DNA from: Crocinitomicaceae bacterium
GTDB lineage: Bacteria; Bacteroidota; Bacteroidia; Flavobacteriales_D; Crocinitomicaceae
DNA length: 64,000 nucleotides
Assembly (NCBI GenBank): GCA_030830895.1
Contig: JAURMC010000003.1
Span: forward strand, 1 to 64,000
Reading direction: 5' to 3'
Shown here: positions 1-64,000 of the stretch, in pieces
Numbering within the stretch: the first letter of the stretch is position 1
Layout: every line of letters starts with the position of its first letter
The notes under the pieces: generated by a model
Databases searched by the model: none
Seen by the model: only the letters and a program-made list of their open reading frames with translations
Told to the model about the DNA's origin: nothing
Made by a program: the position numbers and the translations under genes

Positions 1-2166
1 ATAGAGAATGGTGACCGACAGTGGAAATTACGAGTAAGCTCAGAAGGTGCGGAAGCGTTAAGTTTCTTATTTCAAACCTTTAAAATTTATGGAAACTCCA
101 AATTAGAAATTAAAAATAATCAAGGTGTTTTACTCCACCCAGTATTAACTCAAAAAAATGTTGAAGAACATTTCATGTACAATGCAGCGTTATGCCAAGG
201 AGATGAAATGGTAATTGTTTTAACGGAACCAAAAAATGTAACACCTTCAGAGATATTTATTGATCGTATCATTCACAACTACCGTTCAACACATACAAGC
301 ATTAATGAAAAAATCAATGAATCTGAAGCGTGTGAAGTGAATGTAAACTGTAGTCCCGTTGGTGACAATTGGCAAGACGAAAAACGTGGCGTAGCTAGAA
401 TTTACGTAGTTGAAGGGAACCAAGCAGGGTGGTGTACTGGATCATTAATAAATAATTTAGCCAATGATTGTAAGCCATTATTTTTAACAGCCTTACATTG
501 TGGAGTAAATTGTAGTGCTTCAGATTTCAACCAATGGAAATTTTACTTTCGATACGAATCCCCGAACTGCACTAATCCAAATACTGCAGGAACACTAGAT
601 GATTACTTCATTAGCGGGTGTGTAAAGCTTTCTGATTCCGGAGATGGCGGAGGCAGCTCTGGTTCAGACTTTTTATTGGTACAATTAGGAACCGCTGCAA
701 ATCAAGCAACCACGATTTCTACACTAAAATCCGCCAATTTTAATGCTTATTGGAATGGGTGGGATGCAAATAACACAGCCACTTCTGGAGGTGTTGGAAT
801 TCATCACCCGGCCGGAGATATTAAAAAAATCTCTACGTTCAGTGGAAATACGGTTTCTAGTACATGGGGAGGTACCCCTAATACACATTGGAGATTAATT
901 TGGACAGCAAATACTAACGGACATGGAGTAACCGAAGGCGGGTCATCCGGTTCCCCAATTTTTAATAATTCCTCAGGAAGAATTGTTGGTACGCTAACAG
1001 GTGGTGGATCTTTTTGTAATGCAACGAACCAACCTGATTTTTATGGTAAAGTTTCATACCACTGGATTTCTAACGGTACAACTAACAACCGTCGATTGAA
1101 ACCATACTTAGATCCTGCGAATACCGGCGCTTTAACACAAAATGGTTCTGCAGACCCATGTTCCTCGCCCTCTGTCCCTGTTGCTAATTTTATTGGTACA
1201 CCCACTACTGTAAACGTAGGAAATAATGTTACGTTCACTGATCAATCAACTGGGGTCCCAACGTCTTGGAACTGGACTATATCTGGAAGCGGATGGGCAT
1301 ATACAAGCGGCACTAGTGCAACCTCCCAAAATCCTGTTGTTACATTTAACACAGTAGGGATGTATACGATAACCCTTGTGGCCACGAACGCTTTGGGCAA
1401 TGATTCTGAAATTAAAACAAACTATATTAATGTTGTACAGCAAACTGGGCCGTGTACGCCTTCAATATCAAATGCCTGTGATGAGTTTATTGGCGGTGTT
1501 CAATTGAATACTTTAAACAACACTAGTTCATGTACTGCTGGAGGTTACGTTGACTATACCAACATGTCTACCACCCTTGCCAAAGGAACGGCGTACGCTG
1601 CCACAATTCTTCCTGGTATTGTAGGTCAAGCAAATCCTGGAGCTTATACAAACGATGAAATCGCGATTTGGATTGATTACAATAACGATATGGATTTCAA
1701 CGATGCGGGTGAGCAAATTGGATATGTATTAGTAGCCACTGGTTGGAGCAATGTATTTAATTTTACGGTCCCTATGTCTGCGGCTACCGGCCCCTTAACC
1801 ATGCGGGTGCGTATTTCATATTCTCCCGATGGCGCTATAGACCCTTGCGCAGTAGCCACGTTTGGTGAAACAGAAGATTATACTGTGATTTTAACCGGTC
1901 CAGCAGGAGTTAATCAACTAGATGCTAACTTAGTTTCTTTATATCCAAATCCAACTGAAAACAAAATAAGTATTCAAATGGGTGAATTAGCCAAAGAGAC
2001 GAATCACATTGATGTGGTTGATATCACAGGCAAAATAGTTTATCAGCTTACAAGAATTAACGGAACAATTGCTGAATTGGAACTAAACAACCTCGCCAAG
2101 GGGATTTACCATGTAGTTATTTCAACTAATCAAGGAACGATTACCAAACAAGTAGTTAAACAATAA
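1..2166 (+). CDS. Secreted trypsin-like serine protease with PKD, GEVED and T9SS type A sorting domain (5' truncated)
   Basis: The reading frame is open to the first base, so the gene begins before the window; the ATG at 175 is internal. The protease resembles lysyl-endopeptidase-type S1 enzymes. The catalytic His is in LTALHCG (codon at 496), the probable Asp in GSDFLLVQL (667) and the Ser in GGSSGSPI (946). A PKD domain follows (about 1174-1437), then a GEVED domain with the calcium-like acidic run DYNNDMDFND (about 1549-1900). The C-terminal T9SS type A domain starts near VSLYPNPTENK and ends in a basic tail (KQVVKQ). Several Cys residues suggest disulfides in the protease domain. Inference: an exported, cell-surface or released endopeptidase, probably made with a signal peptide and propeptide that lie off the left edge. 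Exact cleavage specificity cannot be read. Confidence 0.9.
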   Translation: MENGDRQWKLRVSSEGAEALSFLFQTFKIYGNSKLEIKNNQGVLLHPVLTQKNVEEHFMYNAALCQGDEMVIVLTEPKNVTPSEIFIDRIIHNYRSTHTSINEKINESEACEVNVNCSPVGDNWQDEKRGVARIYVVEGNQAGWCTGSLINNLANDCKPLFLTALHCGVNCSASDFNQWKFYFRYESPNCTNPNTAGTLDDYFISGCVKLSDSGDGGGSSGSDFLLVQLGTAANQATTISTLKSANFNAYWNGWDANNTATSGGVGIHHPAGDIKKISTFSGNTVSSTWGGTPNTHWRLIWTANTNGHGVTEGGSSGSPIFNNSSGRIVGTLTGGGSFCNATNQPDFYGKVSYHWISNGTTNNRRLKPYLDPANTGALTQNGSADPCSSPSVPVANFIGTPTTVNVGNNVTFTDQSTGVPTSWNWTISGSGWAYTSGTSATSQNPVVTFNTVGMYTITLVATNALGNDSEIKTNYINVVQQTGPCTPSISNACDEFIGGVQLNTLNNTSSCTAGGYVDYTNMSTTLAKGTAYAATILPGIVGQANPGAYTNDEIAIWIDYNNDMDFNDAGEQIGYVLVATGWSNVFNFTVPMSAATGPLTMRVRISYSPDGAIDPCAVATFGETEDYTVILTGPAGVNQLDANLVSLYPNPTENKISIQMGELAKETNHIDVVDITGKIVYQLTRINGTIAELELNNLAKGIYHVVISTNQGTITKQVVKQ

Positions 2167-2209
2167 GCAAGCATTTCATGCCCTTAAAGCCTTATTAGTG
2201 CTTTTTTAG

Positions 2210-2217
2210 TACTTTCG
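2210..2217 (+). promoter_or_regulatory. Putative -7 box for uvrC
   Basis: TACTTTCG is one mismatch from the Bacteroidota -7 consensus TAnnTTTG and ends 4 bases before the uvrC ATG, implying a leaderless or almost leaderless transcript. No TTG is seen at the -33 position. Confidence 0.4.
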
Positions 2218-2221
2218 CTTC

Positions 2222-4003
2222 ATGCGGATTGAAGTTTGCCATCCCGGATTTCTTACGCTCCTGCCCCAATCTCCTGGAGTCTACAAATACTATGACTCCA
2301 TCGGGAAATTGATCTATGTTGGCAAAGCCAAAAATCTAAAGAAAAGAGTCTCCAGTTATTTTAATAAAAAGCATGATGATGCTAAGACGAGAATTCTCGT
2401 TAGAAAAATTCAAGCGCTTGAAGTGATTCTGGTCGACTCGGAAATGGATGCATTGTTGTTAGAGAACAACCTCATCAAAGAAAGTAAACCCCGTTATAAC
2501 ATCTTATTAAAAGATGATAAATCATATCCATGGATATGTCTAAAAAAAGAGCCTTTTCCACGAGTTTTCATTACTCGGAAGAGATACGCTAATAAGGATG
2601 AATATTTTGGTCCCTATCCTAAAGGAAAAATTCATAGACAATTGTTAGATATAATCCATGAACTATATCCAATACGTACCTGTTCCCTAGATTTATCGCC
2701 CAAGAGCATTGAACAGAAATCATACAAAGTCTGTTTAGAATATCATTTAAAACGTTGCGATGGTCCATGTATCAATGCCTCGCTAATTGAACGTTATGAA
2801 GAATATGTTGCGGAAATCCGGTTACTTTTAAAAGGAAAAACTTTTTCTTTAATACAGGCCCTTAAACGACAAATGAATGAGCATGTAAGTAACTTAGAGT
2901 TTGAACAAGCTCATCTTGTTAAATCCAAAATCAACGTGCTCGAAGGATTTCATGCGAAGTCGGTAATGGTAAATAATCCAAAAATCAATTGTGATGTCTT
3001 GACTTTATCACTTGAGGATCATCTTGTTTATTATAATTACCTCTGGGTAAGGGAAGGACGTGTAGATTTCTCAGTTTCCGATCAAGTGATTCTTCCCATC
3101 AACGAATCTATGGACGACGTTGCTAAAATTATTTGGCATCAACTGTATATGGGATTTAATAGCAAAGAACATGAAATCATAAGTAATATTGATATTACGA
3201 ACGACCTACCTGGATTTCATTTTACTAAACCTATTAGAGGAGAAAAAGTCGACCTTGTTTCCTTCTCCTTAAAAAATATTAAGCAAAGAACCAATCAAAT
3301 AAAAACGCCAAAAAATGTTGTTAATGTCAGCGAACGCATTATAAACTTACAACAAGGATTGCGTTTACCTAACGTGCCTTATCACATTGAGTGTTTTGAT
3401 AATTCTAATTTTCAAGGAACTAATGCGGTGGCTGCGTGCGTGGTATTTAGAAACGGCTTGCCCGCTACTTCCGAATACCGTCATTTTAATATTAAAACCG
3501 TTGAAGGTCCAGATGACTTTGCCTCGATGAGGGAAATCGTTCAGAGACGTTATAAGCGCATGATAGCTGAACAACAAAAACTTCCCGACCTAATTGTAAT
3601 AGACGGCGGGAAAGGACAGCTTTCCGCAGCTTTAGAGGCACTAGAAAATTTAAATCTCAGAGGTACCGTTTCTATAATTGGTTTGGCAAAAAAGCTTGAA
3701 GATGTCTTTTTTCCTAATGATAAATATCCCATTCAACTGGACCGAAACAATCCTGGGCTACTTCTGCTACAACATATTCGAAATGAAGCCCATCGATTCG
3801 GAATTACACATCATCGGAATAAACGGAGTAACTCGTTTCTTAAGTCTGAATTCAATCAAATACCAGGTATTGGAGATAAATCTAGAGAAAAAATACAAGC
3901 TCATTTTGCAAGCTTAAGCCAATTTAAAAATGCCAGCTTTGAAGAACAAAATCAAAAACTAGGAAATAGTTTAGCAAATAAATTAAGGGCCTATTTAACT
4001 TAA
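2222..4003 (+). CDS. uvrC: Excinuclease ABC subunit C
   Basis: UvrC makes the 3' and 5' incisions around DNA lesions in nucleotide excision repair after UvrAB loading. The 593-residue length fits the family (about 600). The GIY-YIG nuclease domain is at residues 15-95 (PGVYKYYDSIGKLIYVGKAK), with a UVR/UvrB-interacting segment near 218-247. The C-terminal RNase H-like nuclease contains ECFDNSN (about 385) and LIVIDGGKGQLSAA (about 458), followed by FGITHHRNKR. A helix-hairpin-helix (IPGIGDKSREKI) lies near 548. The stop overlaps that of the convergent metalloprotease gene through a shared TTAA. uvrA and uvrB are not in the window. Confidence 0.97.
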   Translation: MRIEVCHPGFLTLLPQSPGVYKYYDSIGKLIYVGKAKNLKKRVSSYFNKKHDDAKTRILVRKIQALEVILVDSEMDALLLENNLIKESKPRYNILLKDDKSYPWICLKKEPFPRVFITRKRYANKDEYFGPYPKGKIHRQLLDIIHELYPIRTCSLDLSPKSIEQKSYKVCLEYHLKRCDGPCINASLIERYEEYVAEIRLLLKGKTFSLIQALKRQMNEHVSNLEFEQAHLVKSKINVLEGFHAKSVMVNNPKINCDVLTLSLEDHLVYYNYLWVREGRVDFSVSDQVILPINESMDDVAKIIWHQLYMGFNSKEHEIISNIDITNDLPGFHFTKPIRGEKVDLVSFSLKNIKQRTNQIKTPKNVVNVSERIINLQQGLRLPNVPYHIECFDNSNFQGTNAVAACVVFRNGLPATSEYRHFNIKTVEGPDDFASMREIVQRRYKRMIAEQQKLPDLIVIDGGKGQLSAALEALENLNLRGTVSIIGLAKKLEDVFFPNDKYPIQLDRNNPGLLLLQHIRNEAHRFGITHHRNKRSNSFLKSEFNQIPGIGDKSREKIQAHFASLSQFKNASFEEQNQKLGNSLANKLRAYLT

Positions 4004-6162
4004 TGTTTTATAAAAGGAAGTGAGGTTCTTCCATTACTTCCGAACAACAACAGGGTATATTTTCCTGCGGAAAGTTCTTTAATGTCCATCATAATAATAT
4101 TCTGGCCCGAATTAGACTTGATGCAATGTGCTTGCACTTGTTTTCCAGCCATATCCACGATTGTAGCGGTGAGCTCAGATGCTGAATTAGCCGTATAGGT
4201 GATCGATAGTTCGTTTTGAACAGGATTTGGAAACAAGGAAATGTTGCTTAGGTTTTGGTCTTCCTTCACCCCTAACACTAACGTATTAGATGGTGAGCCG
4301 TTATATAAATTGATATCATCTAAATAGAAGTTATTGCCCCCTTCCCCTTCGAATCGGAATTTCACTCGGAAATTTTGTTCGAAATAATTACTGGTGATGT
4401 TGGTCATATGTACTGTGGCCCAATCTGCCTGTGTTGCTGGTTTCCATGCACTAGCCACTGCCACTGAACTCAACTGAGACCCGCCTAAGGTTTTTCGCTG
4501 CACCCAATTTTCTCCACAATTTCCTGTGATAAATACTTTAAGGTATTCGTAGTCTGCTGCTAATTTTTTCCTGTAGGAGTAACGGAAACTTAGGGTAACT
4601 GTTCCATTTGCTGGAACCACTGACAAATCGATGGGAGAACTTATTAACTCATCGACATTCGACGCAGCTTGGCCAAAATTTACCAATTTCGCACATTGAT
4701 TTCCTGAGTAACCAGTTGTATTTTCAATGGTAAACGCATTATTATTTTCTTGATTTATGACTTCCCAATTAACTAAATTATTGAGTGATGCATACGTTTC
4801 AAATCCTTCCCAAAATGGAAGGTTGGCTGGGGCCGGTAATACGCGAATAAAGTTGTTTTTCACCTCAGAATCTGAAGTCGCACCATCCGTAGCAGTTAAT
4901 GAAACATTGTAAACACCTGGTGTATTGTAAGTGACGATTGGATCTTGAACCGTAGAAGTTGCAGGAGTTCCCCCTGTAAAAGCCCAATTCCATCCGTTCA
5001 CCAAATTATAGGATTCATCAGTAAATTGTAGCGTATCCCCTGCACAAATCGTAGTTCGTGTTGAAGAAAAGTCAGCCTTACACAAATAAGGAACCGCTCC
5101 TGCACCTACAGCACTTAAATTAGCTTGTGAAACCACATTGGCTCTTCCGGTATTGTTGCTTTGCAATGCTGTTCTCATACGTGTTTTTTGTCCTTGAGTA
5201 AACATTTTGGAGCAATATGAATAATCCATATAGTTTTCCACGTTATCACGTATATTAAATCCCCAATACGCATTATCTGAACTACAAGTATTTGAATTCA
5301 TAAGGCACGCTTGAACACCAATACAATTGGGTGTGTCTTGCACATTATCATCGGTTGAACAGCTCGTTGCATTACCAGGGTTATTGTTTGGCCCCCATGT
5401 GTGATCCAAATTTAACCAATGACCAACCTCGTGAGTTAAGGTCCGACTTGTTCCAACTGAGCTTGTTCCAATCGATCCAACATAATCATGAAGGACCCAA
5501 ATTCCATTAGTCATTTGAGTCGCAGACCAACCCGATGGTTTTGAGGTATACCCCGCTGCACCACCTATATCACCACAAATAAAAATATTTAAATATTTAT
5601 TTCCTGGCCAATTTCCATTATAAACGTCGTTCCCCGCAACGATCGCATCTACCTGATTTCCTCCATCAGAACCGTCATAACTTAAGGTAGATAAGGTCCT
5701 CGTAATCCCTTTAAAACATTGACCATTCGGCGCTTTAGTTGCTAATAAAAACTCTATTTCGATATCTGCTGGCATTCCTTGAAATTCAGCATGTACATTA
5801 TTTGCGTCTTGGTTCAACAAACGGTAGTCTCGATTTAATATATCTAAGGCATTTAAAATCTGTTCATCTGAAATATTTTCCACACCATTATTGTGTAACA
5901 CATGAAAAACTACCGGAATTTTGTAGACAGTTGCCTTTTGAATAGGCTTTTTAGAAAGCTGGATTTCTTCTAATGAGTCTATCATATGTTGATACTGATA
6001 TGCGGCATCAAGCATTAAAGAAGCCATTTTCTTATGTTGATGGCAATATTCTACCGATTCTCCTTCTCTAGCATTATTAGGATCAAATGTGTTTTTCGTT
6101 TTCACTTGAGCGCTAAAGCTTAATAAATAAAAAACAGCAAATAAGGTGTAAAAAGACTTCAT
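4000..6162 (-). CDS. Secreted M43 (pappalysin/cytophagalysin-type) metalloprotease with PKD and T9SS type A domain
   Basis: Start chosen at 6162, where MKSFYTLFAVFYLLSFSAQ is a good signal peptide; a 24-codon upstream extension to 6234 has no signal-like sequence and would precede the likely promoter (TATTTTAG, 6180-6187). The 720-residue product has the zinc motif HEVGHWLNLDH at about 244-254 and a Met-turn (NYMDYSYCSKMFT), diagnostic of M43. A PKD domain follows (about 370-450). Then comes a jelly-roll region starting FWEGFETY, like MAM or carbohydrate-binding modules. The T9SS type A tail begins at ISLFPNPVQNE. Inference: exported protease, transcribed divergently from the thioesterase. 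Its 3' end overlaps uvrC by 4 bases. Confidence 0.9.
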   Translation of the reverse strand: MKSFYTLFAVFYLLSFSAQVKTKNTFDPNNAREGESVEYCHQHKKMASLMLDAAYQYQHMIDSLEEIQLSKKPIQKATVYKIPVVFHVLHNNGVENISDEQILNALDILNRDYRLLNQDANNVHAEFQGMPADIEIEFLLATKAPNGQCFKGITRTLSTLSYDGSDGGNQVDAIVAGNDVYNGNWPGNKYLNIFICGDIGGAAGYTSKPSGWSATQMTNGIWVLHDYVGSIGTSSVGTSRTLTHEVGHWLNLDHTWGPNNNPGNATSCSTDDNVQDTPNCIGVQACLMNSNTCSSDNAYWGFNIRDNVENYMDYSYCSKMFTQGQKTRMRTALQSNNTGRANVVSQANLSAVGAGAVPYLCKADFSSTRTTICAGDTLQFTDESYNLVNGWNWAFTGGTPATSTVQDPIVTYNTPGVYNVSLTATDGATSDSEVKNNFIRVLPAPANLPFWEGFETYASLNNLVNWEVINQENNNAFTIENTTGYSGNQCAKLVNFGQAASNVDELISSPIDLSVVPANGTVTLSFRYSYRKKLAADYEYLKVFITGNCGENWVQRKTLGGSQLSSVAVASAWKPATQADWATVHMTNITSNYFEQNFRVKFRFEGEGGNNFYLDDINLYNGSPSNTLVLGVKEDQNLSNISLFPNPVQNELSITYTANSASELTATIVDMAGKQVQAHCIKSNSGQNIIMMDIKELSAGKYTLLLFGSNGRTSLPFIKH

Positions 6163-6179
6163 GTTTCTAGTTTTCTTTG

Positions 6180-6187
6180 CTAAAATA
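6180..6187 (-). promoter_or_regulatory. Putative -7 box for the M43 protease gene
   Basis: On the reverse strand this reads TATTTTAG, one mismatch from TAnnTTTG, and lies 17 bases before the chosen ATG at 6162. Its position supports that start over the upstream in-frame one at 6234. Confidence 0.35.
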
Positions 6188-6239
6188 CAATTTAATTTAC
6201 CCTGTTCAAACGCTACATGCTTATTAATGTTCATTTATC

Positions 6240-6247
6240 TATCTTTA
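6240..6247 (+). promoter_or_regulatory. Putative -7 box for the thioesterase gene
   Basis: TATCTTTA is one mismatch from TAnnTTTG and ends 4 bases before the ATG at 6252. It sits in the short divergent region shared with the M43 protease gene. Confidence 0.35.
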
Positions 6248-6251
6248 TCCC

Positions 6252-6773
6252 ATGAAAATAAAAAAAGCCAAAGAATCTATCTCAATAACTACATATGTTG
6301 TGCTTCCAAATGATACAAACTCACTCGGAAATTTATTTGGTGGGCAATTATTAGCGTGGATGGATGTGATTGCAAGTGTATCGGCACACCGTCATTGTAA
6401 ACGCGTTGTAGTTACCGCTTCAGTAAACAACGTCTCATTTAAGCGGCCTATTCCTCAATCATCTATTGTAACGCTTGAAGCAAAGGTTTCTAGAGCATTT
6501 AATAGCAGTATGGAAGTATTTGTGGATGTATTTGTTGAAGATCCCGTTACTGGAATTAGGGAGAAATGCAATCAAGCCATATATACATTTGTTGCTGTGG
6601 ATCAAAATGGTGGGCCGATTCAAGTGCCTGAATTAGCACCAGAATCTGAGGAAGAAGTTGAACGATTTCATGGTGCATTGAGGCGAAGGGAATTGAATTT
6701 AATCCTTGCTGGTAAACTGAAGCCGTCAGAAGCCTTGGAAATTAAAAAATTATTTTTTGATGATGCGTTATAA
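6252..6773 (+). CDS. Acyl-CoA thioesterase, hotdog fold (YciA/ACOT-like)
   Basis: This cytosolic enzyme should hydrolyse acyl-CoA thioesters to free acid and CoA. The hotdog motif appears near residues 19-38 as the PNDTNSLGNLFGGQLLAWMD segment, where the Asn/Asp-containing turn and the GG-x-LL-x-WMD helix are typical of the YciA/cytosolic acyl-CoA hydrolase group. VTASVNNVSFKRPIP is the conserved following strand. At 173 residues it is slightly longer than YciA because of a charged C-terminal helix (ESEEEVERFHGALRRRE). Its 3' end overlaps the start of the alpha/beta hydrolase gene, so the two are probably co-transcribed and translationally coupled. Substrate chain length cannot be judged. Confidence 0.88.
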   Translation: MKIKKAKESISITTYVVLPNDTNSLGNLFGGQLLAWMDVIASVSAHRHCKRVVVTASVNNVSFKRPIPQSSIVTLEAKVSRAFNSSMEVFVDVFVEDPVTGIREKCNQAIYTFVAVDQNGGPIQVPELAPESEEEVERFHGALRRRELNLILAGKLKPSEALEIKKLFFDDAL

Positions 6774-8169
6774 GCTTCTCTTTCTGTTCGGAATAAGTTA
6801 TTTTACAATATATGGACAATCGTTGTCGGGTACTTGGTTTGGATCATTAGTTGCTATGGGTCAAAAACTCCCATTAGTATTGCACCTAAGCGATAGTTCG
6901 GGTGTTTGGAGTGGAACACTTGATAGCCCAAAACAACAAGCAAATGGCATACCAATGTCTACAGTAAGTGTTAACGGCAATAAATTACGATTTACCATTG
7001 ACAAATTGCAAGCCTCTTATGAGGGGGAAATCAACGATTCAATGCTTATTTATGGTACGTTCAAACAAGGCACATTCAAAGCCGAACTCAATTTTAATCA
7101 ACTCGCAATTACAGAACAAGAGGGGGAAAAAATACAAGATCCCAAAGAACCTTTACCCTATTTACAAGAGGAAGTTCGAATTCAAAATCCAATAGGCAAT
7201 TTTTCTTTGAGTGGCACTTTGACTCGCCCCGAACAAAATAAATCAATTAAGATTCCGTGTGTTATTTTGATTACTGGAAGTGGGGCACAAGATCGTAATG
7301 AAGAGATTCTTGGGCATCGTCCGTTTCTTGTTATATCCGATAGATTAACGCTTGCTGGGTATGGCGTTCTACGTATGGATGATCGAGGAACCGGTAAATC
7401 TGAAGGTGTTTTTATCGGCGCTACTTCCGAAGATTTTGCAACAGACATTGAAGCTGCCCTTGCGTTTGTTAAAACGCTTCCTTATATAGATTCCCAGAAA
7501 ATCATTCTTATGGGACACAGTGAAGGAGGAATGATTGCGAACATAGTGGCGGCCAAACATCCTGAAGTATATGGCGTAGTTTCCTTGGCAGGACCAGGAG
7601 TCTTGGGTTCAACGCTCCTTATTGAACAACAGTATTTAATATCAACAGCAGTTGGAGCTTCCAAAAAAGAACTTGCACAAATGCGATCATTCTCAGAATC
7701 ATTCTTTCCATTGTTAACGCTAGACTCGCTACCTATTGTAAGGAAAAATGCAAAAGCCTTTTTAACGAAATATGCCAAATCAATAAATAAAAAAGAACTT
7801 CGTGAATATGGGTTAACAACCCGAACAGACTGGATTAATATGAATCTTGAGGCTTATGTAAATCCTTGGATGCTCTATTTTTTAAATTATAACCCCGTGG
7901 TCGATTTAAAGAAAATCGATTGTCATTATCTTGCATTGAACGGGACGACTGATTTACAGGTTCCAGCAAAAATGAATTTAGACGCGATTAATGCCTTTTG
8001 CAATCCTGGACCAGGAAAAATCAAAGAAATCAAAACACTCAATGGATTAAACCACCTGTTTCAGCCTTCTTTAACAGGAGATCCAAATGAATACGGGTCT
8101 AATGAAGTTACCTTTGATGACACAGCGATTAAAGAAATCCTTATATTTCTTCATAGAATAACGAAGTAA
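6760..8169 (+). CDS. Exported alpha/beta hydrolase (serine esterase-like)
   Basis: ATGs at 6760 and 6763 both lead into a signal-like segment (RYKLLFLFGISYFTIYG), inside the end of the thioesterase gene; either could be used. After a beta-rich N-terminal domain (residues 20-125, SGTWFGSLVAMGQ) comes an alpha/beta hydrolase. It has an oxyanion-type strand ILITGSGAQDRNE, DRGTGKSEG and the nucleophile elbow GHSEGGMIA (about residue 250). A late acidic residue in LNGTTDLQVPA and a His in LNGLNHLFQ complete the triad. Such proteins are annotated as periplasmic or membrane-anchored esterases or peptidases; the substrate is unknown. The 3' end overlaps the convergent glycosyltransferase gene by 29 bases. 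Confidence 0.82.
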   Translation: MMRYKLLFLFGISYFTIYGQSLSGTWFGSLVAMGQKLPLVLHLSDSSGVWSGTLDSPKQQANGIPMSTVSVNGNKLRFTIDKLQASYEGEINDSMLIYGTFKQGTFKAELNFNQLAITEQEGEKIQDPKEPLPYLQEEVRIQNPIGNFSLSGTLTRPEQNKSIKIPCVILITGSGAQDRNEEILGHRPFLVISDRLTLAGYGVLRMDDRGTGKSEGVFIGATSEDFATDIEAALAFVKTLPYIDSQKIILMGHSEGGMIANIVAAKHPEVYGVVSLAGPGVLGSTLLIEQQYLISTAVGASKKELAQMRSFSESFFPLLTLDSLPIVRKNAKAFLTKYAKSINKKELREYGLTTRTDWINMNLEAYVNPWMLYFLNYNPVVDLKKIDCHYLALNGTTDLQVPAKMNLDAINAFCNPGPGKIKEIKTLNGLNHLFQPSLTGDPNEYGSNEVTFDDTAIKEILIFLHRITK

Positions 8170-9097
8170 TTTGTTCAGAAATCATTACAGAATCCTGATT
8201 CATCATACACTTAAAATGACCTTTAGGACAGGTGTTATGTCCTATTTTGGAGCATGGTCGGCACGATAAATCACTCACTTGTGCATGAAAAACTAGTTCT
8301 GATTGGTATGGATACATGCCAAACGCGGGGACCGTGTTGCCCCAAATACACACCATGGGTTTGGCATAGAACGCTGCCAAATGCATTAGCCCGGTGTCGT
8401 TAGTTACCACCACTCTTGCTCTAGATAATACGGATGCCGCCTCTAAAAGAGTTGTTTTTCCTACAAATGAATAAATTGATGGGAAGTGTGCTTTCAGTGA
8501 ATTGGCCATTGGGATTTCCTTTTCACCTCCCAATAGTACAACTGGCATATTAATTCGTTCGATGGTTTCAATTAGTTTCGTTATCGGAAACTGTTTGGTT
8601 GAGAAAGTAGCACCTAATACCCAAGCCACATATTTTGAGGGTAATGGTTCTGACCCTTTGTCTTTATTTGTAAGCGTTAGGTTGACAACAGTTGGCCTAA
8701 CATTGGCGGCTTTCGCATAACGGTCCACTACATGTTCTTTTGGTAGTGTATTCCATTTCAAAGTAGTAAACAGGAACTTTTGGAAATTCAATTTACGAAA
8801 CCTATTCCATGTACCTTGGAACATTAAGGCTTGGAGTAACATGGTTCGTAAATTATTGTGTAAATCAATTACTAGATCATAACGTTCTCTCCTTAATTGT
8901 TGGGATGTTTTAAAAAGTGATTCTTGTAAAAATCGCGAATGAATATTAGTAGATAATAAATCCAAGACTGGTTTGTAGCTTGGTTTGGTTAAGAAATGAA
9001 TTTCCGCAAAAGGATACTTGTGCTTTAGCCCTTCGACTACTGGAAACGTTAACAAAATGTCTCCTATGGAGCTAAAACGTATGACAAGAATTTTCAC
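8141..9097 (-). CDS. Glycosyltransferase family 9 (heptosyltransferase-like)
   Basis: The N terminus KILVIRFSSIGDILLTFPV is the hallmark of GT9/ADP-heptose:LPS heptosyltransferases. The conserved C-terminal donor-binding region VVTNDTGLMHLAAFYAKPMVCIWG is also present. The 318-residue size is normal. The start codon is GTG (reverse complement of 9095-9097); no ATG fits the conserved N terminus. The stop of the upstream sensor kinase overlaps it (GTGA), indicating translational coupling. Likely role: adding a sugar to lipopolysaccharide core or a related surface glycan at the inner face of the inner membrane. It is the last gene of the operon starting at 13733. The Cys-rich C-terminal stretch (LSCRPCSKIGHNTCP) is seen in many members of this family. 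Confidence 0.9.
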   Translation of the reverse strand: MKILVIRFSSIGDILLTFPVVEGLKHKYPFAEIHFLTKPSYKPVLDLLSTNIHSRFLQESLFKTSQQLRRERYDLVIDLHNNLRTMLLQALMFQGTWNRFRKLNFQKFLFTTLKWNTLPKEHVVDRYAKAANVRPTVVNLTLTNKDKGSEPLPSKYVAWVLGATFSTKQFPITKLIETIERINMPVVLLGGEKEIPMANSLKAHFPSIYSFVGKTTLLEAASVLSRARVVVTNDTGLMHLAAFYAKPMVCIWGNTVPAFGMYPYQSELVFHAQVSDLSCRPCSKIGHNTCPKGHFKCMMNQDSVMISEQITSLFYEEI

Positions 9098-10455
9098 CCT
9101 TTAAACGTCAATTCAACAATCACCCCACGACCTTTTTCACTGGATATTTTCCCCTTAATCCCAGCCATTTCCATGCGGTATTTCATATTTTGCATTCCCA
9201 AGCCTTCAATAAGACCTTTGTCATCGAAACCGACCCCATTATCGGTGATTATTACGCTAATATTTGAGTCCTCTATAGGTTGAATGGATATTGAAATCTC
9301 CGATGCTTGCGAATGTTTTAAGGCGTTATTCAATACCTCCTGAACAATCCGATATAAATTAAATCGATCTACCTTTGCAAAGCTATCCTCATGTATTTGA
9401 TCATGTGTAGATAGTTTCAAGTTCATCTTTCCTGTGGCATTGATACGATGAGCAAATCGCTCTAATGCATTTAAAAATCCCTTATCTAAAGCGGGCGGCA
9501 ATAAATTATAGGCCATTTCTCTTAATTCCTGTATCGATCCTTGAAGTAACTGCTTAATTTGATCTAATGCCTCCTCCTCAGATGTGTTTGGCTTTAAATT
9601 CTGTAGCAACAAATTTAATAACGCCAATTGTTGTCCAATCCCATCATGAAGCTCACGAGCAATTTTCTTTTTTTCCCCTTCTTCAGCTTGCGCAATTATC
9701 TCATATTTACTCTGCTCAAATAGTAATTCATCGGTTTTATCAACAATCAAAGCGATGTAAGCTTCTTTATCTTCCGTTAATTGATTTAAAACTACTTGTG
9801 TAGATAATTCCCGATTAAGCAAGGTGCGTTGTTTGTACAATCCAATCCAACGTGGTGTATGTTCATCGGAAGTTAAATTAGGTTCGGATATAATAAATTC
9901 GTTTAATGATTTACCAACAATTTCATTAGGGTTTTGTGCATCAAACAAGGATAGTGCGGCTTGATTACAAAACAAAACTTCAAACGTATTCACAGCTAAT
10001 TTTAACATTGGTAGCGGCGAATTATAAAAGAGGTCTTTATATTTTTTTTCTGATTCTGTTAACTTGACTTGGAATGTTCGGCGCAGCATTCCATACTTAA
10101 TTGTTTTGTCTAAAACCCCAGCATTAATTTCATTCTTTAACAAATAATCTTGGGCTCCTTTAGAAACAATTTCAAGTGAAAGGGTGCGGTTATCCATCCC
10201 AGAAAGCACAATAATTGTTGCTTCATCAAAAATCTCGTGAATGCGTTCATAGGTGGTAATTCCCGAACAATCACGAATATTTAAATCAAGAAGAATAACA
10301 TCCGGTGTGTACTCTTCTTTAACCTCTAAGGCATCTGCTATTGAATCAATTGACACGATGTCATATGAGCGATAGCCTAAAAGCACCAAACGCTCCTGAA
10401 GGAGGCTTGCAAAAGAAATATCATCTTCTACAATTAAAATGTTTACGTTTTCCAT
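9094..10455 (-). CDS. Receiver-PAS-histidine kinase (HisKA_3 type)
   Basis: A soluble 453-residue two-component protein with an N-terminal receiver. Acidic pocket EDD is at 10-12, phospho-acceptor D57 in LLDLNI, S85, and K107 in YLLKNE. A PAS domain follows (about 135-245). Then a HisKA_3 dimerisation helix carries H270 in ARELHDGIGQQL, and a HATPase_c domain has N box EVLNNALKH (373-381), DNGVGF (405-410) and GLGMQNM (418-424). HisKA_3 kinases usually phosphorylate NarL/LuxR-type regulators, but none is encoded nearby. No transmembrane segment is visible, so the signal is probably cytosolic or delivered to the receiver by another kinase. The gene overlaps both neighbours (13 bases upstream, 4 downstream). 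Confidence 0.93.
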   Translation of the reverse strand: MENVNILIVEDDISFASLLQERLVLLGYRSYDIVSIDSIADALEVKEEYTPDVILLDLNIRDCSGITTYERIHEIFDEATIIVLSGMDNRTLSLEIVSKGAQDYLLKNEINAGVLDKTIKYGMLRRTFQVKLTESEKKYKDLFYNSPLPMLKLAVNTFEVLFCNQAALSLFDAQNPNEIVGKSLNEFIISEPNLTSDEHTPRWIGLYKQRTLLNRELSTQVVLNQLTEDKEAYIALIVDKTDELLFEQSKYEIIAQAEEGEKKKIARELHDGIGQQLALLNLLLQNLKPNTSEEEALDQIKQLLQGSIQELREMAYNLLPPALDKGFLNALERFAHRINATGKMNLKLSTHDQIHEDSFAKVDRFNLYRIVQEVLNNALKHSQASEISISIQPIEDSNISVIITDNGVGFDDKGLIEGLGMQNMKYRMEMAGIKGKISSEKGRGVIVELTFKG

Positions 10456-11114
10456 TCCCCTAAATTCTCAATAAAAACACGATCTTTATCCGTAACTGCC
10501 TCTAAGTTATAAAGAAATTCTTTGCGGTTTTCCTCAGGAATACAATCCACGGGAAATGTAAGTTGAAGCGCCTGTATGTAATCAAAAAACAAGGTTTGTT
10601 GAGATAAACTAACTTTCCTCAGGCCTGAAAAATATAAAACAATTACCTCCCTGTCCGCTATAATAATTGCTTTTTTACTTAACCCTACACCAAAACGAGG
10701 CAGACCGATAATCAAGAAGATCAAATTATCAATTGATGATACTAAAAACACCATAGAACAAAGAATTGACTCTGAAGAAACTATGAACAGTGCAATACCC
10801 ACAATGGCTATTATTCCCGCTTCCAATAAGGTATAAACTAGAACCCTTTTTTTACGTTCGTTACTTACCTTGGTATGAAATACAAATCCATCCGTTTGGC
10901 GGATAGTAAAAAGTGCAACCCACCTTCGAATACTCCGATTTACTGCAAGAATAGCCATCAACAAGGCTAAGAATGCAAATATATATTCCTTATAGGGTAA
11001 GTTAGCGCCAGAGTTTCGTATAAATTCAATGGGGAAATCGAATCCAACAAAAATAGCTAAAGCCAAAGTTGGGAAAAACAAGACCAATAAAAATGAATTC
11101 GTGAGTCTATTCAT
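10443..11114 (-). CDS. Integral membrane protein of unknown function
   Basis: I do not recognise a family. The 223-residue product has about four hydrophobic helices: near 6-26, 43-60, 93-112 and 116-140. A basic loop (NRSIRRW and NERKKR) lies between helices 2 and 3. The C-terminal 80 residues are soluble and mixed alpha/beta (AIIIADREVIVLYFSGLRKVS). It could resemble bacterial PH-like membrane proteins, but that is a weak guess. It overlaps the DUF349 gene by 8 bases and the sensor kinase by 13. The tight coupling suggests a role linked to the kinase, for example signal input, but the sequence does not prove it. Confidence 0.7.
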   Translation of the reverse strand: MNRLTNSFLLVLFFPTLALAIFVGFDFPIEFIRNSGANLPYKEYIFAFLALLMAILAVNRSIRRWVALFTIRQTDGFVFHTKVSNERKKRVLVYTLLEAGIIAIVGIALFIVSSESILCSMVFLVSSIDNLIFLIIGLPRFGVGLSKKAIIIADREVIVLYFSGLRKVSLSQQTLFFDYIQALQLTFPVDCIPEENRKEFLYNLEAVTDKDRVFIENLGEWKT

Positions 11115-12813
11115 TTGGTAATTGTTTCAACCTGGTTTTCAATTTCGATACTTGTTGTTGAATCTCGTTAATTTTTTTGTCAACCTCTGCGCGCAATGAT
11201 TCTGCCCCTTTAGATCGGGCAAAAAAAGACAAGTTGGTTTCCATCCGATTGGCTTCTTGTTCTAATCGATCAATCTGCTTCCGAATATCAAATCGTTCCT
11301 TTTGTAACAACTTCGAACGATCAGTAGATGCTTGAATACTTTCAAGTTTTGCAATAAATGCCATTTCTTCTTTTTCCTTTGCGCTTACTGCCAATTCCCC
11401 ATAGCGTGTATTAAGTGCCCCTTTGTAAGCGGCATACACTTCTTCCTTCTTTGCGTGCGGCACCTGACCTACTTCTGAAAATTCGGCGGAAAGACTTCGT
11501 AAAGATTTTAACGCTTCTGAACGATTTGAAGTGTCTAACGTTTCAATCTTTTTTATTAATTCTAATTTCAACGTATGGTTGTGTTCTCTATCTTTTTCAG
11601 CAGACTGATTGGCATTATCTCGGGCGTTAAAAAAGGCATCACATGCGGATCTAAATTCCGCCCATAATCGATTTTCCGCTTTACCTGTATTTCCTATAGC
11701 CTTCCATTCTTTTTGGAATCCAATGATTTTTTGAGCAGAGCTCTTCCAATCGGTAGAGTCTTTTAATTCATTCACCGAAACTATTAATGCTTTTTTCTTT
11801 TCAATAAGCCCAGAGTATGCTTCATACTGCGCTTTACTGAATGCTTTCTTTATTTCAAAAAATCCATCACATGCCTCACGAAATGCTTTCCAGGCCTCAT
11901 TGTTTTCCTTTCTAGATCCTGGGCCAATTTTTTTATACGATTCCTGCAACGCCTTCAATTGTTCTATCAGTTTATCCCAATCCTTGTTGGACTTCGCTTC
12001 AGATGCTGCTGAGTGCAAGCCAAGAATTTCATCTATCAAAGCCCTTTTTGCTGCGATATTTTGAATATAAACTTGTCTTTGAGCCTCATAATGAAGATTA
12101 ATCTTTTCATAAATCTGCCTAACTGTTTCCCAATATTTTGGTTTAATCAATTCCCATTCTTCGTTTTGCACAGGGCCTATTTCTTCCCATTCATCTTGAA
12201 AATGTCGTAACTGTTGTTCAATAGACTTAATGTCTTCTTCCTCGTTGCGAAGTTGTTGAAGTTTATGTAAGACCTTTTGTTTTAATTGTAAATTGCGCTT
12301 ATAGTCGTGGTCCTTTATCTCTCGATAAATTCGCATGGTATAAAAGAAAATCTCTAGCAATCGGGAATATTCTTTTTGAATGCCATCCCTTTGATCTCTT
12401 GGGATATCGCCGATTTTTTTCCAAGTTTCATGAATATTCTTATATGATTGAAATGCCGATGCAATATGCTCTTCAGACTCTATAATGCGTTTCAATTCAT
12501 CTAACAACCCTTTTTTTAATTTCAGATTTTCTCGTTCCAAGGTCTCCTTTAATGAAATTTGTTGTTTACGCTTTTCTTGAAGGGCTTTATAGCGTGTTCT
12601 GAAATCGTTCTTAATATCAACAAAGTCTACTATATCAATCAATTCCCCTTTTTCTGAAGCTTCTAGAACAGCGATTTGTTGAATGCGCTCAGCTTCCATT
12701 AAATGATCTTCAAAATCGCTTTTTACTTCATTAATTTCTCTACCTATGGCGATTAAATTATCTTGTGATTCAAGGGCAATTAATTGTTCTAAAAAAAGAC
12801 GTAATTGTTCCAT
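11107..12813 (-). CDS. DUF349 repeat protein
   Basis: A 568-residue, highly charged, helical cytosolic protein. Five copies of the DUF349 pattern W/Y-x-x-I/V-G can be read: ETWKKIGDIP, DEWEEIGPVQ, ESYKKIGPGS, KEWKAIGNTG and AEFSEVGQVP. Each is followed by an amphipathic helix with aromatic residues such as FREACDGFF. The last 80 residues look like a coiled coil (IDRLEQEANRMETNLSFFARS). DUF349 proteins are common in Bacteroidota and have no well-established biochemical role. The gene starts 2 bases after the PfkB-type kinase gene and overlaps the membrane-protein gene, so it is inside one operon with the sensor kinase. Confidence 0.88.
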   Translation of the reverse strand: MEQLRLFLEQLIALESQDNLIAIGREINEVKSDFEDHLMEAERIQQIAVLEASEKGELIDIVDFVDIKNDFRTRYKALQEKRKQQISLKETLERENLKLKKGLLDELKRIIESEEHIASAFQSYKNIHETWKKIGDIPRDQRDGIQKEYSRLLEIFFYTMRIYREIKDHDYKRNLQLKQKVLHKLQQLRNEEEDIKSIEQQLRHFQDEWEEIGPVQNEEWELIKPKYWETVRQIYEKINLHYEAQRQVYIQNIAAKRALIDEILGLHSAASEAKSNKDWDKLIEQLKALQESYKKIGPGSRKENNEAWKAFREACDGFFEIKKAFSKAQYEAYSGLIEKKKALIVSVNELKDSTDWKSSAQKIIGFQKEWKAIGNTGKAENRLWAEFRSACDAFFNARDNANQSAEKDREHNHTLKLELIKKIETLDTSNRSEALKSLRSLSAEFSEVGQVPHAKKEEVYAAYKGALNTRYGELAVSAKEKEEMAFIAKLESIQASTDRSKLLQKERFDIRKQIDRLEQEANRMETNLSFFARSKGAESLRAEVDKKINEIQQQVSKLKTRLKQLPNE

Positions 12814-12815
12814 GC

Positions 12816-13733
12816 TTAGGCTAATTCAAATTTAGAAAGTGTATAAAACTCGTTGATGCGTTCATCCAGTTCAATTTGGGTTAATTTTTCTAGACGCTGT
12901 GTTCCAAACTTCTCAACACAAAATGACGCCAACGCAGAACCGGCAATAACTCCCCTTTTTAATGTATTAAAGGTCAATTCTTGTTGAGTTGAAAGATATC
13001 CCATCAAGCCACCGGCAAAGGTATCCCCGGCACCAGTTGGGTCAAACACCTCTTCAAGTGGTAAAGCCGGTGCGTAAAACACTTCATCCATACTAAATAA
13101 CAAGGCCCCATGTTCTCCTTTTTTAATGATTACCAACCGCGGGCCTAAATCCATAATGCGTCTAGCCGCTGTTTTAAGTGCATATTCACCTGTTAGTTGT
13201 CGTGCTTCTTCATCATTAACAATGAGAAGGTCTACCAACCTAAGGGTCTTGTGAAGTTCTTTTAAAGCGACATCCATCCAAAAATTCATAGTGTCCATCG
13301 CAATTAGTTTAGGGCGTGAATCCATTTGTTCAACCACTTTTCGTTGAACGTCTGGGCTTAGATTTCCTAACATTAAGAATGGTGCGTTTTTATATTCTGA
13401 TGGAACAACCGGATCAAAGGTGCCAAGCACATTTAGTTCTGTAACCAATGTGTCTCGGCTATTCATGTCGTTGTGATATTTGCCCGCCCAGAAAAATGTT
13501 TTTCCCCCCTCGGGTATTTGAATACCCCGAATATCGATACCTCGGTTGGCCATAGCGGATAGAACTTCCGACGGAAAGTCCTCGCCAACTACAGAAATTA
13601 AGGCTTGATTTTTATTAAAAAACGAAGCGGCAAGGGATATATATGTCCCAGCACCCCCAACAATTTTATCGGATTTTCCAAACGGAGTTTCAATGGCATC
13701 AAAAGCCACACTCCCTAAAGTTAATAATTGCAT
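12816..13733 (-). CDS. PfkB-family sugar/nucleoside kinase
   Basis: The start is placed at 13733 (MQLLTLGSVAFDAIETPFG). The longer frame to 13763 would run through a perfect -7 box and adds nothing conserved. The 305-residue product has the N-terminal GGAGTYISLAASFF substrate lid region and the C-terminal PfkB signature DPTGAGDTFAGGLMGYL, whose DTGAGD-type loop holds the catalytic Asp and anion hole. It should transfer phosphate from ATP to a sugar or nucleoside; many Bacteroidota orthologues are simply called PfkB or sugar kinase. It is the first gene of the operon running down to the glycosyltransferase at 8141. Substrate unknown. Confidence 0.88.
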   Translation of the reverse strand: MQLLTLGSVAFDAIETPFGKSDKIVGGAGTYISLAASFFNKNQALISVVGEDFPSEVLSAMANRGIDIRGIQIPEGGKTFFWAGKYHNDMNSRDTLVTELNVLGTFDPVVPSEYKNAPFLMLGNLSPDVQRKVVEQMDSRPKLIAMDTMNFWMDVALKELHKTLRLVDLLIVNDEEARQLTGEYALKTAARRIMDLGPRLVIIKKGEHGALLFSMDEVFYAPALPLEEVFDPTGAGDTFAGGLMGYLSTQQELTFNTLKRGVIAGSALASFCVEKFGTQRLEKLTQIELDERINEFYTLSKFELA

Positions 13734-13746
13734 GCCAATCTTTTTA

Positions 13747-13754
13747 CAAAGATA
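13747..13754 (-). promoter_or_regulatory. -7 box for the PfkB-kinase operon
   Basis: Reads TATCTTTG on the reverse strand, a perfect TAnnTTTG match, 13 bases upstream of the chosen ATG at 13733. No TTG is present 19 bases further upstream. Confidence 0.55.
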
Positions 13755-13792
13755 GGAAAGCAAAGTGGGAATGGGAACAGGAAATGCTTAAA

Positions 13793-15328
13793 TTATAAAT
13801 CAAATTTTATCCCTTGTGCTAAAGGTAAACTATCTGAATAATTAATGGTGTTGGTTTGCCTTCGCATATATATTTTCCAAGAATCAGAACCAGATTCTCT
13901 TCCTCCTCCAGTTTCTTTTTCTCCACCAAAGGCGCCCCCGATTTCAGCGCCTGAAGTACCAATATTAACATTGGCAATTCCACAATCCGAGCCCGCTTGA
14001 GATAAAAACACTTCTGCTTCTTTCAACTCGTTAGTCATTATGGCGGAGGACAATCCCTGAGGGACATCGTTTTGAATAGCGATTGCCTGATGCACATTCC
14101 CGCTGTATGTGATAACATATAAGATTGGAGCAAAAGTCTCATGCTGTACAATTGCATAATGATTTTCTGCTTCTATTATGCAAGGTTTAACATAACATCC
14201 GGATTCATAGCCAGACCCAGAAAGCACTCCTCCTTCGACTAACACCTTGCCCCCTTCTTGAATTGCTTTTGAAATGGCTGCTTGATAAGCTGCAACGGCA
14301 GAGGCATCTATTAATGGTCCAACGTGGTTTGTTTGATCTAAAGGGTTTCCAATCTTTAATTGACTATATGCATTTATTAACGCTTCTTTTACTTTTGCAT
14401 ATACTGATTCGTGAATAATTAACCTACGTGTTGAGGTACAGCGTTGGCCAGCCGTGCCTACAGCACCAAACACCGCACCAGGAATGACCATTTTCAAATC
14501 AGCTGTTGGTGTGATGATAATGGCATTATTTCCGCCCAACTCTAATAATGAACGTCCGAGCCTAGCCCCCACTGCTTCGCCTACGGATTTACCCATACGT
14601 GTTGACCCTGTAGCTGAAACAAGTGGAACCCGCATATCTTCGGCCATCAACTTACCAATTTCTGGTCCACCAATCACCAAGGAAGAAACACCATCAGGAA
14701 CGTTATTCGCTTTAAAAACCTGATTGGTAATGTATTGACATGCCAAAGCCGTAATTGGGGTTTTCTCAGAGGGTTTCCAAACACAAACATCACCGCACAC
14801 CCAAGCTAATGCGGAATTCCAACTCCATACAGCTACAGGAAAATTAAATGCGGAAATTATTCCAACAACTCCTAATGGGTGGTATTGCTCATACATTCGA
14901 TGCCCCGGACGTTCAGAATGCATGGTAAGTCCATACAACTGACGAGATAATCCTACGGCAAAATCACAGATGTCAATCATTTCTTGAACTTCACCAAGTC
15001 CTTCTTGTAATGACTTACCCATTTCATATGAAACTAAAACTCCCAACGCCTCTTTGTGTGCTCGTAATTGATCCCCTAATTGACGAACAATTTCTCCTCG
15101 TTTAGGAGCCGGAATTAATCGCCAAGAGTTAAAAGCCTCTTTCGCTTTTTGAATTATTTGGTCATAATCTTGCGGAGTTACGGGAATTACAGAGGCAATC
15201 GTTCTGCCATCCACCGGAGACACCGATTCAATTGCATGTGCCCCAGAACCAAGCGATTCAGTACCTACATAGCCCCCTGGGTTTGTCGATTTAATTTGAA
15301 ATTGGTCTAAAATTTCTTGTATTTGCAT
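13793..15328 (-). CDS. Aldehyde dehydrogenase, ALDH7 type (alpha-aminoadipic semialdehyde dehydrogenase-like)
   Basis: An NAD(P)-dependent oxidation of an aldehyde to its acid is expected. The 511-residue protein has the Rossmann motif SATGSTRMGK (238-247), the general base E263 in LLELGGNN and the nucleophile C297 in GTAGQRCTSTRR. The ELGGNN and GQRCTSTRR forms, and the end region EIGGAFGGEKETGGGRESG, are typical of the ALDH7A1/antiquitin group. That group oxidises alpha-aminoadipic semialdehyde/piperideine-6-carboxylate in lysine breakdown, or betaine aldehyde. No other lysine-catabolic gene is adjacent. It has its own perfect -7 box. Family is certain; physiological substrate is inferred. 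Confidence 0.9.
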   Translation of the reverse strand: MQIQEILDQFQIKSTNPGGYVGTESLGSGAHAIESVSPVDGRTIASVIPVTPQDYDQIIQKAKEAFNSWRLIPAPKRGEIVRQLGDQLRAHKEALGVLVSYEMGKSLQEGLGEVQEMIDICDFAVGLSRQLYGLTMHSERPGHRMYEQYHPLGVVGIISAFNFPVAVWSWNSALAWVCGDVCVWKPSEKTPITALACQYITNQVFKANNVPDGVSSLVIGGPEIGKLMAEDMRVPLVSATGSTRMGKSVGEAVGARLGRSLLELGGNNAIIITPTADLKMVIPGAVFGAVGTAGQRCTSTRRLIIHESVYAKVKEALINAYSQLKIGNPLDQTNHVGPLIDASAVAAYQAAISKAIQEGGKVLVEGGVLSGSGYESGCYVKPCIIEAENHYAIVQHETFAPILYVITYSGNVHQAIAIQNDVPQGLSSAIMTNELKEAEVFLSQAGSDCGIANVNIGTSGAEIGGAFGGEKETGGGRESGSDSWKIYMRRQTNTINYSDSLPLAQGIKFDL

Positions 15329-15343
15329 GGATATAATTTTTCA

Positions 15344-15351
15344 CAAAGATA
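15344..15351 (-). promoter_or_regulatory. -7 box for the ALDH7 gene
   Basis: Reverse-strand TATCTTTG, a perfect TAnnTTTG match, 15 bases before the ATG at 15328; the -33 TTG is not evident. Confidence 0.5.
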
Positions 15352-15388
15352 ATGGAGTAGCTTTTATTAGCCCCCTGATTTGTAAAGC

Positions 15389-15413
15389 AAAAAAAAAACC
15401 GCCGAAGCGGTTT
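15389..15413 (-). terminator. Rho-independent terminator of prs-rplY
   Basis: On the reverse strand the transcript reads AAACCGC-TTCG-GCGGTTT followed by a run of T (the A-run at 15389-15398). The CCGC/GCGG stem closed by a cUUCGg tetraloop is a very stable hairpin. It lies 10 bases after the rplY stop and upstream of the next gene's promoter. Confidence 0.9.
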
Positions 15414-15422
15414 AATGAAACA

Positions 15423-16013
15423 CTATGCTTCTTCTTCCACTTCGGAATCAGCATCAGAACTTTTAACTGCTCCTCTAGCCATTTTAACGGCTACGACTAC
15501 AGCATTCGCAGGGTCTAATATTTTTACACCAGGAATATCAATATTCGAAACACGGAAAGAATGTCCAATTCGCATTGGAGTTATATCTATTTTGATTTCT
15601 TCTGGAAGAACGTTAGGAAATCCCTGACACTGCATGTGGCGAAACACTTGCATTAGTTTACCCCCTGCCCGAACACCTTCTGAAGAACCCGTCAATCGAA
15701 CAGGTAATTTAACACGAACTTCTTTCGTTTCGTTTAATTCTAAAAAGTCCACATGCTGTACGGAATCTTTCGTTGGATGCTGTTGCAACTCTCGAATGAT
15801 CGCTTTTGCCTTTTTACCGTCAATATCAAGTTCAATTTGATAGATATCTGGGGAAAAAACTAGTTTTTCAAGTGGTACTCGCTTTACTGCAAAATGCGTT
15901 TGATCGCCCTGCCCATAAAGCACACAAGGTACGAATCCTTCATTGCGAAGGGCTTTAGCATCCTTTTTCCCTACGTTCGCTCGAAGCGAACCGCTCAATT
16001 GTGCTGTTTTCAT
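15423..16013 (-). CDS. rplY: 50S ribosomal protein L25/general stress protein Ctc
   Basis: bL25 binds 5S rRNA. The 196-residue product is the long, Ctc/TL5-like form. The N-terminal 5S-binding domain (about 1-90) has LRNEGFVPCVLYGQG and the VDFLELNETKEV strand. The C-terminal beta domain (about 95-180) includes LPVRLTGSSEGVRAGGKLMQ and IRIGHSFRVSNI-like sequence. An acidic tail (SDADSEVEEEA) ends the protein. It is transcribed 11 bases after prs and followed by a strong terminator. The prs-rplY order is a known conserved pair in Bacteroidota, consistent with linking nucleotide precursor supply and translation. Confidence 0.95.
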   Translation of the reverse strand: MKTAQLSGSLRANVGKKDAKALRNEGFVPCVLYGQGDQTHFAVKRVPLEKLVFSPDIYQIELDIDGKKAKAIIRELQQHPTKDSVQHVDFLELNETKEVRVKLPVRLTGSSEGVRAGGKLMQVFRHMQCQGFPNVLPEEIKIDITPMRIGHSFRVSNIDIPGVKILDPANAVVVAVKMARGAVKSSDADSEVEEEA

Positions 16014-16024
16014 TTATTATTAAT

Positions 16025-16954
16025 TTAAGGTATTACAAAATGTGAACTTATGGATACATTATTAACCATTCGTCGAATTACATCGGCAAATAGCATATCC
16101 ACTGAAACTACTTTTATTTTTTCAGATTCTTTTCGCAATGGCACGGTATCCGTAACAATAAGCTCTGTTAAATGAGATTTTTCAATTCGTTCATATGCCG
16201 GACCGGATAAAACTGCGTGTGTACAAAACGCGCGTACCGTATTTGCCCCTCTTTCGACTAACAAATCAGCTGCGGTAGTAAGAGTGCCTGCGGTATCGCA
16301 CATGTCGTCGATGATGATGACATCCTTACCTTCCACTTCTCCAATCACTGTCATTTCAGCAATTTCATTGGCTTTTTTTCGGTTTTTATGACATAAGGCT
16401 AACCCACAGTTAAGCATTTTGGCGTATGAATTCGCGCGCTTCGCACCTCCAGCATCTGGGGCCGCAACGACTAAGTTGTCTAAATTCAATTTTTGAATTT
16501 CTGGAATAAATATGGTCGATCCGAATAAATGGTCGACCGGAACCTCAAAAAAACCTTGAATTTGATCTGCATGCAAATCCATGGTCATGATTCGATCCGC
16601 ACCTGCGGCCATTAACATATTAGCTACTAGTTTGGCACCAATCGCTACTCTTGGCTGGTCTTTACGGTCTTGTCTTGCAAATCCAAAATAGGGAATTACC
16701 GCTATGATTTTTCTCGCCGATGCACGTCGTGCTGCATCCATTAAAAGCAATAACTCAAACAAATTATCCTGAGGTGGAACAGTTGATTGAATAATGAAAA
16801 CGTCCTGCCCGCGAACGGTTTCTTCAAAACTAGGTTGAAACTCCCCGTCACTAAATGTAGTTACTTTAACATCCCCCAAGTCAACACCATAACATGAGGC
16901 AATATTCGAACCTAATGTTTGAGTGGCCCTTCCTGCAAAAATTTTTACGCCCAT
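16025..16954 (-). CDS. prs: Ribose-phosphate pyrophosphokinase
   Basis: Makes PRPP from ribose 5-phosphate and ATP for purine, pyrimidine, histidine and NAD synthesis. The start is set at 16954 (MGVKIFAGRATQTLG); the open frame to 17080 runs across the promoter and across the divergent xseA start, so it is not real. The 309 residues show the ATP-binding flexible loop region (PYFGFARQDRKDQPRVAIGAK), the DLHADQIQGFF motif and the PRPP loop VIIIDDMCDTAGTL. A perfect -33/-7 promoter lies just upstream. Downstream rplY is co-transcribed. Confidence 0.96.
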   Translation of the reverse strand: MGVKIFAGRATQTLGSNIASCYGVDLGDVKVTTFSDGEFQPSFEETVRGQDVFIIQSTVPPQDNLFELLLLMDAARRASARKIIAVIPYFGFARQDRKDQPRVAIGAKLVANMLMAAGADRIMTMDLHADQIQGFFEVPVDHLFGSTIFIPEIQKLNLDNLVVAAPDAGGAKRANSYAKMLNCGLALCHKNRKKANEIAEMTVIGEVEGKDVIIIDDMCDTAGTLTTAADLLVERGANTVRAFCTHAVLSGPAYERIEKSHLTELIVTDTVPLRKESEKIKVVSVDMLFADVIRRMVNNVSISSHFVIP

Positions 16955-16974
16955 GTGTATCTGTTTGAGGACGG

Positions 16975-17004
16975 CAAAGATAAGACAATTAATCTTGTTC
17001 GCAA
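16975..17004 (-). promoter_or_regulatory. Complete Bacteroidota sigma-A promoter for prs-rplY
   Basis: On the reverse strand, TTG at 17004-17002, a spacer of exactly 19 bases, then TATCTTTG at 16982-16975. This matches the full TTG-N19-TAnnTTTG consensus. It lies 20 bases upstream of the prs ATG at 16954, and overlaps the short region in front of divergent xseA. Confidence 0.8.
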
Positions 17005-17041
17005 AATACCTGGCTGACACCAATTTGATTAATTTTAATCC

Positions 17042-18406
17042 ATGTCTAAAGAAGTTTTTACACTGAAACAAGTTGCTCAATCAATTCGAAAAACATTGGA
17101 ATCAAGATATGATCGCAGCTACTGGGTTAAAGCTGAGATATACAAATTGAATCTTTTCCAAAGCGGACATGCTTTTCCAGAGCTTGTTCAACGAACAGAT
17201 GGTAAGATTGTCGCAAATTTAAATGGTGTTATTTGGAAAACAAACTACCTTAAAATTTCTAAACAATTCGAAGCTGAGGTCAAAGAACCCTTTGGTGAAG
17301 GAAAAGAAATGTTGATGTTAATTAAAATCACCTTTAGTGAAGTATATGGACTAAGCCTTCAAATCTCTGACATAGATCCAAGTTATTCCTTGGGGGCGCT
17401 TCATAAACTAAAACTAGAAACCATAGAAACGCTCAATAAATTGGGAATCCTACAAAAAAACCAACTACTTTCTTTTGAATTACCGAAACGAATTGCAGTA
17501 ATTTCTACCAAATCAAGTAAAGGGCTCTCTGACTTCATGCAGGTATTAACCTCATCAAGTCATAAATTCGGAGTTAACACCTTTTTATTTAACGCAACTG
17601 TTCAAGGAGATCAGGCGGTGGATTCTATTTTGTCTGCACTTCAAAAAATTGAACGTCTTCGTAATTATTTTGATGCAGTTGTAATAGTTCGAGGAGGGGG
17701 TGCTGAAGTGGGTATGTCCTGCTATGACGATTTCAATCTTTGTAAACGCATAGCAGAATTTCCAATTCCAATCATGTGTGGAATTGGGCATTCAACAAAT
17801 CTCACAGTTGCAGAGATGGTTGCTTTTTCTCACGCCATTACTCCGTCTGTTTTGGCATCTGATTTATTACAAGTGTTTGAATTAAAGCTATTTGAGCTTC
17901 AAAATTTTATTTCAAGCCTAACACGAGCTCAAATCAGACTGTTAACCAATTCAAAAAACACCTTTAACCAAACCGTTTCTAAAATTAACGGTGTTACCAA
18001 GTGGCGTTTTGAACGTATTCATAACCACCTGAAAAGGCTTGAACTGCAAAGTTTTGAAGAAACTAAAAGAACATTGAATTCACGTCAAGACATTATCTCT
18101 TCCTTTTCATTGGTTATTCATAGACTTGTAAATCGATCACAACAGCAGGAGTATCATAGACACACGATGCTTAAACAACAGCTGGTTTTTACGCTAGAAC
18201 GTGAATTAGTAAGAAAGAACACGAATTTAGACTCATTTGAAAAACAAGTTCAATTGATGAGTCCTATGGCTATATTAGCACGCGGATTTGCAATTGCGCG
18301 AAGCAATGGAAAGGCCATACAATCAAAAAATGCACTTCACCAAGGTGCCTTAATTCAAATTGAACTAATAGACGGTACCGCTGAAGCAGAAGTAAAATCA
18401 ACCTAG
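17042..18406 (+). CDS. xseA: Exodeoxyribonuclease VII large subunit
   Basis: ExoVII degrades single-stranded DNA from both ends. The 454 residues include an N-terminal OB-fold (1-110; YWVKAEIYKLN through LQISDIDPSYSLG) and the catalytic domain with KRIAVISTKSSKGLSDF, VVIVRGGGAEVGMSCYDD, GIGHSTNLTVAEMVAF and HAITPSVLASDL. A long coiled coil follows (270-410) and then the C-terminal SPMAILARGFAIARSNG. Canonical enzymes read GHETD where this reads GHSTN, a form I believe is usual in flavobacterial XseA. No small xseB gene follows; the next gene is rnpA 22 bases on. Confidence 0.93.
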   Translation: MSKEVFTLKQVAQSIRKTLESRYDRSYWVKAEIYKLNLFQSGHAFPELVQRTDGKIVANLNGVIWKTNYLKISKQFEAEVKEPFGEGKEMLMLIKITFSEVYGLSLQISDIDPSYSLGALHKLKLETIETLNKLGILQKNQLLSFELPKRIAVISTKSSKGLSDFMQVLTSSSHKFGVNTFLFNATVQGDQAVDSILSALQKIERLRNYFDAVVIVRGGGAEVGMSCYDDFNLCKRIAEFPIPIMCGIGHSTNLTVAEMVAFSHAITPSVLASDLLQVFELKLFELQNFISSLTRAQIRLLTNSKNTFNQTVSKINGVTKWRFERIHNHLKRLELQSFEETKRTLNSRQDIISSFSLVIHRLVNRSQQQEYHRHTMLKQQLVFTLERELVRKNTNLDSFEKQVQLMSPMAILARGFAIARSNGKAIQSKNALHQGALIQIELIDGTAEAEVKST

Positions 18407-18414
18407 GATTTACC

Positions 18415-18422
18415 TACTTTTG
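18415..18422 (+). promoter_or_regulatory. Putative -7 box for rnpA-ctpA
   Basis: TACTTTTG is a perfect TAnnTTTG match ending 5 bases before the rnpA ATG (18428), so a transcript from it would be essentially leaderless. No -33 TTG is visible. Confidence 0.45.
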
Positions 18423-18427
18423 TATCT

Positions 18428-18802
18428 ATGGACGAAACCCTCGGAAAGGTAAATCGAATTTTCTTAAAAAAGGAAATTGACCATGTATTGACAACGAAAG
18501 AAAAGGTGCGTGTATTTCCTTTTTTATCACATGTTTCAATTGAGAAGAGCGAAACCCCGAGTTTTGCAGTTTTAATAAGCGTTCCGAAAAAGAGAATAAA
18601 AAAGGCACATGATCGAAATAGAATCAAACGGCTAATTCGCGAAAGCCTTCGAAAAGAAAAAGCGCCCTTGTTGACGAGAGCGAATTCTCAAAACTGTAAA
18701 ATTCTATTTAGTATCGTTTATCTTTGGGAAGAAATCCCGGTTGATGAACTCATTGAGCAAAAAATGAAAAAATTAATATCCCGAATATGCGAACTTTCTT
18801 AA
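18428..18802 (+). CDS. rnpA: Ribonuclease P protein component
   Basis: RnpA is the basic protein cofactor that helps RNase P RNA process tRNA 5' ends. The 124-residue length is typical. Signature features are AVLISVPKKRIKKAHDRNRIKRLIRE (residues about 48-73, the RNR motif region) and a high content of Lys and Arg. As in many Bacteroidota it is not next to rpmH; instead its last 16 bases overlap the start of a CtpA-type protease gene. The ATG is only 5 bases from a -7-like box. Confidence 0.93.
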   Translation: MDETLGKVNRIFLKKEIDHVLTTKEKVRVFPFLSHVSIEKSETPSFAVLISVPKKRIKKAHDRNRIKRLIRESLRKEKAPLLTRANSQNCKILFSIVYLWEEIPVDELIEQKMKKLISRICELS

Positions 18803-20424
18803 CTCAGATCCTTTTTTGTTTTTCTCTACTGTTTTTCGGCACGTTCTATGGGCAATCAGAGTCTTTTGAAGAACTTAAAAGCTTAGAGCTCATGGATCAA
18901 ATTTATGAGCATCTTGACTTGTATTTCGTAGACGAGATTGCGCACGGAAAATTATCAAAAACAGCCATCGATGCCATGCTCAAAGAGCTTGATCCATACA
19001 CTGTATATTATCATGAAGCGAACATCGAAGATTATCGATTAATGACAACGGGACAATACGGGGGAATCGGCGCCTTAATCGGTAGCCTGGATAATGAAAT
19101 TTACATAACCGACCCGTATGAAGGAAATCCCGCCCAAAAAGCGGGCTTACAGGCAGGTGATAAAATTATACGAATTGATAGGAAGCCAATTTCAGGTAAG
19201 TCGGTAGAGGAAGCTTCGAATGCGCTCAAAGGACCCAAGGGTACGACTGTTAGTTTAGAATTTGAGCGCAATGGGCAGATATTAACTCTTGAAATCGTTC
19301 GTGATGAAATTAAAATTCCCGATATTCCTTATTCAGGAATGTTAACCGCTTCAACTGGGTACATATCTCTAAGCAGTTTTACCCAAACAGCTGGAGAAGA
19401 AGTTAAAAAAAATATTCTAGACCTTCAAGCAAAAGGAATGACCAATATGATTCTAGATTTGAGAGGCAATGGAGGTGGGCTTTTGATGGAAGCGGTTAAA
19501 ATAGTGGGCTTTTTTGTGCCAAAAGGTCAAATCGTGGTAACCACTAAAGGTCGTTCAAAGCAAGAGAACATGGTATATAAAACTATGGAAGCGCCCATTG
19601 CCGAAAATTTACCTCTTGTAGTATTAATCGATGAAGGCAGTGCTTCAGCCAGTGAAATTGTGGCTGGCGCCTTGCAGGACTTAGACCGAGCGGTAGTGGT
19701 TGGAAAAACCAGTTATGGTAAAGGGTTGGTGCAACGGACGTTTGACCTGAAATACGGCTCCAAAATGAAACTAACCATCGCAAAATACTATACGCCTTCA
19801 GGTCGATGTGTACAGCGGTTAGAATATTATGACGATGCAAATGGTGGAAAGCCAAGGATTATAGCAGATAGCCTTTTGCAAAAATTTAATACAAAAAATG
19901 GCAGAATAGTCATAGATGGAAGGGGGATTGAGCCTGATATAAAAATTGAAGATTCTGTATACAGTGATTATACTCGCGCATTACTTGCAAAACATCACAT
20001 ATTTCATTACGCAAGTGCCTACCGAAATACCCATCCCTCAATTCCATCGGCAGAAACTTTTGAATTATCCAATGAGGAATTAGAAGAATTTCATACCTAC
20101 CTGATGAGTAAGGGATATGTCTATATCTCTCCTGAGTTAAGAGCATTAGAACGCATTAAAGAAGCATTGGAAAAGAAAGAACAATTCAATGTGGTTTCAG
20201 GAGAATTTTCCGCATTAAATGATCGTTTGATAAAAGCTTCGAATGGTTATTTTGAAAATAATAAAACGGAAATTAAAGGCCTATTAACCCAAGAAATTAT
20301 TGGACGTTATTATTTTCAGAAAGGAAAACTGATTTATGCCTTTAAATCTGATGAGGTGGTTATTGAAGGTTTAGAAATACTAGCCAACGAAAAGGGATAT
20401 AAATCAACCTTACATATTAAATAA
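18787..20424 (+). CDS. C-terminal processing (S41, CtpA/Tsp-type) peptidase
   Basis: A 545-residue exported serine protease. The signal peptide MRTFLTQILFCFSLLFFGTFYG ends near residue 22. A PDZ domain lies at about 85-170 (GGIGALIGSLDNEIYITDPYEG, AGLQAGDKIIRIDRKPI). In the S41 core the nucleophile is S287 in GSASASEIVAG and the Lys base is K312 in TSYGKGLVQ. GYISLSSFTQ and LDLRGNGGGLL are conserved core motifs. The C-terminal 150 residues are an additional helical region found in Bacteroidota homologues. Likely periplasmic, trimming or degrading envelope proteins. The start overlaps rnpA by 16 bases, suggesting co-transcription and coupling. Confidence 0.93.
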   Translation: MRTFLTQILFCFSLLFFGTFYGQSESFEELKSLELMDQIYEHLDLYFVDEIAHGKLSKTAIDAMLKELDPYTVYYHEANIEDYRLMTTGQYGGIGALIGSLDNEIYITDPYEGNPAQKAGLQAGDKIIRIDRKPISGKSVEEASNALKGPKGTTVSLEFERNGQILTLEIVRDEIKIPDIPYSGMLTASTGYISLSSFTQTAGEEVKKNILDLQAKGMTNMILDLRGNGGGLLMEAVKIVGFFVPKGQIVVTTKGRSKQENMVYKTMEAPIAENLPLVVLIDEGSASASEIVAGALQDLDRAVVVGKTSYGKGLVQRTFDLKYGSKMKLTIAKYYTPSGRCVQRLEYYDDANGGKPRIIADSLLQKFNTKNGRIVIDGRGIEPDIKIEDSVYSDYTRALLAKHHIFHYASAYRNTHPSIPSAETFELSNEELEEFHTYLMSKGYVYISPELRALERIKEALEKKEQFNVVSGEFSALNDRLIKASNGYFENNKTEIKGLLTQEIIGRYYFQKGKLIYAFKSDEVVIEGLEILANEKGYKSTLHIK

Positions 20425-20432
20425 AGAGTGCA

Positions 20433-21890
20433 TTGAAGTTTTTTAAGCAACACTTAGATTCTTTTTACTTCTTTTTAAGTCTTGGTTTCTTAATTGGCTT
20501 GACATGTAGTAAGTTTTTGATGTCTGTGTCACTCATTTTACATGCGCTTATTTTTATTCTCGCTGGTAATTACGTGCTATTTATAAAACGGCTTCAATCA
20601 AATCAATGGCTTTTTTTACTACTCGCTTTTTGGGGTATCCATGCCCTAAGCCTACTATGGACTTCGGATTTACATGAAGGGTGGAATGCACTCCGAGTTC
20701 GGATTTCCATGGTTTCATTACCTCTGCTTTACATTGGAACCTTACCTTTTAACCCTAGGGTCCTTAATCGATACGTCCTTATATTAATGCTCACGATTAC
20801 CGTAGTGATAAGTTTAAATGTGCTTCATTATTGGTATTTACAACGACAAAATCTTGCCTTAGACATCCGTCAACTTAGCTGGTTTGGTTCTCACATTCGG
20901 TTTGGAATTTTGGTGGTATTTTCAGGAATCTTGGCTTTTAATTTATGGAAAAACAAATTGCTTTCAACGTTTTGGTTAATGGCTTATTTAGTATTAATTG
21001 GAATGTATACCCTCTATAGTCAAACGCTTAGCGCATACATTAGCGCATTGTTTGTATTGTTAGTCATCGCATATGATGTTATCAAGCCGACCAATTACTC
21101 CCGGATAATTGGGGTCGGGGTTATTGTGTTTATTGGGGTTTTGGGAGCACTGATTATAAATATTATTGCCACCCCTAGTAACACTTGTGGGTCCTTTACC
21201 TCTTCGGAAGAAGCCATCAAAGCTTGGTCCTTACGCTCTGATTTACCGATGGATTTATTAGACCGTAAAGGACAACGCATCATGCGAACTGCTGAACGTT
21301 ATTTATGTGATAAAGGAGAATCACTTACAGGAAAATCGATACAAAATCTAAGTCAACAAGATATATTAAATATTGAAAACGGCTTTACCAGTGAACATTC
21401 CGCTAGAGGAGGCCTATTAAGTCGCATCGAAGAAATAAGATTTGAGCTGCATGAGGCAACGGATCCTAATAACCATTCTCTGTTGCAGCGTTTAGAATAT
21501 TGGAAAACTGCATTGGCTGTGATAAATGACCATCCATTGATTGGAGTTGGAATTGGAGATATCAATCGTGAAATGAATAATAAATATAAGGAAACAGGTT
21601 CGTTGCTTACCCCTGAAAATCGACACCGTAGCCACAACATGTATTTAACTACTTGGATGGGAGTTGGAGTGCTTGGGATATTGATAATGTTATGGGGTAT
21701 AGGTTATTTCGGATGGATTGGATACAAAGAACATCAACCAATGCTTCTTGCATTTTGTGCCATTGTATTCACTACCATGTGCTTAGAAGATAGTTTTGAA
21801 ACCCAAGCAGGGTCTTCATTCGTGGGGTTTTTTATAGCGCTTCTTTGCGGACGAGAAGGTAGGGCAGCGTGGACCACTAAAAATTACTAA
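20433..21890 (+). CDS. O-antigen ligase/Wzy-like membrane protein
   Basis: A 485-residue polytopic membrane protein with about ten hydrophobic helices and one large extracytoplasmic loop (about 250-385). The Wzy_C-type signature is the segment LQRLEYWKTALAVINDHP followed by LIGVGIGDIN and HRSHNMYLTTWMGVGVLG. Such proteins polymerise or ligate lipid-linked glycans on the outer face of the inner membrane. The only start that keeps the first helix is TTG at 20433; the first in-frame ATG (20520) falls inside helix 1. It lies 8 bases after the S41 protease gene. Whether it acts on O-antigen, another polysaccharide or a glycoprotein cannot be told. Confidence 0.85.
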   Translation: MKFFKQHLDSFYFFLSLGFLIGLTCSKFLMSVSLILHALIFILAGNYVLFIKRLQSNQWLFLLLAFWGIHALSLLWTSDLHEGWNALRVRISMVSLPLLYIGTLPFNPRVLNRYVLILMLTITVVISLNVLHYWYLQRQNLALDIRQLSWFGSHIRFGILVVFSGILAFNLWKNKLLSTFWLMAYLVLIGMYTLYSQTLSAYISALFVLLVIAYDVIKPTNYSRIIGVGVIVFIGVLGALIINIIATPSNTCGSFTSSEEAIKAWSLRSDLPMDLLDRKGQRIMRTAERYLCDKGESLTGKSIQNLSQQDILNIENGFTSEHSARGGLLSRIEEIRFELHEATDPNNHSLLQRLEYWKTALAVINDHPLIGVGIGDINREMNNKYKETGSLLTPENRHRSHNMYLTTWMGVGVLGILIMLWGIGYFGWIGYKEHQPMLLAFCAIVFTTMCLEDSFETQAGSSFVGFFIALLCGREGRAAWTTKNY

Positions 21891-21895
21891 TTTCG
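21888..21895 (+). promoter_or_regulatory. Putative -7 box for gldA-tyrS
   Basis: TAATTTCG, one mismatch from TAnnTTTG, lies over the stop of the previous gene and ends 5 bases before the gldA ATG at 21901. Confidence 0.4.
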
Positions 21896-21900
21896 CACGT

Positions 21901-22803
21901 ATGTCAATTGAAGTTAAGCATCTAAGTAAGTTTTTTGGTGAGCAAGCCGCGGTCAACGACATTTCTTTTGAAATTGGCAAAGGTGAAATTGTTGCTTTTT
22001 TAGGCCCTAATGGTGCTGGTAAGTCCACCACCATGAAAATGATTACCGGATATATACCACCAAGTTCAGGTTTAATTAAAGTGAATGATATAACCGTAGA
22101 TGTGGATGATCTAGAAACTCGGAAAATTATCGGCTACCTTCCAGAGAACAACCCCTTATATCTTGATATGTATGTTAAAGAATATCTTCATTTTGTAGGG
22201 TCAATTTATAAAATATCCCAATTAAAAAACCGAGTTAAGGAAATGATTCAAATGGTTGGGTTGGAACTAGAACAACATAAGAAGATCGGGGCTCTTTCCA
22301 AAGGGTATAAGCAACGGGTAGGGCTTGCACAGGCATTTATTCATGACCCTAAAGTCCTAATTTTAGATGAACCAACCTCGGGGCTTGACCCTAATCAGTT
22401 AGTCGAAATTCGAGAATTAATAAAAACCATTGGGAAAGAAAAAACCATAATGCTTTCCACACATATTATGCAAGAAGTTGAAGCAATTTGCGATCGTGTA
22501 ATTATTATTAATAAGGGGAAAATTGTTGCGAATAATAATCAGCAATACTTAGATTCAAGGCCGGAAGTGCAGACGATATATATTGAATTTGAAGGTCCAG
22601 TAAGCAATCAAGTGCTTTCAAAAATAACGGGTGTCACCACGGTTAAGTCTTTAGATAAAGGGTGGTTAATTGAAGGGAATTCAGACCAAGATCTTCGGAA
22701 GAATGTATCTAAAAAAGCTCAAGAAGCGGGGTGGTTAATTTTGACCTTGAAACTAGAGAAAAAAAGCTTAGAGACTGTATTCAAGGAACTAACAAAAAAC
22801 TAG
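21901..22803 (+). CDS. gldA: ABC transporter ATP-binding protein, gliding-motility GldA type
   Basis: A 300-residue ATPase with Walker A GPNGAGKST (35-43), the signature LSKGYKQRVGLAQA (about 134-147), Walker B VLILDEPTSGLDP (about 154-166) and switch His in MLSTHIMQE. GYLPENNPLYLDMYVKEYLHF and the overall length match Flavobacterium GldA, which works with GldF and GldG membrane proteins in gliding motility. Those partners are not in this window; in Flavobacterium gldA is also separate from gldFG. A generic ABC exporter ATPase is the alternative. It is followed 1 base later by tyrS. Confidence 0.82.
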   Translation: MSIEVKHLSKFFGEQAAVNDISFEIGKGEIVAFLGPNGAGKSTTMKMITGYIPPSSGLIKVNDITVDVDDLETRKIIGYLPENNPLYLDMYVKEYLHFVGSIYKISQLKNRVKEMIQMVGLELEQHKKIGALSKGYKQRVGLAQAFIHDPKVLILDEPTSGLDPNQLVEIRELIKTIGKEKTIMLSTHIMQEVEAICDRVIIINKGKIVANNNQQYLDSRPEVQTIYIEFEGPVSNQVLSKITGVTTVKSLDKGWLIEGNSDQDLRKNVSKKAQEAGWLILTLKLEKKSLETVFKELTKN

Positions 22804-22804
22804 G

Positions 22805-24076
22805 ATGAATTTTATTGAAGAAATGAAATGGCGAGGGATGATTCACGATATCATGCCTGGTACCGAGGAGGCCTTAAGCAAAGGGATGCGGAGTGGATAT
22901 ATCGGGTTTGACCCAACGGCGGATTCTTTACACATCGGAAGTTTAGTTCAAATCATGACGCTCGTACATTTTCAGCGAGCGGGTCATAAACCTATTGCCT
23001 TAGTTGGAGGGGCTACAGGAATGGTAGGAGACCCCTCTGGAAAATCTCATGAGCGAAATTTATTAGATAAAGAAACCTTAGATTATAATATCAAGGGAGT
23101 TAAAAAACAACTCAAACAATTTTTGGATTTTGATGGGCCAAATGCGGCAGAACTTGTAAATAACTACGATTGGTTTAAACAACTATCGTTTTTAGATTTC
23201 ATTCGGGATATTGGTAAACACATCAGTGTAAATTACATGTTGGCTAAAGATTCAGTTAAAAATCGTTTAGAAACAGGTATGTCGTTCACCGAGTTTTCTT
23301 ATCAATTGGTTCAAGGATTTGATTTTTATTATCTCAACCAACATAAAAACTGCATTGTGCAGCTCGGAGGTTCAGACCAATGGGGAAATATCGTTACTGG
23401 AACCGAGCTCATTCGTAGAAAATCAGGCGGGGAAGCCTACGCAGTGACAACACCGCTGATCAAGAAAGCTGATGGAAGTAAATTCGGGAAAACGGAAGGC
23501 GGAAATGTTTGGTTATCGAAAGAACGCACAAGTCCATATAAATTTTATCAATATTGGCTAAATACAAGTGATGCAGATGCACAGAATTACATTCGAATAT
23601 TCACATTATTATCTAAATCCGAAATTGAACATCTAGAAATCCAACATCAAGAAGCCCCCCATTTACGAATCCTGCAAAAGTCTCTCGCTGAAGATATTAC
23701 AATACGTGTGCATGGAGAAAAAGAACTTAAAGCAGCAATTAATGCCTCTGAGATCCTGTTTGGCAAAGCAACCAAGGAGAGCCTACAGCAGCTTTCAACA
23801 GAAGATTTCTTAGCAGTTTTTGAAGGCGTTCCACAAGCCATTGTATCGAAATCCTTAATCCGGGATGGGTTAACAATCATTGATGCCTTGGTAAAAGAAA
23901 CAGGTTTTCTCTCATCAAATGGAGAAGCGCGACGTGAATTAAAAGCCAATGCAATATCTGTAAACAAGGAAAAAGTTGATGAATCATTTTTTTTAAATGA
24001 AAGTCATTTGTTAAATAATCAGTTTGTCTTGTTGGGTAAAGGAAAAAAAACCAACTTTATTCTCCGATGCCAGTAA
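22805..24076 (+). CDS. tyrS: Tyrosyl-tRNA synthetase
   Basis: Charges tRNA-Tyr. The 423-residue length matches bacterial TyrRS. The class I HIGH motif appears as HIGS in DPTADSLHIGSLVQ (about residues 34-47), and the KMSKS loop as KFGKT in KADGSKFGKTEGG (about 230). YQLVQGFDFYYLNQH and QLGGSDQWGNIVTG line the tyrosine pocket. A C-terminal S4 domain (about 355-423) is visible in FLSSNGEARRELKANAISVNKEKV. It starts 1 base after gldA and probably shares its transcript. Confidence 0.97.
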   Translation: MNFIEEMKWRGMIHDIMPGTEEALSKGMRSGYIGFDPTADSLHIGSLVQIMTLVHFQRAGHKPIALVGGATGMVGDPSGKSHERNLLDKETLDYNIKGVKKQLKQFLDFDGPNAAELVNNYDWFKQLSFLDFIRDIGKHISVNYMLAKDSVKNRLETGMSFTEFSYQLVQGFDFYYLNQHKNCIVQLGGSDQWGNIVTGTELIRRKSGGEAYAVTTPLIKKADGSKFGKTEGGNVWLSKERTSPYKFYQYWLNTSDADAQNYIRIFTLLSKSEIEHLEIQHQEAPHLRILQKSLAEDITIRVHGEKELKAAINASEILFGKATKESLQQLSTEDFLAVFEGVPQAIVSKSLIRDGLTIIDALVKETGFLSSNGEARRELKANAISVNKEKVDESFFLNESHLLNNQFVLLGKGKKTNFILRCQ

Positions 24077-24122
24077 CTCTTTCGTGGCACAATCATTGAT
24101 GCGGTAATTTAAAATCTTTGCT

Positions 24123-24914
24123 ATGAGAACAAGCATTTATATTATTGGACTTTTGTTTACTTGCATCTTATTACTTTCTTCAAGCAACACCTCGGAATAT
24201 CCCGAAATTAAAAATGAATCCTTCCAGATTGGCGAAAAACTAAGATATCGAATTAGTTTTGGTTTTATAGATGCTGGCGAAGCAACACTTGAAACCAAAT
24301 ACACCGATAAGAAAGGCGATAGTAGAAGTTTATATCATGTTGTTGGGATTGGAAAAACCTTAGGCGCATTTAATTCCGTTTTTAAAGTGGATGACCGTTA
24401 TGAATCCTATATCGACAAAAAAAGCATTATGCCATGGTATTTCGTACGACGTGTGGACGAAGGAGGATATAAAATAAAGCAAGATTATACATTCAAACAC
24501 AACATAGAGAAAGTGGATAACGGGAAAGGTAAAACCTTCAAAACACCTATGGGTGTACAAGATATGATCTCCTGTTTTTACCATGCCCGCACCCTTGATT
24601 TTAAAAACATAAAAAAAGGAAAGGTATTCTCTATCCCATGTTTTATGGATGATGAACTCTTTATATTAAAAATCAAGTACAAAGAGGATGAAGAAATAAA
24701 AATTCGCAAAGGAACTTTTCGCTGCATGCGATTTGTTCCAGTGGTTCAAACTGGAAGGTATTTCAAACATGAAGAAGATGTTAGCTTTTGGATTACCAAG
24801 GATAAAAACAGAATTCCGATTTTAGTAAAAGCAAAAATTCCAGTAGGAAACATAAAGATGCACCTTGTTGGATGGTATGGCCTTAAAAACGAATTAAGCA
24901 GTAAGATTAAATAA
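24123..24914 (+). CDS. DUF3108 secreted protein
   Basis: A 263-residue exported protein. The N terminus has a signal-like helix ([17 protein letters not shown]). The DUF3108 signature is [21 protein letters not shown] (about 38-58), followed by repeated beta strands and a conserved Cys-containing [11 protein letters not shown]. These are usually periplasmic or lipid-attached beta proteins of unknown role in Gram-negatives. An imperfect -7 box (AATCTTTG, 24113-24120) is 2 bases before the ATG. Its 3' end overlaps convergent queA by 8 bases. Confidence 0.85.
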
Positions 24915-25965
24915 TTAGCATGGCGTCTCCATACGAATAGAATCGGTACTTTTCTTTAATGGCTTCATGATAGGCCTCCATCATTAATTCGTGACCCATA
25001 AACGCCGAAATCATCATTAATAGTGTAGATAAAGGCGTGTGAAAATTTGTAATTAAGCAATCTGCAACCATAAAATCATAAGGGGGAAAAATAAATTTGT
25101 TAGTCCATCCGTCGAATGGTTTTAACATTCCCTCGGTTGATACAGATGATTCAATTGCGCGAACACTAGTTGTTCCAATAGCACAAATCTTTTTCTTGTT
25201 GCGCTTGGCCTCATTTACAATATTCACGGCTTTTTCTGAGATAATTACTTGCTCTGAATCCATTTTATGCTTGGTAAGGTCCTCCACTTCTACAGAACGA
25301 AACGTTCCCAATCCAACGTGAAGAGTTAACTCCGCAAAATTGACTCCTTTTAATTCTAAACGCTTTAACAATTCTCGAGAGAAATGTAATCCCGCTGTTG
25401 GAGCGGCAACAGCTCCTTCCTCCTTTGCGAAGATCGTTTGATACATTTCCTCATCCATTGGCTCAACCTCTCGTTTAATATATTTTGGGAGGGGTGTTTC
25501 GCCAAGTGATGTAATTATCTTCTTAAATTCTTCATATGGCCCATCAAATAAAAAACGGAGGGTTCGTCCACGCGAAGTCGTATTGTCTATAACCTCAGCT
25601 ACTAATGAATCATCTTCACCAAAATACAATTTATTTCCAATGCGTATTTTTCTAGCCGGATCGACTAAAACATCCCACAAAAAGCTTTCTCGGTTCAATT
25701 CTCGGAGCAAAAACACCTCAATTTTAGCCCCTGTTTTTTCTTTATTACCGTACATCCGAGCAGGGAATACTCGAGTATTGTTTAAAATCATCACATCGCC
25801 CTCATCAAAATAAGAAAGAACATCCTTAAATAACTTATGCTCAATCTTACGGGTTTTACGATTAATTACCATGAGACGACACTCATCACGATTTTCTGAA
25901 GGATATTCTGCGATTAATTCTTGGGGAAGGTCGAAGTTAAACTCCGACAATTTCATTTTACTCAT
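24907..25965 (-). CDS. queA: S-adenosylmethionine:tRNA ribosyltransferase-isomerase
   Basis: QueA transfers and rearranges the ribose of AdoMet onto preQ1-modified tRNA to give epoxyqueuosine. The 352 residues match the family, with N-terminal [23 protein letters not shown], then [47 protein letters not shown] and [19 protein letters not shown]. The start could be at 25965 or three codons on (25956). A perfect -7 box lies 17 bases upstream. Other queuosine genes are not in the window. Confidence 0.96.
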
Positions 25966-25982
25966 ATATTCTAAATTGTTTG

Positions 25983-25990
25983 CAAAGATA
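25983..25990 (-). promoter_or_regulatory. -7 box for queA
   Basis: Reverse-strand TATCTTTG, perfect TAnnTTTG, 17 bases before the queA ATG. A TTG occurs 21 bases further upstream (26014-26012), two more than the ideal spacing. The remaining bases up to 26127 show no gene or convincing structure. Confidence 0.55.
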
Positions 25991-26127
25991 CAACCCTTAA
26001 ATAGGGTTTGTCAAGTTTTCATGCATGTATTTTAAATTCCATTCTATTTTGCTAATTAAGACTATAAAGTACGTGTATTGTTAGGGATCCTATTGATAAG
26101 GTTAATTTAGTGTGAAATAGCCGTCCT

Positions 26128-27519
26128 TTAAGGAATTCTTAACCGTTGTCCAACACGAATCGTGTCTGAGGAAAGTCCATTAACCCGTTTTATGTTGGAA
26201 ACTGTGGTATGATATCTTCGGGCAATGGCAGACAAGGTGTCTCCAGATTTAACCGTGTAACTTGAAGTCTTTTTAGGCGCTATTGGAGTCGCTACGTTCT
26301 CCTGGTATTCTTTTAAAGGAATACGTAATTCTTTCATGCTCATATTTCCGCTCAATGCCTTTAAAGTATTCATAAATGAGGTGTATAATAGCCCGCCTTT
26401 AACTTGATAACCATTATTTGTAAGATGAATATGATCACTTTTAGCATAACCCAGCATGGCCCACGTTCTAATGGTATTTAAGCCGCCAGATAAGTCATAC
26501 CAATTCCAAAACAAACAATTATTCTTTTTTGCCAAACTGTCCATTAAGTCACGAAACAATACTCCCGCGGTAATTGGATGCTTCTTATAATACAAATCTT
26601 GAGTGCTTGTTAACACAATTAGGACTTCCGGAACCATAGATTTCCACCAGTTTATGGCTTTTTCTACCTCCATGTAAAGTTTGGAATCAATTTTATTCTC
26701 ATACAAAATATCGTTAGTTCCAAAATCCAAAATCACGATATCCGGATTAATTACGGGAAGTTGCTCTGGAAGCTTTTCCAAAATTAACACCGATCTAAAT
26801 GCCGCAGCCCCCACTCCTGTTGAATGATAAATTATCCCTCCTCTTACCGCGTGCTCTATGTTGATTCCATAAAACCGAAACCGGTCGGTTTCCTTACTTT
26901 TTTTTGCAATTAGCTGAATTGAAGAAATAGAATCCCTCCAGGTAAAGGATAACCCTTGGGGTAAATAATTGAATGTAGTTATGATGGAATCATTAACCTT
27001 CACCTCTAAATTCATGGTTCTTTCATCTCGTTCAAACAATACCGTCACAATATTAAAATTCGAATCAATCACCTTTTTGATTCCAAAGCTCAATGAGGCA
27101 AGTGTATCTGTAGTTTCAACGACCATACCACAAACCCCAAGGGGCAAGTCCTGCTTTTTGCCTTGATAACTTTTATTGTATGTCCATTTCCCTGAATAGG
27201 TTGAAGAGTAATTAATTGAGGAATAGGTATTTGCTGCACCATAATTGAATAACAATCCTCGGCCTCCATCTCCAAAGGTTGCTTGAAGGAGATCCCGGGC
27301 AACCGTAGTAGGTCTCTCCGCTTGAATGTGGCTACCCCCATAATGCAAGATCACCAATTTACTCGAATCAACAGCATCAAACTTACTTTTTAGGCGACCT
27401 AAGGTTTCAGAACTATATCCTTGAATATAGGCAAAAGAGGAATCTATCTTTAGTTCCGTTGGAAGCTGTGCGAAAGTAGAGAAAGCGGCAATAAAAAAAA
27501 TATATACAATATTTCTCAT
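26128..27519 (-). CDS. Exported SGNH/GDSL-like hydrolase with C-terminal LysM domain
   Basis: A 463-residue protein with signal peptide [18 protein letters not shown]. The SGNH fold is supported by block [14 protein letters not shown] (S63; the usual Asp of GDSH is Gly here), block [15 protein letters not shown] (N269) and block [15 protein letters not shown] (D362, H365). A LysM domain occupies 420-463 ([18 protein letters not shown]), pointing to peptidoglycan or chitin-like glycan binding. It overlaps the DHHW gene by 4 bases (ATGA) and completes an MBOAT-DHHW-SGNH cassette. Inference: acyl-ester transfer or removal on a cell-wall glycan; activity not proven. Confidence 0.85.
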
Positions 27520-28847
27520 TCTTTATCGGTACTATCCAGGTGCTGGTTTTGTTCGATATTTGGGTCGTGTGACTCTGGATTATTTTGGGGGACATATACA
27601 CCGCTTTGTGTTGCTAGCCTTCGCATCATTCCAATGGTACCATTGCTCATCGCTGCGTACATGCCAACAGCAAAGACAATATCATTTATATTATTCTCCT
27701 TAATGATCTTAGTTAAATTGTGTTTAGAATATCTAAAATCAACTACCCATATTTCTTGATAATGATTCACCAAAAACACCGCGAATGCATTTCCCATAGA
27801 ATTCTTAATTACAACCGCTTTCTTGCCATTGTTAATTCCGGTTTGAATTCTGATTAAAGGCTCATCTCCCCCTAAAAAGGTTGAATAGGTATTCCCCCCT
27901 CTACTACTTTCATAAAAGACCTTTGTTTTTAAAGGTTTATCCGTAGTATACGGCCCAAATTTAAACGCTTCTGTTTGAACTTTAGGAATCCAATACTCCA
28001 TGGTGTCTGGATGGTCACGAACGGTAGGGTCCTGTGTATGCTGATACATAGTTCCCAAGAAATTATATTTTACCTTTTGGGTCATTTTTTCTAAGGGGAC
28101 TGCGTCTAAGCCCGCGGCCTTACAAAAAGCAACGTAGCCATAATAGGCTCCCAAGGGTTTCCAATGATGGTCAGTTCCGAAGTACAATTTCGTATTTGAG
28201 TGCTCGTTCAATTCATTAAATATATCACAAAAAATCGAGCCCCCTTTTAGGTTATGTTTAATTGCTAACAAAGTCCGTTTATTTTGGCTGTTATAATGGG
28301 CATATTTTTCGACAGGAATAAAGGCAGAAGATAATGGTGCAACGGCAGAAAACACTCGTTGATCTTTGAATGTACTTGCGTACTCATTTATCATGTCTGC
28401 AAAGTATTTAGACATTGCAGGGCTCCCTCCACCCATTGGATAGACACAACCATCAATAATAAGCATTGAACCTGCGTACTTTTCCTCAAACTCATCTAGG
28501 AAAGCCATTTGACTCTTAGTGCTATCAATAGTTTTTTCTTGATGTTTTGCCTTTTTCTTTGGTAATACAACAACTCGTTCGCTATGCTCAAGCTGAAATC
28601 CTTTAGCTGCATGAAAAAAATCAGTCGCCGAAATAAAACTCATTCGGAAAGGAAAATGATCATCCACGTATTTATCCACTTGTTTTGTCCAGATTCCTGC
28701 TAAGTAATTTTCTGAATTGAGAGTTGGAAAAGTTGCCAGTTTGCGTTTTTCCTTATTTGATATATCTGCCTTTGGCATAAAAATGAACCCTATTGAGAAC
28801 CCAAATACTAAGGCAAAAAACAAGAAAACATTTATCTTTTTATCCAT
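27516..28847 (-). CDS. DHHW/AlgX-AlgJ-like SGNH acyltransferase partner
   Basis: A 443-residue protein with one N-terminal membrane helix ([19 protein letters not shown]) and an extracytoplasmic domain. The DHHW motif is at residues 226-229 in [16 protein letters not shown], with an upstream DDHFPFR and a late nucleophile-like Ser in [14 protein letters not shown] (about S350). These are the features of the DHHW family related to AlgX/AlgJ, which receive acetyl groups from an MBOAT protein and pass them to a polysaccharide. The ATG at 28847 shares a base with the MBOAT stop (TGATG); the in-frame codon before it is TTG. The middle gene of the cassette. Confidence 0.88.
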
Positions 28848-30241
28848 CAAAACCGAGTATATAGAAAAGGATTATATGTTGCATTAACCAATAACATGGT
28901 AGATAGTACTAATAAAAAGACATTAGCAAATGGCCTCACATATGCATATTGCAAGGCAATTCGATTTCGAAGGGGGTGCTCAGTTGGGTAGATTTCATCC
29001 CATGGAATACATAATAAGACAACTAAAATAAACCAAAACATATGTGTGGTAATGTCTGATAAAAAACCTGCGTTTATGGAATGTTTAGAATAGAATAGAT
29101 TTCCAACAAAATAGGTTAGTTTATTGAAATCTACAAAGTAAAAAATCGCCCGACTGAATACAATAAGAATTAAGGTATAGCCATGCTTGAATATGCGTGG
29201 TGTTTTATCCAAAACAAATTTTAAGTGTTTTTCCAACACCATCATAACACCGAAATATGTTCCCCAAAGGGCAAAGTTCCAATTTGCACCGTGCCACAAA
29301 CCGGTTAAAAACCAAACAATTAAAATGTTTCTATCCTGATACCTTCTATTACCTCCTAATGGAATATATACATAGTCTCGAAAAAACCGTCCTAACGAAA
29401 TATGCCATCTACGATAAAAGTCTCCCACAGAAATTGCGGCATAAGGATGTTTAAAATTCTCATGAAAATCAAACCCAAACAATTTAGCTAAGCCTATTGC
29501 CATGTCCGAATAACCTGAGAAATCAAAATACAGCTGAATTGAAAACATCACAATTCCAAACCAACTTTCATAAGAAGACAAAGAATACAACTGCGTATTT
29601 AAATACTTGTCTACTAATACTCCCGCTACATTGGCAATTGCTACCTTTTTAAATAATCCAATACAAAACCGTGTAATTCCTTCACTCAACCTAGACCAAT
29701 CAACATTTCGTTTCTCCACCTGTTCCGAAATCTGACTATAACGCACAATCGGACCGGCAACTAAATGCTGAAACAAACTAATAAACATTAAGAAATTCAA
29801 TGGATTGCGCTGTGCCTTAATTTCTCCTCGGTAGATATCTACCACATAAGAAATAACCATGAACGTATAAAAAGATATACCAACAGGTAGCGAATTATGA
29901 GGGCGATCAAAAGGTAGCGGTAAAAAATAGCTTAGGTTATCATATATAAAACCTCCATATTTATATGCAACCAGTAGACCAATGTTAACGGAAATACTAA
30001 CAATTAAACCTACCTTGGCCCAAGATGTATCACGTTTTTTTTCGATGTAAAGTCCGGTAGAGTAATCAAATAATGCCGTAAATACCATTAAAAAAATCCA
30101 CATGGGTTCCGCCCATGCATAAAACACTAAGGAAAAAACAGTGAGGAAAATATTTCGAAACAAGTCGTTCTTGGTCGAATAATGAAATATCAGACTTAAA
30201 GGTAAAAACAAGTAAAGGAAAGTTAAACTTGAAAATACCAT
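28847..30241 (-). CDS. MBOAT-family O-acyltransferase (AlgI-like)
   Basis: A 464-residue polytopic membrane protein starting MVFSSLTFLYLFLPLS, as AlgI/PatA-type proteins do. Diagnostic sequence includes LPVGISFYTFMVISYVVDIYRG (118-139), FQHLVAGPIVRYSQI, the RRWHISLGRFFRDYVYIPLGG block (277-297) and the catalytic-type His H317 in FLTGLWHGANWNF. Such proteins move acetyl groups from cytosolic acetyl-CoA across the inner membrane to an extracytoplasmic partner. First gene of the three-gene cassette. Acetyl donor is from family knowledge; the acceptor glycan is unknown. Confidence 0.93.
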   Translation of the reverse strand: MVFSSLTFLYLFLPLSLIFHYSTKNDLFRNIFLTVFSLVFYAWAEPMWIFLMVFTALFDYSTGLYIEKKRDTSWAKVGLIVSISVNIGLLVAYKYGGFIYDNLSYFLPLPFDRPHNSLPVGISFYTFMVISYVVDIYRGEIKAQRNPLNFLMFISLFQHLVAGPIVRYSQISEQVEKRNVDWSRLSEGITRFCIGLFKKVAIANVAGVLVDKYLNTQLYSLSSYESWFGIVMFSIQLYFDFSGYSDMAIGLAKLFGFDFHENFKHPYAAISVGDFYRRWHISLGRFFRDYVYIPLGGNRRYQDRNILIVWFLTGLWHGANWNFALWGTYFGVMMVLEKHLKFVLDKTPRIFKHGYTLILIVFSRAIFYFVDFNKLTYFVGNLFYSKHSINAGFLSDITTHMFWFILVVLLCIPWDEIYPTEHPLRNRIALQYAYVRPFANVFLLVLSTMLLVNATYNPFLYTRF

Positions 30242-30271
30242 GGACTACTAATTGGATATTATTTAAGACAA

Positions 30272-30279
30272 CGAAATTA
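30272..30279 (-). promoter_or_regulatory. Putative -7 box for the MBOAT cassette
   Basis: Reverse-strand TAATTTCG, one mismatch from TAnnTTTG, 30 bases before the MBOAT ATG at 30241. Confidence 0.35.
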
Positions 30280-30296
30280 ACCACATTATACCGAAG

Positions 30297-30342
30297 AAAA
30301 AAATCAGGGCTCTTAGCGGCAAAAAATTGTAAAATTGTCGCT
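30297..30342 (-). terminator. Possible weak terminator after the transketolase C half
   Basis: On the reverse strand AGCGACAA (30342-30335) can pair with TTGCCGCT (30322-30315) with one G-U pair and a 12-base loop. A T-run follows only after a 12-base GC-containing stretch (A-run at 30297-30303), so termination would be inefficient or factor-assisted. Confidence 0.3.
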
Positions 30343-31298
30343 TAAATTGCTTTTCTTCTCAGTGCTTTTTCTGCGGCACGTACGATATCTACCATTTCGA
30401 GACGATATTTTTTTAATAATTCACTCGGAGTTCCACTTTCACCAAACGTGTCATTAACAGCGACAAATTCTTGAGGGATTGGCATATTTCTCGCCAATAC
30501 TTGAGCAACGGCATCACCAAGGCCCCCATTCATCATATGTTCTTCAGCTGTTACAATACAACCCGTTTTGTTTACAGAATTCAAAATAGCTTCGATGTCT
30601 AAAGGTTTAATCGTATGCATATTAATCACTTCAGCAGAAATTCCTTTTTCTGCTAACTGGTCTCGAGCTTCTAGGGCTTTCCATACCAAATGGCCACAGG
30701 CGATAATGGTAACATCTGTTCCTTTAATTAAAACATCTGCTTTTCCGATTTGAAATACCGCATCTTCAGGTGTAAAAATGGGAACAGAAGGTCTTCCAAA
30801 ACGCAAATAAACCGGGCCTTCCCAAGCAGCAATAGCCAAGGTAGCCTGAAGCGTTTGGTTATAATCTGCGGGAACGACAACCGTCATATTCGGAAGCATT
30901 CGCATCATTCCAATGTCCTCTAATACTTGATGCGTAGCGCCGTCCTCACCGAGGGTAAGCCCAGCATGTGAAGCACAGATTTTTACATTTTTTCGGGAAT
31001 AAGCAATGCTTTGACGAATTTGGTCGTAAACACGTGAGGTTGAAAAATTTGCAAAGGTTCCCGTAAAAGGAATTTTACCTCCAATGGACATTCCTGCGGC
31101 TATTCCCATCATATTTGCTTCGGCAATCCCAATTTGAAAAAACCGATCTGGATGATTTCTCTGAAACGCATCCATTTTTAATGAGCCTGTAAGATCCGCA
31201 CATAATGCAACTACTTCTGGGTTCGTCTCTCCTAAAATCCTTAGCCCTTCTCCAAACCCTGATCTTGTGTCTTTATTTCCGAACGTTTTGAATGCCAT
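30342..31298 (-). CDS. Transketolase C-terminal subunit (split)
   Basis: The 318-residue pyrimidine-binding plus C-terminal domain of transketolase. Seen: [38 protein letters not shown] with the Glu that activates thiamine pyrophosphate, the loop [19 protein letters not shown], and the regulatory domain from about 190 ([17 protein letters not shown]). It works as a heterodimer partner of the N-terminal half encoded at 32668-33504 to move two-carbon units in the pentose phosphate pathway. Split transketolases are common in bacteria, but here a von Willebrand A gene lies between the halves. Confidence 0.93.
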
Positions 31299-31305
31299 AT
31301 TTAGT

Positions 31306-32664
31306 TTAATTAATATTTAAAATTTGCGTTTTATTACTTGAGATCGTTATGATTTTTTCGTTGGTATATCCGCTTGATTTCATCTCTTTATTTCGGTAAA
31401 CCATCTTATATGTGCCCGGTTGTAATAATAATTTCCCTGCGGTTTTTGTATCTGAAAACGTATATACCTCTCCCCAAAAACCACGATTATCTTGCAGGAA
31501 AAGTTGAGCAATAAGTGGTTTTTTAAAGGTATAAGTTAATTCTCCAGGAGCATCTATCGAAACGGTGGTTACTGAAGATTGGGTAACCTCTATCGATTTA
31601 TACAATCGAGGTATAGTAAATACCTCTACATTATAACTTCCAATTAAATACTTAGCGTTTTCATTGTATGTTTGAACGTTTAATGGTTGGGGTTCTCCTT
31701 TCCGAATTACTCTCATTTCAAACATTGGATTGAAATTGCTTTTCGGAGAGGTTAACTTTATAACGCCTTGTGCTGCTGGAATTACCAATGTGTTATGTAC
31801 ATGCTCTTTCAGCTTAATGCCCGTTTTTGTTATAGCCGGCATAGTGTTTACGATTAAATCATAAGAGATAGAAGGGTCAAGATAAAGCGTGTCAGGAAAG
31901 CCATAACGGTTCAATGTATGAACAAAAGTATATTTTAAATTTGCCGTCCCAGACTCGTAAAAAAACATAGTAACGTTTGTTTCAAGCGCTTTCCCTTCAA
32001 TATTGTTCAAATTAACCTGCACGGTTGTTTTATCCAGGACCGTATTTAATATGTTTTTGAAAACATTTCGAAAGGATTCTTTGTCTTCGGCATCTGAATA
32101 GGTCCCAATACAACTGAATTGATCCAAGTAAGACATATCCATTCCTAAACCGATAACAAAAGGGGTAACCTTTACTCCTTTTGTTTTAAGTTTTTTAGCA
32201 ATAATGCAGGGGTCGTTATCACAGGATTCTAGGCCATCCGTAATTAATATAATAACGTTTCTTGCTAGTGTGTCTGGAAAATCATTTGCTGCGGCCTCGA
32301 GAGAACGAGCAATTGGCGTAGCCCCTTTTGCTTCTACTGATTTAATTTTAAGTTTAATTTGTTCAAGATTGTTGTTTCCAAATGGGACCTCCAATTTGGT
32401 ATCATTACAATCTTGCTCTAGGTTATTAAAGGGTGTTTGATGGCCATAAATACGCAATGCAACTTCTACATTAGGAACATTGCGTAAAACTTCTAATTCT
32501 TGGTTTAGGACCTCTCGAGCAGCTTGAATGCGTGTTTGATTACCCCATGCGGAATTCATACTATTGGACGCGTCAATAATAAAAAGCACACGAATTGGTG
32601 GGTTTAATTGCCCCAAAATCGTAAAGCAATAAAAAATAAAAACGAAAAAAGTAATTCCTTTCAT
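31306..32664 (-). CDS. Exported von Willebrand factor A domain protein
   Basis: A 452-residue protein with signal peptide [19 protein letters not shown]. The VWA domain (about 25-215) keeps a complete MIDAS: DASNS at 31-35, the Thr in [10 protein letters not shown] and the Asp in [10 protein letters not shown]. The following 230 residues are beta-rich without a recognised domain and contain runs such as [16 protein letters not shown]. It could be a surface or periplasmic metal-dependent binding protein. It lies 3 bases after the transketolase N half and 7 bases before the C half, so all three share a transcript. No functional link to transketolase is known to me. Confidence 0.88.
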
Positions 32665-32667
32665 TTA

Positions 32668-33504
32668 TTAAAAATCTCCGAGTGTTTCTGGAAGTTGCGA
32701 CAAGGCGATTGCCAATTGTTCATCATTCGGGGCAGAACCATGCCATTTATGGGTACCCATCATGAAATCTACCCCTTTGCCCATTTCTGTTTTCATAATG
32801 ATCATTTTCGGCGTTCCATTTGATTTATTTAAATCTATGGTATCGAATACTTCACGCATGCTATCGTAATTATGCCCATCCATATGGTAAACATCCCATC
32901 CAAATGCTTTCCACTTACCTTCAATCGGCATAATTCCCATGACATCACTGACATCACCATCAATCTGACGATTGTTATAATCAATTATACCAATAAGGTT
33001 ACTAATCCCCTTACTTCCCGCATACATTGCTGCTTCCCAAACCTGTCCTTCTTGTAACTCACCATCACCCATCAAACAATAGACCATAGATTGATCCGAG
33101 TTCATTTTTTTAGCGGTCGCAGCGCCAATAGCAACAGATAGCCCTTGTCCAAGTGATCCTGAAGCCATTCGAATACCCGGTAAATTTTTATCCACCGAAG
33201 GATGACCTTGTAGTCGACTAGAAATCTTTCTAAATGTGGATAATTCACTTATTGGAAAGAAGCCTGTTCGAGCCAATATACTATACCATACGGGAGAAAT
33301 ATGCCCGTTTGATAAAAAGAACATATCTTCATTCAACCCTTCCATTGTGAATTGATTCCCATTCACCTTTAATCTTTCTGTGTACATAAAAGTAAAGAAA
33401 TCTGCACATCCCAAAGACCCTCCTGGATGTCCGGAGTTTACCGCATGTACCATTCGTAGAATATCTCTTCTTACTTGTGTTGCTATCGACTCTAAATCTG
33501 CCAT
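32668..33504 (-). CDS. Transketolase N-terminal subunit (split)
   Basis: The 278-residue thiamine pyrophosphate/Mg-binding half. RRDILRMVHAVNSGHPGGSLGCADFF (about 12-37) and the TPP motif GDGELQEGQVWEAAMYAG through GIIDYNNRQIDG (about 150-190) are clear. Contacts such as SNGHISPVWYSIL are conserved. Partner of the C-terminal half at 30342-31298. A perfect -7 box is 13 bases upstream. First gene of a three-gene transcript (tktN, VWA, tktC). Confidence 0.94.
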   Translation of the reverse strand: MADLESIATQVRRDILRMVHAVNSGHPGGSLGCADFFTFMYTERLKVNGNQFTMEGLNEDMFFLSNGHISPVWYSILARTGFFPISELSTFRKISSRLQGHPSVDKNLPGIRMASGSLGQGLSVAIGAATAKKMNSDQSMVYCLMGDGELQEGQVWEAAMYAGSKGISNLIGIIDYNNRQIDGDVSDVMGIMPIEGKWKAFGWDVYHMDGHNYDSMREVFDTIDLNKSNGTPKMIIMKTEMGKGVDFMMGTHKWHGSAPNDEQLAIALSQLPETLGDF

Positions 33505-33517
33505 TATATATTTTTTA

Positions 33518-33525
33518 CAAAACTA
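33518..33525 (-). promoter_or_regulatory. -7 box for the split transketolase/VWA operon
   Basis: Reverse-strand TAGTTTTG, perfect TAnnTTTG, 13 bases before the ATG at 33504; no -33 TTG at 19 bases. Confidence 0.5.
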
Positions 33526-33657
33526 CTTTTTTAATGCATTCGTCAGAATATTAAATTTTACTCTGCAACTGAATAAAAGCAGATTGCGTCTATCAATTGA
33601 CCTTACCAATGTTTATCGAAACAATTTGGTAACTTCGCCCTTAAAATTTATTGCATT

Positions 33658-34029
33658 ATGAAGAAATTAGTCTTTTTTATTTGCTTATTTATTTTAGTTG
33701 GTTCCGTATTTGGTCAGAAAGAACCAGCCTTAAAAGCATTAAAAAAAATATATGGAAAAAAGGCATTAAATGCCTTTAAACAAGAACATGGTAGTTTGGA
33801 ATTATTATATTATGCATTTGAAAATGGCATTTATTTTATTCAAAACAACGGGGGTAAGACCATTGATCAATACCCAAAAGCACCACAGACTGAAATTATT
33901 CATTTTACGGACCTTGGCGTTAAAATTAATGCATACACGCAGTATTTTCAAGGGGCTCTTCCAAATCAACTTATCGCAGTAAAATCTCTATATCAATTAA
34001 CCCTTGAATTTAATACAAAGAAGCATTGA
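33658..34029 (+). CDS. Small secreted protein of unknown function
   Basis: Not recognised. The 123-residue product has a clear signal peptide (MKKLVFFICLFILVGSVFGQ) and a mature part of about 100 residues beginning KEPALKALKKIYGKKALNAF, which is basic and helical. A more mixed C-terminal half follows (YYAFENGIYFIQNNGGKTI). No Cys in the mature part. The stop is 19 bases before the start of the large T9SS protein, so they may be co-transcribed. Homology search would decide whether it is a conserved flavobacterial family. Confidence 0.7.
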   Translation: MKKLVFFICLFILVGSVFGQKEPALKALKKIYGKKALNAFKQEHGSLELLYYAFENGIYFIQNNGGKTIDQYPKAPQTEIIHFTDLGVKINAYTQYFQGALPNQLIAVKSLYQLTLEFNTKKH

Positions 34030-34048
34030 AAACATCAAAAGCATCCGA

Positions 34049-36499
34049 ATGAAAACACTCTTATTATTTTTTTCAATATGTTGCCTAGGTGTATCGTATT
34101 GTCAGTTATTATTAACTGGACCAGATTTTCCTCAGGCTAACCCTTTGAATTGTGCAGCAATTATTCCCCCAGCTGGAGGAACGAATTTTAGTGATGGCCC
34201 TGGAAATTATCTCCCAAACATGGACGAAATAATCACTTTTTGTCCAGACCTTACACAAGGCTCAAAAGTCTCAATTGCTTTTGCTACCAACATTGGTTTT
34301 ACATTCAATATTGACCCCAGCGATACCTTGTATGTTTTTGATGGTCCATCAATTGCTTCTCCCTTACTTGGTGCGTACAATTCTAGTACACACCCAAATG
34401 GATTTTTTGTACAAGCATCTTTTCAAAACAACCCCAGCGGCTGTTTAACCCTCAGGTTTAAATCAAATGGAAGTTCCGAAGGCACAGGTTGGGACGCCAA
34501 TGTTGCTTGTGGAAACCCCCAACAACCTTTTTTTCCTCACATGCATGCTTATGTAAACGGGGTTGGTCCTGATGCTTTAAACCCTGCAGATACTGGGTAT
34601 GTGGATGTATGTTTCGGCGACAGTATTCTATTCGTAGCTGACCCTAGCTACCCATTTGCATTTGAAGTGACTAATACCGGTTATTCTCAAAATGCAGGAA
34701 ATTGCACCTATCAGTGGACCATTGGAGGAGTTGGCCAATTTAATAACGACTCAATTTGGTTTACACCTCCGTCGCGTGCAGGATATTTTGTTGATCTTCG
34801 AATTACCGACATTTTCCCACAAATTAAGCGCATCACCGCAAAAGTTAGGGTCTCTCAATTGCCGAGCTTCGCAGGAACCGGTCCGTTAGAAGATACCGTA
34901 TGTTTGGGCCAGAATACGATATTAATTGGAGGAGTTACATTGCAGGATACCGTTGGAGTAGAAATTCCTTTTGGAGAATTCGAGATTGGTGGTGTATTCG
35001 CAGGATTGACTCAACTTCCCGATGGAAGCGGTGTACAATATTACACGAATGTTGGAATCACTGGTTTCGAAGACACCACAACCATTACAAGTGCTGCAGA
35101 TTTCGATCAAATCTGTATAGATATCGAACATTCTTACATTGGCGATTTAGAAATTGCTTTGACTTGTCCAAATGGCACTACTGTATCAATTTTAAATGCA
35201 TACAATTCTGGATGGGGGGTGGAATTGATCCCTGGTGGCTGTGGAAGTGGAATTGGAACATTTTTAGGAAATGATACAAATTTAGACGGCGGTGCTCCCG
35301 GTTCACCGGTATGGAGTTATTGTTTTTCCCCCACACAAGCCACACTTGGAACGATCTGTTCTGAAAATGCTGCCGGAAACACAATAATTAATTCCTACGG
35401 ATTCAACTCAATGAATCCAAATGGCGTTTATTTGCCCGATGGGGACTTTAATAACTTTATTGGATGCCCGGTAAATGGTAACTGGACTATTACCGTACAA
35501 GACAACCAAGGTATTGATGATGGGTATATTTTTCAATGGGGAATTTATTTCAATCAAAGCTTGTATCCTGACCAAGAAGGTTATCAAAATATAATTGTAT
35601 CAGACAACTGGACAAATAGTCCTTCTATTATTTCTGGACAAAACGATACAGCAATTGTAATTCAACCAATTACACCTGGAACAAGTTATTATACGTACAA
35701 TGTAGTGGATGATTTTGGATGTAATTATGATACAACTGTAATGCTCGAGGTATTGCCACTTCCTATAATTTTCTCAGATACCCTTACCTGTAATTTATTT
35801 TTGCAAGTAACTGGGACATCCTCCTATAATGGCGGTGTATGGGCCGCTTCAGACACAGCGATTTCATTCTCAAACACTTCCATTGAGAATCCTTTAATTT
35901 CGACCTCTGTTCCCGGAGTTTATAGCGTCACGTTTACCGATAATGCCTGTAACAATACATTAAGTGCAAATATTGAATTCCCCCCTTATGTGTATGTAGA
36001 TATCCTTGATTCATCCATATGTAACGGAGCAACCATTGATTTAATTGCTGCTTCAATAAATTCAGGCACTTTGCAAGGAGGTTATAATCCACCCATTCAA
36101 CTGACATGGAACAATGGTTCTACAGATAACTTTATAGTGGTTAATACGGAAGGACAATATTATATCACCGCTTACAATATTTGTCACACTTCTACTGACA
36201 CCTCGACTATCATAATAAAACCTTGCGATATTGAGGTTCCAAATATCATTACTTTAAACTCCCTAGTTGGGAACAACCTATTCACAATAGACCATGAGGG
36301 TGTGGTAGAATTTGAGTGTGTGATTTTAAACCGGTGGGGTAATGTAATTTATACGTTCACCGATCCATCAGGTTTTTGGGATGGAAAAACCGAAGATGGT
36401 AAATTAGTTGATGAAGGCACGTATTTTTATAGAATATTTGCCACCTTCGATGGTGGGATTGAGATTAAGAAGCACGGATTTGTATATGTAGAATATTAA
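34049..36499 (+). CDS. T9SS type B (gliding-motility C-terminal) protein with CUB-like and proprotein-convertase P domains
   Basis: Start placed at 34049 (MKTLLLFFSICCLGVSYCQ, signal peptide); the frame opens earlier at 34004 but inside the preceding gene and without signal character. The 816-residue product has a CUB-like domain (about 20-160; DTLYVFDGPSIASPLLG, CLTLRFKSNGSSEGTGW) and a PKD-like stretch. A P/homo-B-like domain (about 325-500; ITSAADFDQICIDIEHSYIG, GNWTITVQDNQGIDDG) follows. The T9SS type B tail contains CVILNRWGNVIYTF and WDGKTEDGKLVDEGTYFYRI. Inference: large surface adhesin or scaffold exported by T9SS. No protease domain is seen despite the P domain. Confidence 0.88.
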   Translation: MKTLLLFFSICCLGVSYCQLLLTGPDFPQANPLNCAAIIPPAGGTNFSDGPGNYLPNMDEIITFCPDLTQGSKVSIAFATNIGFTFNIDPSDTLYVFDGPSIASPLLGAYNSSTHPNGFFVQASFQNNPSGCLTLRFKSNGSSEGTGWDANVACGNPQQPFFPHMHAYVNGVGPDALNPADTGYVDVCFGDSILFVADPSYPFAFEVTNTGYSQNAGNCTYQWTIGGVGQFNNDSIWFTPPSRAGYFVDLRITDIFPQIKRITAKVRVSQLPSFAGTGPLEDTVCLGQNTILIGGVTLQDTVGVEIPFGEFEIGGVFAGLTQLPDGSGVQYYTNVGITGFEDTTTITSAADFDQICIDIEHSYIGDLEIALTCPNGTTVSILNAYNSGWGVELIPGGCGSGIGTFLGNDTNLDGGAPGSPVWSYCFSPTQATLGTICSENAAGNTIINSYGFNSMNPNGVYLPDGDFNNFIGCPVNGNWTITVQDNQGIDDGYIFQWGIYFNQSLYPDQEGYQNIIVSDNWTNSPSIISGQNDTAIVIQPITPGTSYYTYNVVDDFGCNYDTTVMLEVLPLPIIFSDTLTCNLFLQVTGTSSYNGGVWAASDTAISFSNTSIENPLISTSVPGVYSVTFTDNACNNTLSANIEFPPYVYVDILDSSICNGATIDLIAASINSGTLQGGYNPPIQLTWNNGSTDNFIVVNTEGQYYITAYNICHTSTDTSTIIIKPCDIEVPNIITLNSLVGNNLFTIDHEGVVEFECVILNRWGNVIYTFTDPSGFWDGKTEDGKLVDEGTYFYRIFATFDGGIEIKKHGFVYVEY

Positions 36500-36537
36500 A
36501 TTAGGTGCAATTGAACCCTTTATTCCTTTTGCTGTTG

Positions 36538-36545
36538 TATTTTTG
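36538..36545 (+). promoter_or_regulatory. -7 box for gap
   Basis: TATTTTTG, perfect TAnnTTTG, ends 12 bases before the gap ATG at 36558. No -33 TTG at the expected spacing. Confidence 0.5.
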
Positions 36546-36557
36546 TAAAAAAAATAA

Positions 36558-37547
36558 ATGAAAGCAATTGGGATTAACGGATTTGGGAGAATTGGTCGGT
36601 GTTTTACTCGAATTGCGTTGGAAAGGGCGGATATTTCTGTCGCCATCGTTAACGATTTAACCGATGCTGAAACCTTAGCACACTTATTGAAATACGACTC
36701 TGTTCATGGCCCATTGCCTTACACTTTCGAACGGATTGGAAATGAAATAATTTTCTCAAATGGAAAGCGCATATTGTTTACCCAACACAAAGACCCAAAA
36801 GATATTCCTTGGTCTAGTCATAACGTTGAATATGTAATTGAAGCTACCGGATTGTTTCTAACCAAAGAAAAAGCGGGGTTGCATCTGCAAGGTGGAGTGA
36901 AAAAAGTTATTATTTCCGCGCCGGGAGGTGATGCAGATATCCGCACCGTTGTCCTTGGGGTAAACGATAATACCATAGAATCAACAGATAATATTATATC
37001 AAATGCCTCATGTACCACCAATAATGTTGCCCCGATGATTCAGGTAATTCTTGGATTATCAGAAATCGAAGTAGGTCATATATCTACGATACACAGTTAT
37101 ACATCTGATCAACGGTTACACGACTCGCCGCACAAAGACCTTAGAAGATCAAGAGCCGCTGTGAATTCAATTATCCCAACATCAACAGGTGCAGCAAAAG
37201 CCATTGTTCAAATCTTTCCTCATTTAAAAGGTAAACTCACCGGATCCAGTGTCCGTGTTCCAGTAATAGATGGTTCTATGACGGAGTTAACTCTTGTCAC
37301 TAAATCGAAGTTAACTGTGGAACAAGTGAATGAAGCGATGAAAAGGGGCTCTGAAACCAACCTGAATGGGATATTAGGATTTACGAATGACCCTATCGTA
37401 TCTTGTGATATCATAGGTTCCCAATATAGTTGCTTATTTGATGCTGAATTAACAATGGTTTCAAATAATCTAGTGCGCGTTGTGGGTTGGTATGATAACG
37501 AAATGGGTTATTCCGCACGATTAGTTGATTTAATCATTCGAATTTAA
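36558..37547 (+). CDS. gap: Glyceraldehyde-3-phosphate dehydrogenase (type I)
   Basis: Oxidises glyceraldehyde 3-phosphate with NAD and phosphate. The 329 residues carry the Rossmann start KAIGINGFGRIGR, D33 (NAD preference) and catalytic C152 in SNASCTTNNVAP. The active-site His region ISTIHSYTSDQRLHDSPHKD and the phosphate site STGAAKAIVQIFPHLKGKLTGSS follow. The usual CTTN-C-LAP is CTTN-N-VAP here, so the second, non-catalytic Cys is missing. It converges on pgk, the next glycolytic step, with the two stops sharing TTAA. Confidence 0.96.
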   Translation: MKAIGINGFGRIGRCFTRIALERADISVAIVNDLTDAETLAHLLKYDSVHGPLPYTFERIGNEIIFSNGKRILFTQHKDPKDIPWSSHNVEYVIEATGLFLTKEKAGLHLQGGVKKVIISAPGGDADIRTVVLGVNDNTIESTDNIISNASCTTNNVAPMIQVILGLSEIEVGHISTIHSYTSDQRLHDSPHKDLRRSRAAVNSIIPTSTGAAKAIVQIFPHLKGKLTGSSVRVPVIDGSMTELTLVTKSKLTVEQVNEAMKRGSETNLNGILGFTNDPIVSCDIIGSQYSCLFDAELTMVSNNLVRVVGWYDNEMGYSARLVDLIIRI

Positions 37548-38725
37548 TCCAACGCATTTATTCCCGGCAAGGCTTTACCTTCAAATAATTCCAATAAGGC
37601 GCCGCCACCTGTACTAATATAGCTGACCTCATCTGCAAGTCCAAATTTAGCAATAGCCGCAGCGCTATCTCCTCCGCCTATCAATGAAAATGCTCCGCTT
37701 TTTGTTGCTCTTGCTACTGATAATGCAATTTCATGCGTTCCTCGAGAAAAGGAATTCCATTCAAAAACTCCCATTGGACCATTCCATAAAATTGTTTTAC
37801 TGTTTAGAAGGACTTCTTGAAACTGTTGTATTGATGTTGGGCCAATATCCAGACCCATCCACCCTTCAGGAATTCTATTAGTATGTACAGTTTGAGTTAG
37901 TGCCTCCTCTGAGAATGAATCAGCCACCGTACTATCTAATGGAAGATGCAAATTAACGCCCAATTCATTCGCCTTTTTAAAAATATCCAATACCGTATCA
38001 ATTCGGTCCGCTTCAAACAAGGAATTCCCAATTTCACCACCTTGGGCTTTTGCAAAAGTATAGGCCATTCCACCTCCAATAATAATATCAGTAGCGATAT
38101 GTAGTAAATTTTCAATAATTAGTACTTTGTCAGAAACCTTAGCTCCACCGACAATGGCTGTAAATGGCCTGGTTGGGGCTGTTAATATTCGTTGTGCATT
38201 CGTGAGTTCCGCTTCCATCAAAAAACCCATCATTCGATCATTTGGAAAAAAAGAGGCAATTTGGGTAGTGCTTGCATGCGCTCTGTGAGCAGAACCGAAT
38301 GCATCATTTACATAGCAATCCCCTAAGGAAGCTAACTGTGAGGCAAATTGTTGATCTCCGGCAGTTTCTCCTGGATGAAATCTAACATTTTCCAACAACA
38401 TAACCTCCCCTCGGTTAAGTTTTGCAGCCTTGCCCCTTGCCTCATTAATATCTTCACAAAAGGCAACAGGGCAAGTGAGTAATTCAGAAACCACCCCTAC
38501 AATATGTTTTAGTGAATATTTATCTTCGGGGCCATTTTGGGGCCGCCCAAAATGAGACAACAATACCACTGATCCGCCATGTGATAAAATATGTTTTATT
38601 GTGGGTATAGCAGCGCGAATGCGTTTATCGTCTTGAACCTGATTGTTATCTTTGTCAATCGGTACATTAAAATCTACCCGTATAATTGCACGTTTATCAT
38701 TAAAATCGTAAGTATGTATCTTCAT
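37544..38725 (-). CDS. pgk: Phosphoglycerate kinase
   Basis: Forms 3-phosphoglycerate and ATP from 1,3-bisphosphoglycerate and ADP. The 393 residues show RAIIRVDFNVPIDKDN (about 12-27), VVLLSHFGRPQNGPEDKYS, VMLLENVRFHPGE, YVNDAFGSAHRAHAST, IVGGAKVSDKV and the C-terminal SLIGGGDSAAAIAKFG with STGGGALLELFEG. The perfect -7 box is 19 bases upstream of the ATG. Arranged tail-to-tail with gap, overlapping by 4 bases. Confidence 0.97.
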   Translation of the reverse strand: MKIHTYDFNDKRAIIRVDFNVPIDKDNNQVQDDKRIRAAIPTIKHILSHGGSVVLLSHFGRPQNGPEDKYSLKHIVGVVSELLTCPVAFCEDINEARGKAAKLNRGEVMLLENVRFHPGETAGDQQFASQLASLGDCYVNDAFGSAHRAHASTTQIASFFPNDRMMGFLMEAELTNAQRILTAPTRPFTAIVGGAKVSDKVLIIENLLHIATDIIIGGGMAYTFAKAQGGEIGNSLFEADRIDTVLDIFKKANELGVNLHLPLDSTVADSFSEEALTQTVHTNRIPEGWMGLDIGPTSIQQFQEVLLNSKTILWNGPMGVFEWNSFSRGTHEIALSVARATKSGAFSLIGGGDSAAAIAKFGLADEVSYISTGGGALLELFEGKALPGINALD

Positions 38726-38744
38726 TTTGGACTTTATTTAAGTT

Positions 38745-38752
38745 CAAAACTA
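38745..38752 (-). promoter_or_regulatory. -7 box for pgk
   Basis: Reverse-strand TAGTTTTG, perfect TAnnTTTG, 19 bases before the ATG at 38725. It lies in the divergent gap shared with the M1 aminopeptidase gene. Confidence 0.5.
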
Positions 38753-38829
38753 TTAAATAAAATTTGCTTAAAATCTATAAAACATCAGTTTGAATCAAAT
38801 TAAATAAGCAGATTTGCAATTAAAAGTAA

Positions 38830-41484
38830 ATGACTATGAAAAACAAATTGTTTTGGGTTATATTCCTAGTGCTGTTAGCGTCATGCTCTGTAAACCCGTC
38901 TAATCCCGAATTAGAATTTGTTCTTGATTCAGATGATATGGGCATGGAAGATTCCGTTGATTCAGACTTTGATTGGGGGGATTATTATGAAGGTGATTTT
39001 GACGAATATGTTGAACCAAGATATAATCCCTCCCGTCAGCGTTTTGTTGATTTAATTCACACTAGAATTGAAGCCAACTTAAACTGGAATGAGTCACAAT
39101 TAAACGGTATCACAACCCTGAGTATGAAGCCTCACTTTTATAGTATTGATAGTGTGGTTTTAGATGCTAAAGGAATGGAAATTAAATCGGTAAACCAAGC
39201 TGGGAGAGAATTATCGTATGACTATTCAGATGGAAATGTTTTAACTGTCTATTTGGGGAGAACCTATAAAAAAGATGAGCTCATTACATTAACCATTGAT
39301 TACATTGCAAAACCGGAGGAACGAGAAACTTCCGGAAGTGCTGCAATTACATCCGATAAAGGATTGTATTTTATCAACCCCAAAGGCGACAAAGATGGCA
39401 AAATGCCTCAAGTATGGACTCAGGGAGAAACAGAGTCGAATTCAGTTTGGTTCCCTACAATTGATGCCCCAAATATGAAGTCAACCCAAGAGTTACTTCT
39501 AACAGTAGATAATAAATACACCACGCTTTCCAATGGGATATTGATTTCGTCAAAGAAAAATTCAGATGGTACAAGAACAGATTATTGGAAACAAGATCTG
39601 CCGCATGCACCATATTTATTTATGTTGGCTGTGGGAGAATTCAAAGTAGTAAAAGATTCTTATACACGAGGTGATGGGAAGAAAATTGAGGTGAATTACT
39701 ATGTTGAACCTGAATACGAAAATGATGCGAAAGCAATTTTTGGTAAGACACCAAAGATGATTAAGTTTTTTTCAAATAAACTTGGGGTTGAATATCCGTG
39801 GGATAAATATTCTGAAATCGTGGTGCGAGACTATGTCTCAGGAGCTATGGAAAATACAGGTGCGGTGATATTTGGTGATTATGTTTATAAATCGAAACGC
39901 GAATTGATAGATGGGAACGATGAATCCACCATTGCGCATGAGTTATTTCATCATTGGTTTGGTGATTTAGTAACCTGCGAATCATGGGCTAATCTTCCCC
40001 TAAATGAATCCTTTGCCAACTATTCTCAATACCTATGGGATGAATATGAATATGGGATTGATGAGGCGGATTACAATGCGATTGACGAAGCCAATGGATA
40101 TTACCAATCTGGAGGGTATCATGACCTGATTAACTTTTATTACGAAGACAAGGAACAAATGTTTGACGGGCATTCATATAATAAAGGGGGTAGAATTCTA
40201 CATATGTTGAGAAATCACCTCGGAGATGAGGCCTTTTTTCAAGGATTGAATAAATACCTTACTTCGAATGCCTACAAAAGTGCTGAAGTACACAACCTTC
40301 GTTTAGCAATGGAAGAGGTTAGCGGAGAGGACCTCAATTGGTTTTTCAATCAATGGTTTTTAGGTAAAGGGCATCCCGTTATTTTCACAGAACAAGCGAT
40401 CAACCAAGAACAACAAACCGTAACGCTCCGCATTCAGCAGGCACAATCGTTTAATTTGTTTAGATTACCTGTTAAAATTGCCTTGTGGGATGAATCAGGG
40501 AAACATAGTTATTCCGTGGTGTTAGATAGTACAACCCAACAATTCACCTTTCCGTTCAAAGGGAAATTAGAGAATGTATTGTTAGATGATGATCAAATAT
40601 TACTGGCAAAAGTATACGAGGAAAAACCAACTGCTCAGTATATTCATCAATTCAATAACGCAGATAAATTTCGAGCTAAATCTATGGCGCTAAAACACAT
40701 TGCCAAATCGACTGATTCAGAGAGAACAAGCATTCTTATAAGTGCATTGAATGCTGACTTTTGGGGCATTCGCTCTGAAGCGCTTGGATACTTGAAAGAT
40801 ATGGACGTTGCCGATAAACACCCTTCTTACAAAACATCATTAAAAAAAATCATTGAAAGCGACCCAAAATCCAAGGTTAGGAATGCTGCGGTAAGCGCCC
40901 TATCAACCTTAGAAAAAAACGAGGCAGTTGCAATTATTCGAAAGGTGCTTAAACAAGATAGTTCACTGATGGTCATAGGTAATGCCTTAAATAAGCTTAA
41001 AGAGATTGATACCGTACAGGCTTTATCCTTAGCGAGAGAATTAAGTAATTCGGAAGAAATTGAAATACAAGTTGGAGCCGCAGAAATTTTGGGAGAATAC
41101 GGCAATACCCAGGACTTACCTTTCATTGAGAATCTCATTAAATCTACAAGGATTAAAGACTATAATAAACTTAGAACCCTACTCGCTTATGCCTATTTTG
41201 TTATTCGAAAAGGAAGCGTTGCAATGGTCAGCAGTCAAGAGATTTTAAGCTATGTAAAATCAAATGGAAATCAATATACAGGTTGGTATTATGACCTAAT
41301 TGTTGAACGATTTTTGGCAATTCTTAATGAGGAAAGTGAACAAATAACTGAAAAAATAGAAGCCCTTAATCCACAAACAGATAATGTAACGATCATTGTA
41401 TTAACAAATAAGATAAAATCATTAGAGGAATTATATAATCGCTTGTCTGTCCTTACGGAAACAGAGGACATTGAAGAAAAATAA
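38830..41484 (+). CDS. M1-family aminopeptidase lipoprotein with HEAT-like repeats
   Basis: An 884-residue zinc peptidase; ATGs at 38830 and 38836 are both possible. The N terminus (LFWVIFLVLLASC) is a lipoprotein signal with the acylated Cys at residue 19, followed by an acidic linker (DSDDMGMEDSVDSDFD). The M1 signatures are GAMENTG (about 335) and HELFHH (zinc ligands H370 and H374, base E371) with the third ligand E393 in PLNESFANY. From about residue 610 to the end the sequence is helical and repetitive, HEAT/ARM-like (SKVRNAAVSALSTLEK). Inference: envelope-anchored aminopeptidase digesting peptides outside the cytoplasm. Confidence 0.94.
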   Translation: MTMKNKLFWVIFLVLLASCSVNPSNPELEFVLDSDDMGMEDSVDSDFDWGDYYEGDFDEYVEPRYNPSRQRFVDLIHTRIEANLNWNESQLNGITTLSMKPHFYSIDSVVLDAKGMEIKSVNQAGRELSYDYSDGNVLTVYLGRTYKKDELITLTIDYIAKPEERETSGSAAITSDKGLYFINPKGDKDGKMPQVWTQGETESNSVWFPTIDAPNMKSTQELLLTVDNKYTTLSNGILISSKKNSDGTRTDYWKQDLPHAPYLFMLAVGEFKVVKDSYTRGDGKKIEVNYYVEPEYENDAKAIFGKTPKMIKFFSNKLGVEYPWDKYSEIVVRDYVSGAMENTGAVIFGDYVYKSKRELIDGNDESTIAHELFHHWFGDLVTCESWANLPLNESFANYSQYLWDEYEYGIDEADYNAIDEANGYYQSGGYHDLINFYYEDKEQMFDGHSYNKGGRILHMLRNHLGDEAFFQGLNKYLTSNAYKSAEVHNLRLAMEEVSGEDLNWFFNQWFLGKGHPVIFTEQAINQEQQTVTLRIQQAQSFNLFRLPVKIALWDESGKHSYSVVLDSTTQQFTFPFKGKLENVLLDDDQILLAKVYEEKPTAQYIHQFNNADKFRAKSMALKHIAKSTDSERTSILISALNADFWGIRSEALGYLKDMDVADKHPSYKTSLKKIIESDPKSKVRNAAVSALSTLEKNEAVAIIRKVLKQDSSLMVIGNALNKLKEIDTVQALSLARELSNSEEIEIQVGAAEILGEYGNTQDLPFIENLIKSTRIKDYNKLRTLLAYAYFVIRKGSVAMVSSQEILSYVKSNGNQYTGWYYDLIVERFLAILNEESEQITEKIEALNPQTDNVTIIVLTNKIKSLEELYNRLSVLTETEDIEEK

Positions 41485-41548
41485 ACAGAAATTGTTCTAA
41501 AGATTGAACTTTTTTTGAATAAACTCGTTTTGATATTATTTTAATCAG

Positions 41549-41556
41549 TATTTTTG
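41549..41556 (+). promoter_or_regulatory. Putative -7 box for bcp
   Basis: TATTTTTG, perfect TAnnTTTG, 29 bases before the ATG at 41586. A second, imperfect candidate, TAATCTTG at 41573-41580, is only 5 bases from the ATG. Confidence 0.4.
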
Positions 41557-41585
41557 ATTAGTTTTTTATCATTAATCTTGCGGCT

Positions 41586-42050
41586 ATGTTAACCATTGGA
41601 TCACAAATCCCTGACTTAAACGGGAAAAATCAATTAGGAGAGGACGTTTCTCTTCGTACAACGCTTGGAACTAAAACGGTTATATATTTTTATCCTAAAG
41701 ATGACACTCCTGGCTGTACCGCACAAGCATGTAGCATTCGCGATGGAGAACAGGATTTGGCGAACAAAGGGATTTCGGTAATCGGCATTAGCGCCGACAC
41801 CGTGAGCGCACATCAAAAATTCAGCTCCAAATATTCCCTTCCATTTACCCTAATATCAGATCCAAATAGAATTATTATTGACGCATTTGGCGTTTGGGGG
41901 CCTAAAAAATTTATGGGAAAGACATACGAAGGTATCCATCGAACAAGCTTTCTTTTCAATGATAAAGGTATTTTAGTTAAGGTTATTGAAAAACCAAATA
42001 CGAAAAATCACGCAACAGAAATTATTAATTATTTCAACGAATTTCAATAA
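41586..42050 (+). CDS. bcp: Thioredoxin-dependent peroxiredoxin (Bcp/PrxQ)
   Basis: Reduces peroxides with thioredoxin as donor. The 154 residues fit the family; peroxidatic C44 and resolving C49 lie in KDDTPGCTAQACSIRD, the PrxQ 'CxxxxC' arrangement. VIGISADTVSAHQKFSSKYSLPF and GIHRTSFLFNDKG are conserved elements. Located just upstream of recA but with a separate start region. A thioredoxin is encoded 2 kb downstream. Confidence 0.94.
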   Translation: MLTIGSQIPDLNGKNQLGEDVSLRTTLGTKTVIYFYPKDDTPGCTAQACSIRDGEQDLANKGISVIGISADTVSAHQKFSSKYSLPFTLISDPNRIIIDAFGVWGPKKFMGKTYEGIHRTSFLFNDKGILVKVIEKPNTKNHATEIINYFNEFQ

Positions 42051-42105
42051 ACGTAAATTGATTACGTTTAGCGCATCGAAATTTGTACTATAAAACTTAT
42101 TTAAC

Positions 42106-43131
42106 ATGTCAAATAAAGAATTACAAGCAGAAAAATTAAAAGCCCTCCAACTTACAATGGAGAAATTAGATAAAACATTTGGGAAAGGGGCCGTAATGAA
42201 ATTGGGAGATAATCCTGTAGAAAAAGTAGATACAATCCCAACGGGGTCATTAACCCTTGACCTTGCATTAGGGATTAACGGTTACCCAAAGGGCCGTGTT
42301 GTAGAAATATATGGTCCAGAATCATCAGGAAAAACAACACTTGCAATTCATGCTATCGCTGAAGTTCAAAAACAAGGTGGCATTGCCGCATTCATTGATG
42401 CTGAACATGCCTTCGATCAGTTTTACGCCCAAAAACTCGGCGTTGATGTTGCCAATTTATTGATCTCTCAGCCTGATAATGGCGAACAAGCACTTGAAAT
42501 TGCAGATAACCTTATTAGGTCCGGAGCTATAGATTTAATCGTTGTTGACTCGGTCGCCGCTTTAACTCCAAAAGCTGAAATTGAGGGGGAAATGGGAGAT
42601 TCTCAAATGGGTTTACAAGCACGACTAATGTCAAAAGCGCTCCGTAAACTAACCTCATCAATCAATAAAGCGGGCTGTTGTTGTATATTCATCAACCAGT
42701 TGCGTGATAAAATTGGAATTATGTTTGGGAATCCAGAAACGACTACAGGAGGAAATGCATTGAAGTTCTACGCTTCAGTAAGGCTAGACATTCGTAAAGC
42801 AACACAAATAAAAGAAGGAGAAGACATTGTTGGGAATCGTGTTAAAGTCAAAGTCGTTAAAAACAAAGTAGCCCCTCCGTTTAGAAAGGCTGAATTCGAT
42901 ATACTTTATGGTGAAGGGATATCTAAAATTGGAGAAATTATCGATTTAGGTGTTGAATTAAATATTTTAAAGAAAAGTGGTTCCTGGTTTTCTTACGGTG
43001 AAACCCGCCTTGGACAAGGAAGAGATTCGATTAAATCTATATTACTTGACAATCCTGAACTCTGTGAAGAATTAGAATCTAAAATCAAACATGCCTTAAC
43101 TGGAGGTATAGAAGCTGTATTGCAAGACTAA
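42106..43131 (+). CDS. recA: Recombinase RecA
   Basis: Strand exchange and SOS co-protease. The 341 residues include Walker [10 protein letters not shown] (70-78), [34 protein letters not shown], the L1/L2 loops ([21 protein letters not shown]) and the conserved [18 protein letters not shown]. The C-terminal domain is short and only mildly acidic, as in other Bacteroidota. A strong terminator follows 20 bases after the stop. No LexA-type operator was recognised in the 55-base upstream gap. Confidence 0.98.
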
Positions 43132-43150
43132 TTGCAATTCTTTGAGGAAA

Positions 43151-43176
43151 AGGCGGTGTATTCACCGCCTTTTTTT
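43151..43176 (+). terminator. Rho-independent terminator of recA
   Basis: AGGCGGTG, a TATT loop and CACCGCCT form an 8-bp stem followed by seven T. Position, 20 bases after the recA stop, fits. Confidence 0.93.
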
Positions 43177-43202
43177 ATATTTACACAACCTAAAAATCTC
43201 TT

Positions 43203-43910
43203 ATGAAAAAAACATTATTACTATTAATGATTGGCTTTGGAGTAGTTAGTATTACTTCATGCAAGAAAAAAGGATGTACCGACAATGGAGCTGTAAATTA
43301 TAATTCAAAAGCAAAAAAAGATGACGGTACATGTTTATATAAACCATTTCTAACGCTTAATGGTGATGCACTAGTTACCATTAACGTAAGTGCGTCATAT
43401 GCCGATGCTGGTGCAACCGCGACTAACAAAGACGGTTCATCCGTGGCTGTAACAACAGATAACCAAGTCGATACTTCTATTGTAGGCACGTATTTCGTAA
43501 ATTATTCTGCAACCAACGCGAATGGAACTTCGACGGCTCAACGGCGCGTAGATGTCTTAATCGGAGCAGAAAACTGGACTGAGGTTTCTTGGGCGCTGAC
43601 CTCTACCTGCAGCGGCACACAATTTCCTTTGTCTTCGTCACCTAGTATTACTGCAGGAGGAAGTGAGAGTGCTGTAAATATTGAAAACTTTTTCAATTTA
43701 GTAGGTGGTACAGCAACTGGAACGATTAATGGTGCGAACATCACCATACCGGAGCAGATAATAAACATTACCATTGGAGATGTTACATTTTCTGGTACAG
43801 GATCAATGAACGCTACTGGGACACAAATACAAATCACATATAACTATGACAATAGTGCCCCTTTGATTGGAGGTTCAGGTACATGTATGGCAATCTATGA
43901 CAAGCAATAA
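43203..43910 (+). CDS. Lipoprotein with DUF5011-like Ig domain
   Basis: A 235-residue protein with lipoprotein signal MKKTLLLLMIGFGVVSITSC (Cys 20). The segment GCTDNGAVNYNSKAKKDDG ending in TC is the small Cys-bracketed motif common in exported Bacteroidota proteins. A bacterial Ig-like DUF5011-type domain follows (about 50-118; NVSASYADAGATATNKDGS, VDTSIVGTYFVNYSA). A C-terminal beta domain (TEVSWALTSTCSGTQFPLSS) resembles lipocalin-like strands, without a firm match. It sits between two terminators, so it is a single-gene unit. Function unknown; probably outer-membrane anchored. Confidence 0.8.
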   Translation: MKKTLLLLMIGFGVVSITSCKKKGCTDNGAVNYNSKAKKDDGTCLYKPFLTLNGDALVTINVSASYADAGATATNKDGSSVAVTTDNQVDTSIVGTYFVNYSATNANGTSTAQRRVDVLIGAENWTEVSWALTSTCSGTQFPLSSSPSITAGGSESAVNIENFFNLVGGTATGTINGANITIPEQIINITIGDVTFSGTGSMNATGTQIQITYNYDNSAPLIGGSGTCMAIYDKQ

Positions 43911-43924
43911 CATATTTTGTTTCC

Positions 43925-43953
43925 AAAAAAGGCAGCCTGACTGCCTTTTTTTT
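43925..43953 (+). terminator. Rho-independent terminator after the DUF5011-like lipoprotein gene
   Basis: GGCAG-CCTGA-CTGCC with six A before and eight T after. The flanking A and T runs extend the stem and could let it act in both directions. Confidence 0.85.
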
Positions 43954-43989
43954 GTCTCATAAGTTACATTCTGTCCATTGGAATGTTCC

Positions 43990-43997
43990 TAAATTTG
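43990..43997 (+). promoter_or_regulatory. -7 box for the thioredoxin gene
   Basis: TAAATTTG, perfect TAnnTTTG, ends 4 bases before the ATG at 44002; implies a leaderless or near-leaderless message. Confidence 0.45.
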
Positions 43998-44001
43998 AAT
44001 T

Positions 44002-44289
44002 ATGGGAAAATTCAATGAAATTATTAAAAGTGAAACGCCAACATTAGTGGATTTTCATGCTACATGGTGTGGCCCATGTAAAACCATGTCTCCTATTTTG
44101 GAACAATTAAAAGCTTCCAAAGGACAATCGCTGAGAATCCTAAAAATCGATGTAGATAAAAATCCAACTATCGCTGCACAATTAGGTATTCGTGGCGTTC
44201 CTACACTAATTTTATATAAAAATGGTAAACAATTATGGCGAAAAAGTGGGGTGATTCCTTTTCAGGAATTAGAATCATTAACTAGCTGA
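44002..44289 (+). CDS. Thioredoxin
   Basis: A small cytosolic disulfide reductase. The active site is C23-G-P-C26 in HATWCGPCKTMSPIL, and the cis-Pro loop is RGVPTLILYKNGK (about 73-85). At 95 residues it is about ten shorter than E. coli TrxA, mainly at the N terminus. It may supply electrons to the Bcp peroxiredoxin encoded at 41586. Its 3' end overlaps the convergent unknown gene by 8 bases. Confidence 0.93.
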   Translation: MGKFNEIIKSETPTLVDFHATWCGPCKTMSPILEQLKASKGQSLRILKIDVDKNPTIAAQLGIRGVPTLILYKNGKQLWRKSGVIPFQELESLTS

Positions 44290-44683
44290 GTAATACTCCA
44301 AGTTTACCAAAAGATTCTAACATCGTTAGATTATCTGTGTGAATTGCATCCGGCAAGAATAAAAATCTTTTATCATACAACTCATCATTTATCCAAAAAC
44401 TGACCCAATATTCATTGTATAGTCCAAAAACTTCTGGAACAATTATCTCGACTTTCGCTACTTCATTTGGTAACATTACTTCCAATGAATGTCTAAGGGT
44501 AGCCGTTTTTATTGCTTCCCCTGTAGTCGGATTCTCACCATAACCGACACTAGTAATAATAATCCCTTCGATTATGTCTTCTTTAGCATTTCGTAGATAT
44601 ACCGCAAATTCCGGTGAATCATTTTCTAATAGTACCGCAAATTCAATCCCTTCTACCTTGGGTACAAGCTCACTTAATTTCAT
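44282..44683 (-). CDS. Conserved-type protein of unknown function
   Basis: I do not recognise this 133-residue cytosolic protein. It has no signal peptide, no membrane segment and no Cys. It is acidic and beta-rich (VEGIEFAVLLENDSPEFAVYL, EIIVPEVFGLYNEYWVSFWI), with aromatic residues near the end (DKRFLFLPDAIHTDN). It follows lipB by one base and is the last gene of a run including the SIS isomerase and lipB. Nothing suggests a lipoate role beyond position. Confidence 0.72.
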   Translation of the reverse strand: MKLSELVPKVEGIEFAVLLENDSPEFAVYLRNAKEDIIEGIIITSVGYGENPTTGEAIKTATLRHSLEVMLPNEVAKVEIIVPEVFGLYNEYWVSFWINDELYDKRFLFLPDAIHTDNLTMLESFGKLGVLLS

Positions 44684-44684
44684 A

Positions 44685-45365
44685 TTATGGTATTAATTCA
44701 AATTCAAATAGAATCTGCAGGTGATTAACTAACCTTTCCGTTACCTCCTTTAAATCTAAGGGATGACCCAATTCCTGCTTCATAGATGTCACTTGTTTAT
44801 CTGAAATGCCACATGGTATTATTTGATCAAAATACGTTAAATCAGTATTGACATTAAATCCTATTCCATGCATAGTTACCCAACGTGAACTTTTGACTCC
44901 AAACGCAGCAATTTTCCTAGGTTTATTTAAATCAATCCAAACACCCGTTAGTCCATCAATCCGATGACCAATTATACCATAATCCTTTAAGGTAAGTATC
45001 ACTGCTTCTTCCAAAAACCGCATATATCTGTGTATGTCGGTAAAGTACTGATCTAAATCTAAAATGGGGTAGACCACTAATTGTCCCGGGCCATGATAGG
45101 TTATATCTCCACCTCTATTGATTCGATAGAATGATGCATTTAACTCATTCAATGAGGCTTCATCTGCTAATAAATGATCCTCCTTACCGCTCTTTCCAAG
45201 AGTGAATACATGAGGATGCTCACAGGTTATCAGGTGACTCAATTCATTCGATAATCCCTGCTTTTTACGTGAAATTATTGTGTTAAACAAAGACTCCTGA
45301 TAGTCCCAAGCTTCTTTGTAATCGACATTACCTAAGGGATGGTATTTCACCTTTGGGCGATTCAT
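44685..45365 (-). CDS. lipB: Octanoyl-[ACP]:protein N-octanoyltransferase
   Basis: LipB moves the octanoyl group from acyl-carrier protein to lipoyl domains, the first step of lipoate synthesis. The 226 residues contain HVFTLGKSGKEDHLL, the substrate loop INRGGDITYHGPGQLVVYP and the catalytic pair: Cys in IIPCGISDKQVTSM and the Lys in DKQVTS. The start ATG overlaps the upstream isomerase stop by one base (TAATG), indicating coupling. lipA is not in the window. Confidence 0.95.
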   Translation of the reverse strand: MNRPKVKYHPLGNVDYKEAWDYQESLFNTIISRKKQGLSNELSHLITCEHPHVFTLGKSGKEDHLLADEASLNELNASFYRINRGGDITYHGPGQLVVYPILDLDQYFTDIHRYMRFLEEAVILTLKDYGIIGHRIDGLTGVWIDLNKPRKIAAFGVKSSRWVTMHGIGFNVNTDLTYFDQIIPCGISDKQVTSMKQELGHPLDLKEVTERLVNHLQILFEFELIP

Positions 45366-46348
45366 TACATTTTTCCTAACTCACTTTTAAGATAATCAAT
45401 AATCTCGATATCCATGATGTCGGCATGATTAAGCTCACATAAATAGTACGAAGCCCAATCAACCAAATGTATTAGATACAAAGATCGTTCAATTAATGAT
45501 TCGCCCTTTGCTTCTAAATTAAACACTGCATTAGATTTTTTAGAAACCGCCTCTTTCGTTATTTCAAAACGTTTTTTATTTCTTGGGTGTATATCGGCTG
45601 CATTAAAGAATACTGGGGCAAATCGCTCGTCTCCACCACCCCATCCAACAAGTTCGTTGTGATTCATTTCAGGAATCACTTGATTCCAAGCCAAGTATTT
45701 CGAATTTTCGTTGAATTGCTGACGCGCTCTTACAATCACGCCCTCATATTTAGTTTCTCCATATAGTACGCCTACCTTACCATATAAATACTTCGAAAGG
45801 GCCCTTGCTATTGAGTCAATTTCTCCGGAATTATTACGTATCAAGCTAATACTTAATTGAACTTGATCCAAAGAGACACTAGATATAAATCCAAGTTTAT
45901 TGAAATAATTAAGTAATTGAACCAAGGAATAAGCTAGGGCACTTCGTGGAGGATTACCCCCTGGGACAATAACACAATCATAGCCATTTTTGATACAAAA
46001 CCTAGCTAAATGGCCTCCACTAGTAATGCCAAAAATAAAAGCTCCTTTGTCTTTTGCCTCAGCCAATGCCATAGTCGTTTCTTCCGTATTTCCTGAATAA
46101 GACGACCCAATGACTAAAGTGTTAGGCCCTACAAAACCGGGAAGTGTATACTCATTAACTAAAGTTATTGGAATCACGATTTCATCCTGAACCCAATTAC
46201 TAACGATTTTAGCCCCGATGCCAGAGCCCCCTAATCCACAAATCACAATGTTTTGAATTGGTCTGTCTGGTTTATTAAATGTTTGCTTAGATGCGATGTC
46301 AAATGCCTCTTCTAGTTGATTGGTAAATGTTGAGATTAATTTTTTCAT
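45365..46348 (-). CDS. SIS-domain phosphoglucose/phosphomannose isomerase-like protein
   Basis: A 327-residue sugar isomerase of the bifunctional PGI/PMI type. The N-terminal SIS domain has VICGLGGSGIGAKIVSNW (about 33-50) and VIGSSYSGNTEET (about 78-90). GGNPPRSALAYS and the C-terminal PGI_C region with QFNENSKYLAWNQVIPEMNHNELVGW carry the Glu and His expected for isomerisation. It probably interconverts glucose-6-P, fructose-6-P and mannose-6-P. Followed by lipB with one overlapping base; preceded by the carboxylase gene (12-base gap). Confidence 0.9.
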   Translation of the reverse strand: MKKLISTFTNQLEEAFDIASKQTFNKPDRPIQNIVICGLGGSGIGAKIVSNWVQDEIVIPITLVNEYTLPGFVGPNTLVIGSSYSGNTEETTMALAEAKDKGAFIFGITSGGHLARFCIKNGYDCVIVPGGNPPRSALAYSLVQLLNYFNKLGFISSVSLDQVQLSISLIRNNSGEIDSIARALSKYLYGKVGVLYGETKYEGVIVRARQQFNENSKYLAWNQVIPEMNHNELVGWGGGDERFAPVFFNAADIHPRNKKRFEITKEAVSKKSNAVFNLEAKGESLIERSLYLIHLVDWASYYLCELNHADIMDIEIIDYLKSELGKM

Positions 46349-46360
46349 TATTAATAAAGA

Positions 46361-47905
46361 TTAAAGGGGGATGTTTCCATGTTTTTTTAACGGTAAATTT
46401 TCAGCTTTTTTCTCAAGCATATTAAATCCTAAAACTAATTTTTGGCGCGTCTCTTCGGGTAAAATCACATCATCTACAATCCCTCGTTCTGCTGCCCTAT
46501 ATGGATTTGCAAAGGTGTCGGCATATTCCGCTTCTTTTTCAATCCATTTTTGAGATGGGTCCGAGGCGGTATTAATTTCTCTTCTGAAAATTATCTCTGC
46601 AGCTCCTTTTGCGCCCATTACAGCAATTTCAGCGCTTGGCCATGCATAACTCAAATCGGCGCCCAACGATTTGGAGTTCATAACACAATATGCGCCACCG
46701 TATGCTTTTCTAGTTATCACTGTAATTCGGGGCACCGTAGCTTCAGCAAACGCATAAATTAACTTTGCTCCGTGAGAAATAATGCCATTCCATTCTTGAT
46801 CTGTTCCTGGTAAAAATCCCGGCACATCCTCTAATATTAGCAATGGTATATTAAATGAATCGCAGAATCGTACAAACCGGGCCCCTTTTCTAGATGCATT
46901 TATGTCTAATACGCCAGCTAATTCTGATGGCTGGTTAGAAACAACGCCTATAGTTCTTCCTTCCAACCTAGCAAATCCAACTACAATATTCTTTGCATAT
47001 TCTTCCTGTACTTCTTTAAATGATGTGTCATCTACCAAACAATCAATGACCCTACGGCAATCATAAGGCAACCCGTTATTCGCAGGAAGGATCGTTTTGA
47101 TGGTTTCTTTTTTTGATATTGTAAACTCGAAAACGCTTGGTTTAGGAGCCTCTTCATATGCGTTTTGAGGTAAATATGTAAGTAATTCTCGCGCATTCTT
47201 CAAACACTCGACATCATTTCCTAACACAAAATGATTGACGCCACTTCGCTCTGCATGAGTTTTTGCACCGCCGAGATCCTCCGAACTAACTTCCTCATGC
47301 GTTACTGTTTTTACCACATTTGGTCCGGTAACAAACATATATGATGTGTCCTCCACCATAAAAACAAAATCAGTAAGTGCTGGTGAATAAACAGCCCCTC
47401 CTGCACAAGGTCCCATGATTAAAGAAATCTGTGGTACCACCCCACTTGCCCGAGTGTTTCGGAAAAATATTTCAGAATACCCAGACAGAGAAACTACACC
47501 TTCTTGAATTCTAGCTCCTCCAGAATCATTTATTCCAATAATTGGTGCCCCATTCTTCAGGGCTAAATCCATGATTCTACATATTTTAGCTGCATGAGTT
47601 TCAGAGAGAGACCCCCCTAACACAGTAAAATCTTGAGAATAAACATACACTAATCGTCCATGTATATTTCCAAATCCCGTAATCACCCCATCACCCGGAA
47701 AACGTTGTTTATCTAATTCAAACGCACTTGATCGATGCTCAACAAAAGCGCCAATTTCATTGAAAGAATTTTCATCAAGTAACAACTCTAGCCGTTCTCT
47801 TGCTGTTAATTTTCCTTGGGCATGATGTTTATCAATACGCTCTTTGCCTCCTCCAGTATGGACTTGGTCTCGTTTAGACACAAGGTGTTGATTTTTATCT
47901 TCCAT
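46361..47905 (-). CDS. Acyl-CoA carboxylase beta subunit (propionyl-CoA carboxylase-like)
   Basis: The carboxyltransferase half of a biotin-dependent acyl-CoA carboxylase. Start set at the ATG 47905 ([14 protein letters not shown]); the codon three upstream is TTG. The 514 residues include [35 protein letters not shown], the acyl-CoA oxyanion site [12 protein letters not shown] and the second crotonase-like half [19 protein letters not shown] and [10 protein letters not shown]. The length and sequence fit PccB (methylmalonyl-CoA route). No alpha/biotin subunit gene is adjacent. Confidence 0.92.
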
Positions 47906-47921
47906 TGGCTTCAAAATTACA

Positions 47922-48446
47922 CTATTTCATGATAACAATCGATTTCGAAAAAAGATTGGCAAACGCTAATACCCCTAAAAAAATTAAGGACGCACCAAGT
48001 GGAGCTTCAATTAAAATGATAAAAAATACAAGTATTATAAACCCGGAAATTTTCAATAAGTAGGTTTGATTTGAAGCAAACGTAACTTGATTTGTGCGTC
48101 GCTCCAACTTCCAACGCATCCATTCATTTACAAGCACCAAAGGGACTAACACATATCCTTGAGCAATTCCAATATCTTTATATGTGAGGAAATTTTTCCA
48201 CGAATCCCAACAATTATTACCGGATAAATCAATAAGAAGAATTACCAATATGAATTCAAACCAAGGCAATATAAGCCCCATAGAATTATGAAATCTGCGA
48301 TGCCGAATTAAACTAACTAAAGCATTTATAAACAAATCTATGGCATAAAACCAGCAAATAAAATCAAAGGACCAGTTCCACGCAAATACTCCAATAAGTG
48401 GCAGGAGTACCTCAGCTAATAAGCGTTGAATCCGAATATCCGTCAT
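47922..48446 (-). CDS. Integral membrane protein of unknown function
   Basis: A 174-residue protein with about five hydrophobic segments (near 8-25, 32-45, 57-73, 97-110 and 128-165) and short basic loops (RHRRFH, RWKLERR). No family recognised. It overlaps the upstream TPR lipoprotein gene by 4 bases (ATGA) and ends 16 bases before the carboxylase start, so the three are probably co-transcribed. Confidence 0.72.
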
Positions 48447-49438
48447 TTCCGCTTTTTTAATGCCTCAACACGGTCAAGAGTAATTTGATATGCCGGATTT
48501 ACTTTTAAAACCTTTGCATAAGACAATAAGGCATTAGAAACATCTCCTTGGTCTTCATAAATCAACCCCAGATTATGTAGTGATTCAATATGCTTTGGAT
48601 TTATTTCTAAGGATTTACTGTAAAAATACATAGCACTATCTAAGTCTATATCATCAAATTGTTGAATAAATCCTAAATGAAAATATGCCTCGCAGTAAGT
48701 ACTATCTAATCCCGCCATTCGTCGATAGTGTTGTTTTGCTTCCTCAATTTTTCCAAATTCATAAGTCGCGTAGGCCAAAGAATAAAGCACTTCAGCATTT
48801 TTGGGTTGGAGCTTGCTTGCAGTTGTAAAATACTCTATACACAAGTCATTTTTCTCATATTGATAAATAGTCCCCAACATCATATACCCCAGAAAAAACT
48901 TATTATCTTGCTGCACTGCGGTTTCATATGAGGATTTTGCTAGCTTGTAGTTCGCCTGGCTAAGATAAATTGACCCTTTTAAAATATAAGCATCCCTATA
49001 ACGAGGATTAATTCTTAGCGCTTTATTAATCTCTTTGAACGCCTCTTCAAGATTTCCACGATAAGAATAAATGCTAGCCATACCAATAATGGCCCGTAAG
49101 TTTTTACGGTCCTTCTTTAATACTCTCCCAAAATGATATTGAGCCGAAGTAAGGTCGGAATCTAGAAAATCTTTTTTATTAATTAGCGCCAAGGCATAGA
49201 GCAATCGGTTATCGTAATCAGAACTATCTAACCTGAATGCATGAGCTGCGTCCATGAGTAACAACTTATAATCTAAAGAATCCAAGGAACGATTCGCCCG
49301 TTTTTGTAACAAGGGTATACTATCTGGATATTTCTGAACTAATTGATCTAGGGTTATGTTTTTGTCTTTCTTTTCTTCAATTGTACCACATGCACAAAAA
49401 AGAACTATAGACAATCCAAAAACTACGTGCTTCAGCAT
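48443..49438 (-). CDS. TPR-repeat lipoprotein
   Basis: Start placed at 49438 (MLKHVVFGLSIVLFCACG), giving a lipoprotein signal with the acylated Cys near 15 or 17. The frame upstream to 49486 crosses a perfect -7 box. The 331-residue product consists of about seven tetratricopeptide repeats: NLEEAFKEINKALRINPRY, YKLAKSSYETAVQQDNKFF, KIEEAKQHYRRMAGLDSTY, AMYFYSKSLEINPKH and ALLSYAKVLKVNPAY. Periplasm-facing scaffold inferred; partners unknown. It is the first gene of the run ending at the carboxylase or beyond. Confidence 0.86.
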   Translation of the reverse strand: MLKHVVFGLSIVLFCACGTIEEKKDKNITLDQLVQKYPDSIPLLQKRANRSLDSLDYKLLLMDAAHAFRLDSSDYDNRLLYALALINKKDFLDSDLTSAQYHFGRVLKKDRKNLRAIIGMASIYSYRGNLEEAFKEINKALRINPRYRDAYILKGSIYLSQANYKLAKSSYETAVQQDNKFFLGYMMLGTIYQYEKNDLCIEYFTTASKLQPKNAEVLYSLAYATYEFGKIEEAKQHYRRMAGLDSTYCEAYFHLGFIQQFDDIDLDSAMYFYSKSLEINPKHIESLHNLGLIYEDQGDVSNALLSYAKVLKVNPAYQITLDRVEALKKRK

Positions 49439-49443
49439 AAATG

Positions 49444-49451
49444 CAAAATTA
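49444..49451 (-). promoter_or_regulatory. -7 box for the TPR lipoprotein gene
   Basis: Reverse-strand TAATTTTG, perfect TAnnTTTG, 5 bases before the chosen ATG at 49438. It supports that start rather than the one at 49486. Confidence 0.5.
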
Positions 49452-49467
49452 AACAAAATGAAAGTGT

Positions 49468-49475
49468 TATTTTTG
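49468..49475 (+). promoter_or_regulatory. -7 box for the small CxxC membrane protein gene
   Basis: TATTTTTG, perfect TAnnTTTG, 13 bases before the ATG at 49489. It is divergent from, and 16 bases from, the TPR gene's -7 box. Confidence 0.5.
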
Positions 49476-49488
49476 TAAAAAAACAAAC

Positions 49489-49740
49489 ATGAAGCGCATT
49501 TTCACATTCTTACTATTAATAATCCTTGCAAATTCAAAAACCATCGCCCAAGGGTGCAGTCAATGTAAATTAATGGCTGAGCAAGGTATTGGAATTGAAG
49601 ATAGTACCTTTGCTAGTAATCTTAATTTTGGAATCTTATATTTAATGGCTTTCCCTTATCTTATATTGCTCTTTCTATTCAGAAAACAACTTGTTCACTT
49701 TTTTAAATCATTTCTCTCTCCATCTAAATCACCCCAATAA
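49489..49740 (+). CDS. Small exported CxxC membrane protein, unknown
   Basis: Not recognised. The 83-residue product has a signal peptide (MKRIFTFLLLIILANSKTIAQ), then GCSQCKLMAEQG with a CxxC pair, and one transmembrane helix (FGILYLMAFPYLILLFLF, about 49-66) followed by a short basic tail. This architecture would leave the CxxC outside the cytoplasm. A perfect -7 box and its own divergent position support it as a real gene. Its last 46 bases overlap the convergent dehydrogenase gene. Confidence 0.75.
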   Translation: MKRIFTFLLLIILANSKTIAQGCSQCKLMAEQGIGIEDSTFASNLNFGILYLMAFPYLILLFLFRKQLVHFFKSFLSPSKSPQ

Positions 49741-50753
49741 ACCACAAGTTTTCCCGTACTATTTCCGCTTTCTAATTGTCTATGTGCCAAATGAAGTTCT
49801 GAATGATGAAAAATGGTCGCGGGTATCGGTATTAACAATTGATTTTTATAGCGTTCAAAGCATAGCTTAAGATGATAAGCTAGTAAAGAGGGATTATCGT
49901 CTGCAATCTTCAACATATTAACACCAATTATTCCTTTTGATTGCATCATTAATGGAATGGGCGAATATATACCCGTTTTTCTCACAAAATTCAACAATGA
50001 AAAAACACCGAATTTCGAATGTAAAATTCCTGCCCCCCCGAATAAAAATAGGGTGCCCCCGTTGCTTAATAATTTAAGGTCAGTCTTAACGGTAATTCCT
50101 GCAACTGCATTAAACGATGCGATTAATCCTTCTTTACCAACAATATCTTTGACTTTATTTTCATAATTCAATTGACCAGAAACGATAACATGTGTGGGGT
50201 TAACATGATTCAATGCAGCAACTTTGTCTTGAGAACGAACCTTTGCAATGGTATGTATCCCCTTAACGTGCAGTAGTTGCAATAATAAACTTCCCACACC
50301 GCCTGCGGCAGCATGAACTAAAGCATAACTCCCCTTATGAACACTCGGAATCATATCAGCCATGAATGAGGCAGTTACTCCTTGAGTGCACAATGATAAT
50401 GCATGGGCTGATGATATTTCATTAATATCCGCTATTGCATCGACCGATGTTATCACTTGTTGGGCATACCCTCCAAATCTGCAAAAACCAGCAACTCGCT
50501 TTCCTACCCAATGCTGATCGGTTGGAGTATGAACACGAAGAACAACTCCTACTATATCATACCCAGGAACAAATGGTAATGAAGGAGCGTCACGGTATTT
50601 TCCATTCCTGGCCATTACATCAGCGAAATTTAGCCCAAAGGCCTCTACCTCAATGACAACCTGACCTGGAAGGAGATCTGGTAAACTAAGTTCTTGTAGA
50701 CGAAATGCCTTTTCGGGAATGCCAGACTTAACTAAAAAATATCCCTTACTCAT
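49695..50753 (-). CDS. Zinc-type medium-chain dehydrogenase/quinone oxidoreductase
   Basis: A 352-residue MDR enzyme of the quinone oxidoreductase/VAT-1-like group. Seen: GHVVIEV-type start LPGQVVIEVEAFGLNFADVMARNG, the GroES-like domain with LPFVPGYDIVGVV, and the nucleotide fold YALVHAAAGGVGSLLLQLLHVKG (about 142-165). No catalytic zinc Cys set is visible, so it probably reduces quinones or enones with NADPH. The 3' end overlaps the small CxxC gene by 46 bases and its start overlaps the upstream gene by 8. Confidence 0.88.
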   Translation of the reverse strand: MSKGYFLVKSGIPEKAFRLQELSLPDLLPGQVVIEVEAFGLNFADVMARNGKYRDAPSLPFVPGYDIVGVVLRVHTPTDQHWVGKRVAGFCRFGGYAQQVITSVDAIADINEISSAHALSLCTQGVTASFMADMIPSVHKGSYALVHAAAGGVGSLLLQLLHVKGIHTIAKVRSQDKVAALNHVNPTHVIVSGQLNYENKVKDIVGKEGLIASFNAVAGITVKTDLKLLSNGGTLFLFGGAGILHSKFGVFSLLNFVRKTGIYSPIPLMMQSKGIIGVNMLKIADDNPSLLAYHLKLCFERYKNQLLIPIPATIFHHSELHLAHRQLESGNSTGKLVVYWGDLDGERNDLKK

Positions 50754-51237
50754 TGTTATTATTTCTAAATTTTGTGCTTTCTGTTAGTACCAATCGCACC
50801 TGAAGAAATAAGTTATTGGTGATGACTCCAGGAATAGGATTCGGATATAAATAATATCCAGCATTCGCATGAATTAACCAAATTTTATACCCAATAGTCG
50901 GTGTCAATCCAATCATAGCTTGATCAAAATTAGAACGCACGGCGGCCTGGGCACCAAAGGTAAAACTAATTCTCCCTGGCCGAAACCAATATCCCGCATC
51001 TGCGCCCAAAACACTGGATCGATAATCATAATTCCCCCCTATATTAAACGCATGTGTGTTAGGTTTTTTCCATTTCACATCCTTTATTCTTTTTTCAAAT
51101 CCAAGCTCTAAAACAACATTACGTCCCTGCTGAAGACCCAAATAGGGTCCGTTTTGAATTTTCGAAAAATCTAACCTTGAATGTTTTTGACTAAAAGCAA
51201 TAAAGGGAAATATGGAGAACAATAATACGTATTTCAT
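50746..51237 (-). CDS. Outer-membrane beta-barrel-like protein
   Basis: A 163-residue exported protein with signal peptide MKYVLLFSIFPFIAFSQ. The mature part alternates polar and hydrophobic residues with many Gly and aromatic residues (HAFNIGGNYDYRSSVLGADAG, WFRPGRISFTFGAQAAV, IWLIHANAGYYLYP), as expected for an outer-membrane barrel of about eight strands. No named family recognised. It overlaps the dehydrogenase gene by 8 bases and is probably co-transcribed with it. Confidence 0.75.
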   Translation of the reverse strand: MKYVLLFSIFPFIAFSQKHSRLDFSKIQNGPYLGLQQGRNVVLELGFEKRIKDVKWKKPNTHAFNIGGNYDYRSSVLGADAGYWFRPGRISFTFGAQAAVRSNFDQAMIGLTPTIGYKIWLIHANAGYYLYPNPIPGVITNNLFLQVRLVLTESTKFRNNNNE

Positions 51238-51292
51238 TCGGTAAATTTAAATTGTTTTAGCTCATGGCATCCTATTATTGCCAAACATTTTC

Positions 51293-51300
51293 TATGTTTG
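51293..51300 (+). promoter_or_regulatory. -7 box for tadA
   Basis: TATGTTTG, perfect TAnnTTTG, 3 bases before the ATG at 51304. The TTG at 51298 lies inside this box, so the ATG is the more credible start. Confidence 0.45.
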
Positions 51301-51303
51301 ATT

Positions 51304-51747
51304 ATGCTTAATTTATTTAATGATCCGTATTTCATGCGGCAAGCAATTATTGAGGCTAAAAAGGCATTTGACGACGATGAGGTCCCTATTGGTGCAGTGG
51401 TTGTGTCGGGAAATCAAGTTATTGGTCGGGGTTATAATTTAACTGAGAAATTACATGATGTTACGGCTCATGCGGAAATTCAAGCGTTAACGGCGGCTGC
51501 AAATTTCTTGGGGGCAAAATATTTAAAAGAATGTAGCCTATATGTAACTCTAGAACCATGTCCGATGTGCGCTGGTGCGTTATATTGGAGTCAAATTGGT
51601 AAGGTTTTTTATGGGGCAGAAGATAAGAGACGGGGGTCAACAAAACATAAACCCTCCTTGTACCACCCCTCAACTCACATACAAGGTGGAATCGAAGAAG
51701 AACAATGCGCACAACTCATCCGAGCTTTTTTTGAATCAAAAAGATAA
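51304..51747 (+). CDS. tadA: tRNA-specific adenosine deaminase
   Basis: Converts the wobble adenosine of tRNA-Arg(ACG) to inosine. The 147 residues have the CDA zinc motif: H56 and E58 in TAHAEIQAL, and C86 and C89 in LEPCPMCAGALYWS. FMRQAIIEAKKAFDDDEVPIGAVVV is the conserved N terminus. A C-terminal helix (EQCAQLIRAFFESKR) is as in bacterial TadA. The start is the ATG at 51304. First gene of a forward run with the RidA, TPR and methyltransferase genes. Confidence 0.94.
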   Translation: MLNLFNDPYFMRQAIIEAKKAFDDDEVPIGAVVVSGNQVIGRGYNLTEKLHDVTAHAEIQALTAAANFLGAKYLKECSLYVTLEPCPMCAGALYWSQIGKVFYGAEDKRRGSTKHKPSLYHPSTHIQGGIEEEQCAQLIRAFFESKR

Positions 51748-51767
51748 CAATCCCCTTAGTGTTTGTG

Positions 51768-51775
51768 TATATTTG
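51768..51775 (+). promoter_or_regulatory. -7 box for the RidA-TPR-methyltransferase genes
   Basis: TATATTTG, perfect TAnnTTTG, 18 bases before the ATG at 51794. Confidence 0.45.
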
Positions 51776-51793
51776 TGAAAGATTTAAGAACTC

Positions 51794-52219
51794 ATGAAAA
51801 TTAATACCGAACATGCCCCGAAACCTGTTGGCTTGTATCCACATGCTCGACGTGTTGGGAACTTATTATTTCTTTCCGGAGTAGGTCCCCGCGTTGCTGG
51901 ATCAGACTCATCAGACTCATTAGTTCCTGGCTTAGCCCTCGATAAAAATGGCAACTATACAGCATTCGATTTTGAAGCGCAATGTCGAAGTGTATTTGAA
52001 AATGTACGCTTAATACTAGAGGCATCCGGGTCTAGTTGGGATGAATTAATAGATGTAACAGTTTTTTTAACCGACATGAAGCGAGACTTTCAAACTTATA
52101 ATAGGTTATATGCAGAATACTTTGAAAGCAACCAGCCTTGCCGAACTACTGTGGAGATCAATTCCCTCCCTACTCCGATTTGCATTGAATTAAAGTGTAT
52201 CGCAACTATTAAAAATTAA
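51794..52219 (+). CDS. RidA-family deaminase, 2-aminomuconate-deaminase-like
   Basis: A 141-residue Rid/YjgF protein. Family features: GLYPHARRVGNLLFLSGVGPR, FEAQCRSVFENVRLILEASGSSWDELIDVTVFLTDM and the substrate-binding end CRTTVEINSLPTPICIELKCIA with the Arg that binds carboxylates. RidA hydrolyses reactive enamines and imines. The PHARRVGNLLFLSGVGPR form resembles 2-aminomuconate deaminases as I remember them, but no other aminomuconate or kynurenine gene is here. Ends 4 bases before the TPR membrane protein gene. Confidence 0.85.
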   Translation: MKINTEHAPKPVGLYPHARRVGNLLFLSGVGPRVAGSDSSDSLVPGLALDKNGNYTAFDFEAQCRSVFENVRLILEASGSSWDELIDVTVFLTDMKRDFQTYNRLYAEYFESNQPCRTTVEINSLPTPICIELKCIATIKN

Positions 52220-52223
52220 CAAT

Positions 52224-52805
52224 ATGATTGGGTTTGTTATTCGAATTTTAGTAACGATTTTAATATTAACGGGTATGGTTGCGTTATTTGCAACTGGATA
52301 TTGGGGGTGGGGATTAACGGCATTGCTACCGTTTTCAATCGTTGTTTTTTCCTTTTTTAGAAATGAATATGTAATATTAGCTTTAAACCAGATGCGCCTT
52401 GGCAATCAAGATAAGGCAAAGAGCTATATCAATCGAATTAAATCACCAGAATATATGCCGCGTCGGCAACACGCTTATGTTCTCTATTTAAAGGCTTTAA
52501 TGAATGCTCAAGATTTAGGGTTTTCCCAGAGCGAACAATTACTAAGAAAGTCGTTGACGCTTGGTTTGCGGACAAGTGAAGATAATGCCGTTGCACGTAT
52601 GCATTTGGCAGGAATATGTGCACAAACTGGCCGTCGGCCAGAAGCGAATGCCCTGCTAACCGAAGCAAAAAAATTTGATAAAAAAGGAATGTTAAAAGAT
52701 CAAATTAAAATGCTACAAAGTCAAATGCAAGTAGTTCCCTCTAAAAACCAAATGCGCATGGCACAAATGATGGGAGGAAGAAAGAAAATGCCAAAAATGC
52801 GCTAA
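52224..52805 (+). CDS. Membrane-anchored TPR-like protein
   Basis: A 193-residue protein. Two N-terminal hydrophobic helices (FVIRILVTILILTGMVALFATG and GWGLTALLPFSIVVF) are followed by a soluble helical domain with TPR-like repeats (AKSYINRIKSPEYMPRR, EQLLRKSLTLGLRTSEDNAV, EANALLTEAKKFDKKG). The C terminus is Met- and Lys-rich (MRMAQMMGGRKKMPKMR). No named family recognised; function unknown. It sits between RidA (4-base gap) and the methyltransferase (3-base gap). Confidence 0.75.
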   Translation: MIGFVIRILVTILILTGMVALFATGYWGWGLTALLPFSIVVFSFFRNEYVILALNQMRLGNQDKAKSYINRIKSPEYMPRRQHAYVLYLKALMNAQDLGFSQSEQLLRKSLTLGLRTSEDNAVARMHLAGICAQTGRRPEANALLTEAKKFDKKGMLKDQIKMLQSQMQVVPSKNQMRMAQMMGGRKKMPKMR

Positions 52806-52808
52806 TCC

Positions 52809-53651
52809 TTGAAAAATAGAATCTACGCACCGCATTGGGATGATTATGAACTTATAGATGCGGGAAATGGCCTAAAGCTAGAAAGGTGGGGAAAATACAT
52901 CACCATTCGTCCAGATATAAATGCATATTTTCACCCTCAACTCTCCAAAAAAGAATGGGAACTTAAGGCAAATTTTATTTTTAAGGAACAAAAAGGTGTT
53001 TTTGGAACCTGGATTAACCCCAAAAACTTGCCTGTCCATTGGAACATTGAATTTGAAGGTGTTACATTGAATGTCTTTTTAAATAACACAAAACACACAG
53101 GGGTTTTTCCAGAGCAAAACCTTAATTGGAAAATTATAATAGAATCCCTTAATTCAGAAGGAAATTTTTTAAATTTATTTGGATACACCGGGGCTTCTAG
53201 CATGATGGCGTTGTATAAAAACGCGGATGTTATTCACGTGGACTCATCTAAATCTGCTTTGACTTGGGCCAAGAAAAATGCTCATCTCAATCAATTTAAC
53301 GGGTGTAAATTAGTGCTTGAAGACGCCATATTGTTTATGGAAAGAGAAGTAAAGCGCATGCATCAATATGATCTTATTCAAATGGATCCGCCAACTTGGG
53401 GTATCGGAACAAAAGGTAAAAAATGGCAACTTGAGAATCACATTGATGTATTAATGAGTTTATCAGCTAAGCTACTAAAAGCGGAGGGGAAACTTATCGT
53501 TACTACCTACTCCAACAAAATCGATCCTATTATACTAAAAGAAACTGCCGAGATTTATTTTCCAACTCGAAACCATCGCACAGGTATGCTTGCCACAAAA
53601 ACCACTACCGGAAAAATACTTGACCACGGCAGCATATTACATATCTATTAA
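52809..53651 (+). CDS. Class I SAM-dependent rRNA methyltransferase-like protein (RlmI/RlmK type)
   Basis: A 280-residue AdoMet methyltransferase. The N-terminal domain has YELIDAGNGLKLERWG. The Rossmann motif I is FLNLFGYTGASSMMALYKNA with acidic DVIHVDSSKSALTWAKKN, and the catalytic motif is IQMDPPTWGIGTKGKKWQLE. It lacks the N-terminal PUA domain of RlmI. The start must be the TTG at 52809: the in-frame TAA at 52803 closes the frame upstream and the conserved N terminus has no ATG. Last gene of the tadA run; it ends 3 bases from the convergent thioredoxin-fold gene. Confidence 0.88.
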   Translation: MKNRIYAPHWDDYELIDAGNGLKLERWGKYITIRPDINAYFHPQLSKKEWELKANFIFKEQKGVFGTWINPKNLPVHWNIEFEGVTLNVFLNNTKHTGVFPEQNLNWKIIIESLNSEGNFLNLFGYTGASSMMALYKNADVIHVDSSKSALTWAKKNAHLNQFNGCKLVLEDAILFMEREVKRMHQYDLIQMDPPTWGIGTKGKKWQLENHIDVLMSLSAKLLKAEGKLIVTTYSNKIDPIILKETAEIYFPTRNHRTGMLATKTTTGKILDHGSILHIY

Positions 53652-53654
53652 TGG

Positions 53655-54128
53655 CTACTTGCCGCCATTGATGATTGACTTAGCATTAGTGATCCAAACT
53701 TCAGGGCCACCTTGCATATATCCACTTGAACTGAGGGGGGCTAAGTTAAATTTATCCGCTTCTTTGGTGACATTAACAAACCAAACTGTAGGATACCCTT
53801 GGACTCCAAATTGCTGCTGTAACATTTGATTTTGTTCAATGATGTTTTGTGGAAGGACTTTATTTCGTGGAAAATCTAGTTCAACTAAAATCACATCACT
53901 TGATGCCCATGTTGTGAAAGCAGGAGTGTTAAAAACCTCACGTTGCAAACGATGACACCACCCACACCAATCACTACCTGTGAAAAACAACAACATTGGT
54001 TTATTCTCAGTTGCGGCAGCTTGAGATGCCAGCGAAACATCGTTATACCAACTAAGGTTCGTGGCCGTTTGCGACCATGTAATAAGCGTACTACAAGAAA
54101 GGATAACTGTTAATATAAAAGACTTCAT
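53655..54128 (-). CDS. Exported thioredoxin-fold protein (CGWC)
   Basis: A 157-residue protein with signal peptide MKSFILTVILSCSTLITWSQ and a Thioredoxin_7-like domain. The active site is C55-G-W-C58 in FFTGSDWCGWCHRLQREVF, with cis-Pro in GVQGYPTVWFVN. CGWC plus the following HRLQREVF is characteristic of periplasmic DUF255/Thioredoxin_7 disulfide oxidoreductases. Probably acts on extracytoplasmic thiols. An imperfect -7 box (GATATTTG) is at 54163-54156. Divergent from the TonB-dependent receptor gene. Confidence 0.88.
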   Translation of the reverse strand: MKSFILTVILSCSTLITWSQTATNLSWYNDVSLASQAAATENKPMLLFFTGSDWCGWCHRLQREVFNTPAFTTWASSDVILVELDFPRNKVLPQNIIEQNQMLQQQFGVQGYPTVWFVNVTKEADKFNLAPLSSSGYMQGGPEVWITNAKSIINGGK

Positions 54129-54232
54129 AAGGCGCTCTTTAATAATTGATTTTTACAAATATCAAACTAATCCTTGCAATATTAGCAAATTAACACCTAT
54201 TTAACTTTTTAGCAAGGTAACTGGATTTCTGC

Positions 54233-54240
54233 TATATTCG
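54233..54240 (+). promoter_or_regulatory. Putative -7 box for the TonB-dependent receptor gene
   Basis: TATATTCG, one mismatch from TAnnTTTG, 17 bases before the ATG at 54258. Confidence 0.35.
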
Positions 54241-54257
54241 CATATAAACCAAATCGA

Positions 54258-56696
54258 ATGAAACTACTGATATCTTTTTTTTCGCTTCTATTTAGCATAA
54301 GCGTTGTTGCACAAACACAAAACGTGCGCGGAAAAGTAATGGACTCAGAAACAAATTTCCCACTCGCAGGGGCAAAAATCGAAATAGATTTGAAAGATCC
54401 ATCTGGGACTAATTATCGAGCCTTTACTGATGGTGAAGGGGAATTTAAAATCTCTAATGTCCCAGTAGGTAAATATGGGCTTAGTACACGATTTGCTCAA
54501 TATGATACGAAAAATCAAACGATTGAAATTACATCAGGCAAAGAACTCATCCTAGTTATTTCACTTCAAGAACTAGTTACCAATAAGGAAGAAGTGGTAG
54601 TAACCGGAAGGAAAAAAGGAGAAATTATAAATGAATTGGCCGTGATTTCGGCACAACAGTTTTCCGTTGAAGAAACGAACCGATATCCCGGTTCACGAAT
54701 GGACCCAGCACGTATGGCTTCTAACTTTGCAGGAGTACAAGGCGCTGATGATTCCCGAAATGACATTATTATTCGAGGGAATAGTCCCTTGGGTGTAGTT
54801 TGGCGTGTAGAGGGCGTCGACATTCCAAATCCGAATCACTTTGCCATTGCAGGAAGCTCTGGGGGTCCAGTTTCCGTGTTAAACAATAAAATTCTTGGCA
54901 ACTCTGACTTTTTAATGAGTGCTTTTCCCGCAGAATATGGGAATAGTGTTTCCGGGGTCTTTGATTTAAAGCTCCGAAGTGGTAATGATCAGCGTCATGA
55001 ATTCACCGGACAGTTTGGATTATTAGGAACTGAATTTTTGGCTGAGGGTCCGCTGAATAAAAAAGGAACCGCCTCCTTTCTTATGATGGGGCGGTATTCA
55101 ACCCTGTCTCTTTTTCAAACGTTCGGCATTAAATTAGGAACAGACGCTATTCCAACCTATGGCGATATTGCCTTTAAGTTAAATTTTAAATTGAGAAAAG
55201 GGGGAAATCTATCTGCTTGGGGTATGGGTGGTAAAAGTAACATCGCCATTATGATCTCTGAAAAAACAGAATATACTACCGATTTATATGGCGAAGGAGA
55301 TCGTGACCAGTATTTTGGAACATCGATGGGTGTTACTGGGCTAACGTATAAAAAAGCTATAAATGAAAAAACATTTGTGAGCAGCACTCTTGCCATATCT
55401 CAAGAGATTCAACGAGCGAATCACGACTACTTACAGCGCCGCTTAGACTCTATAGACTTAACTACAATAATCATAGATAGTATTTATCCGTTAATGGCAT
55501 ACACCTTTACAACTAATAAAATTTCTAGCTATTCCGCCGTCAATCATAAAATCAACAAGCAACACTTAATTAAATTCGGATACAATGCGGATTTTTTCAT
55601 CATGAATATGAAGGATTCGGCCCTTGTTGATTATGATGACCCAACCACGTTTTTCACTCGATGGGATTATGAGGGTTCTTGTGTGCTTATTCAGCCCTTC
55701 ATTCAGTGGAAATGGAGAATGTCTGATAACACCGACTTCACCGCGGGTATTCACAGCCAATATTTTTCAATGAGCAATAGTTTAAGTCCTGCAGAGCTTC
55801 GACTTGGATTTAAACATAAACTTGCTGGCAATCAATCCATCTTTGCCGGGGGAGGCATGCACAGTCAAATACAACCGTTGTACACGTATGTAGATAACCG
55901 AAAGGGGACAGATAATTTCTTTAACAAAGGAATGGATTTCACAAAAAGCCTTCATTCTGGTGTCGGATACGAAAAGTTCTTTAATAAAGGATTTAGTATT
56001 CGAACGGAGGCCTATTATCAATATTTGTATAACATTCCGGTAACGATTACACCAAGTGCCTTCTCGATGATTAACATGGGCAGTGGTTTCACGAGAATTT
56101 TCGCTGATTCTTTAGAAAACACTGGGACTGGGTATAATTATGGGTTAGAATTAACGATTCAAAAGTATTTTGATAAAAGCTTCTTTTTCTTGTTTTCTGG
56201 GACCCTTTACGATTCAAAATACACAGGAAGTGATGGTGTTTTGAGAAATACTTCATACAATGGAGCATACGTAGCTAATTTACTTGCGGGCAAAGAATTT
56301 AATGTGGGTAAACGAAGTATACTTGGGATGGGTGCAAAAATTACTACGGCAGGAGGAAAACGATATGGGTTAGTCGACCTTGCTCGAACAAACCAAGAAA
56401 AAGACTTAATCTATCAGGATTCAATGTTCAATGAATATCAGTTTAAAGATTATTTCAGGATGGATTTAAAAATCTCTTGGCGCATGAATGCCAAAGCCAT
56501 GACACATGAGTTTGGGTTGGATTTAGTGAATATTCTTAATACAAAAAACCTCTTAAGCTTGGCCTACGCACCCTCCTTAGACCCGGCCGTTTTTAATTCA
56601 GCAAATTACCAACCCGTAACGGAAAAAACTCAATTAGGCTTTTTACCTATTTTCTATTACAAGATTGATTTTAGAGCGGGCGGTAAAAAAGATTAA
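54258..56696 (+). CDS. TonB-dependent outer-membrane receptor with CarboxypepD_reg-like domain
   Basis: An 812-residue outer-membrane protein with signal peptide MKLLISFFSLLFSISVVAQ. The first domain (about 20-105) is carboxypeptidase-regulatory-like (NVRGKVMDSETNFPLAGAKI), as in SusC-type and other Bacteroidota receptors. A plug domain follows (about 115-235; NDIIIRGNSPLGVVWRVEGVDI). The rest is a beta barrel, with the last strand IFYYKIDFRAGGKKD. No SusD partner is adjacent, so a polysaccharide-utilisation role is not supported; the substrate is unknown. The 3' end shares a TTAA with the convergent gene. Confidence 0.9.
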   Translation: MKLLISFFSLLFSISVVAQTQNVRGKVMDSETNFPLAGAKIEIDLKDPSGTNYRAFTDGEGEFKISNVPVGKYGLSTRFAQYDTKNQTIEITSGKELILVISLQELVTNKEEVVVTGRKKGEIINELAVISAQQFSVEETNRYPGSRMDPARMASNFAGVQGADDSRNDIIIRGNSPLGVVWRVEGVDIPNPNHFAIAGSSGGPVSVLNNKILGNSDFLMSAFPAEYGNSVSGVFDLKLRSGNDQRHEFTGQFGLLGTEFLAEGPLNKKGTASFLMMGRYSTLSLFQTFGIKLGTDAIPTYGDIAFKLNFKLRKGGNLSAWGMGGKSNIAIMISEKTEYTTDLYGEGDRDQYFGTSMGVTGLTYKKAINEKTFVSSTLAISQEIQRANHDYLQRRLDSIDLTTIIIDSIYPLMAYTFTTNKISSYSAVNHKINKQHLIKFGYNADFFIMNMKDSALVDYDDPTTFFTRWDYEGSCVLIQPFIQWKWRMSDNTDFTAGIHSQYFSMSNSLSPAELRLGFKHKLAGNQSIFAGGGMHSQIQPLYTYVDNRKGTDNFFNKGMDFTKSLHSGVGYEKFFNKGFSIRTEAYYQYLYNIPVTITPSAFSMINMGSGFTRIFADSLENTGTGYNYGLELTIQKYFDKSFFFLFSGTLYDSKYTGSDGVLRNTSYNGAYVANLLAGKEFNVGKRSILGMGAKITTAGGKRYGLVDLARTNQEKDLIYQDSMFNEYQFKDYFRMDLKISWRMNAKAMTHEFGLDLVNILNTKNLLSLAYAPSLDPAVFNSANYQPVTEKTQLGFLPIFYYKIDFRAGGKKD

Positions 56697-57535
56697 AAAT
56701 GAGGGCAATCACAGTTTTCTTTTTTTCCCAGGAAAAAAACGGTGCCTATGTTTATACTCATTTGCGATACCCATAACCTTTGGCTAGCACGCTGAGAAGC
56801 GTCAGAAATATCCATTCGAATGTTATTTTGGGCTAATAATCCTCCCGAAAAATTGGGCAGAATATATAAATGCCTAAAGAACTCTATGCGAATTCCGCCA
56901 TGGGCTATAGCTGCAAACCCCGACATTCCGGATAGTTCATTTTGATATGCTGGTCCAAACGTAATAGACGATGTAGTATGCAAGGCCCCCAATCCAATAC
57001 CATAAATCGCATTTAGCACGAACTTTCGTGATTTCAATCTAAACAAATTTTGTAAAAGATTTAAATTTATCGAAATGACTTTTGTGCTGTTTGAATTAAA
57101 TCTAAAGCCAATGGTATCCATTTCCACATTGGTTGAACTAAAATTACCCCCAAGCCCCCCTGTTAAATCAAATCCGGGATTAATATACCCATCAATATTC
57201 AATCGTTGATTTGCTAATTGATATTTCAAATTATCTAAACCCAATTGTAATTGAACCCCACGTTTAACCGTGTAGCCAATGGCAAATCGATATTGATTTG
57301 ATAAAAAATCTCTCATGTTTGGACTTGGTATCCCTTTATATGGTTGATTGAAATTTGCATTGTTCAAAGTAAAGGTGAACTCATTCCCCATCATTGAAAA
57401 GGAGGATTTAGCGTAATGATTGCTTGACATACCCGCTTCAATGGATAAATTTCCCTTATAAGCAGAATTAAATACTCCGCGTTGTGCAAAACAAATGTTA
57501 CTCAAAAAAAACAAAAGGACCCAAGCTGTTTTCAT
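56693..57535 (-). CDS. Exported outer-membrane-type protein of unknown function
   Basis: Start set at 57535 (MKTAWVLLFFLSNICFAQ, signal peptide); this ATG overlaps the upstream stop (ATGA). The longer frame to 57556 adds no signal character. The 280-residue product is rich in alternating beta strands with Asn, Gly and aromatics (GNLSIEAGMSSNHYAKSSFSM, YRFAIGYTVKRGVQLQLGL, GIGLGALHTTSSITF), suggesting an outer-membrane barrel. It ends in a short Cys pair (ENCDCPHF). Co-transcribed with the upstream lipoprotein gene. Confidence 0.75.
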   Translation of the reverse strand: MKTAWVLLFFLSNICFAQRGVFNSAYKGNLSIEAGMSSNHYAKSSFSMMGNEFTFTLNNANFNQPYKGIPSPNMRDFLSNQYRFAIGYTVKRGVQLQLGLDNLKYQLANQRLNIDGYINPGFDLTGGLGGNFSSTNVEMDTIGFRFNSNSTKVISINLNLLQNLFRLKSRKFVLNAIYGIGLGALHTTSSITFGPAYQNELSGMSGFAAIAHGGIRIEFFRHLYILPNFSGGLLAQNNIRMDISDASQRASQRLWVSQMSINIGTVFFLGKKENCDCPHF

Positions 57536-58230
57536 GGTCTGATAAATTTCACCCATTCCGATTGGTCCATTATCTGTTCCAGCCTAAAATGAACTTTATT
57601 TCCGCTCCCCTTCCATTCAACCAATCCAACCCCTTCTGCATAGTAAGTCGATGAGACAATCTCAAGTTTCTTTTCTGTTTTAGCAAAGGGATTTATTAGG
57701 GTGAATTTTGTTAAATCCCTATACTTTATACATTGTCTTTCCGCTCCCATTACCTCAATGAAAACATGATCGCTATCCTGCTTACGTTTTAATTCTTGTA
57801 AAATCAAGGTAGAATCCAAAACCCCTTCAAATTTTGTTGCGAACCATGTTTCGTCAGAACCTTTCCATGGAAAATAGGTCGTTTTATATACCGCCGCTTG
57901 CGTTTTCTTTTGATTTCTATTCACAACCATATGATCTTGAATATCCAAAGAGTCCACATTAAAATTCAATGCCTCAAGTATTCGGCCATCAGAGGCATAT
58001 CGTTCCACTACAACATGGTACCCTAAATGGTCTTTTACCGCATAAACTCGGTGAAATTGTTCTTCAAGTCCACCAATCATATCTCTATACACATAGATTT
58101 TTGGTTCATCTAGAATTGGATAAAAAAACCGAGCTGCAGGGTGTTTGCTTTTGATTTCATTGGAAGCACAAGCACTAAGAAGTAGGACTGTTAGAAAAAA
58201 CCAGAAAAACAAATGTGTCTTTTTATACAT
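57532..58230 (-). CDS. Lipoprotein of unknown function
   Basis: A 232-residue protein with lipoprotein signal MYKKTHLFFWFFLTVLLLSAC (Cys 21). The mature part is mixed with many aromatic and charged residues (FFYPILDEPKIYVYRDMIGG, YVYRDMIG, FPWKGSDETWFATKFEGVLD). No family recognised. Its start overlaps the pseudouridine synthase stop by 8 bases and its stop overlaps the next gene by 4, so it belongs to the run from the RluB-type gene. Confidence 0.75.
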   Translation of the reverse strand: MYKKTHLFFWFFLTVLLLSACASNEIKSKHPAARFFYPILDEPKIYVYRDMIGGLEEQFHRVYAVKDHLGYHVVVERYASDGRILEALNFNVDSLDIQDHMVVNRNQKKTQAAVYKTTYFPWKGSDETWFATKFEGVLDSTLILQELKRKQDSDHVFIEVMGAERQCIKYRDLTKFTLINPFAKTEKKLEIVSSTYYAEGVGLVEWKGSGNKVHFRLEQIMDQSEWVKFIRP

Positions 58231-59170
58231 TTTTTGTCATTTTAAGAAAGCTAACCTCCTCGTCTGTAAGGTGCCGAAACATCCCACGGGGCAAATCTTT
58301 TTTCGTCAACCCTGCATATACGACTCGGTCTAATTTAACGACAACATATCCTAAAGACTCAAACATTCTTCGAACGACTCTGTTTTTACCCGAATGTATT
58401 TCCACGCCTACTTCACGGGAATTTCCACCCTCCACATAAGACGCTTTGTCTGCCCTTGATTTTCCGTCCTCAAGATCAACACCTTTCAAAAGTCGATCAA
58501 AATCATCCGCTTTAAAAGGTTTATTCAATTCTGCATGATAAATTTTACGAGCTTGGTATCTAGGGTGTGTTAGTTTTTTCGCAATGTCCCCGTCGTTCGT
58601 AAAAAGCAATAATCCCGTAGTTTCCCTGTCTAACCTACCAACAGGATAAACTCGTTCGCGGCAGGCGGTTTTAACCAAAGACATGACTGTTTTCCTTCCT
58701 TGAGGGTCATCCATGGTTGTAATAAATCCTTTAGGTTTATTGAGTAGTACATAGCGTTTTTTTTCGGCATTTATCGTTTCACCATCGTATTGAACTACAT
58801 CTGTTGGCGAAATCTTATGCCCCATTTCAGTAACAATCTTACCGTTTACAGTAACTACACCCGTTTGAATTAAAACATCAGCCTCTCTTCGAGAACATAC
58901 ACCTGCATTTGAAAGGAATTTATTAAGTCTAATCTCATTTTCATTAAAATTCGGAAGAGGGTCGCCTTTCTTAACTTTAATTTTAAAGTCGATATACTTG
59001 CGTTTATCGCGTGGGGTAATATGCTTGTTGCCATCAGGTTTGGTAAGTTTAACTGCATTCTGAGTTTTTACGCTGCTTAAATTTCTTGATTTTCCTGCTC
59101 CTAAAGGCTTAATAGAAGGAGTCTTGCTTGATTTCCCTGATTGGGAAGAAGATTTTTTATTTGTGTTCAT
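58223..59170 (-). CDS. 23S rRNA pseudouridine synthase, RluB/RsuA-type
   Basis: The real start is the ATG at 59170, because a perfect -7 box lies at 59193-59186 and the in-frame codon at 59188 is TTG inside it. The 315-residue protein has a basic Ser/Lys-rich N-terminal extension (NKKSSSQSGKSSKTPS), an S4 domain (about 75-125; IRLNKFLSNAGVCSRREADVLI) and the catalytic Asp in YPVGRLDRETTGLLLFTNDGD. The C-terminal IHSGKNRVVRRMFESLGYVV is family-conserved. It should make pseudouridine at a 23S or 16S rRNA site; the exact site is not readable. Confidence 0.93.
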   Translation of the reverse strand: MNTNKKSSSQSGKSSKTPSIKPLGAGKSRNLSSVKTQNAVKLTKPDGNKHITPRDKRKYIDFKIKVKKGDPLPNFNENEIRLNKFLSNAGVCSRREADVLIQTGVVTVNGKIVTEMGHKISPTDVVQYDGETINAEKKRYVLLNKPKGFITTMDDPQGRKTVMSLVKTACRERVYPVGRLDRETTGLLLFTNDGDIAKKLTHPRYQARKIYHAELNKPFKADDFDRLLKGVDLEDGKSRADKASYVEGGNSREVGVEIHSGKNRVVRRMFESLGYVVVKLDRVVYAGLTKKDLPRGMFRHLTDEEVSFLKMTKNV

Positions 59171-59185
59171 CACGAGCAGTTTCTG

Positions 59186-59193
59186 CAAATGTA
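59186..59193 (-). promoter_or_regulatory. -7 box for the pseudouridine synthase gene
   Basis: Reverse-strand TACATTTG, perfect TAnnTTTG, 15 bases before the ATG at 59170; it fixes that start. Confidence 0.5.
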
Positions 59194-59211
59194 CGTCATT
59201 AATTCAAGGAG

Positions 59212-59565
59212 TTAAAATGCAGGGAACGCATCCTCTAAATGCATAATATCGATAATCTCCCCATGTTTAGTGACGCTTATTGCGTCCATTCTTACTTCAA
59301 AGGGCTCATTTAGGTTTAAAACAAAGTGGTTTATCCCTAACAGCAAATTCCTTTGTTTCGCTCTTGTAATAGCAAGGAATGGGGTCCCAACTTTCGTTCC
59401 GGTTCGTGTTTTAACTTCAACAGCAATAATTAGATTTTCTTTTTTAGCTATTAAGTCTATTTCTGATTTTTTAAATCGATAATTCGTCTCAAGAATTTCA
59501 TACCCTTTTTCAAGTAAATGGGTTTTCGCTAAGGCTTCACCCCAGTTTCCTATCTCTAGGGTCAT
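59212..59565 (-). CDS. YraN-family (UPF0102) nuclease-fold protein
   Basis: A 117-residue protein with the UPF0102/YraN pattern: GNWGEALAKTHLLEKGYEILETNYR, then SEIDLIAKKENLIIAVEVKTRTG, the PD-(D/E)xK-like Asp and Glu-x-Lys residues, and RAKQRNLLLGINHFV. The family resembles endonuclease folds; function is not established. It starts one base after the stop of the choice-of-anchor-L gene and ends 41 bases before the RluB-type start. Confidence 0.93.
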   Translation of the reverse strand: MTLEIGNWGEALAKTHLLEKGYEILETNYRFKKSEIDLIAKKENLIIAVEVKTRTGTKVGTPFLAITRAKQRNLLLGINHFVLNLNEPFEVRMDAISVTKHGEIIDIMHLEDAFPAF

Positions 59566-59566
59566 T

Positions 59567-61819
59567 CTATCGAATCAAATGGAAGAAGCCATGACCGGAA
59601 ACTTCACCTCCGGAAACACCGGTAGCCTTATAGGTATAAGTGTAAACGCCGTCGTTAACCAGGTTGCCATTTAACGTTCCATCCCATGAAGGCTGAGACA
59701 GGGATAAATCCGTACTCGATCCATTGTACATAATGACACCCCATCGATTGAAAATTATTAATTCAATCGCTACAACATTTTTATATTGTAAGAAAAATAC
59801 ATCATTAGTCAAATCACCATCTGGAGTAAATACATTTGGCGCTTCCACCTCAGGGTAAGGATATATACAGGCTGAAAGTACATTCACATTAGCGCTACTG
59901 TTATAGTTTAATGCCTCTGGATCAGCGCAATCACACACATCAACAGGAATGATTATCGACATTGAATCTAGACAATTAACTCCTTGAGACACCACCAATG
60001 TAACTTCATAGCTTTCTGGAGACAAAGTAATATATTGCATGTTCTGCGGGTCTGTATTTTGTACTACGACACCTTGACCATTGCCGAAATTCCATGCGTA
60101 GTCAGTTCCATTAACACTGTTATTTACAAAAACAACGTTCAATGGGGAACAGCCTCCGTTAGGGGTTACAGCGAAGTCGGCAATGGGTGAAGGAATAGTG
60201 CCTACAAATACGCTATCATTTGCGGAACAAACCTGATCAGTAATGGTTAGCGTATACCACCCACCAGCTAAGTTTTGAATGGTCTGCCCCTGCTGACCAT
60301 TCGACCACGAATAATTCACATTCCCATTAGTACCAGAAACAACAGCTGTTAAAGTTCCGGTTGGTAGGCAAGTAGCCTCTGTCATATTTATTGCATCAAT
60401 AGCAATGGATTGATTCACCGTTACCGTTGCTGTATCGGTTTGAGAAAAGCTACACTGATCTACGGCGGTTATTAAATATTGTATGACGCCGTTTTGAGTA
60501 ACATTTATCATTAATGAATCATTAGTCCCAAGAACCATTCCTCCTAACGTGGTCCAAGTATAAGAATAAGGGGCATACCCGCCAGAAGCAGAAGCAGTTA
60601 ATAAAACGCTATCTGGATAACATTGTACCAAAGGGTCTGTTTCTGTAATATTAATGATTGGCCCATCACCAATATAAATGGTCCCTTGAGAAGTGATTGT
60701 GTCTCCGCATGGATTAATTATCGAAACAGTTATTGTAACAGACTCAAATCCTTCATTTATTCCATCTTGAATAGGAGTTAAATTTAAAACAATTGAGTCT
60801 TGGCCAGGTAAAAACACGATTGGATTCACCATATTATTAAAATCCACCCCTTCAATTGCGGTACCTGTTACAGTATAATTAATAATCAATGTATCATTTG
60901 TTTGTCCTTCAGGCCGCGTAAATATGAAGTCTGCGTATGTACATCCTTCAACAATTGTAGTATCTCCAGAAACGGTAGCAACGGCAACACTCACGGCAGA
61001 CGATGAAAACGAACCTGCCTCCAAAAAAACACCTGAATCGTACGCTTGGTCAAACACATTTGCAATTGCAAACTTAATGTGGTAGGTTTGGTTGCATTGG
61101 ACGCTAGCACTTGCAGTCAATTTTACAGTGGTTCCATCGTATTCGATAGCATCTCCATACGTGTCTTGAGGAAACTCATTATATACATAATAAGGCGTAT
61201 TAGTAACCCAATTCACATTGTTAATAGTAACAGGTGTACCGCCGGGAATAACCGCAATGTTATCTCCACCGTTTGGATACCCTCCTAATGGAAATGGGCC
61301 CGATATTCCCGGTCCCCACAAGAAAATACCAAAGGCATCATTAAAATTTGATGGAGAAAATTCTGTGTATTCATCAGAACCAAACATGTAGTTAAAAATA
61401 AGGGTGTCTCCCGCAGGAATAAAATCAAACTCCAAAACGACCCCGTTGGTAACATTGCCGTTGGCAATAGCATTTAACTCCGGGTCTCCTGCCACAGATT
61501 GGGAGGATCCTGGATTCGTAGTGCTTCCACCGATGTTTGGACCCATAGCGCCAGAAGCATCACCGGTAGTTAAAATTATACCGCTAGACATCGGAAAATT
61601 CGCATTAGAATTTGTAAAGTATCCAATGTTTCCAAATGGTGTTGAGGCTAGTCCTGGCACTCCGTTAATTGTAATATTTGAGGCAACAACCCCCGCCCCC
61701 AACAACACACTGTTAACTAATTGCTGAGGTGTTTGAGTTGAGGAAACTGCTATTGGCTGTGCAAATGCTATAACCGGCAGCAACATCAATGTCAACAATA
61801 ATTTATGGATACTAAACAT
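59567..61819 (-). CDS. Choice-of-anchor-L protein with T9SS type B (gliding-motility) tail
   Basis: A 750-residue exported protein with signal peptide MFSIHKLLLTLMLLPVIAFAQ. A choice-of-anchor-L domain follows (about 25-255; LILTTGDASGAMG-like IILTTGDASGAMGPN, MFGSDEYTEFSPSNFNDAFG). A Calx-beta-like/C-terminal Ig stretch (TIVEGCTYADFIFTRPEGQ), SprB-like and PKD repeats (CSPLNVVFVNNSVNGTDYAWNF) and a DCADPEALNYNSSA Cys motif come next. The type B tail has ELIIFNRWGVIMYN and WDGTLNGNLVNDGVYTYTY. Inference: surface adhesin-like T9SS cargo. YraN and RluB-type genes follow downstream. Confidence 0.9.
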   Translation of the reverse strand: MFSIHKLLLTLMLLPVIAFAQPIAVSSTQTPQQLVNSVLLGAGVVASNITINGVPGLASTPFGNIGYFTNSNANFPMSSGIILTTGDASGAMGPNIGGSTTNPGSSQSVAGDPELNAIANGNVTNGVVLEFDFIPAGDTLIFNYMFGSDEYTEFSPSNFNDAFGIFLWGPGISGPFPLGGYPNGGDNIAVIPGGTPVTINNVNWVTNTPYYVYNEFPQDTYGDAIEYDGTTVKLTASASVQCNQTYHIKFAIANVFDQAYDSGVFLEAGSFSSSAVSVAVATVSGDTTIVEGCTYADFIFTRPEGQTNDTLIINYTVTGTAIEGVDFNNMVNPIVFLPGQDSIVLNLTPIQDGINEGFESVTITVSIINPCGDTITSQGTIYIGDGPIINITETDPLVQCYPDSVLLTASASGGYAPYSYTWTTLGGMVLGTNDSLMINVTQNGVIQYLITAVDQCSFSQTDTATVTVNQSIAIDAINMTEATCLPTGTLTAVVSGTNGNVNYSWSNGQQGQTIQNLAGGWYTLTITDQVCSANDSVFVGTIPSPIADFAVTPNGGCSPLNVVFVNNSVNGTDYAWNFGNGQGVVVQNTDPQNMQYITLSPESYEVTLVVSQGVNCLDSMSIIIPVDVCDCADPEALNYNSSANVNVLSACIYPYPEVEAPNVFTPDGDLTNDVFFLQYKNVVAIELIIFNRWGVIMYNGSSTDLSLSQPSWDGTLNGNLVNDGVYTYTYKATGVSGGEVSGHGFFHLIR

Positions 61820-61870
61820 AATTAACTTTTTTTAATGACCTACAACATCCAAACAAAGTTGCACTTCAAA

Positions 61871-61878
61871 CAAATATA
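61871..61878 (-). promoter_or_regulatory. -7 box for the choice-of-anchor-L gene
   Basis: Reverse-strand TATATTTG, perfect TAnnTTTG, 51 bases before the ATG at 61819, a longer leader than most in this window. Confidence 0.4.
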
Positions 61879-61890
61879 AGGCACAATTTT

Positions 61891-62913
61891 TTATTTCTGT
61901 TTTAAGATTATTTCTTCTATTGGTTTTAGCCTAGCCTCATCAACCGGATTTCCAAAAGGAAAACCCCGATATATAGAAGACATTTTGAGGTTGTTTTGAG
62001 TATTTTTTTTTCGATTCAAAGAAAGCCATGAATTATAGATTAACGAGCGTAATTGTGCTGGAATATATCTCTTTATCTGTCTGTTTCGATTGCGGACCCT
62101 ATAAAATCTTTTAGCTCCTGATGAAGATAAATATTGAACCATCTGTTCTCTAATAACATCTTCGTGGTTCATAAGTTGTGGTTCTACCATTCTAAACAAC
62201 TTGGAAATACCAGAAACAAACGCCTCATATTGGACAGATTGATTCGGGTCTGAAACCAATACGTCAAGACCAATATTAGTTCCTGCGGAGTTACTAATTA
62301 GCTCTCTAACGCTATAGAAAACAGGAAGATATTTATTTTTACCTAGCAATAGCGCACTTAATCCTATATGATATTCTAATAAATTTAAACTCCGAATGGC
62401 GCTATCGGCCATTTGAAATATCTGACAAAAGGCATTTTTTTGATAGACGGAATAAAACAATTGTGTTCCAGATCCCCAATAACTTTTCATACGATTTGAG
62501 GGTTCCTCAAAATCAATTGACTTGCCAATGCGTTGGGTATATAACGGTAAATAATATAATGACTTGCCAAGATTATAGTAGGCAATATAATTTCCTTGAG
62601 CACTGATGAATGTGCGATTAGCAGATAAAAAAGTGACTGCCTCATTTAATGCATGTTCCAACAAAAAATCATCATCAGCACTTAATACAACATGATCTGA
62701 CGTGAGGGAAGGAAGTATTGCCTTTATTTTATCTACGAAAAAAGCATTTGGAAAATGATGATAAGATATTTGCATTGGGATTTCCCCATTAAACGGTTGT
62801 AAAGAGCTATCGCAAACTATAAGCTGTATTGAATTAAACTGCGCATAATACGACATTGCTCTTGCTAAGTAATCAGGTCGATCTCTAGTAGGAATTACTA
62901 TGGAAAGATTCAT
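61891..62913 (-). CDS. Glycosyltransferase family 2-like (TIGR00180-type)
   Basis: A 340-residue cytosolic GT-A transferase. NLSIVIPTRDRPDYLARAMSYYA is the donor-binding start, and HVVLSADDDFLLEHALNEA contains the DDD metal motif (about 77-79). WGSGTQLFYSVYQ and the C-terminal helices fit the TIGR00180 group, used in surface polysaccharide synthesis. The start follows directly on the SDR stop with no gap (TAAATG), so it is coupled to the SDR and methyltransferase genes. Sugar donor and acceptor are unknown. Confidence 0.87.
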   Translation of the reverse strand: MNLSIVIPTRDRPDYLARAMSYYAQFNSIQLIVCDSSLQPFNGEIPMQISYHHFPNAFFVDKIKAILPSLTSDHVVLSADDDFLLEHALNEAVTFLSANRTFISAQGNYIAYYNLGKSLYYLPLYTQRIGKSIDFEEPSNRMKSYWGSGTQLFYSVYQKNAFCQIFQMADSAIRSLNLLEYHIGLSALLLGKNKYLPVFYSVRELISNSAGTNIGLDVLVSDPNQSVQYEAFVSGISKLFRMVEPQLMNHEDVIREQMVQYLSSSGAKRFYRVRNRNRQIKRYIPAQLRSLIYNSWLSLNRKKNTQNNLKMSSIYRGFPFGNPVDEARLKPIEEIILKQK

Positions 62914-63549
62914 TTAGCGAAATCCGGAAGTTAATGGGATTATACTTCTATTAAGGTTTTCGTTAGTCAAAACTACGTTGACTATTGATGCGATATGATC
63001 CAATTGAATCAGATTTCCCTGGTGCATTCGGTCGCGATGTTTCTGTAAAAAATCCGGTGTCATTTTATTAAATACCGGGGAATTCTCAACCAGTCCAAGC
63101 GCAATTGCATTAAACCTCATGGATTGAAACTCATTAGCAAAACTGTTAATCAAGCCTTGAATTGCAGCCTTGGATGCAGCGTATCCTGGATCATAACTTC
63201 CTTTTTCTGCCGCAATAGAACTAAAAAAAATTACGTTCCCTTCAGGATTTAACCGAGGAATTATATGTTTCAATAATAACACGGGCCCGCTTATGTTAAC
63301 GGCAAGCATATTAGAAAGATGTTCTATCGTAGTTTCTTTTGTATTCAATGAAGGATTAATTCCTTGAGCAAATAATACGGCATCAAATTTAGGGAGGTCT
63401 TGGCTATTGCAAAATTGTATGATATTTAACTCATCAGTAATGTCTAATTCAACACGATTAATCCGAACCAAGGTTATGCCTTGCGCAGAAAGATATGATT
63501 CAATTCCTTTCGCTATAAAACTATCCCCCCCAATGACTAGTACTTTCAT
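62914..63549 (-). CDS. Short-chain dehydrogenase/reductase
   Basis: A 211-residue SDR enzyme. The N-terminal nucleotide motif is VLVIGGDSFIAKGIESYL (a compact GGxxxIG variant) and the active site YAASKAAIQG supplies the catalytic Tyr and Lys (about 138-142), preceded by VIFFSSIAAEKGSYDPG. It is shorter than typical (about 250). It lies between a methyltransferase and a glycosyltransferase with overlapping or abutting ends, so a role in making a nucleotide sugar or modifying a glycan is plausible. Substrate unknown. Confidence 0.88.
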   Translation of the reverse strand: MKVLVIGGDSFIAKGIESYLSAQGITLVRINRVELDITDELNIIQFCNSQDLPKFDAVLFAQGINPSLNTKETTIEHLSNMLAVNISGPVLLLKHIIPRLNPEGNVIFFSSIAAEKGSYDPGYAASKAAIQGLINSFANEFQSMRFNAIALGLVENSPVFNKMTPDFLQKHRDRMHQGNLIQLDHIASIVNVVLTNENLNRSIIPLTSGFR

Positions 63550-64000
63550 TACTTTACGATTCGTGCACGAATTGCTCCTGCTCCTTTATTAACCAATTTT
63601 GATACCTCGCAGGAGGAAAATCCTACCAGTTTTGCAATGTCAATAAATTTCTGCTTAGTATATCCGTTCTTGTGAAACTGGCCTTCACCGTTTTGGTTGC
63701 CAAAAAAGTGCGTTGTAATCATCCCCCATCGATACTCATAGGATTTACCATGACCAAAGTAATGATCAATTGCTCCCGCTTGATAAAAGCTGGTAAATTC
63801 ATCCTTTGCTTGAAGAAATGCCTCACAAAGCCACTCCATATCTGGAGTTTCTACCAACAAGACCCCTCCTGGCTTTAGGACTCGGAAACATTCTTTAAAT
63901 AATTGTTCCTCGTCTTTAAATGGAAGATGTTCAAACAAGTGCTCCGCTAATATCTCGTCAACGGTGTTATTAGCATAAGTTAAGTTTAAGATATCCATAT
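63549..64000 (-). CDS. SAM-dependent methyltransferase (partial, cut at the right edge)
   Basis: The last 150 codons of a class I methyltransferase; the frame is open to the window edge, so the Met at 63998 is probably internal. Conserved parts: AEHLFEHLPFKDEEQLFKECFRVLKPGGVLLVETPD, where GGVLLVETPD is motif post III, and a His-rich segment GAIDHYFGHGKSYEYRWGM. Its AdoMet motif I would lie to the right. The stop shares a base with the SDR start (TAATG). Likely glycan or lipid methylation in the same locus. Confidence 0.85.
   Translation of the reverse strand, partial: MDILNLTYANNTVDEILAEHLFEHLPFKDEEQLFKECFRVLKPGGVLLVETPDMEWLCEAFLQAKDEFTSFYQAGAIDHYFGHGKSYEYRWGMITTHFFGNQNGEGQFHKNGYTKQKFIDIAKLVGFSSCEVSKLVNKGAGAIRARIVK

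Follow-up and report, generated by a model that had tools for sequence, protein, structure and literature searches.

O-acetylation of the cell wall governs autolysins and lysozyme resistance, and in Gram-negative bacteria its mechanism is known from PatA, PatB and Ape1. The corresponding OAP clusters have the order patA-patB-ape1 in Neisseria and Campylobacter and ape1b-ape1c-pat in Bacteroides, and each joins in one operon an MBOAT protein with a C-terminal F-x-Y-x-x-F motif, an extracytoplasmic SGNH-type partner and a protein with the Ape1 fold. OAP clusters, including those of Bacteroides, were described by Weadge in 2005, and that paper gives peptidoglycan O-acetylation values of 69% for B. 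fragilis and 27% for B. thetaiotaomicron (PMC1199599). PatA1/PatB1 of Bacillus cereus is an MBOAT-DHHW pair, and AlgI-AlgJ-AlgX and CcsHI also combine an MBOAT with SGNH-like partners.

The triplet of genes described here lies in a window of 64,000 nucleotides (the whole stretch of DNA analysed) from a Crocinitomicaceae bacterium (Table 1). It is probably a variant of the operon for peptidoglycan O-acetylation: a DHHW-family protein would carry out the PatB step, and an Ape1 equipped with a LysM would remove the acetyl group. The kind of system is the known PatA/PatB/Ape1 type; the new parts are the exchange of PatB for a DHHW protein and the LysM domain on Ape1.

The triplet has the three-part operon design of the OAP clusters, but its transferase place is held by a DHHW protein rather than PatB or ape1b, its Ape1 carries a C-terminal LysM, and its MBOAT belongs to another branch. 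With PatA1/PatB1 it shares the MBOAT-DHHW pair, the DHHW, Ser and DxRY motifs and the fold, to which it adds the Ape1+LysM protein. The acceptor in B. cereus, a secondary wall polysaccharide, is to our knowledge not expected in Bacteroidota and hence not in this host. Unlike the AlgI-AlgJ-AlgX, WssHI and CcsHI systems, the triplet had no alginate or cellulose synthase among its scanned neighbours, and its third protein is Ape1-like; in the structure comparison of the DHHW protein, where PatB1 of B. cereus (BcPatB1) scored Z 26.1, AlgJ reached Z 15.4 and AlgX Z 14.2, the latter with a poor rmsd of 10.7. A preliminary description had framed the locus as an AlgI/AlgJ-type acylation module. That reading seems largely right, but the closest kind, which the description missed, is the OAP set patA/patB/ape1 (PMC1199599, PMC12148441).

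Organization of the locus

Table 1. Features of the triplet and its surroundings in the window.
Feature	Position	Strand	Size, evidence or location
MBOAT membrane acyltransferase (PatA/PatA1-like)	28847-30241	minus	464 aa; Pfam MBOAT 1.5e-23
FLYTRF codons, last six residues of MBOAT, putative acyl-tyrosine shuttle	28850-28867	minus	translation
DHHW-family protein (PatB1-like), putative transferase	27516-28847	minus	443 aa; Pfam DHHW 6e-44
Ape1-like SGNH+LysM protein, putative esterase	26128-27519	minus	463 aa; Pfam Lipase_GDSL_2 1.7e-8
LysM domain, residues 421-463 of the SGNH protein	26131-26259	minus	Pfam LysM 8.8e-20
queA, one slot border	24907-25965	minus	Pfam Queuosine_synth 4.7e-140
tktC, VWA gene and tktN, other slot border	30342-33504	minus	Pfam
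O-antigen ligase-like gene	20433-21890	opposite to triplet	~4 kb from triplet

The coordinates confirm the tight coupling of the three genes noted earlier, with an overlap of 1 base between the MBOAT and DHHW genes (28847) and of 4 bases between the DHHW and SGNH genes (27516-27519), suggesting joint expression. The DHHW start was taken as the ATG at 28847, while the ORF finder gives a TTG at 28850. Pfam matches agreed with the MBOAT, DHHW and SGNH plus C-terminal LysM families previously assigned; no NCBIfam model scored above its cut-off for any of the three proteins. The direct neighbours of the operon are tkt, VWA and queA genes, and no polysaccharide synthase was detected by Pfam within the operon or among them.

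The MBOAT and DHHW proteins

His317 of the MBOAT protein sits in a WHG motif, and DltB-type chains were matched in the PDB (5.6e-21). The C-terminal hexapeptide FLYTRF fits the acyl-tyrosine shuttle motif, the function of which is described for PatA (PMC12148441). The F-x-Y-x-x-F ending was found in 51/51 triplet MBOATs among 79 loci (the best of 229 candidate stretches). The catalytic His and the C-terminal motif of OAP clusters are both present in the MBOAT of the window. In a tree of 50 hand-picked rows, triplet MBOATs together with those of MBOAT-DHHW pairs were separated with a support of 99 from the MBOATs of cluster A (ape1b-ape1c-patA) and of the C type.

The middle protein consists of an N-terminal helix followed by an SGNH-like domain, and carries the signature seen in PatB1, namely D226-H227-H228-W229, S350 and D370-F-R372-Y373; together with His317, the DHHW block and Ser350 lie in the translation at the positions reported before. 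The DHHW and DxRY blocks and Ser350 were invariant in all 39 aligned sequences (38 of 50 DHHW proteins and the window's own). The PDB search returned 4nzk (7.1e-43) and BcPatB1 (2e-8), and the predicted structure matched the same two at Z 37.5 and Z 26.1, respectively. Both the motifs (DHHW, Ser and block II DxRY) and the fold of the DHHW family were thus found, and Pfam detected no DUF459/PatB family in this protein at E values up to 0.1. BcPatB1 acetylates GlcNAc-MurNAc in vitro (PMC9487903), and by analogy the Ser350 protein may serve as the PatB-step enzyme on peptidoglycan.

The SGNH protein and its LysM domain

Ser63, Gly235, Asn269, Asp362 and His365, located from the translation, supply the triad and oxyanion residues of Ape1, and were invariant in 38/38 sequences (37 of 46 LysM-bearing SGNH proteins and the window's own). 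Ape1 of N. meningitidis was matched at E 1.7e-11, and at 9.1e-28 by profile. The structure prediction proposed in the preliminary description returned an Ape1 fold: the model (pLDDT 90.5) has a beta domain inserted within the SGNH core, and superimposes on Ape1 of N. meningitidis over 337/350 residues (Z 35.5, 2.7 A) and on Ape1 of C. jejuni at Z 32.4, the next-best protein reaching Z 17.6. The two reference structures (4k3u and 8gld, taken as Ape1 from their entry titles) resemble the SGNH protein over nearly the whole chain, including the inserted beta domain and the Ser, Gly, Asn and Asp-x-x-His residues. They differ from it in lacking the LysM, in having GDSH instead of GGSH in block I, and in an identity of about 20%. 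With this fold, the profile match and the 4-base overlap, an Ape1-type protein is present in the same operon, as in OAP clusters, and the SGNH+LysM protein is most likely a putative Ape1-type O-acetylesterase, judged from the model.

A relay was also considered, in which the acetyl group would pass from the MBOAT to the DHHW protein and on to the SGNH+LysM protein as final peptidoglycan transferase, as in the AlgJ/AlgX split. It has a precedent in AlgX, which binds the polymer and acts as terminal transferase, while AlgJ binds it weakly or not at all (PMC4148444), and it would suit both the LysM on the SGNH protein and the overlapping genes. The SGNH model, however, is far closer to Ape1 than to PatB (Z 14.0), and block II Gly, a hydrolase feature replaced by Ser or Asn in PatB (PMC12148441), was kept in 38/38 sequences. 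Moreover, in some fetched loci a relative of the SGNH+LysM protein was accompanied by neither a DHHW nor an MBOAT gene that could be recognised (L142, L143, L130, L133, L134), as might be the case for a free-standing esterase; the last three come from the lineage where genomes G014 and G030 keep an MBOAT-DHHW pair elsewhere. The relay is for these reasons considered rather unlikely.

Recurrence in other lineages

The preliminary description had made its proposal depend on conservation of the triplet, and the triplet proved to be conserved. In a scan with the SGNH alignment, the best 80 of 229 candidate stretches gave 79 loci. In 52 of these a DHHW gene lay no more than about 310 bases from the SGNH gene, and 51 had the complete triplet including the MBOAT, indicating that the arrangement is not due to chance. 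LysM was present on 47 of the 52 SGNH proteins with an adjacent DHHW gene (46 plus L152). Four of the five without it reach contig ends (L138, L147, L150, L154), and the fifth, L153, is a triplet with an intact SGNH protein. Three loci (L119, L121, L122) had a glucosaminidase gene downstream, overlapping the SGNH stop by 4 bases. No recognisable description of an MBOAT-DHHW-Ape1/LysM operon was found in the accessible parts of the open-licence literature.

In a phylum sample of 295 genomes besides the host's own, the DHHW profile had one strong match, G172 (an MBOAT-DHHW pair without an adjacent SGNH gene), and weak matches in G044 and G306, while ape1b-type matches occurred in 53 genomes, some of them weak or perhaps to other SGNH families. 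No genome of the 295 matched both strongly, which, with so few DHHW genomes, puts little weight on exclusivity.

A chromosomal slot shared with cluster A

The slot position is the strongest evidence for peptidoglycan O-acetylation. Of 37 genomes of the genus, 21 carried cluster A, which has the Bacteroides gene order (PMC1199599), with patA adjoining queA in 21/21; contig ends cut it in G010, G015, G029 and G032. The triplet occupied the same slot in 7/9 carriers, six beside queA and G007 judged from the tkt side only. The carrier status of two genomes is inferred from parts: in G007 the MBOAT and the start of the DHHW gene are seen at a contig end, without an SGNH gene, and in G001 the MBOAT and SGNH genes are seen at the ends of two contigs, without a DHHW gene. 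The triplet adjoined x661, a gene flanking the slot, in G005 and was located elsewhere in G003; G014 and G030 had a divergent, split set, and G006 had the triplet plus cluster-A genes on a 3-kb contig. The order tktC-VWA-tktN was the same in related genomes of both types. This common slot makes the triplet look like a natural replacement for the standard wall-acetylation genes, and the MBOAT tree indicates that the replacement is non-orthologous.

Cluster A and the triplet occurred together in none of the 22 genus genomes that were at least 90% complete (Fisher 2.8e-5, a value that reflects few independent changes); an independent-pairs test had 3 pairs, too few to reach significance, and was not significant. 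A flank-gene tree required four changes among three states (cluster A, triplet, neither). It covered 34/37 genomes, the other three having no usable flank gene; 13 rows had less than half of the columns filled, and some end branches were long.

The idea that the triplet arose from cluster A by gaining a LysM was rejected, since the MBOATs are split at the branch with 99 support and, in a tree of 52 hand-picked rows, ape1c proteins cluster separately from the triplet SGNH proteins. In one genome (G046, locus L087) ape1c itself has gained a LysM. Among seven scanned LysM proteins upstream of cluster A, five had an SLT lytic transglycosylase domain above the Pfam cut-off, and in a sixth (L050) it fell just below.

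Alternatively, the MBOAT-DHHW pair could acetylate another surface glycan (a secreted polysaccharide, O-antigen or similar), with SGNH+LysM merely a wall anchor. The acceptors in the accessible DHHW literature are secondary wall polysaccharide (demonstrated) and cellulose (proposed), with peptidoglycan absent there. MBOAT-DHHW pairs without the SGNH gene (L179-L185, L182 being from G011, a cluster-A genome of the same genus) indicate that the pair alone can serve another function, and about 4 kb from the triplet there is an O-antigen ligase-like gene. That gene, however, adjoins tyrS, and cluster-A genomes have a gene of similar length in the same place (by order and length only). Pfam found no polysaccharide synthase among 18 triplet neighbours scanned in other lineages, a subset of the nearby genes (13 with a match). 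Given also a slot that belongs to a peptidoglycan cluster and the Ape1 fold, this alternative is regarded as quite improbable. That the slot merely tolerates insertions and the two sets are functionally unrelated is very improbable: it is empty in G021 and L056 and broken up, with other neighbours beside queA, in G003, G005, G012, G014 and G030, and triplets of other lineages lie in unrelated places, but wherever a border could be recognised the slot contained either cluster A or the triplet or was empty, and both sets comprise an F-x-Y-x-x-F MBOAT, an Ape1-family protein and another SGNH-type protein.

Proposed function and significance

What was observed here is the order of the genes, their families and key residues, the predicted folds, the shared slot and the recurrence; from these we infer the chemistry, the direction of each step and the acceptor of what would be a variant operon for peptidoglycan O-acetylation. 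The N-terminal helix probably anchors the DHHW protein, which would take the acetyl group onto Ser350 and hand it on to a glycan strand in peptidoglycan, i.e. perform the PatB step. The exported SGNH protein, held on the wall by LysM, would strip acetyl groups as an Ape1-type esterase, which would reopen the strands to autolysins. In the genus, the triplet would replace ape1b-ape1c-patA at the same slot. The transferase/esterase pair and the peptidoglycan acceptor, both suggested previously, gain support from the Ape1 fold, the cluster-A slot, the LysM and the overlapping downstream glucosaminidase in three loci.

Block II Gly was replaced in 5/6 ape1b sequences read in one alignment, so ape1b is perhaps a transferase misnamed esterase. 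One middle protein of cluster C had no match in the PDB, though SGNH-like blocks were visible in it. Whether peptidoglycan O-acetylation in Bacteroidota is modular seems to us evenly balanced: an MBOAT with a tyrosine tail would be retained together with an esterase of the Ape1 type, and the middle transferase swapped among ape1b (cluster A), DHHW and PatB-like proteins (cluster C).

A natural replacement at one locus, in which the MBOAT and the Ape1-type protein stay and the transferase changes, provides a clean way to test which components are indispensable, and the triplet predicts a DHHW enzyme able to use peptidoglycan. If the modular reading is true, the DHHW protein of the triplet would work on peptidoglycan alongside a wall-anchored eraser, and some ape1b genes of Bacteroidota that bear the name of esterases would encode transferases.

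The triplet and the proposed pathway

The three genes encoding an MBOAT, a DHHW and an SGNH protein with LysM form a real, conserved and functionally coherent triplet (table). Neighbouring genes overlap by 1 base (MBOAT/DHHW) and 4 bases (DHHW/SGNH), and recomputation from the translations confirmed the catalytic residue positions given in the preliminary description. The host genome (1.6 Mb in 16 contigs, 63.6% complete) yielded one MBOAT-family match. Next to the triplet, a gene for a VWA-domain protein splits two transketolase halves, an order that recurred in the genus genomes in which the tkt region was read. The gene x661, coding for a DUF255/thioredoxin-type protein (about 660 aa), is found in many relatives at the point that in the window separates the MBOAT gene from tktC; it was absent there from the window and its nearest relatives.

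In the proposed pathway, an acetyl group would pass from acetyl-CoA to the MBOAT tyrosine, from there to the DHHW serine and on to peptidoglycan, and would be taken off again by a LysM-anchored Ape1.

Features of the triplet locus and of related clusters (L, fetched loci)
Feature	Locus	Position	Strand	Remark
tktN, VWA gene, tktC	window	30342-33504	minus	ORFs, Pfam
x661 point	window	30242-30341		gene absent
MBOAT	window	28847-30241	minus	ORFs, Pfam
DHHW	window	27516-28847	minus	ORFs, Pfam
SGNH+LysM	window	26128-27519	minus	ORFs, Pfam
queA	window		minus	ORFs, Pfam
glucosaminidase	L119	8428-8901		overlaps SGNH stop by 4 bases
glucosaminidase	L121	8380-8853		overlaps SGNH stop by 4 bases
glucosaminidase	L122	8398-8877		overlaps SGNH stop by 4 bases
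ape1b	L045	5617-7095		
ape1b	L046	7134-8585		
ape1b	others			
ape1c with two LysM domains	L087	7158-8900		inside a cluster A

MBOAT and DHHW proteins

A PDB search showed that the window MBOAT resembles DltB structures. It terminates in FLYTRF, and F-x-Y-x-x-F was the C-terminal pattern in all 51 triplet MBOATs from loci among the best 80 of 229 candidate stretches. In the relevant passages of PMC12148441, the tyrosine of the N. gonorrhoeae PatA C-terminal hexapeptide (FIYANF) is described as ferrying acetyl to PatB.

The DHHW protein matched 4nzk (7.1e-43) and B. cereus PatB1 (2e-8). For its model (pLDDT 82.1), superposition gave Z 37.5 on 4nzk (rmsd 1.9, 291 residues) and Z 26.1 on PatB1 (rmsd 2.8, 274 residues). 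D226, H227, H228, W229, S350, D370, R372 and Y373 were unchanged in 39/39 aligned sequences; these positions make up the DHHW and DxRY blocks that sections of PMC9487903 describe in PatB1. The same sections report that PatB1 acetylates GlcNAc-MurNAc disaccharides in vitro, although it is assigned to secondary wall polysaccharide.

The SGNH protein

Structure prediction, one of the checks named in the preliminary description, gave a model (pLDDT 90.5) closest to Ape1, from N. meningitidis (Z 35.5, rmsd 2.7, 337/350 residues) and C. jejuni (Z 32.4, rmsd 3.3, 347 residues). The next match was a mannan esterase (Z 17.6), and C. jejuni PatB scored Z 14.0. The block II glycine (G235) was present in 38/38 aligned sequences; PatB carries Ser or Asn there, according to portions of PMC12148441. 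With this fold match and the retained glycine, the third protein looks like a putative Ape1 esterase plus LysM. An esterase label based on SGNH family alone can mislead, since a gene once called ape2 by sequence turned out to be the transferase PatB (excerpts of PMC6174289). AlgJ/AlgX offers a precedent for a relay in which the SGNH protein would make the last transfer; this alternative was judged improbable. Fold and block II argue for the esterase role, short of proof.

Distribution

The records of triplet loci among the best 80 of 229 stretches were titled as Flavobacteriales, Crocinitomicaceae, Cyclobacteriaceae and Bacteroidales, among others; some of the MAG titles appear unreliable (e.g. 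Burkholderiaceae for L153). The nearest titled relatives in this set were MAGs labelled Flavobacteriales, one from a pond. Most of these loci had the window's gene order; L140 had DHHW-SGNH-MBOAT. The MBOAT and DHHW genes of L123 share a strand, with SGNH on the other. A DHHW profile search of 295 other, evenly sampled genomes of the phylum gave one strong match (G172, from another order-level lineage), a triplet-type MBOAT-DHHW pair (L175) lacking an adjacent SGNH gene. The system is therefore spread over several lineages, yet rare. MBOAT-DHHW pairs without an Ape1 gene were also seen at L179-L185, L182 being from a genome of the genus that carries cluster A (G011).

Peptidoglycan as putative acceptor

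Cluster A (ape1b-ape1c-patA) has the ape1b-ape1c-pat order that Weadge et al. found in organisms such as Bacteroides, for which O-acetylation of peptidoglycan had been measured (parts of PMC1199599). In some other families a LysM protein gene lies directly upstream of ape1b. Seven such proteins were scanned against Pfam: five (L085, L089, L166, L167, L168) had an SLT lytic transglycosylase domain above the cut-off, L050 fell just under it (20.5 vs 21.3 bits) and L169 had none. The remaining cluster-A loci read, including those of this genus, had no upstream LysM/SLT gene. At three triplet loci the operon has a fourth member, a small glucosaminidase gene that overlaps the end of SGNH (table). 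Scanning 18 triplet neighbours gave 13 with a Pfam match: these three glucosaminidases and ten others, such as grpE, folB, a helicase and an ABC transporter. The cluster-A parallel, the SLT and glucosaminidase neighbours and the in vitro activity of PatB1 point to peptidoglycan as the putative acceptor.

In cluster-A ape1b, the block II Gly was replaced by Ala or Pro in 5/6 sequences read, with Ser and Asp-x-x-His retained. By sequence, these proteins may be transferases, not esterases, of Bacteroidota PatA/PatB/Ape1-type clusters.

A third cluster type occurs in the genus (L043, L044, L048, L049, L060, L065). It starts with a protein of about 270-320 aa that shows SGNH-like blocks (GDSE/GDSQ, GLNE, D-x-RHPS); the L044 protein, the one that was scanned, gave no Pfam match. 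After it come an MBOAT ending in F-x-Y-x-x-F and a protein resembling Ape1, which bears LysM in 4/6. It coexists with the triplet (G005, G007, G025) or cluster A (G036).

One slot, two assemblies

Sixty genomes (own plus 59 relatives, 36 in the same genus) were searched and their loci read, including the slot between queA and the tkt/x661 side, giving 37 genus genomes. Cluster A was found in 21/37, with patA always adjoining queA and contig ends interrupting it in four (G010, G015, G029, G032). Nine carried the triplet (G000, the window's own genome, and G001, G003, G004, G005, G006, G007, G009, G025), two (G014, G030) a divergent MBOAT-DHHW pair with unlinked SGNH+LysM genes, and five (G012, G018, G021, G024, G034) neither cluster A nor triplet. 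Two triplet carriers were inferred from incomplete sets. G001 has MBOAT at one contig end and SGNH at the end of another contig, and the gap would contain DHHW; the G007 contig stops inside DHHW.

The triplet adjoins queA in 6/9 carriers and follows tktC in a seventh (G007); in G005 it adjoins x661 away from queA, and in G003 it lies elsewhere. In G021 x661 is directly beside queA and the slot is empty. Different queA neighbours in G003, G005, G012, G014 and G030 indicate that the slot is no longer intact there. The slot of G006 contains the triplet, and this genome also has cluster-A genes on a 3-kb contig, which may be contamination (nearest patA compared, 60% identical); the patA on this contig (C252, L059) terminates in FVYFSY, not F-x-Y-x-x-F.

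Cluster A was present in 13 of the 22 genus genomes with a completeness of 90% or more; eight had the triplet or divergent form, one neither and none both (Fisher 2.8e-5, kinship ignored). A descent-corrected test comprised only 3 pairs and gave no significant result.

In a tree of 50 hand-picked MBOATs, a branch with 99 support parted 13 cluster-A and 10 C-type (third-type) or other sequences from 19 triplet and 8 MBOAT-DHHW-pair sequences. In the tree of 52 hand-picked SGNH proteins, all 14 ape1c proteins fell on one side of a 99-support branch, and the triplet proteins elsewhere, intermingled with free-standing LysM relatives. The LysM-bearing ape1c of L087 indicates that LysM was gained in cluster A too. 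Since both trees separate the sets, the slot holds two assemblies of unlike descent with the same logic.
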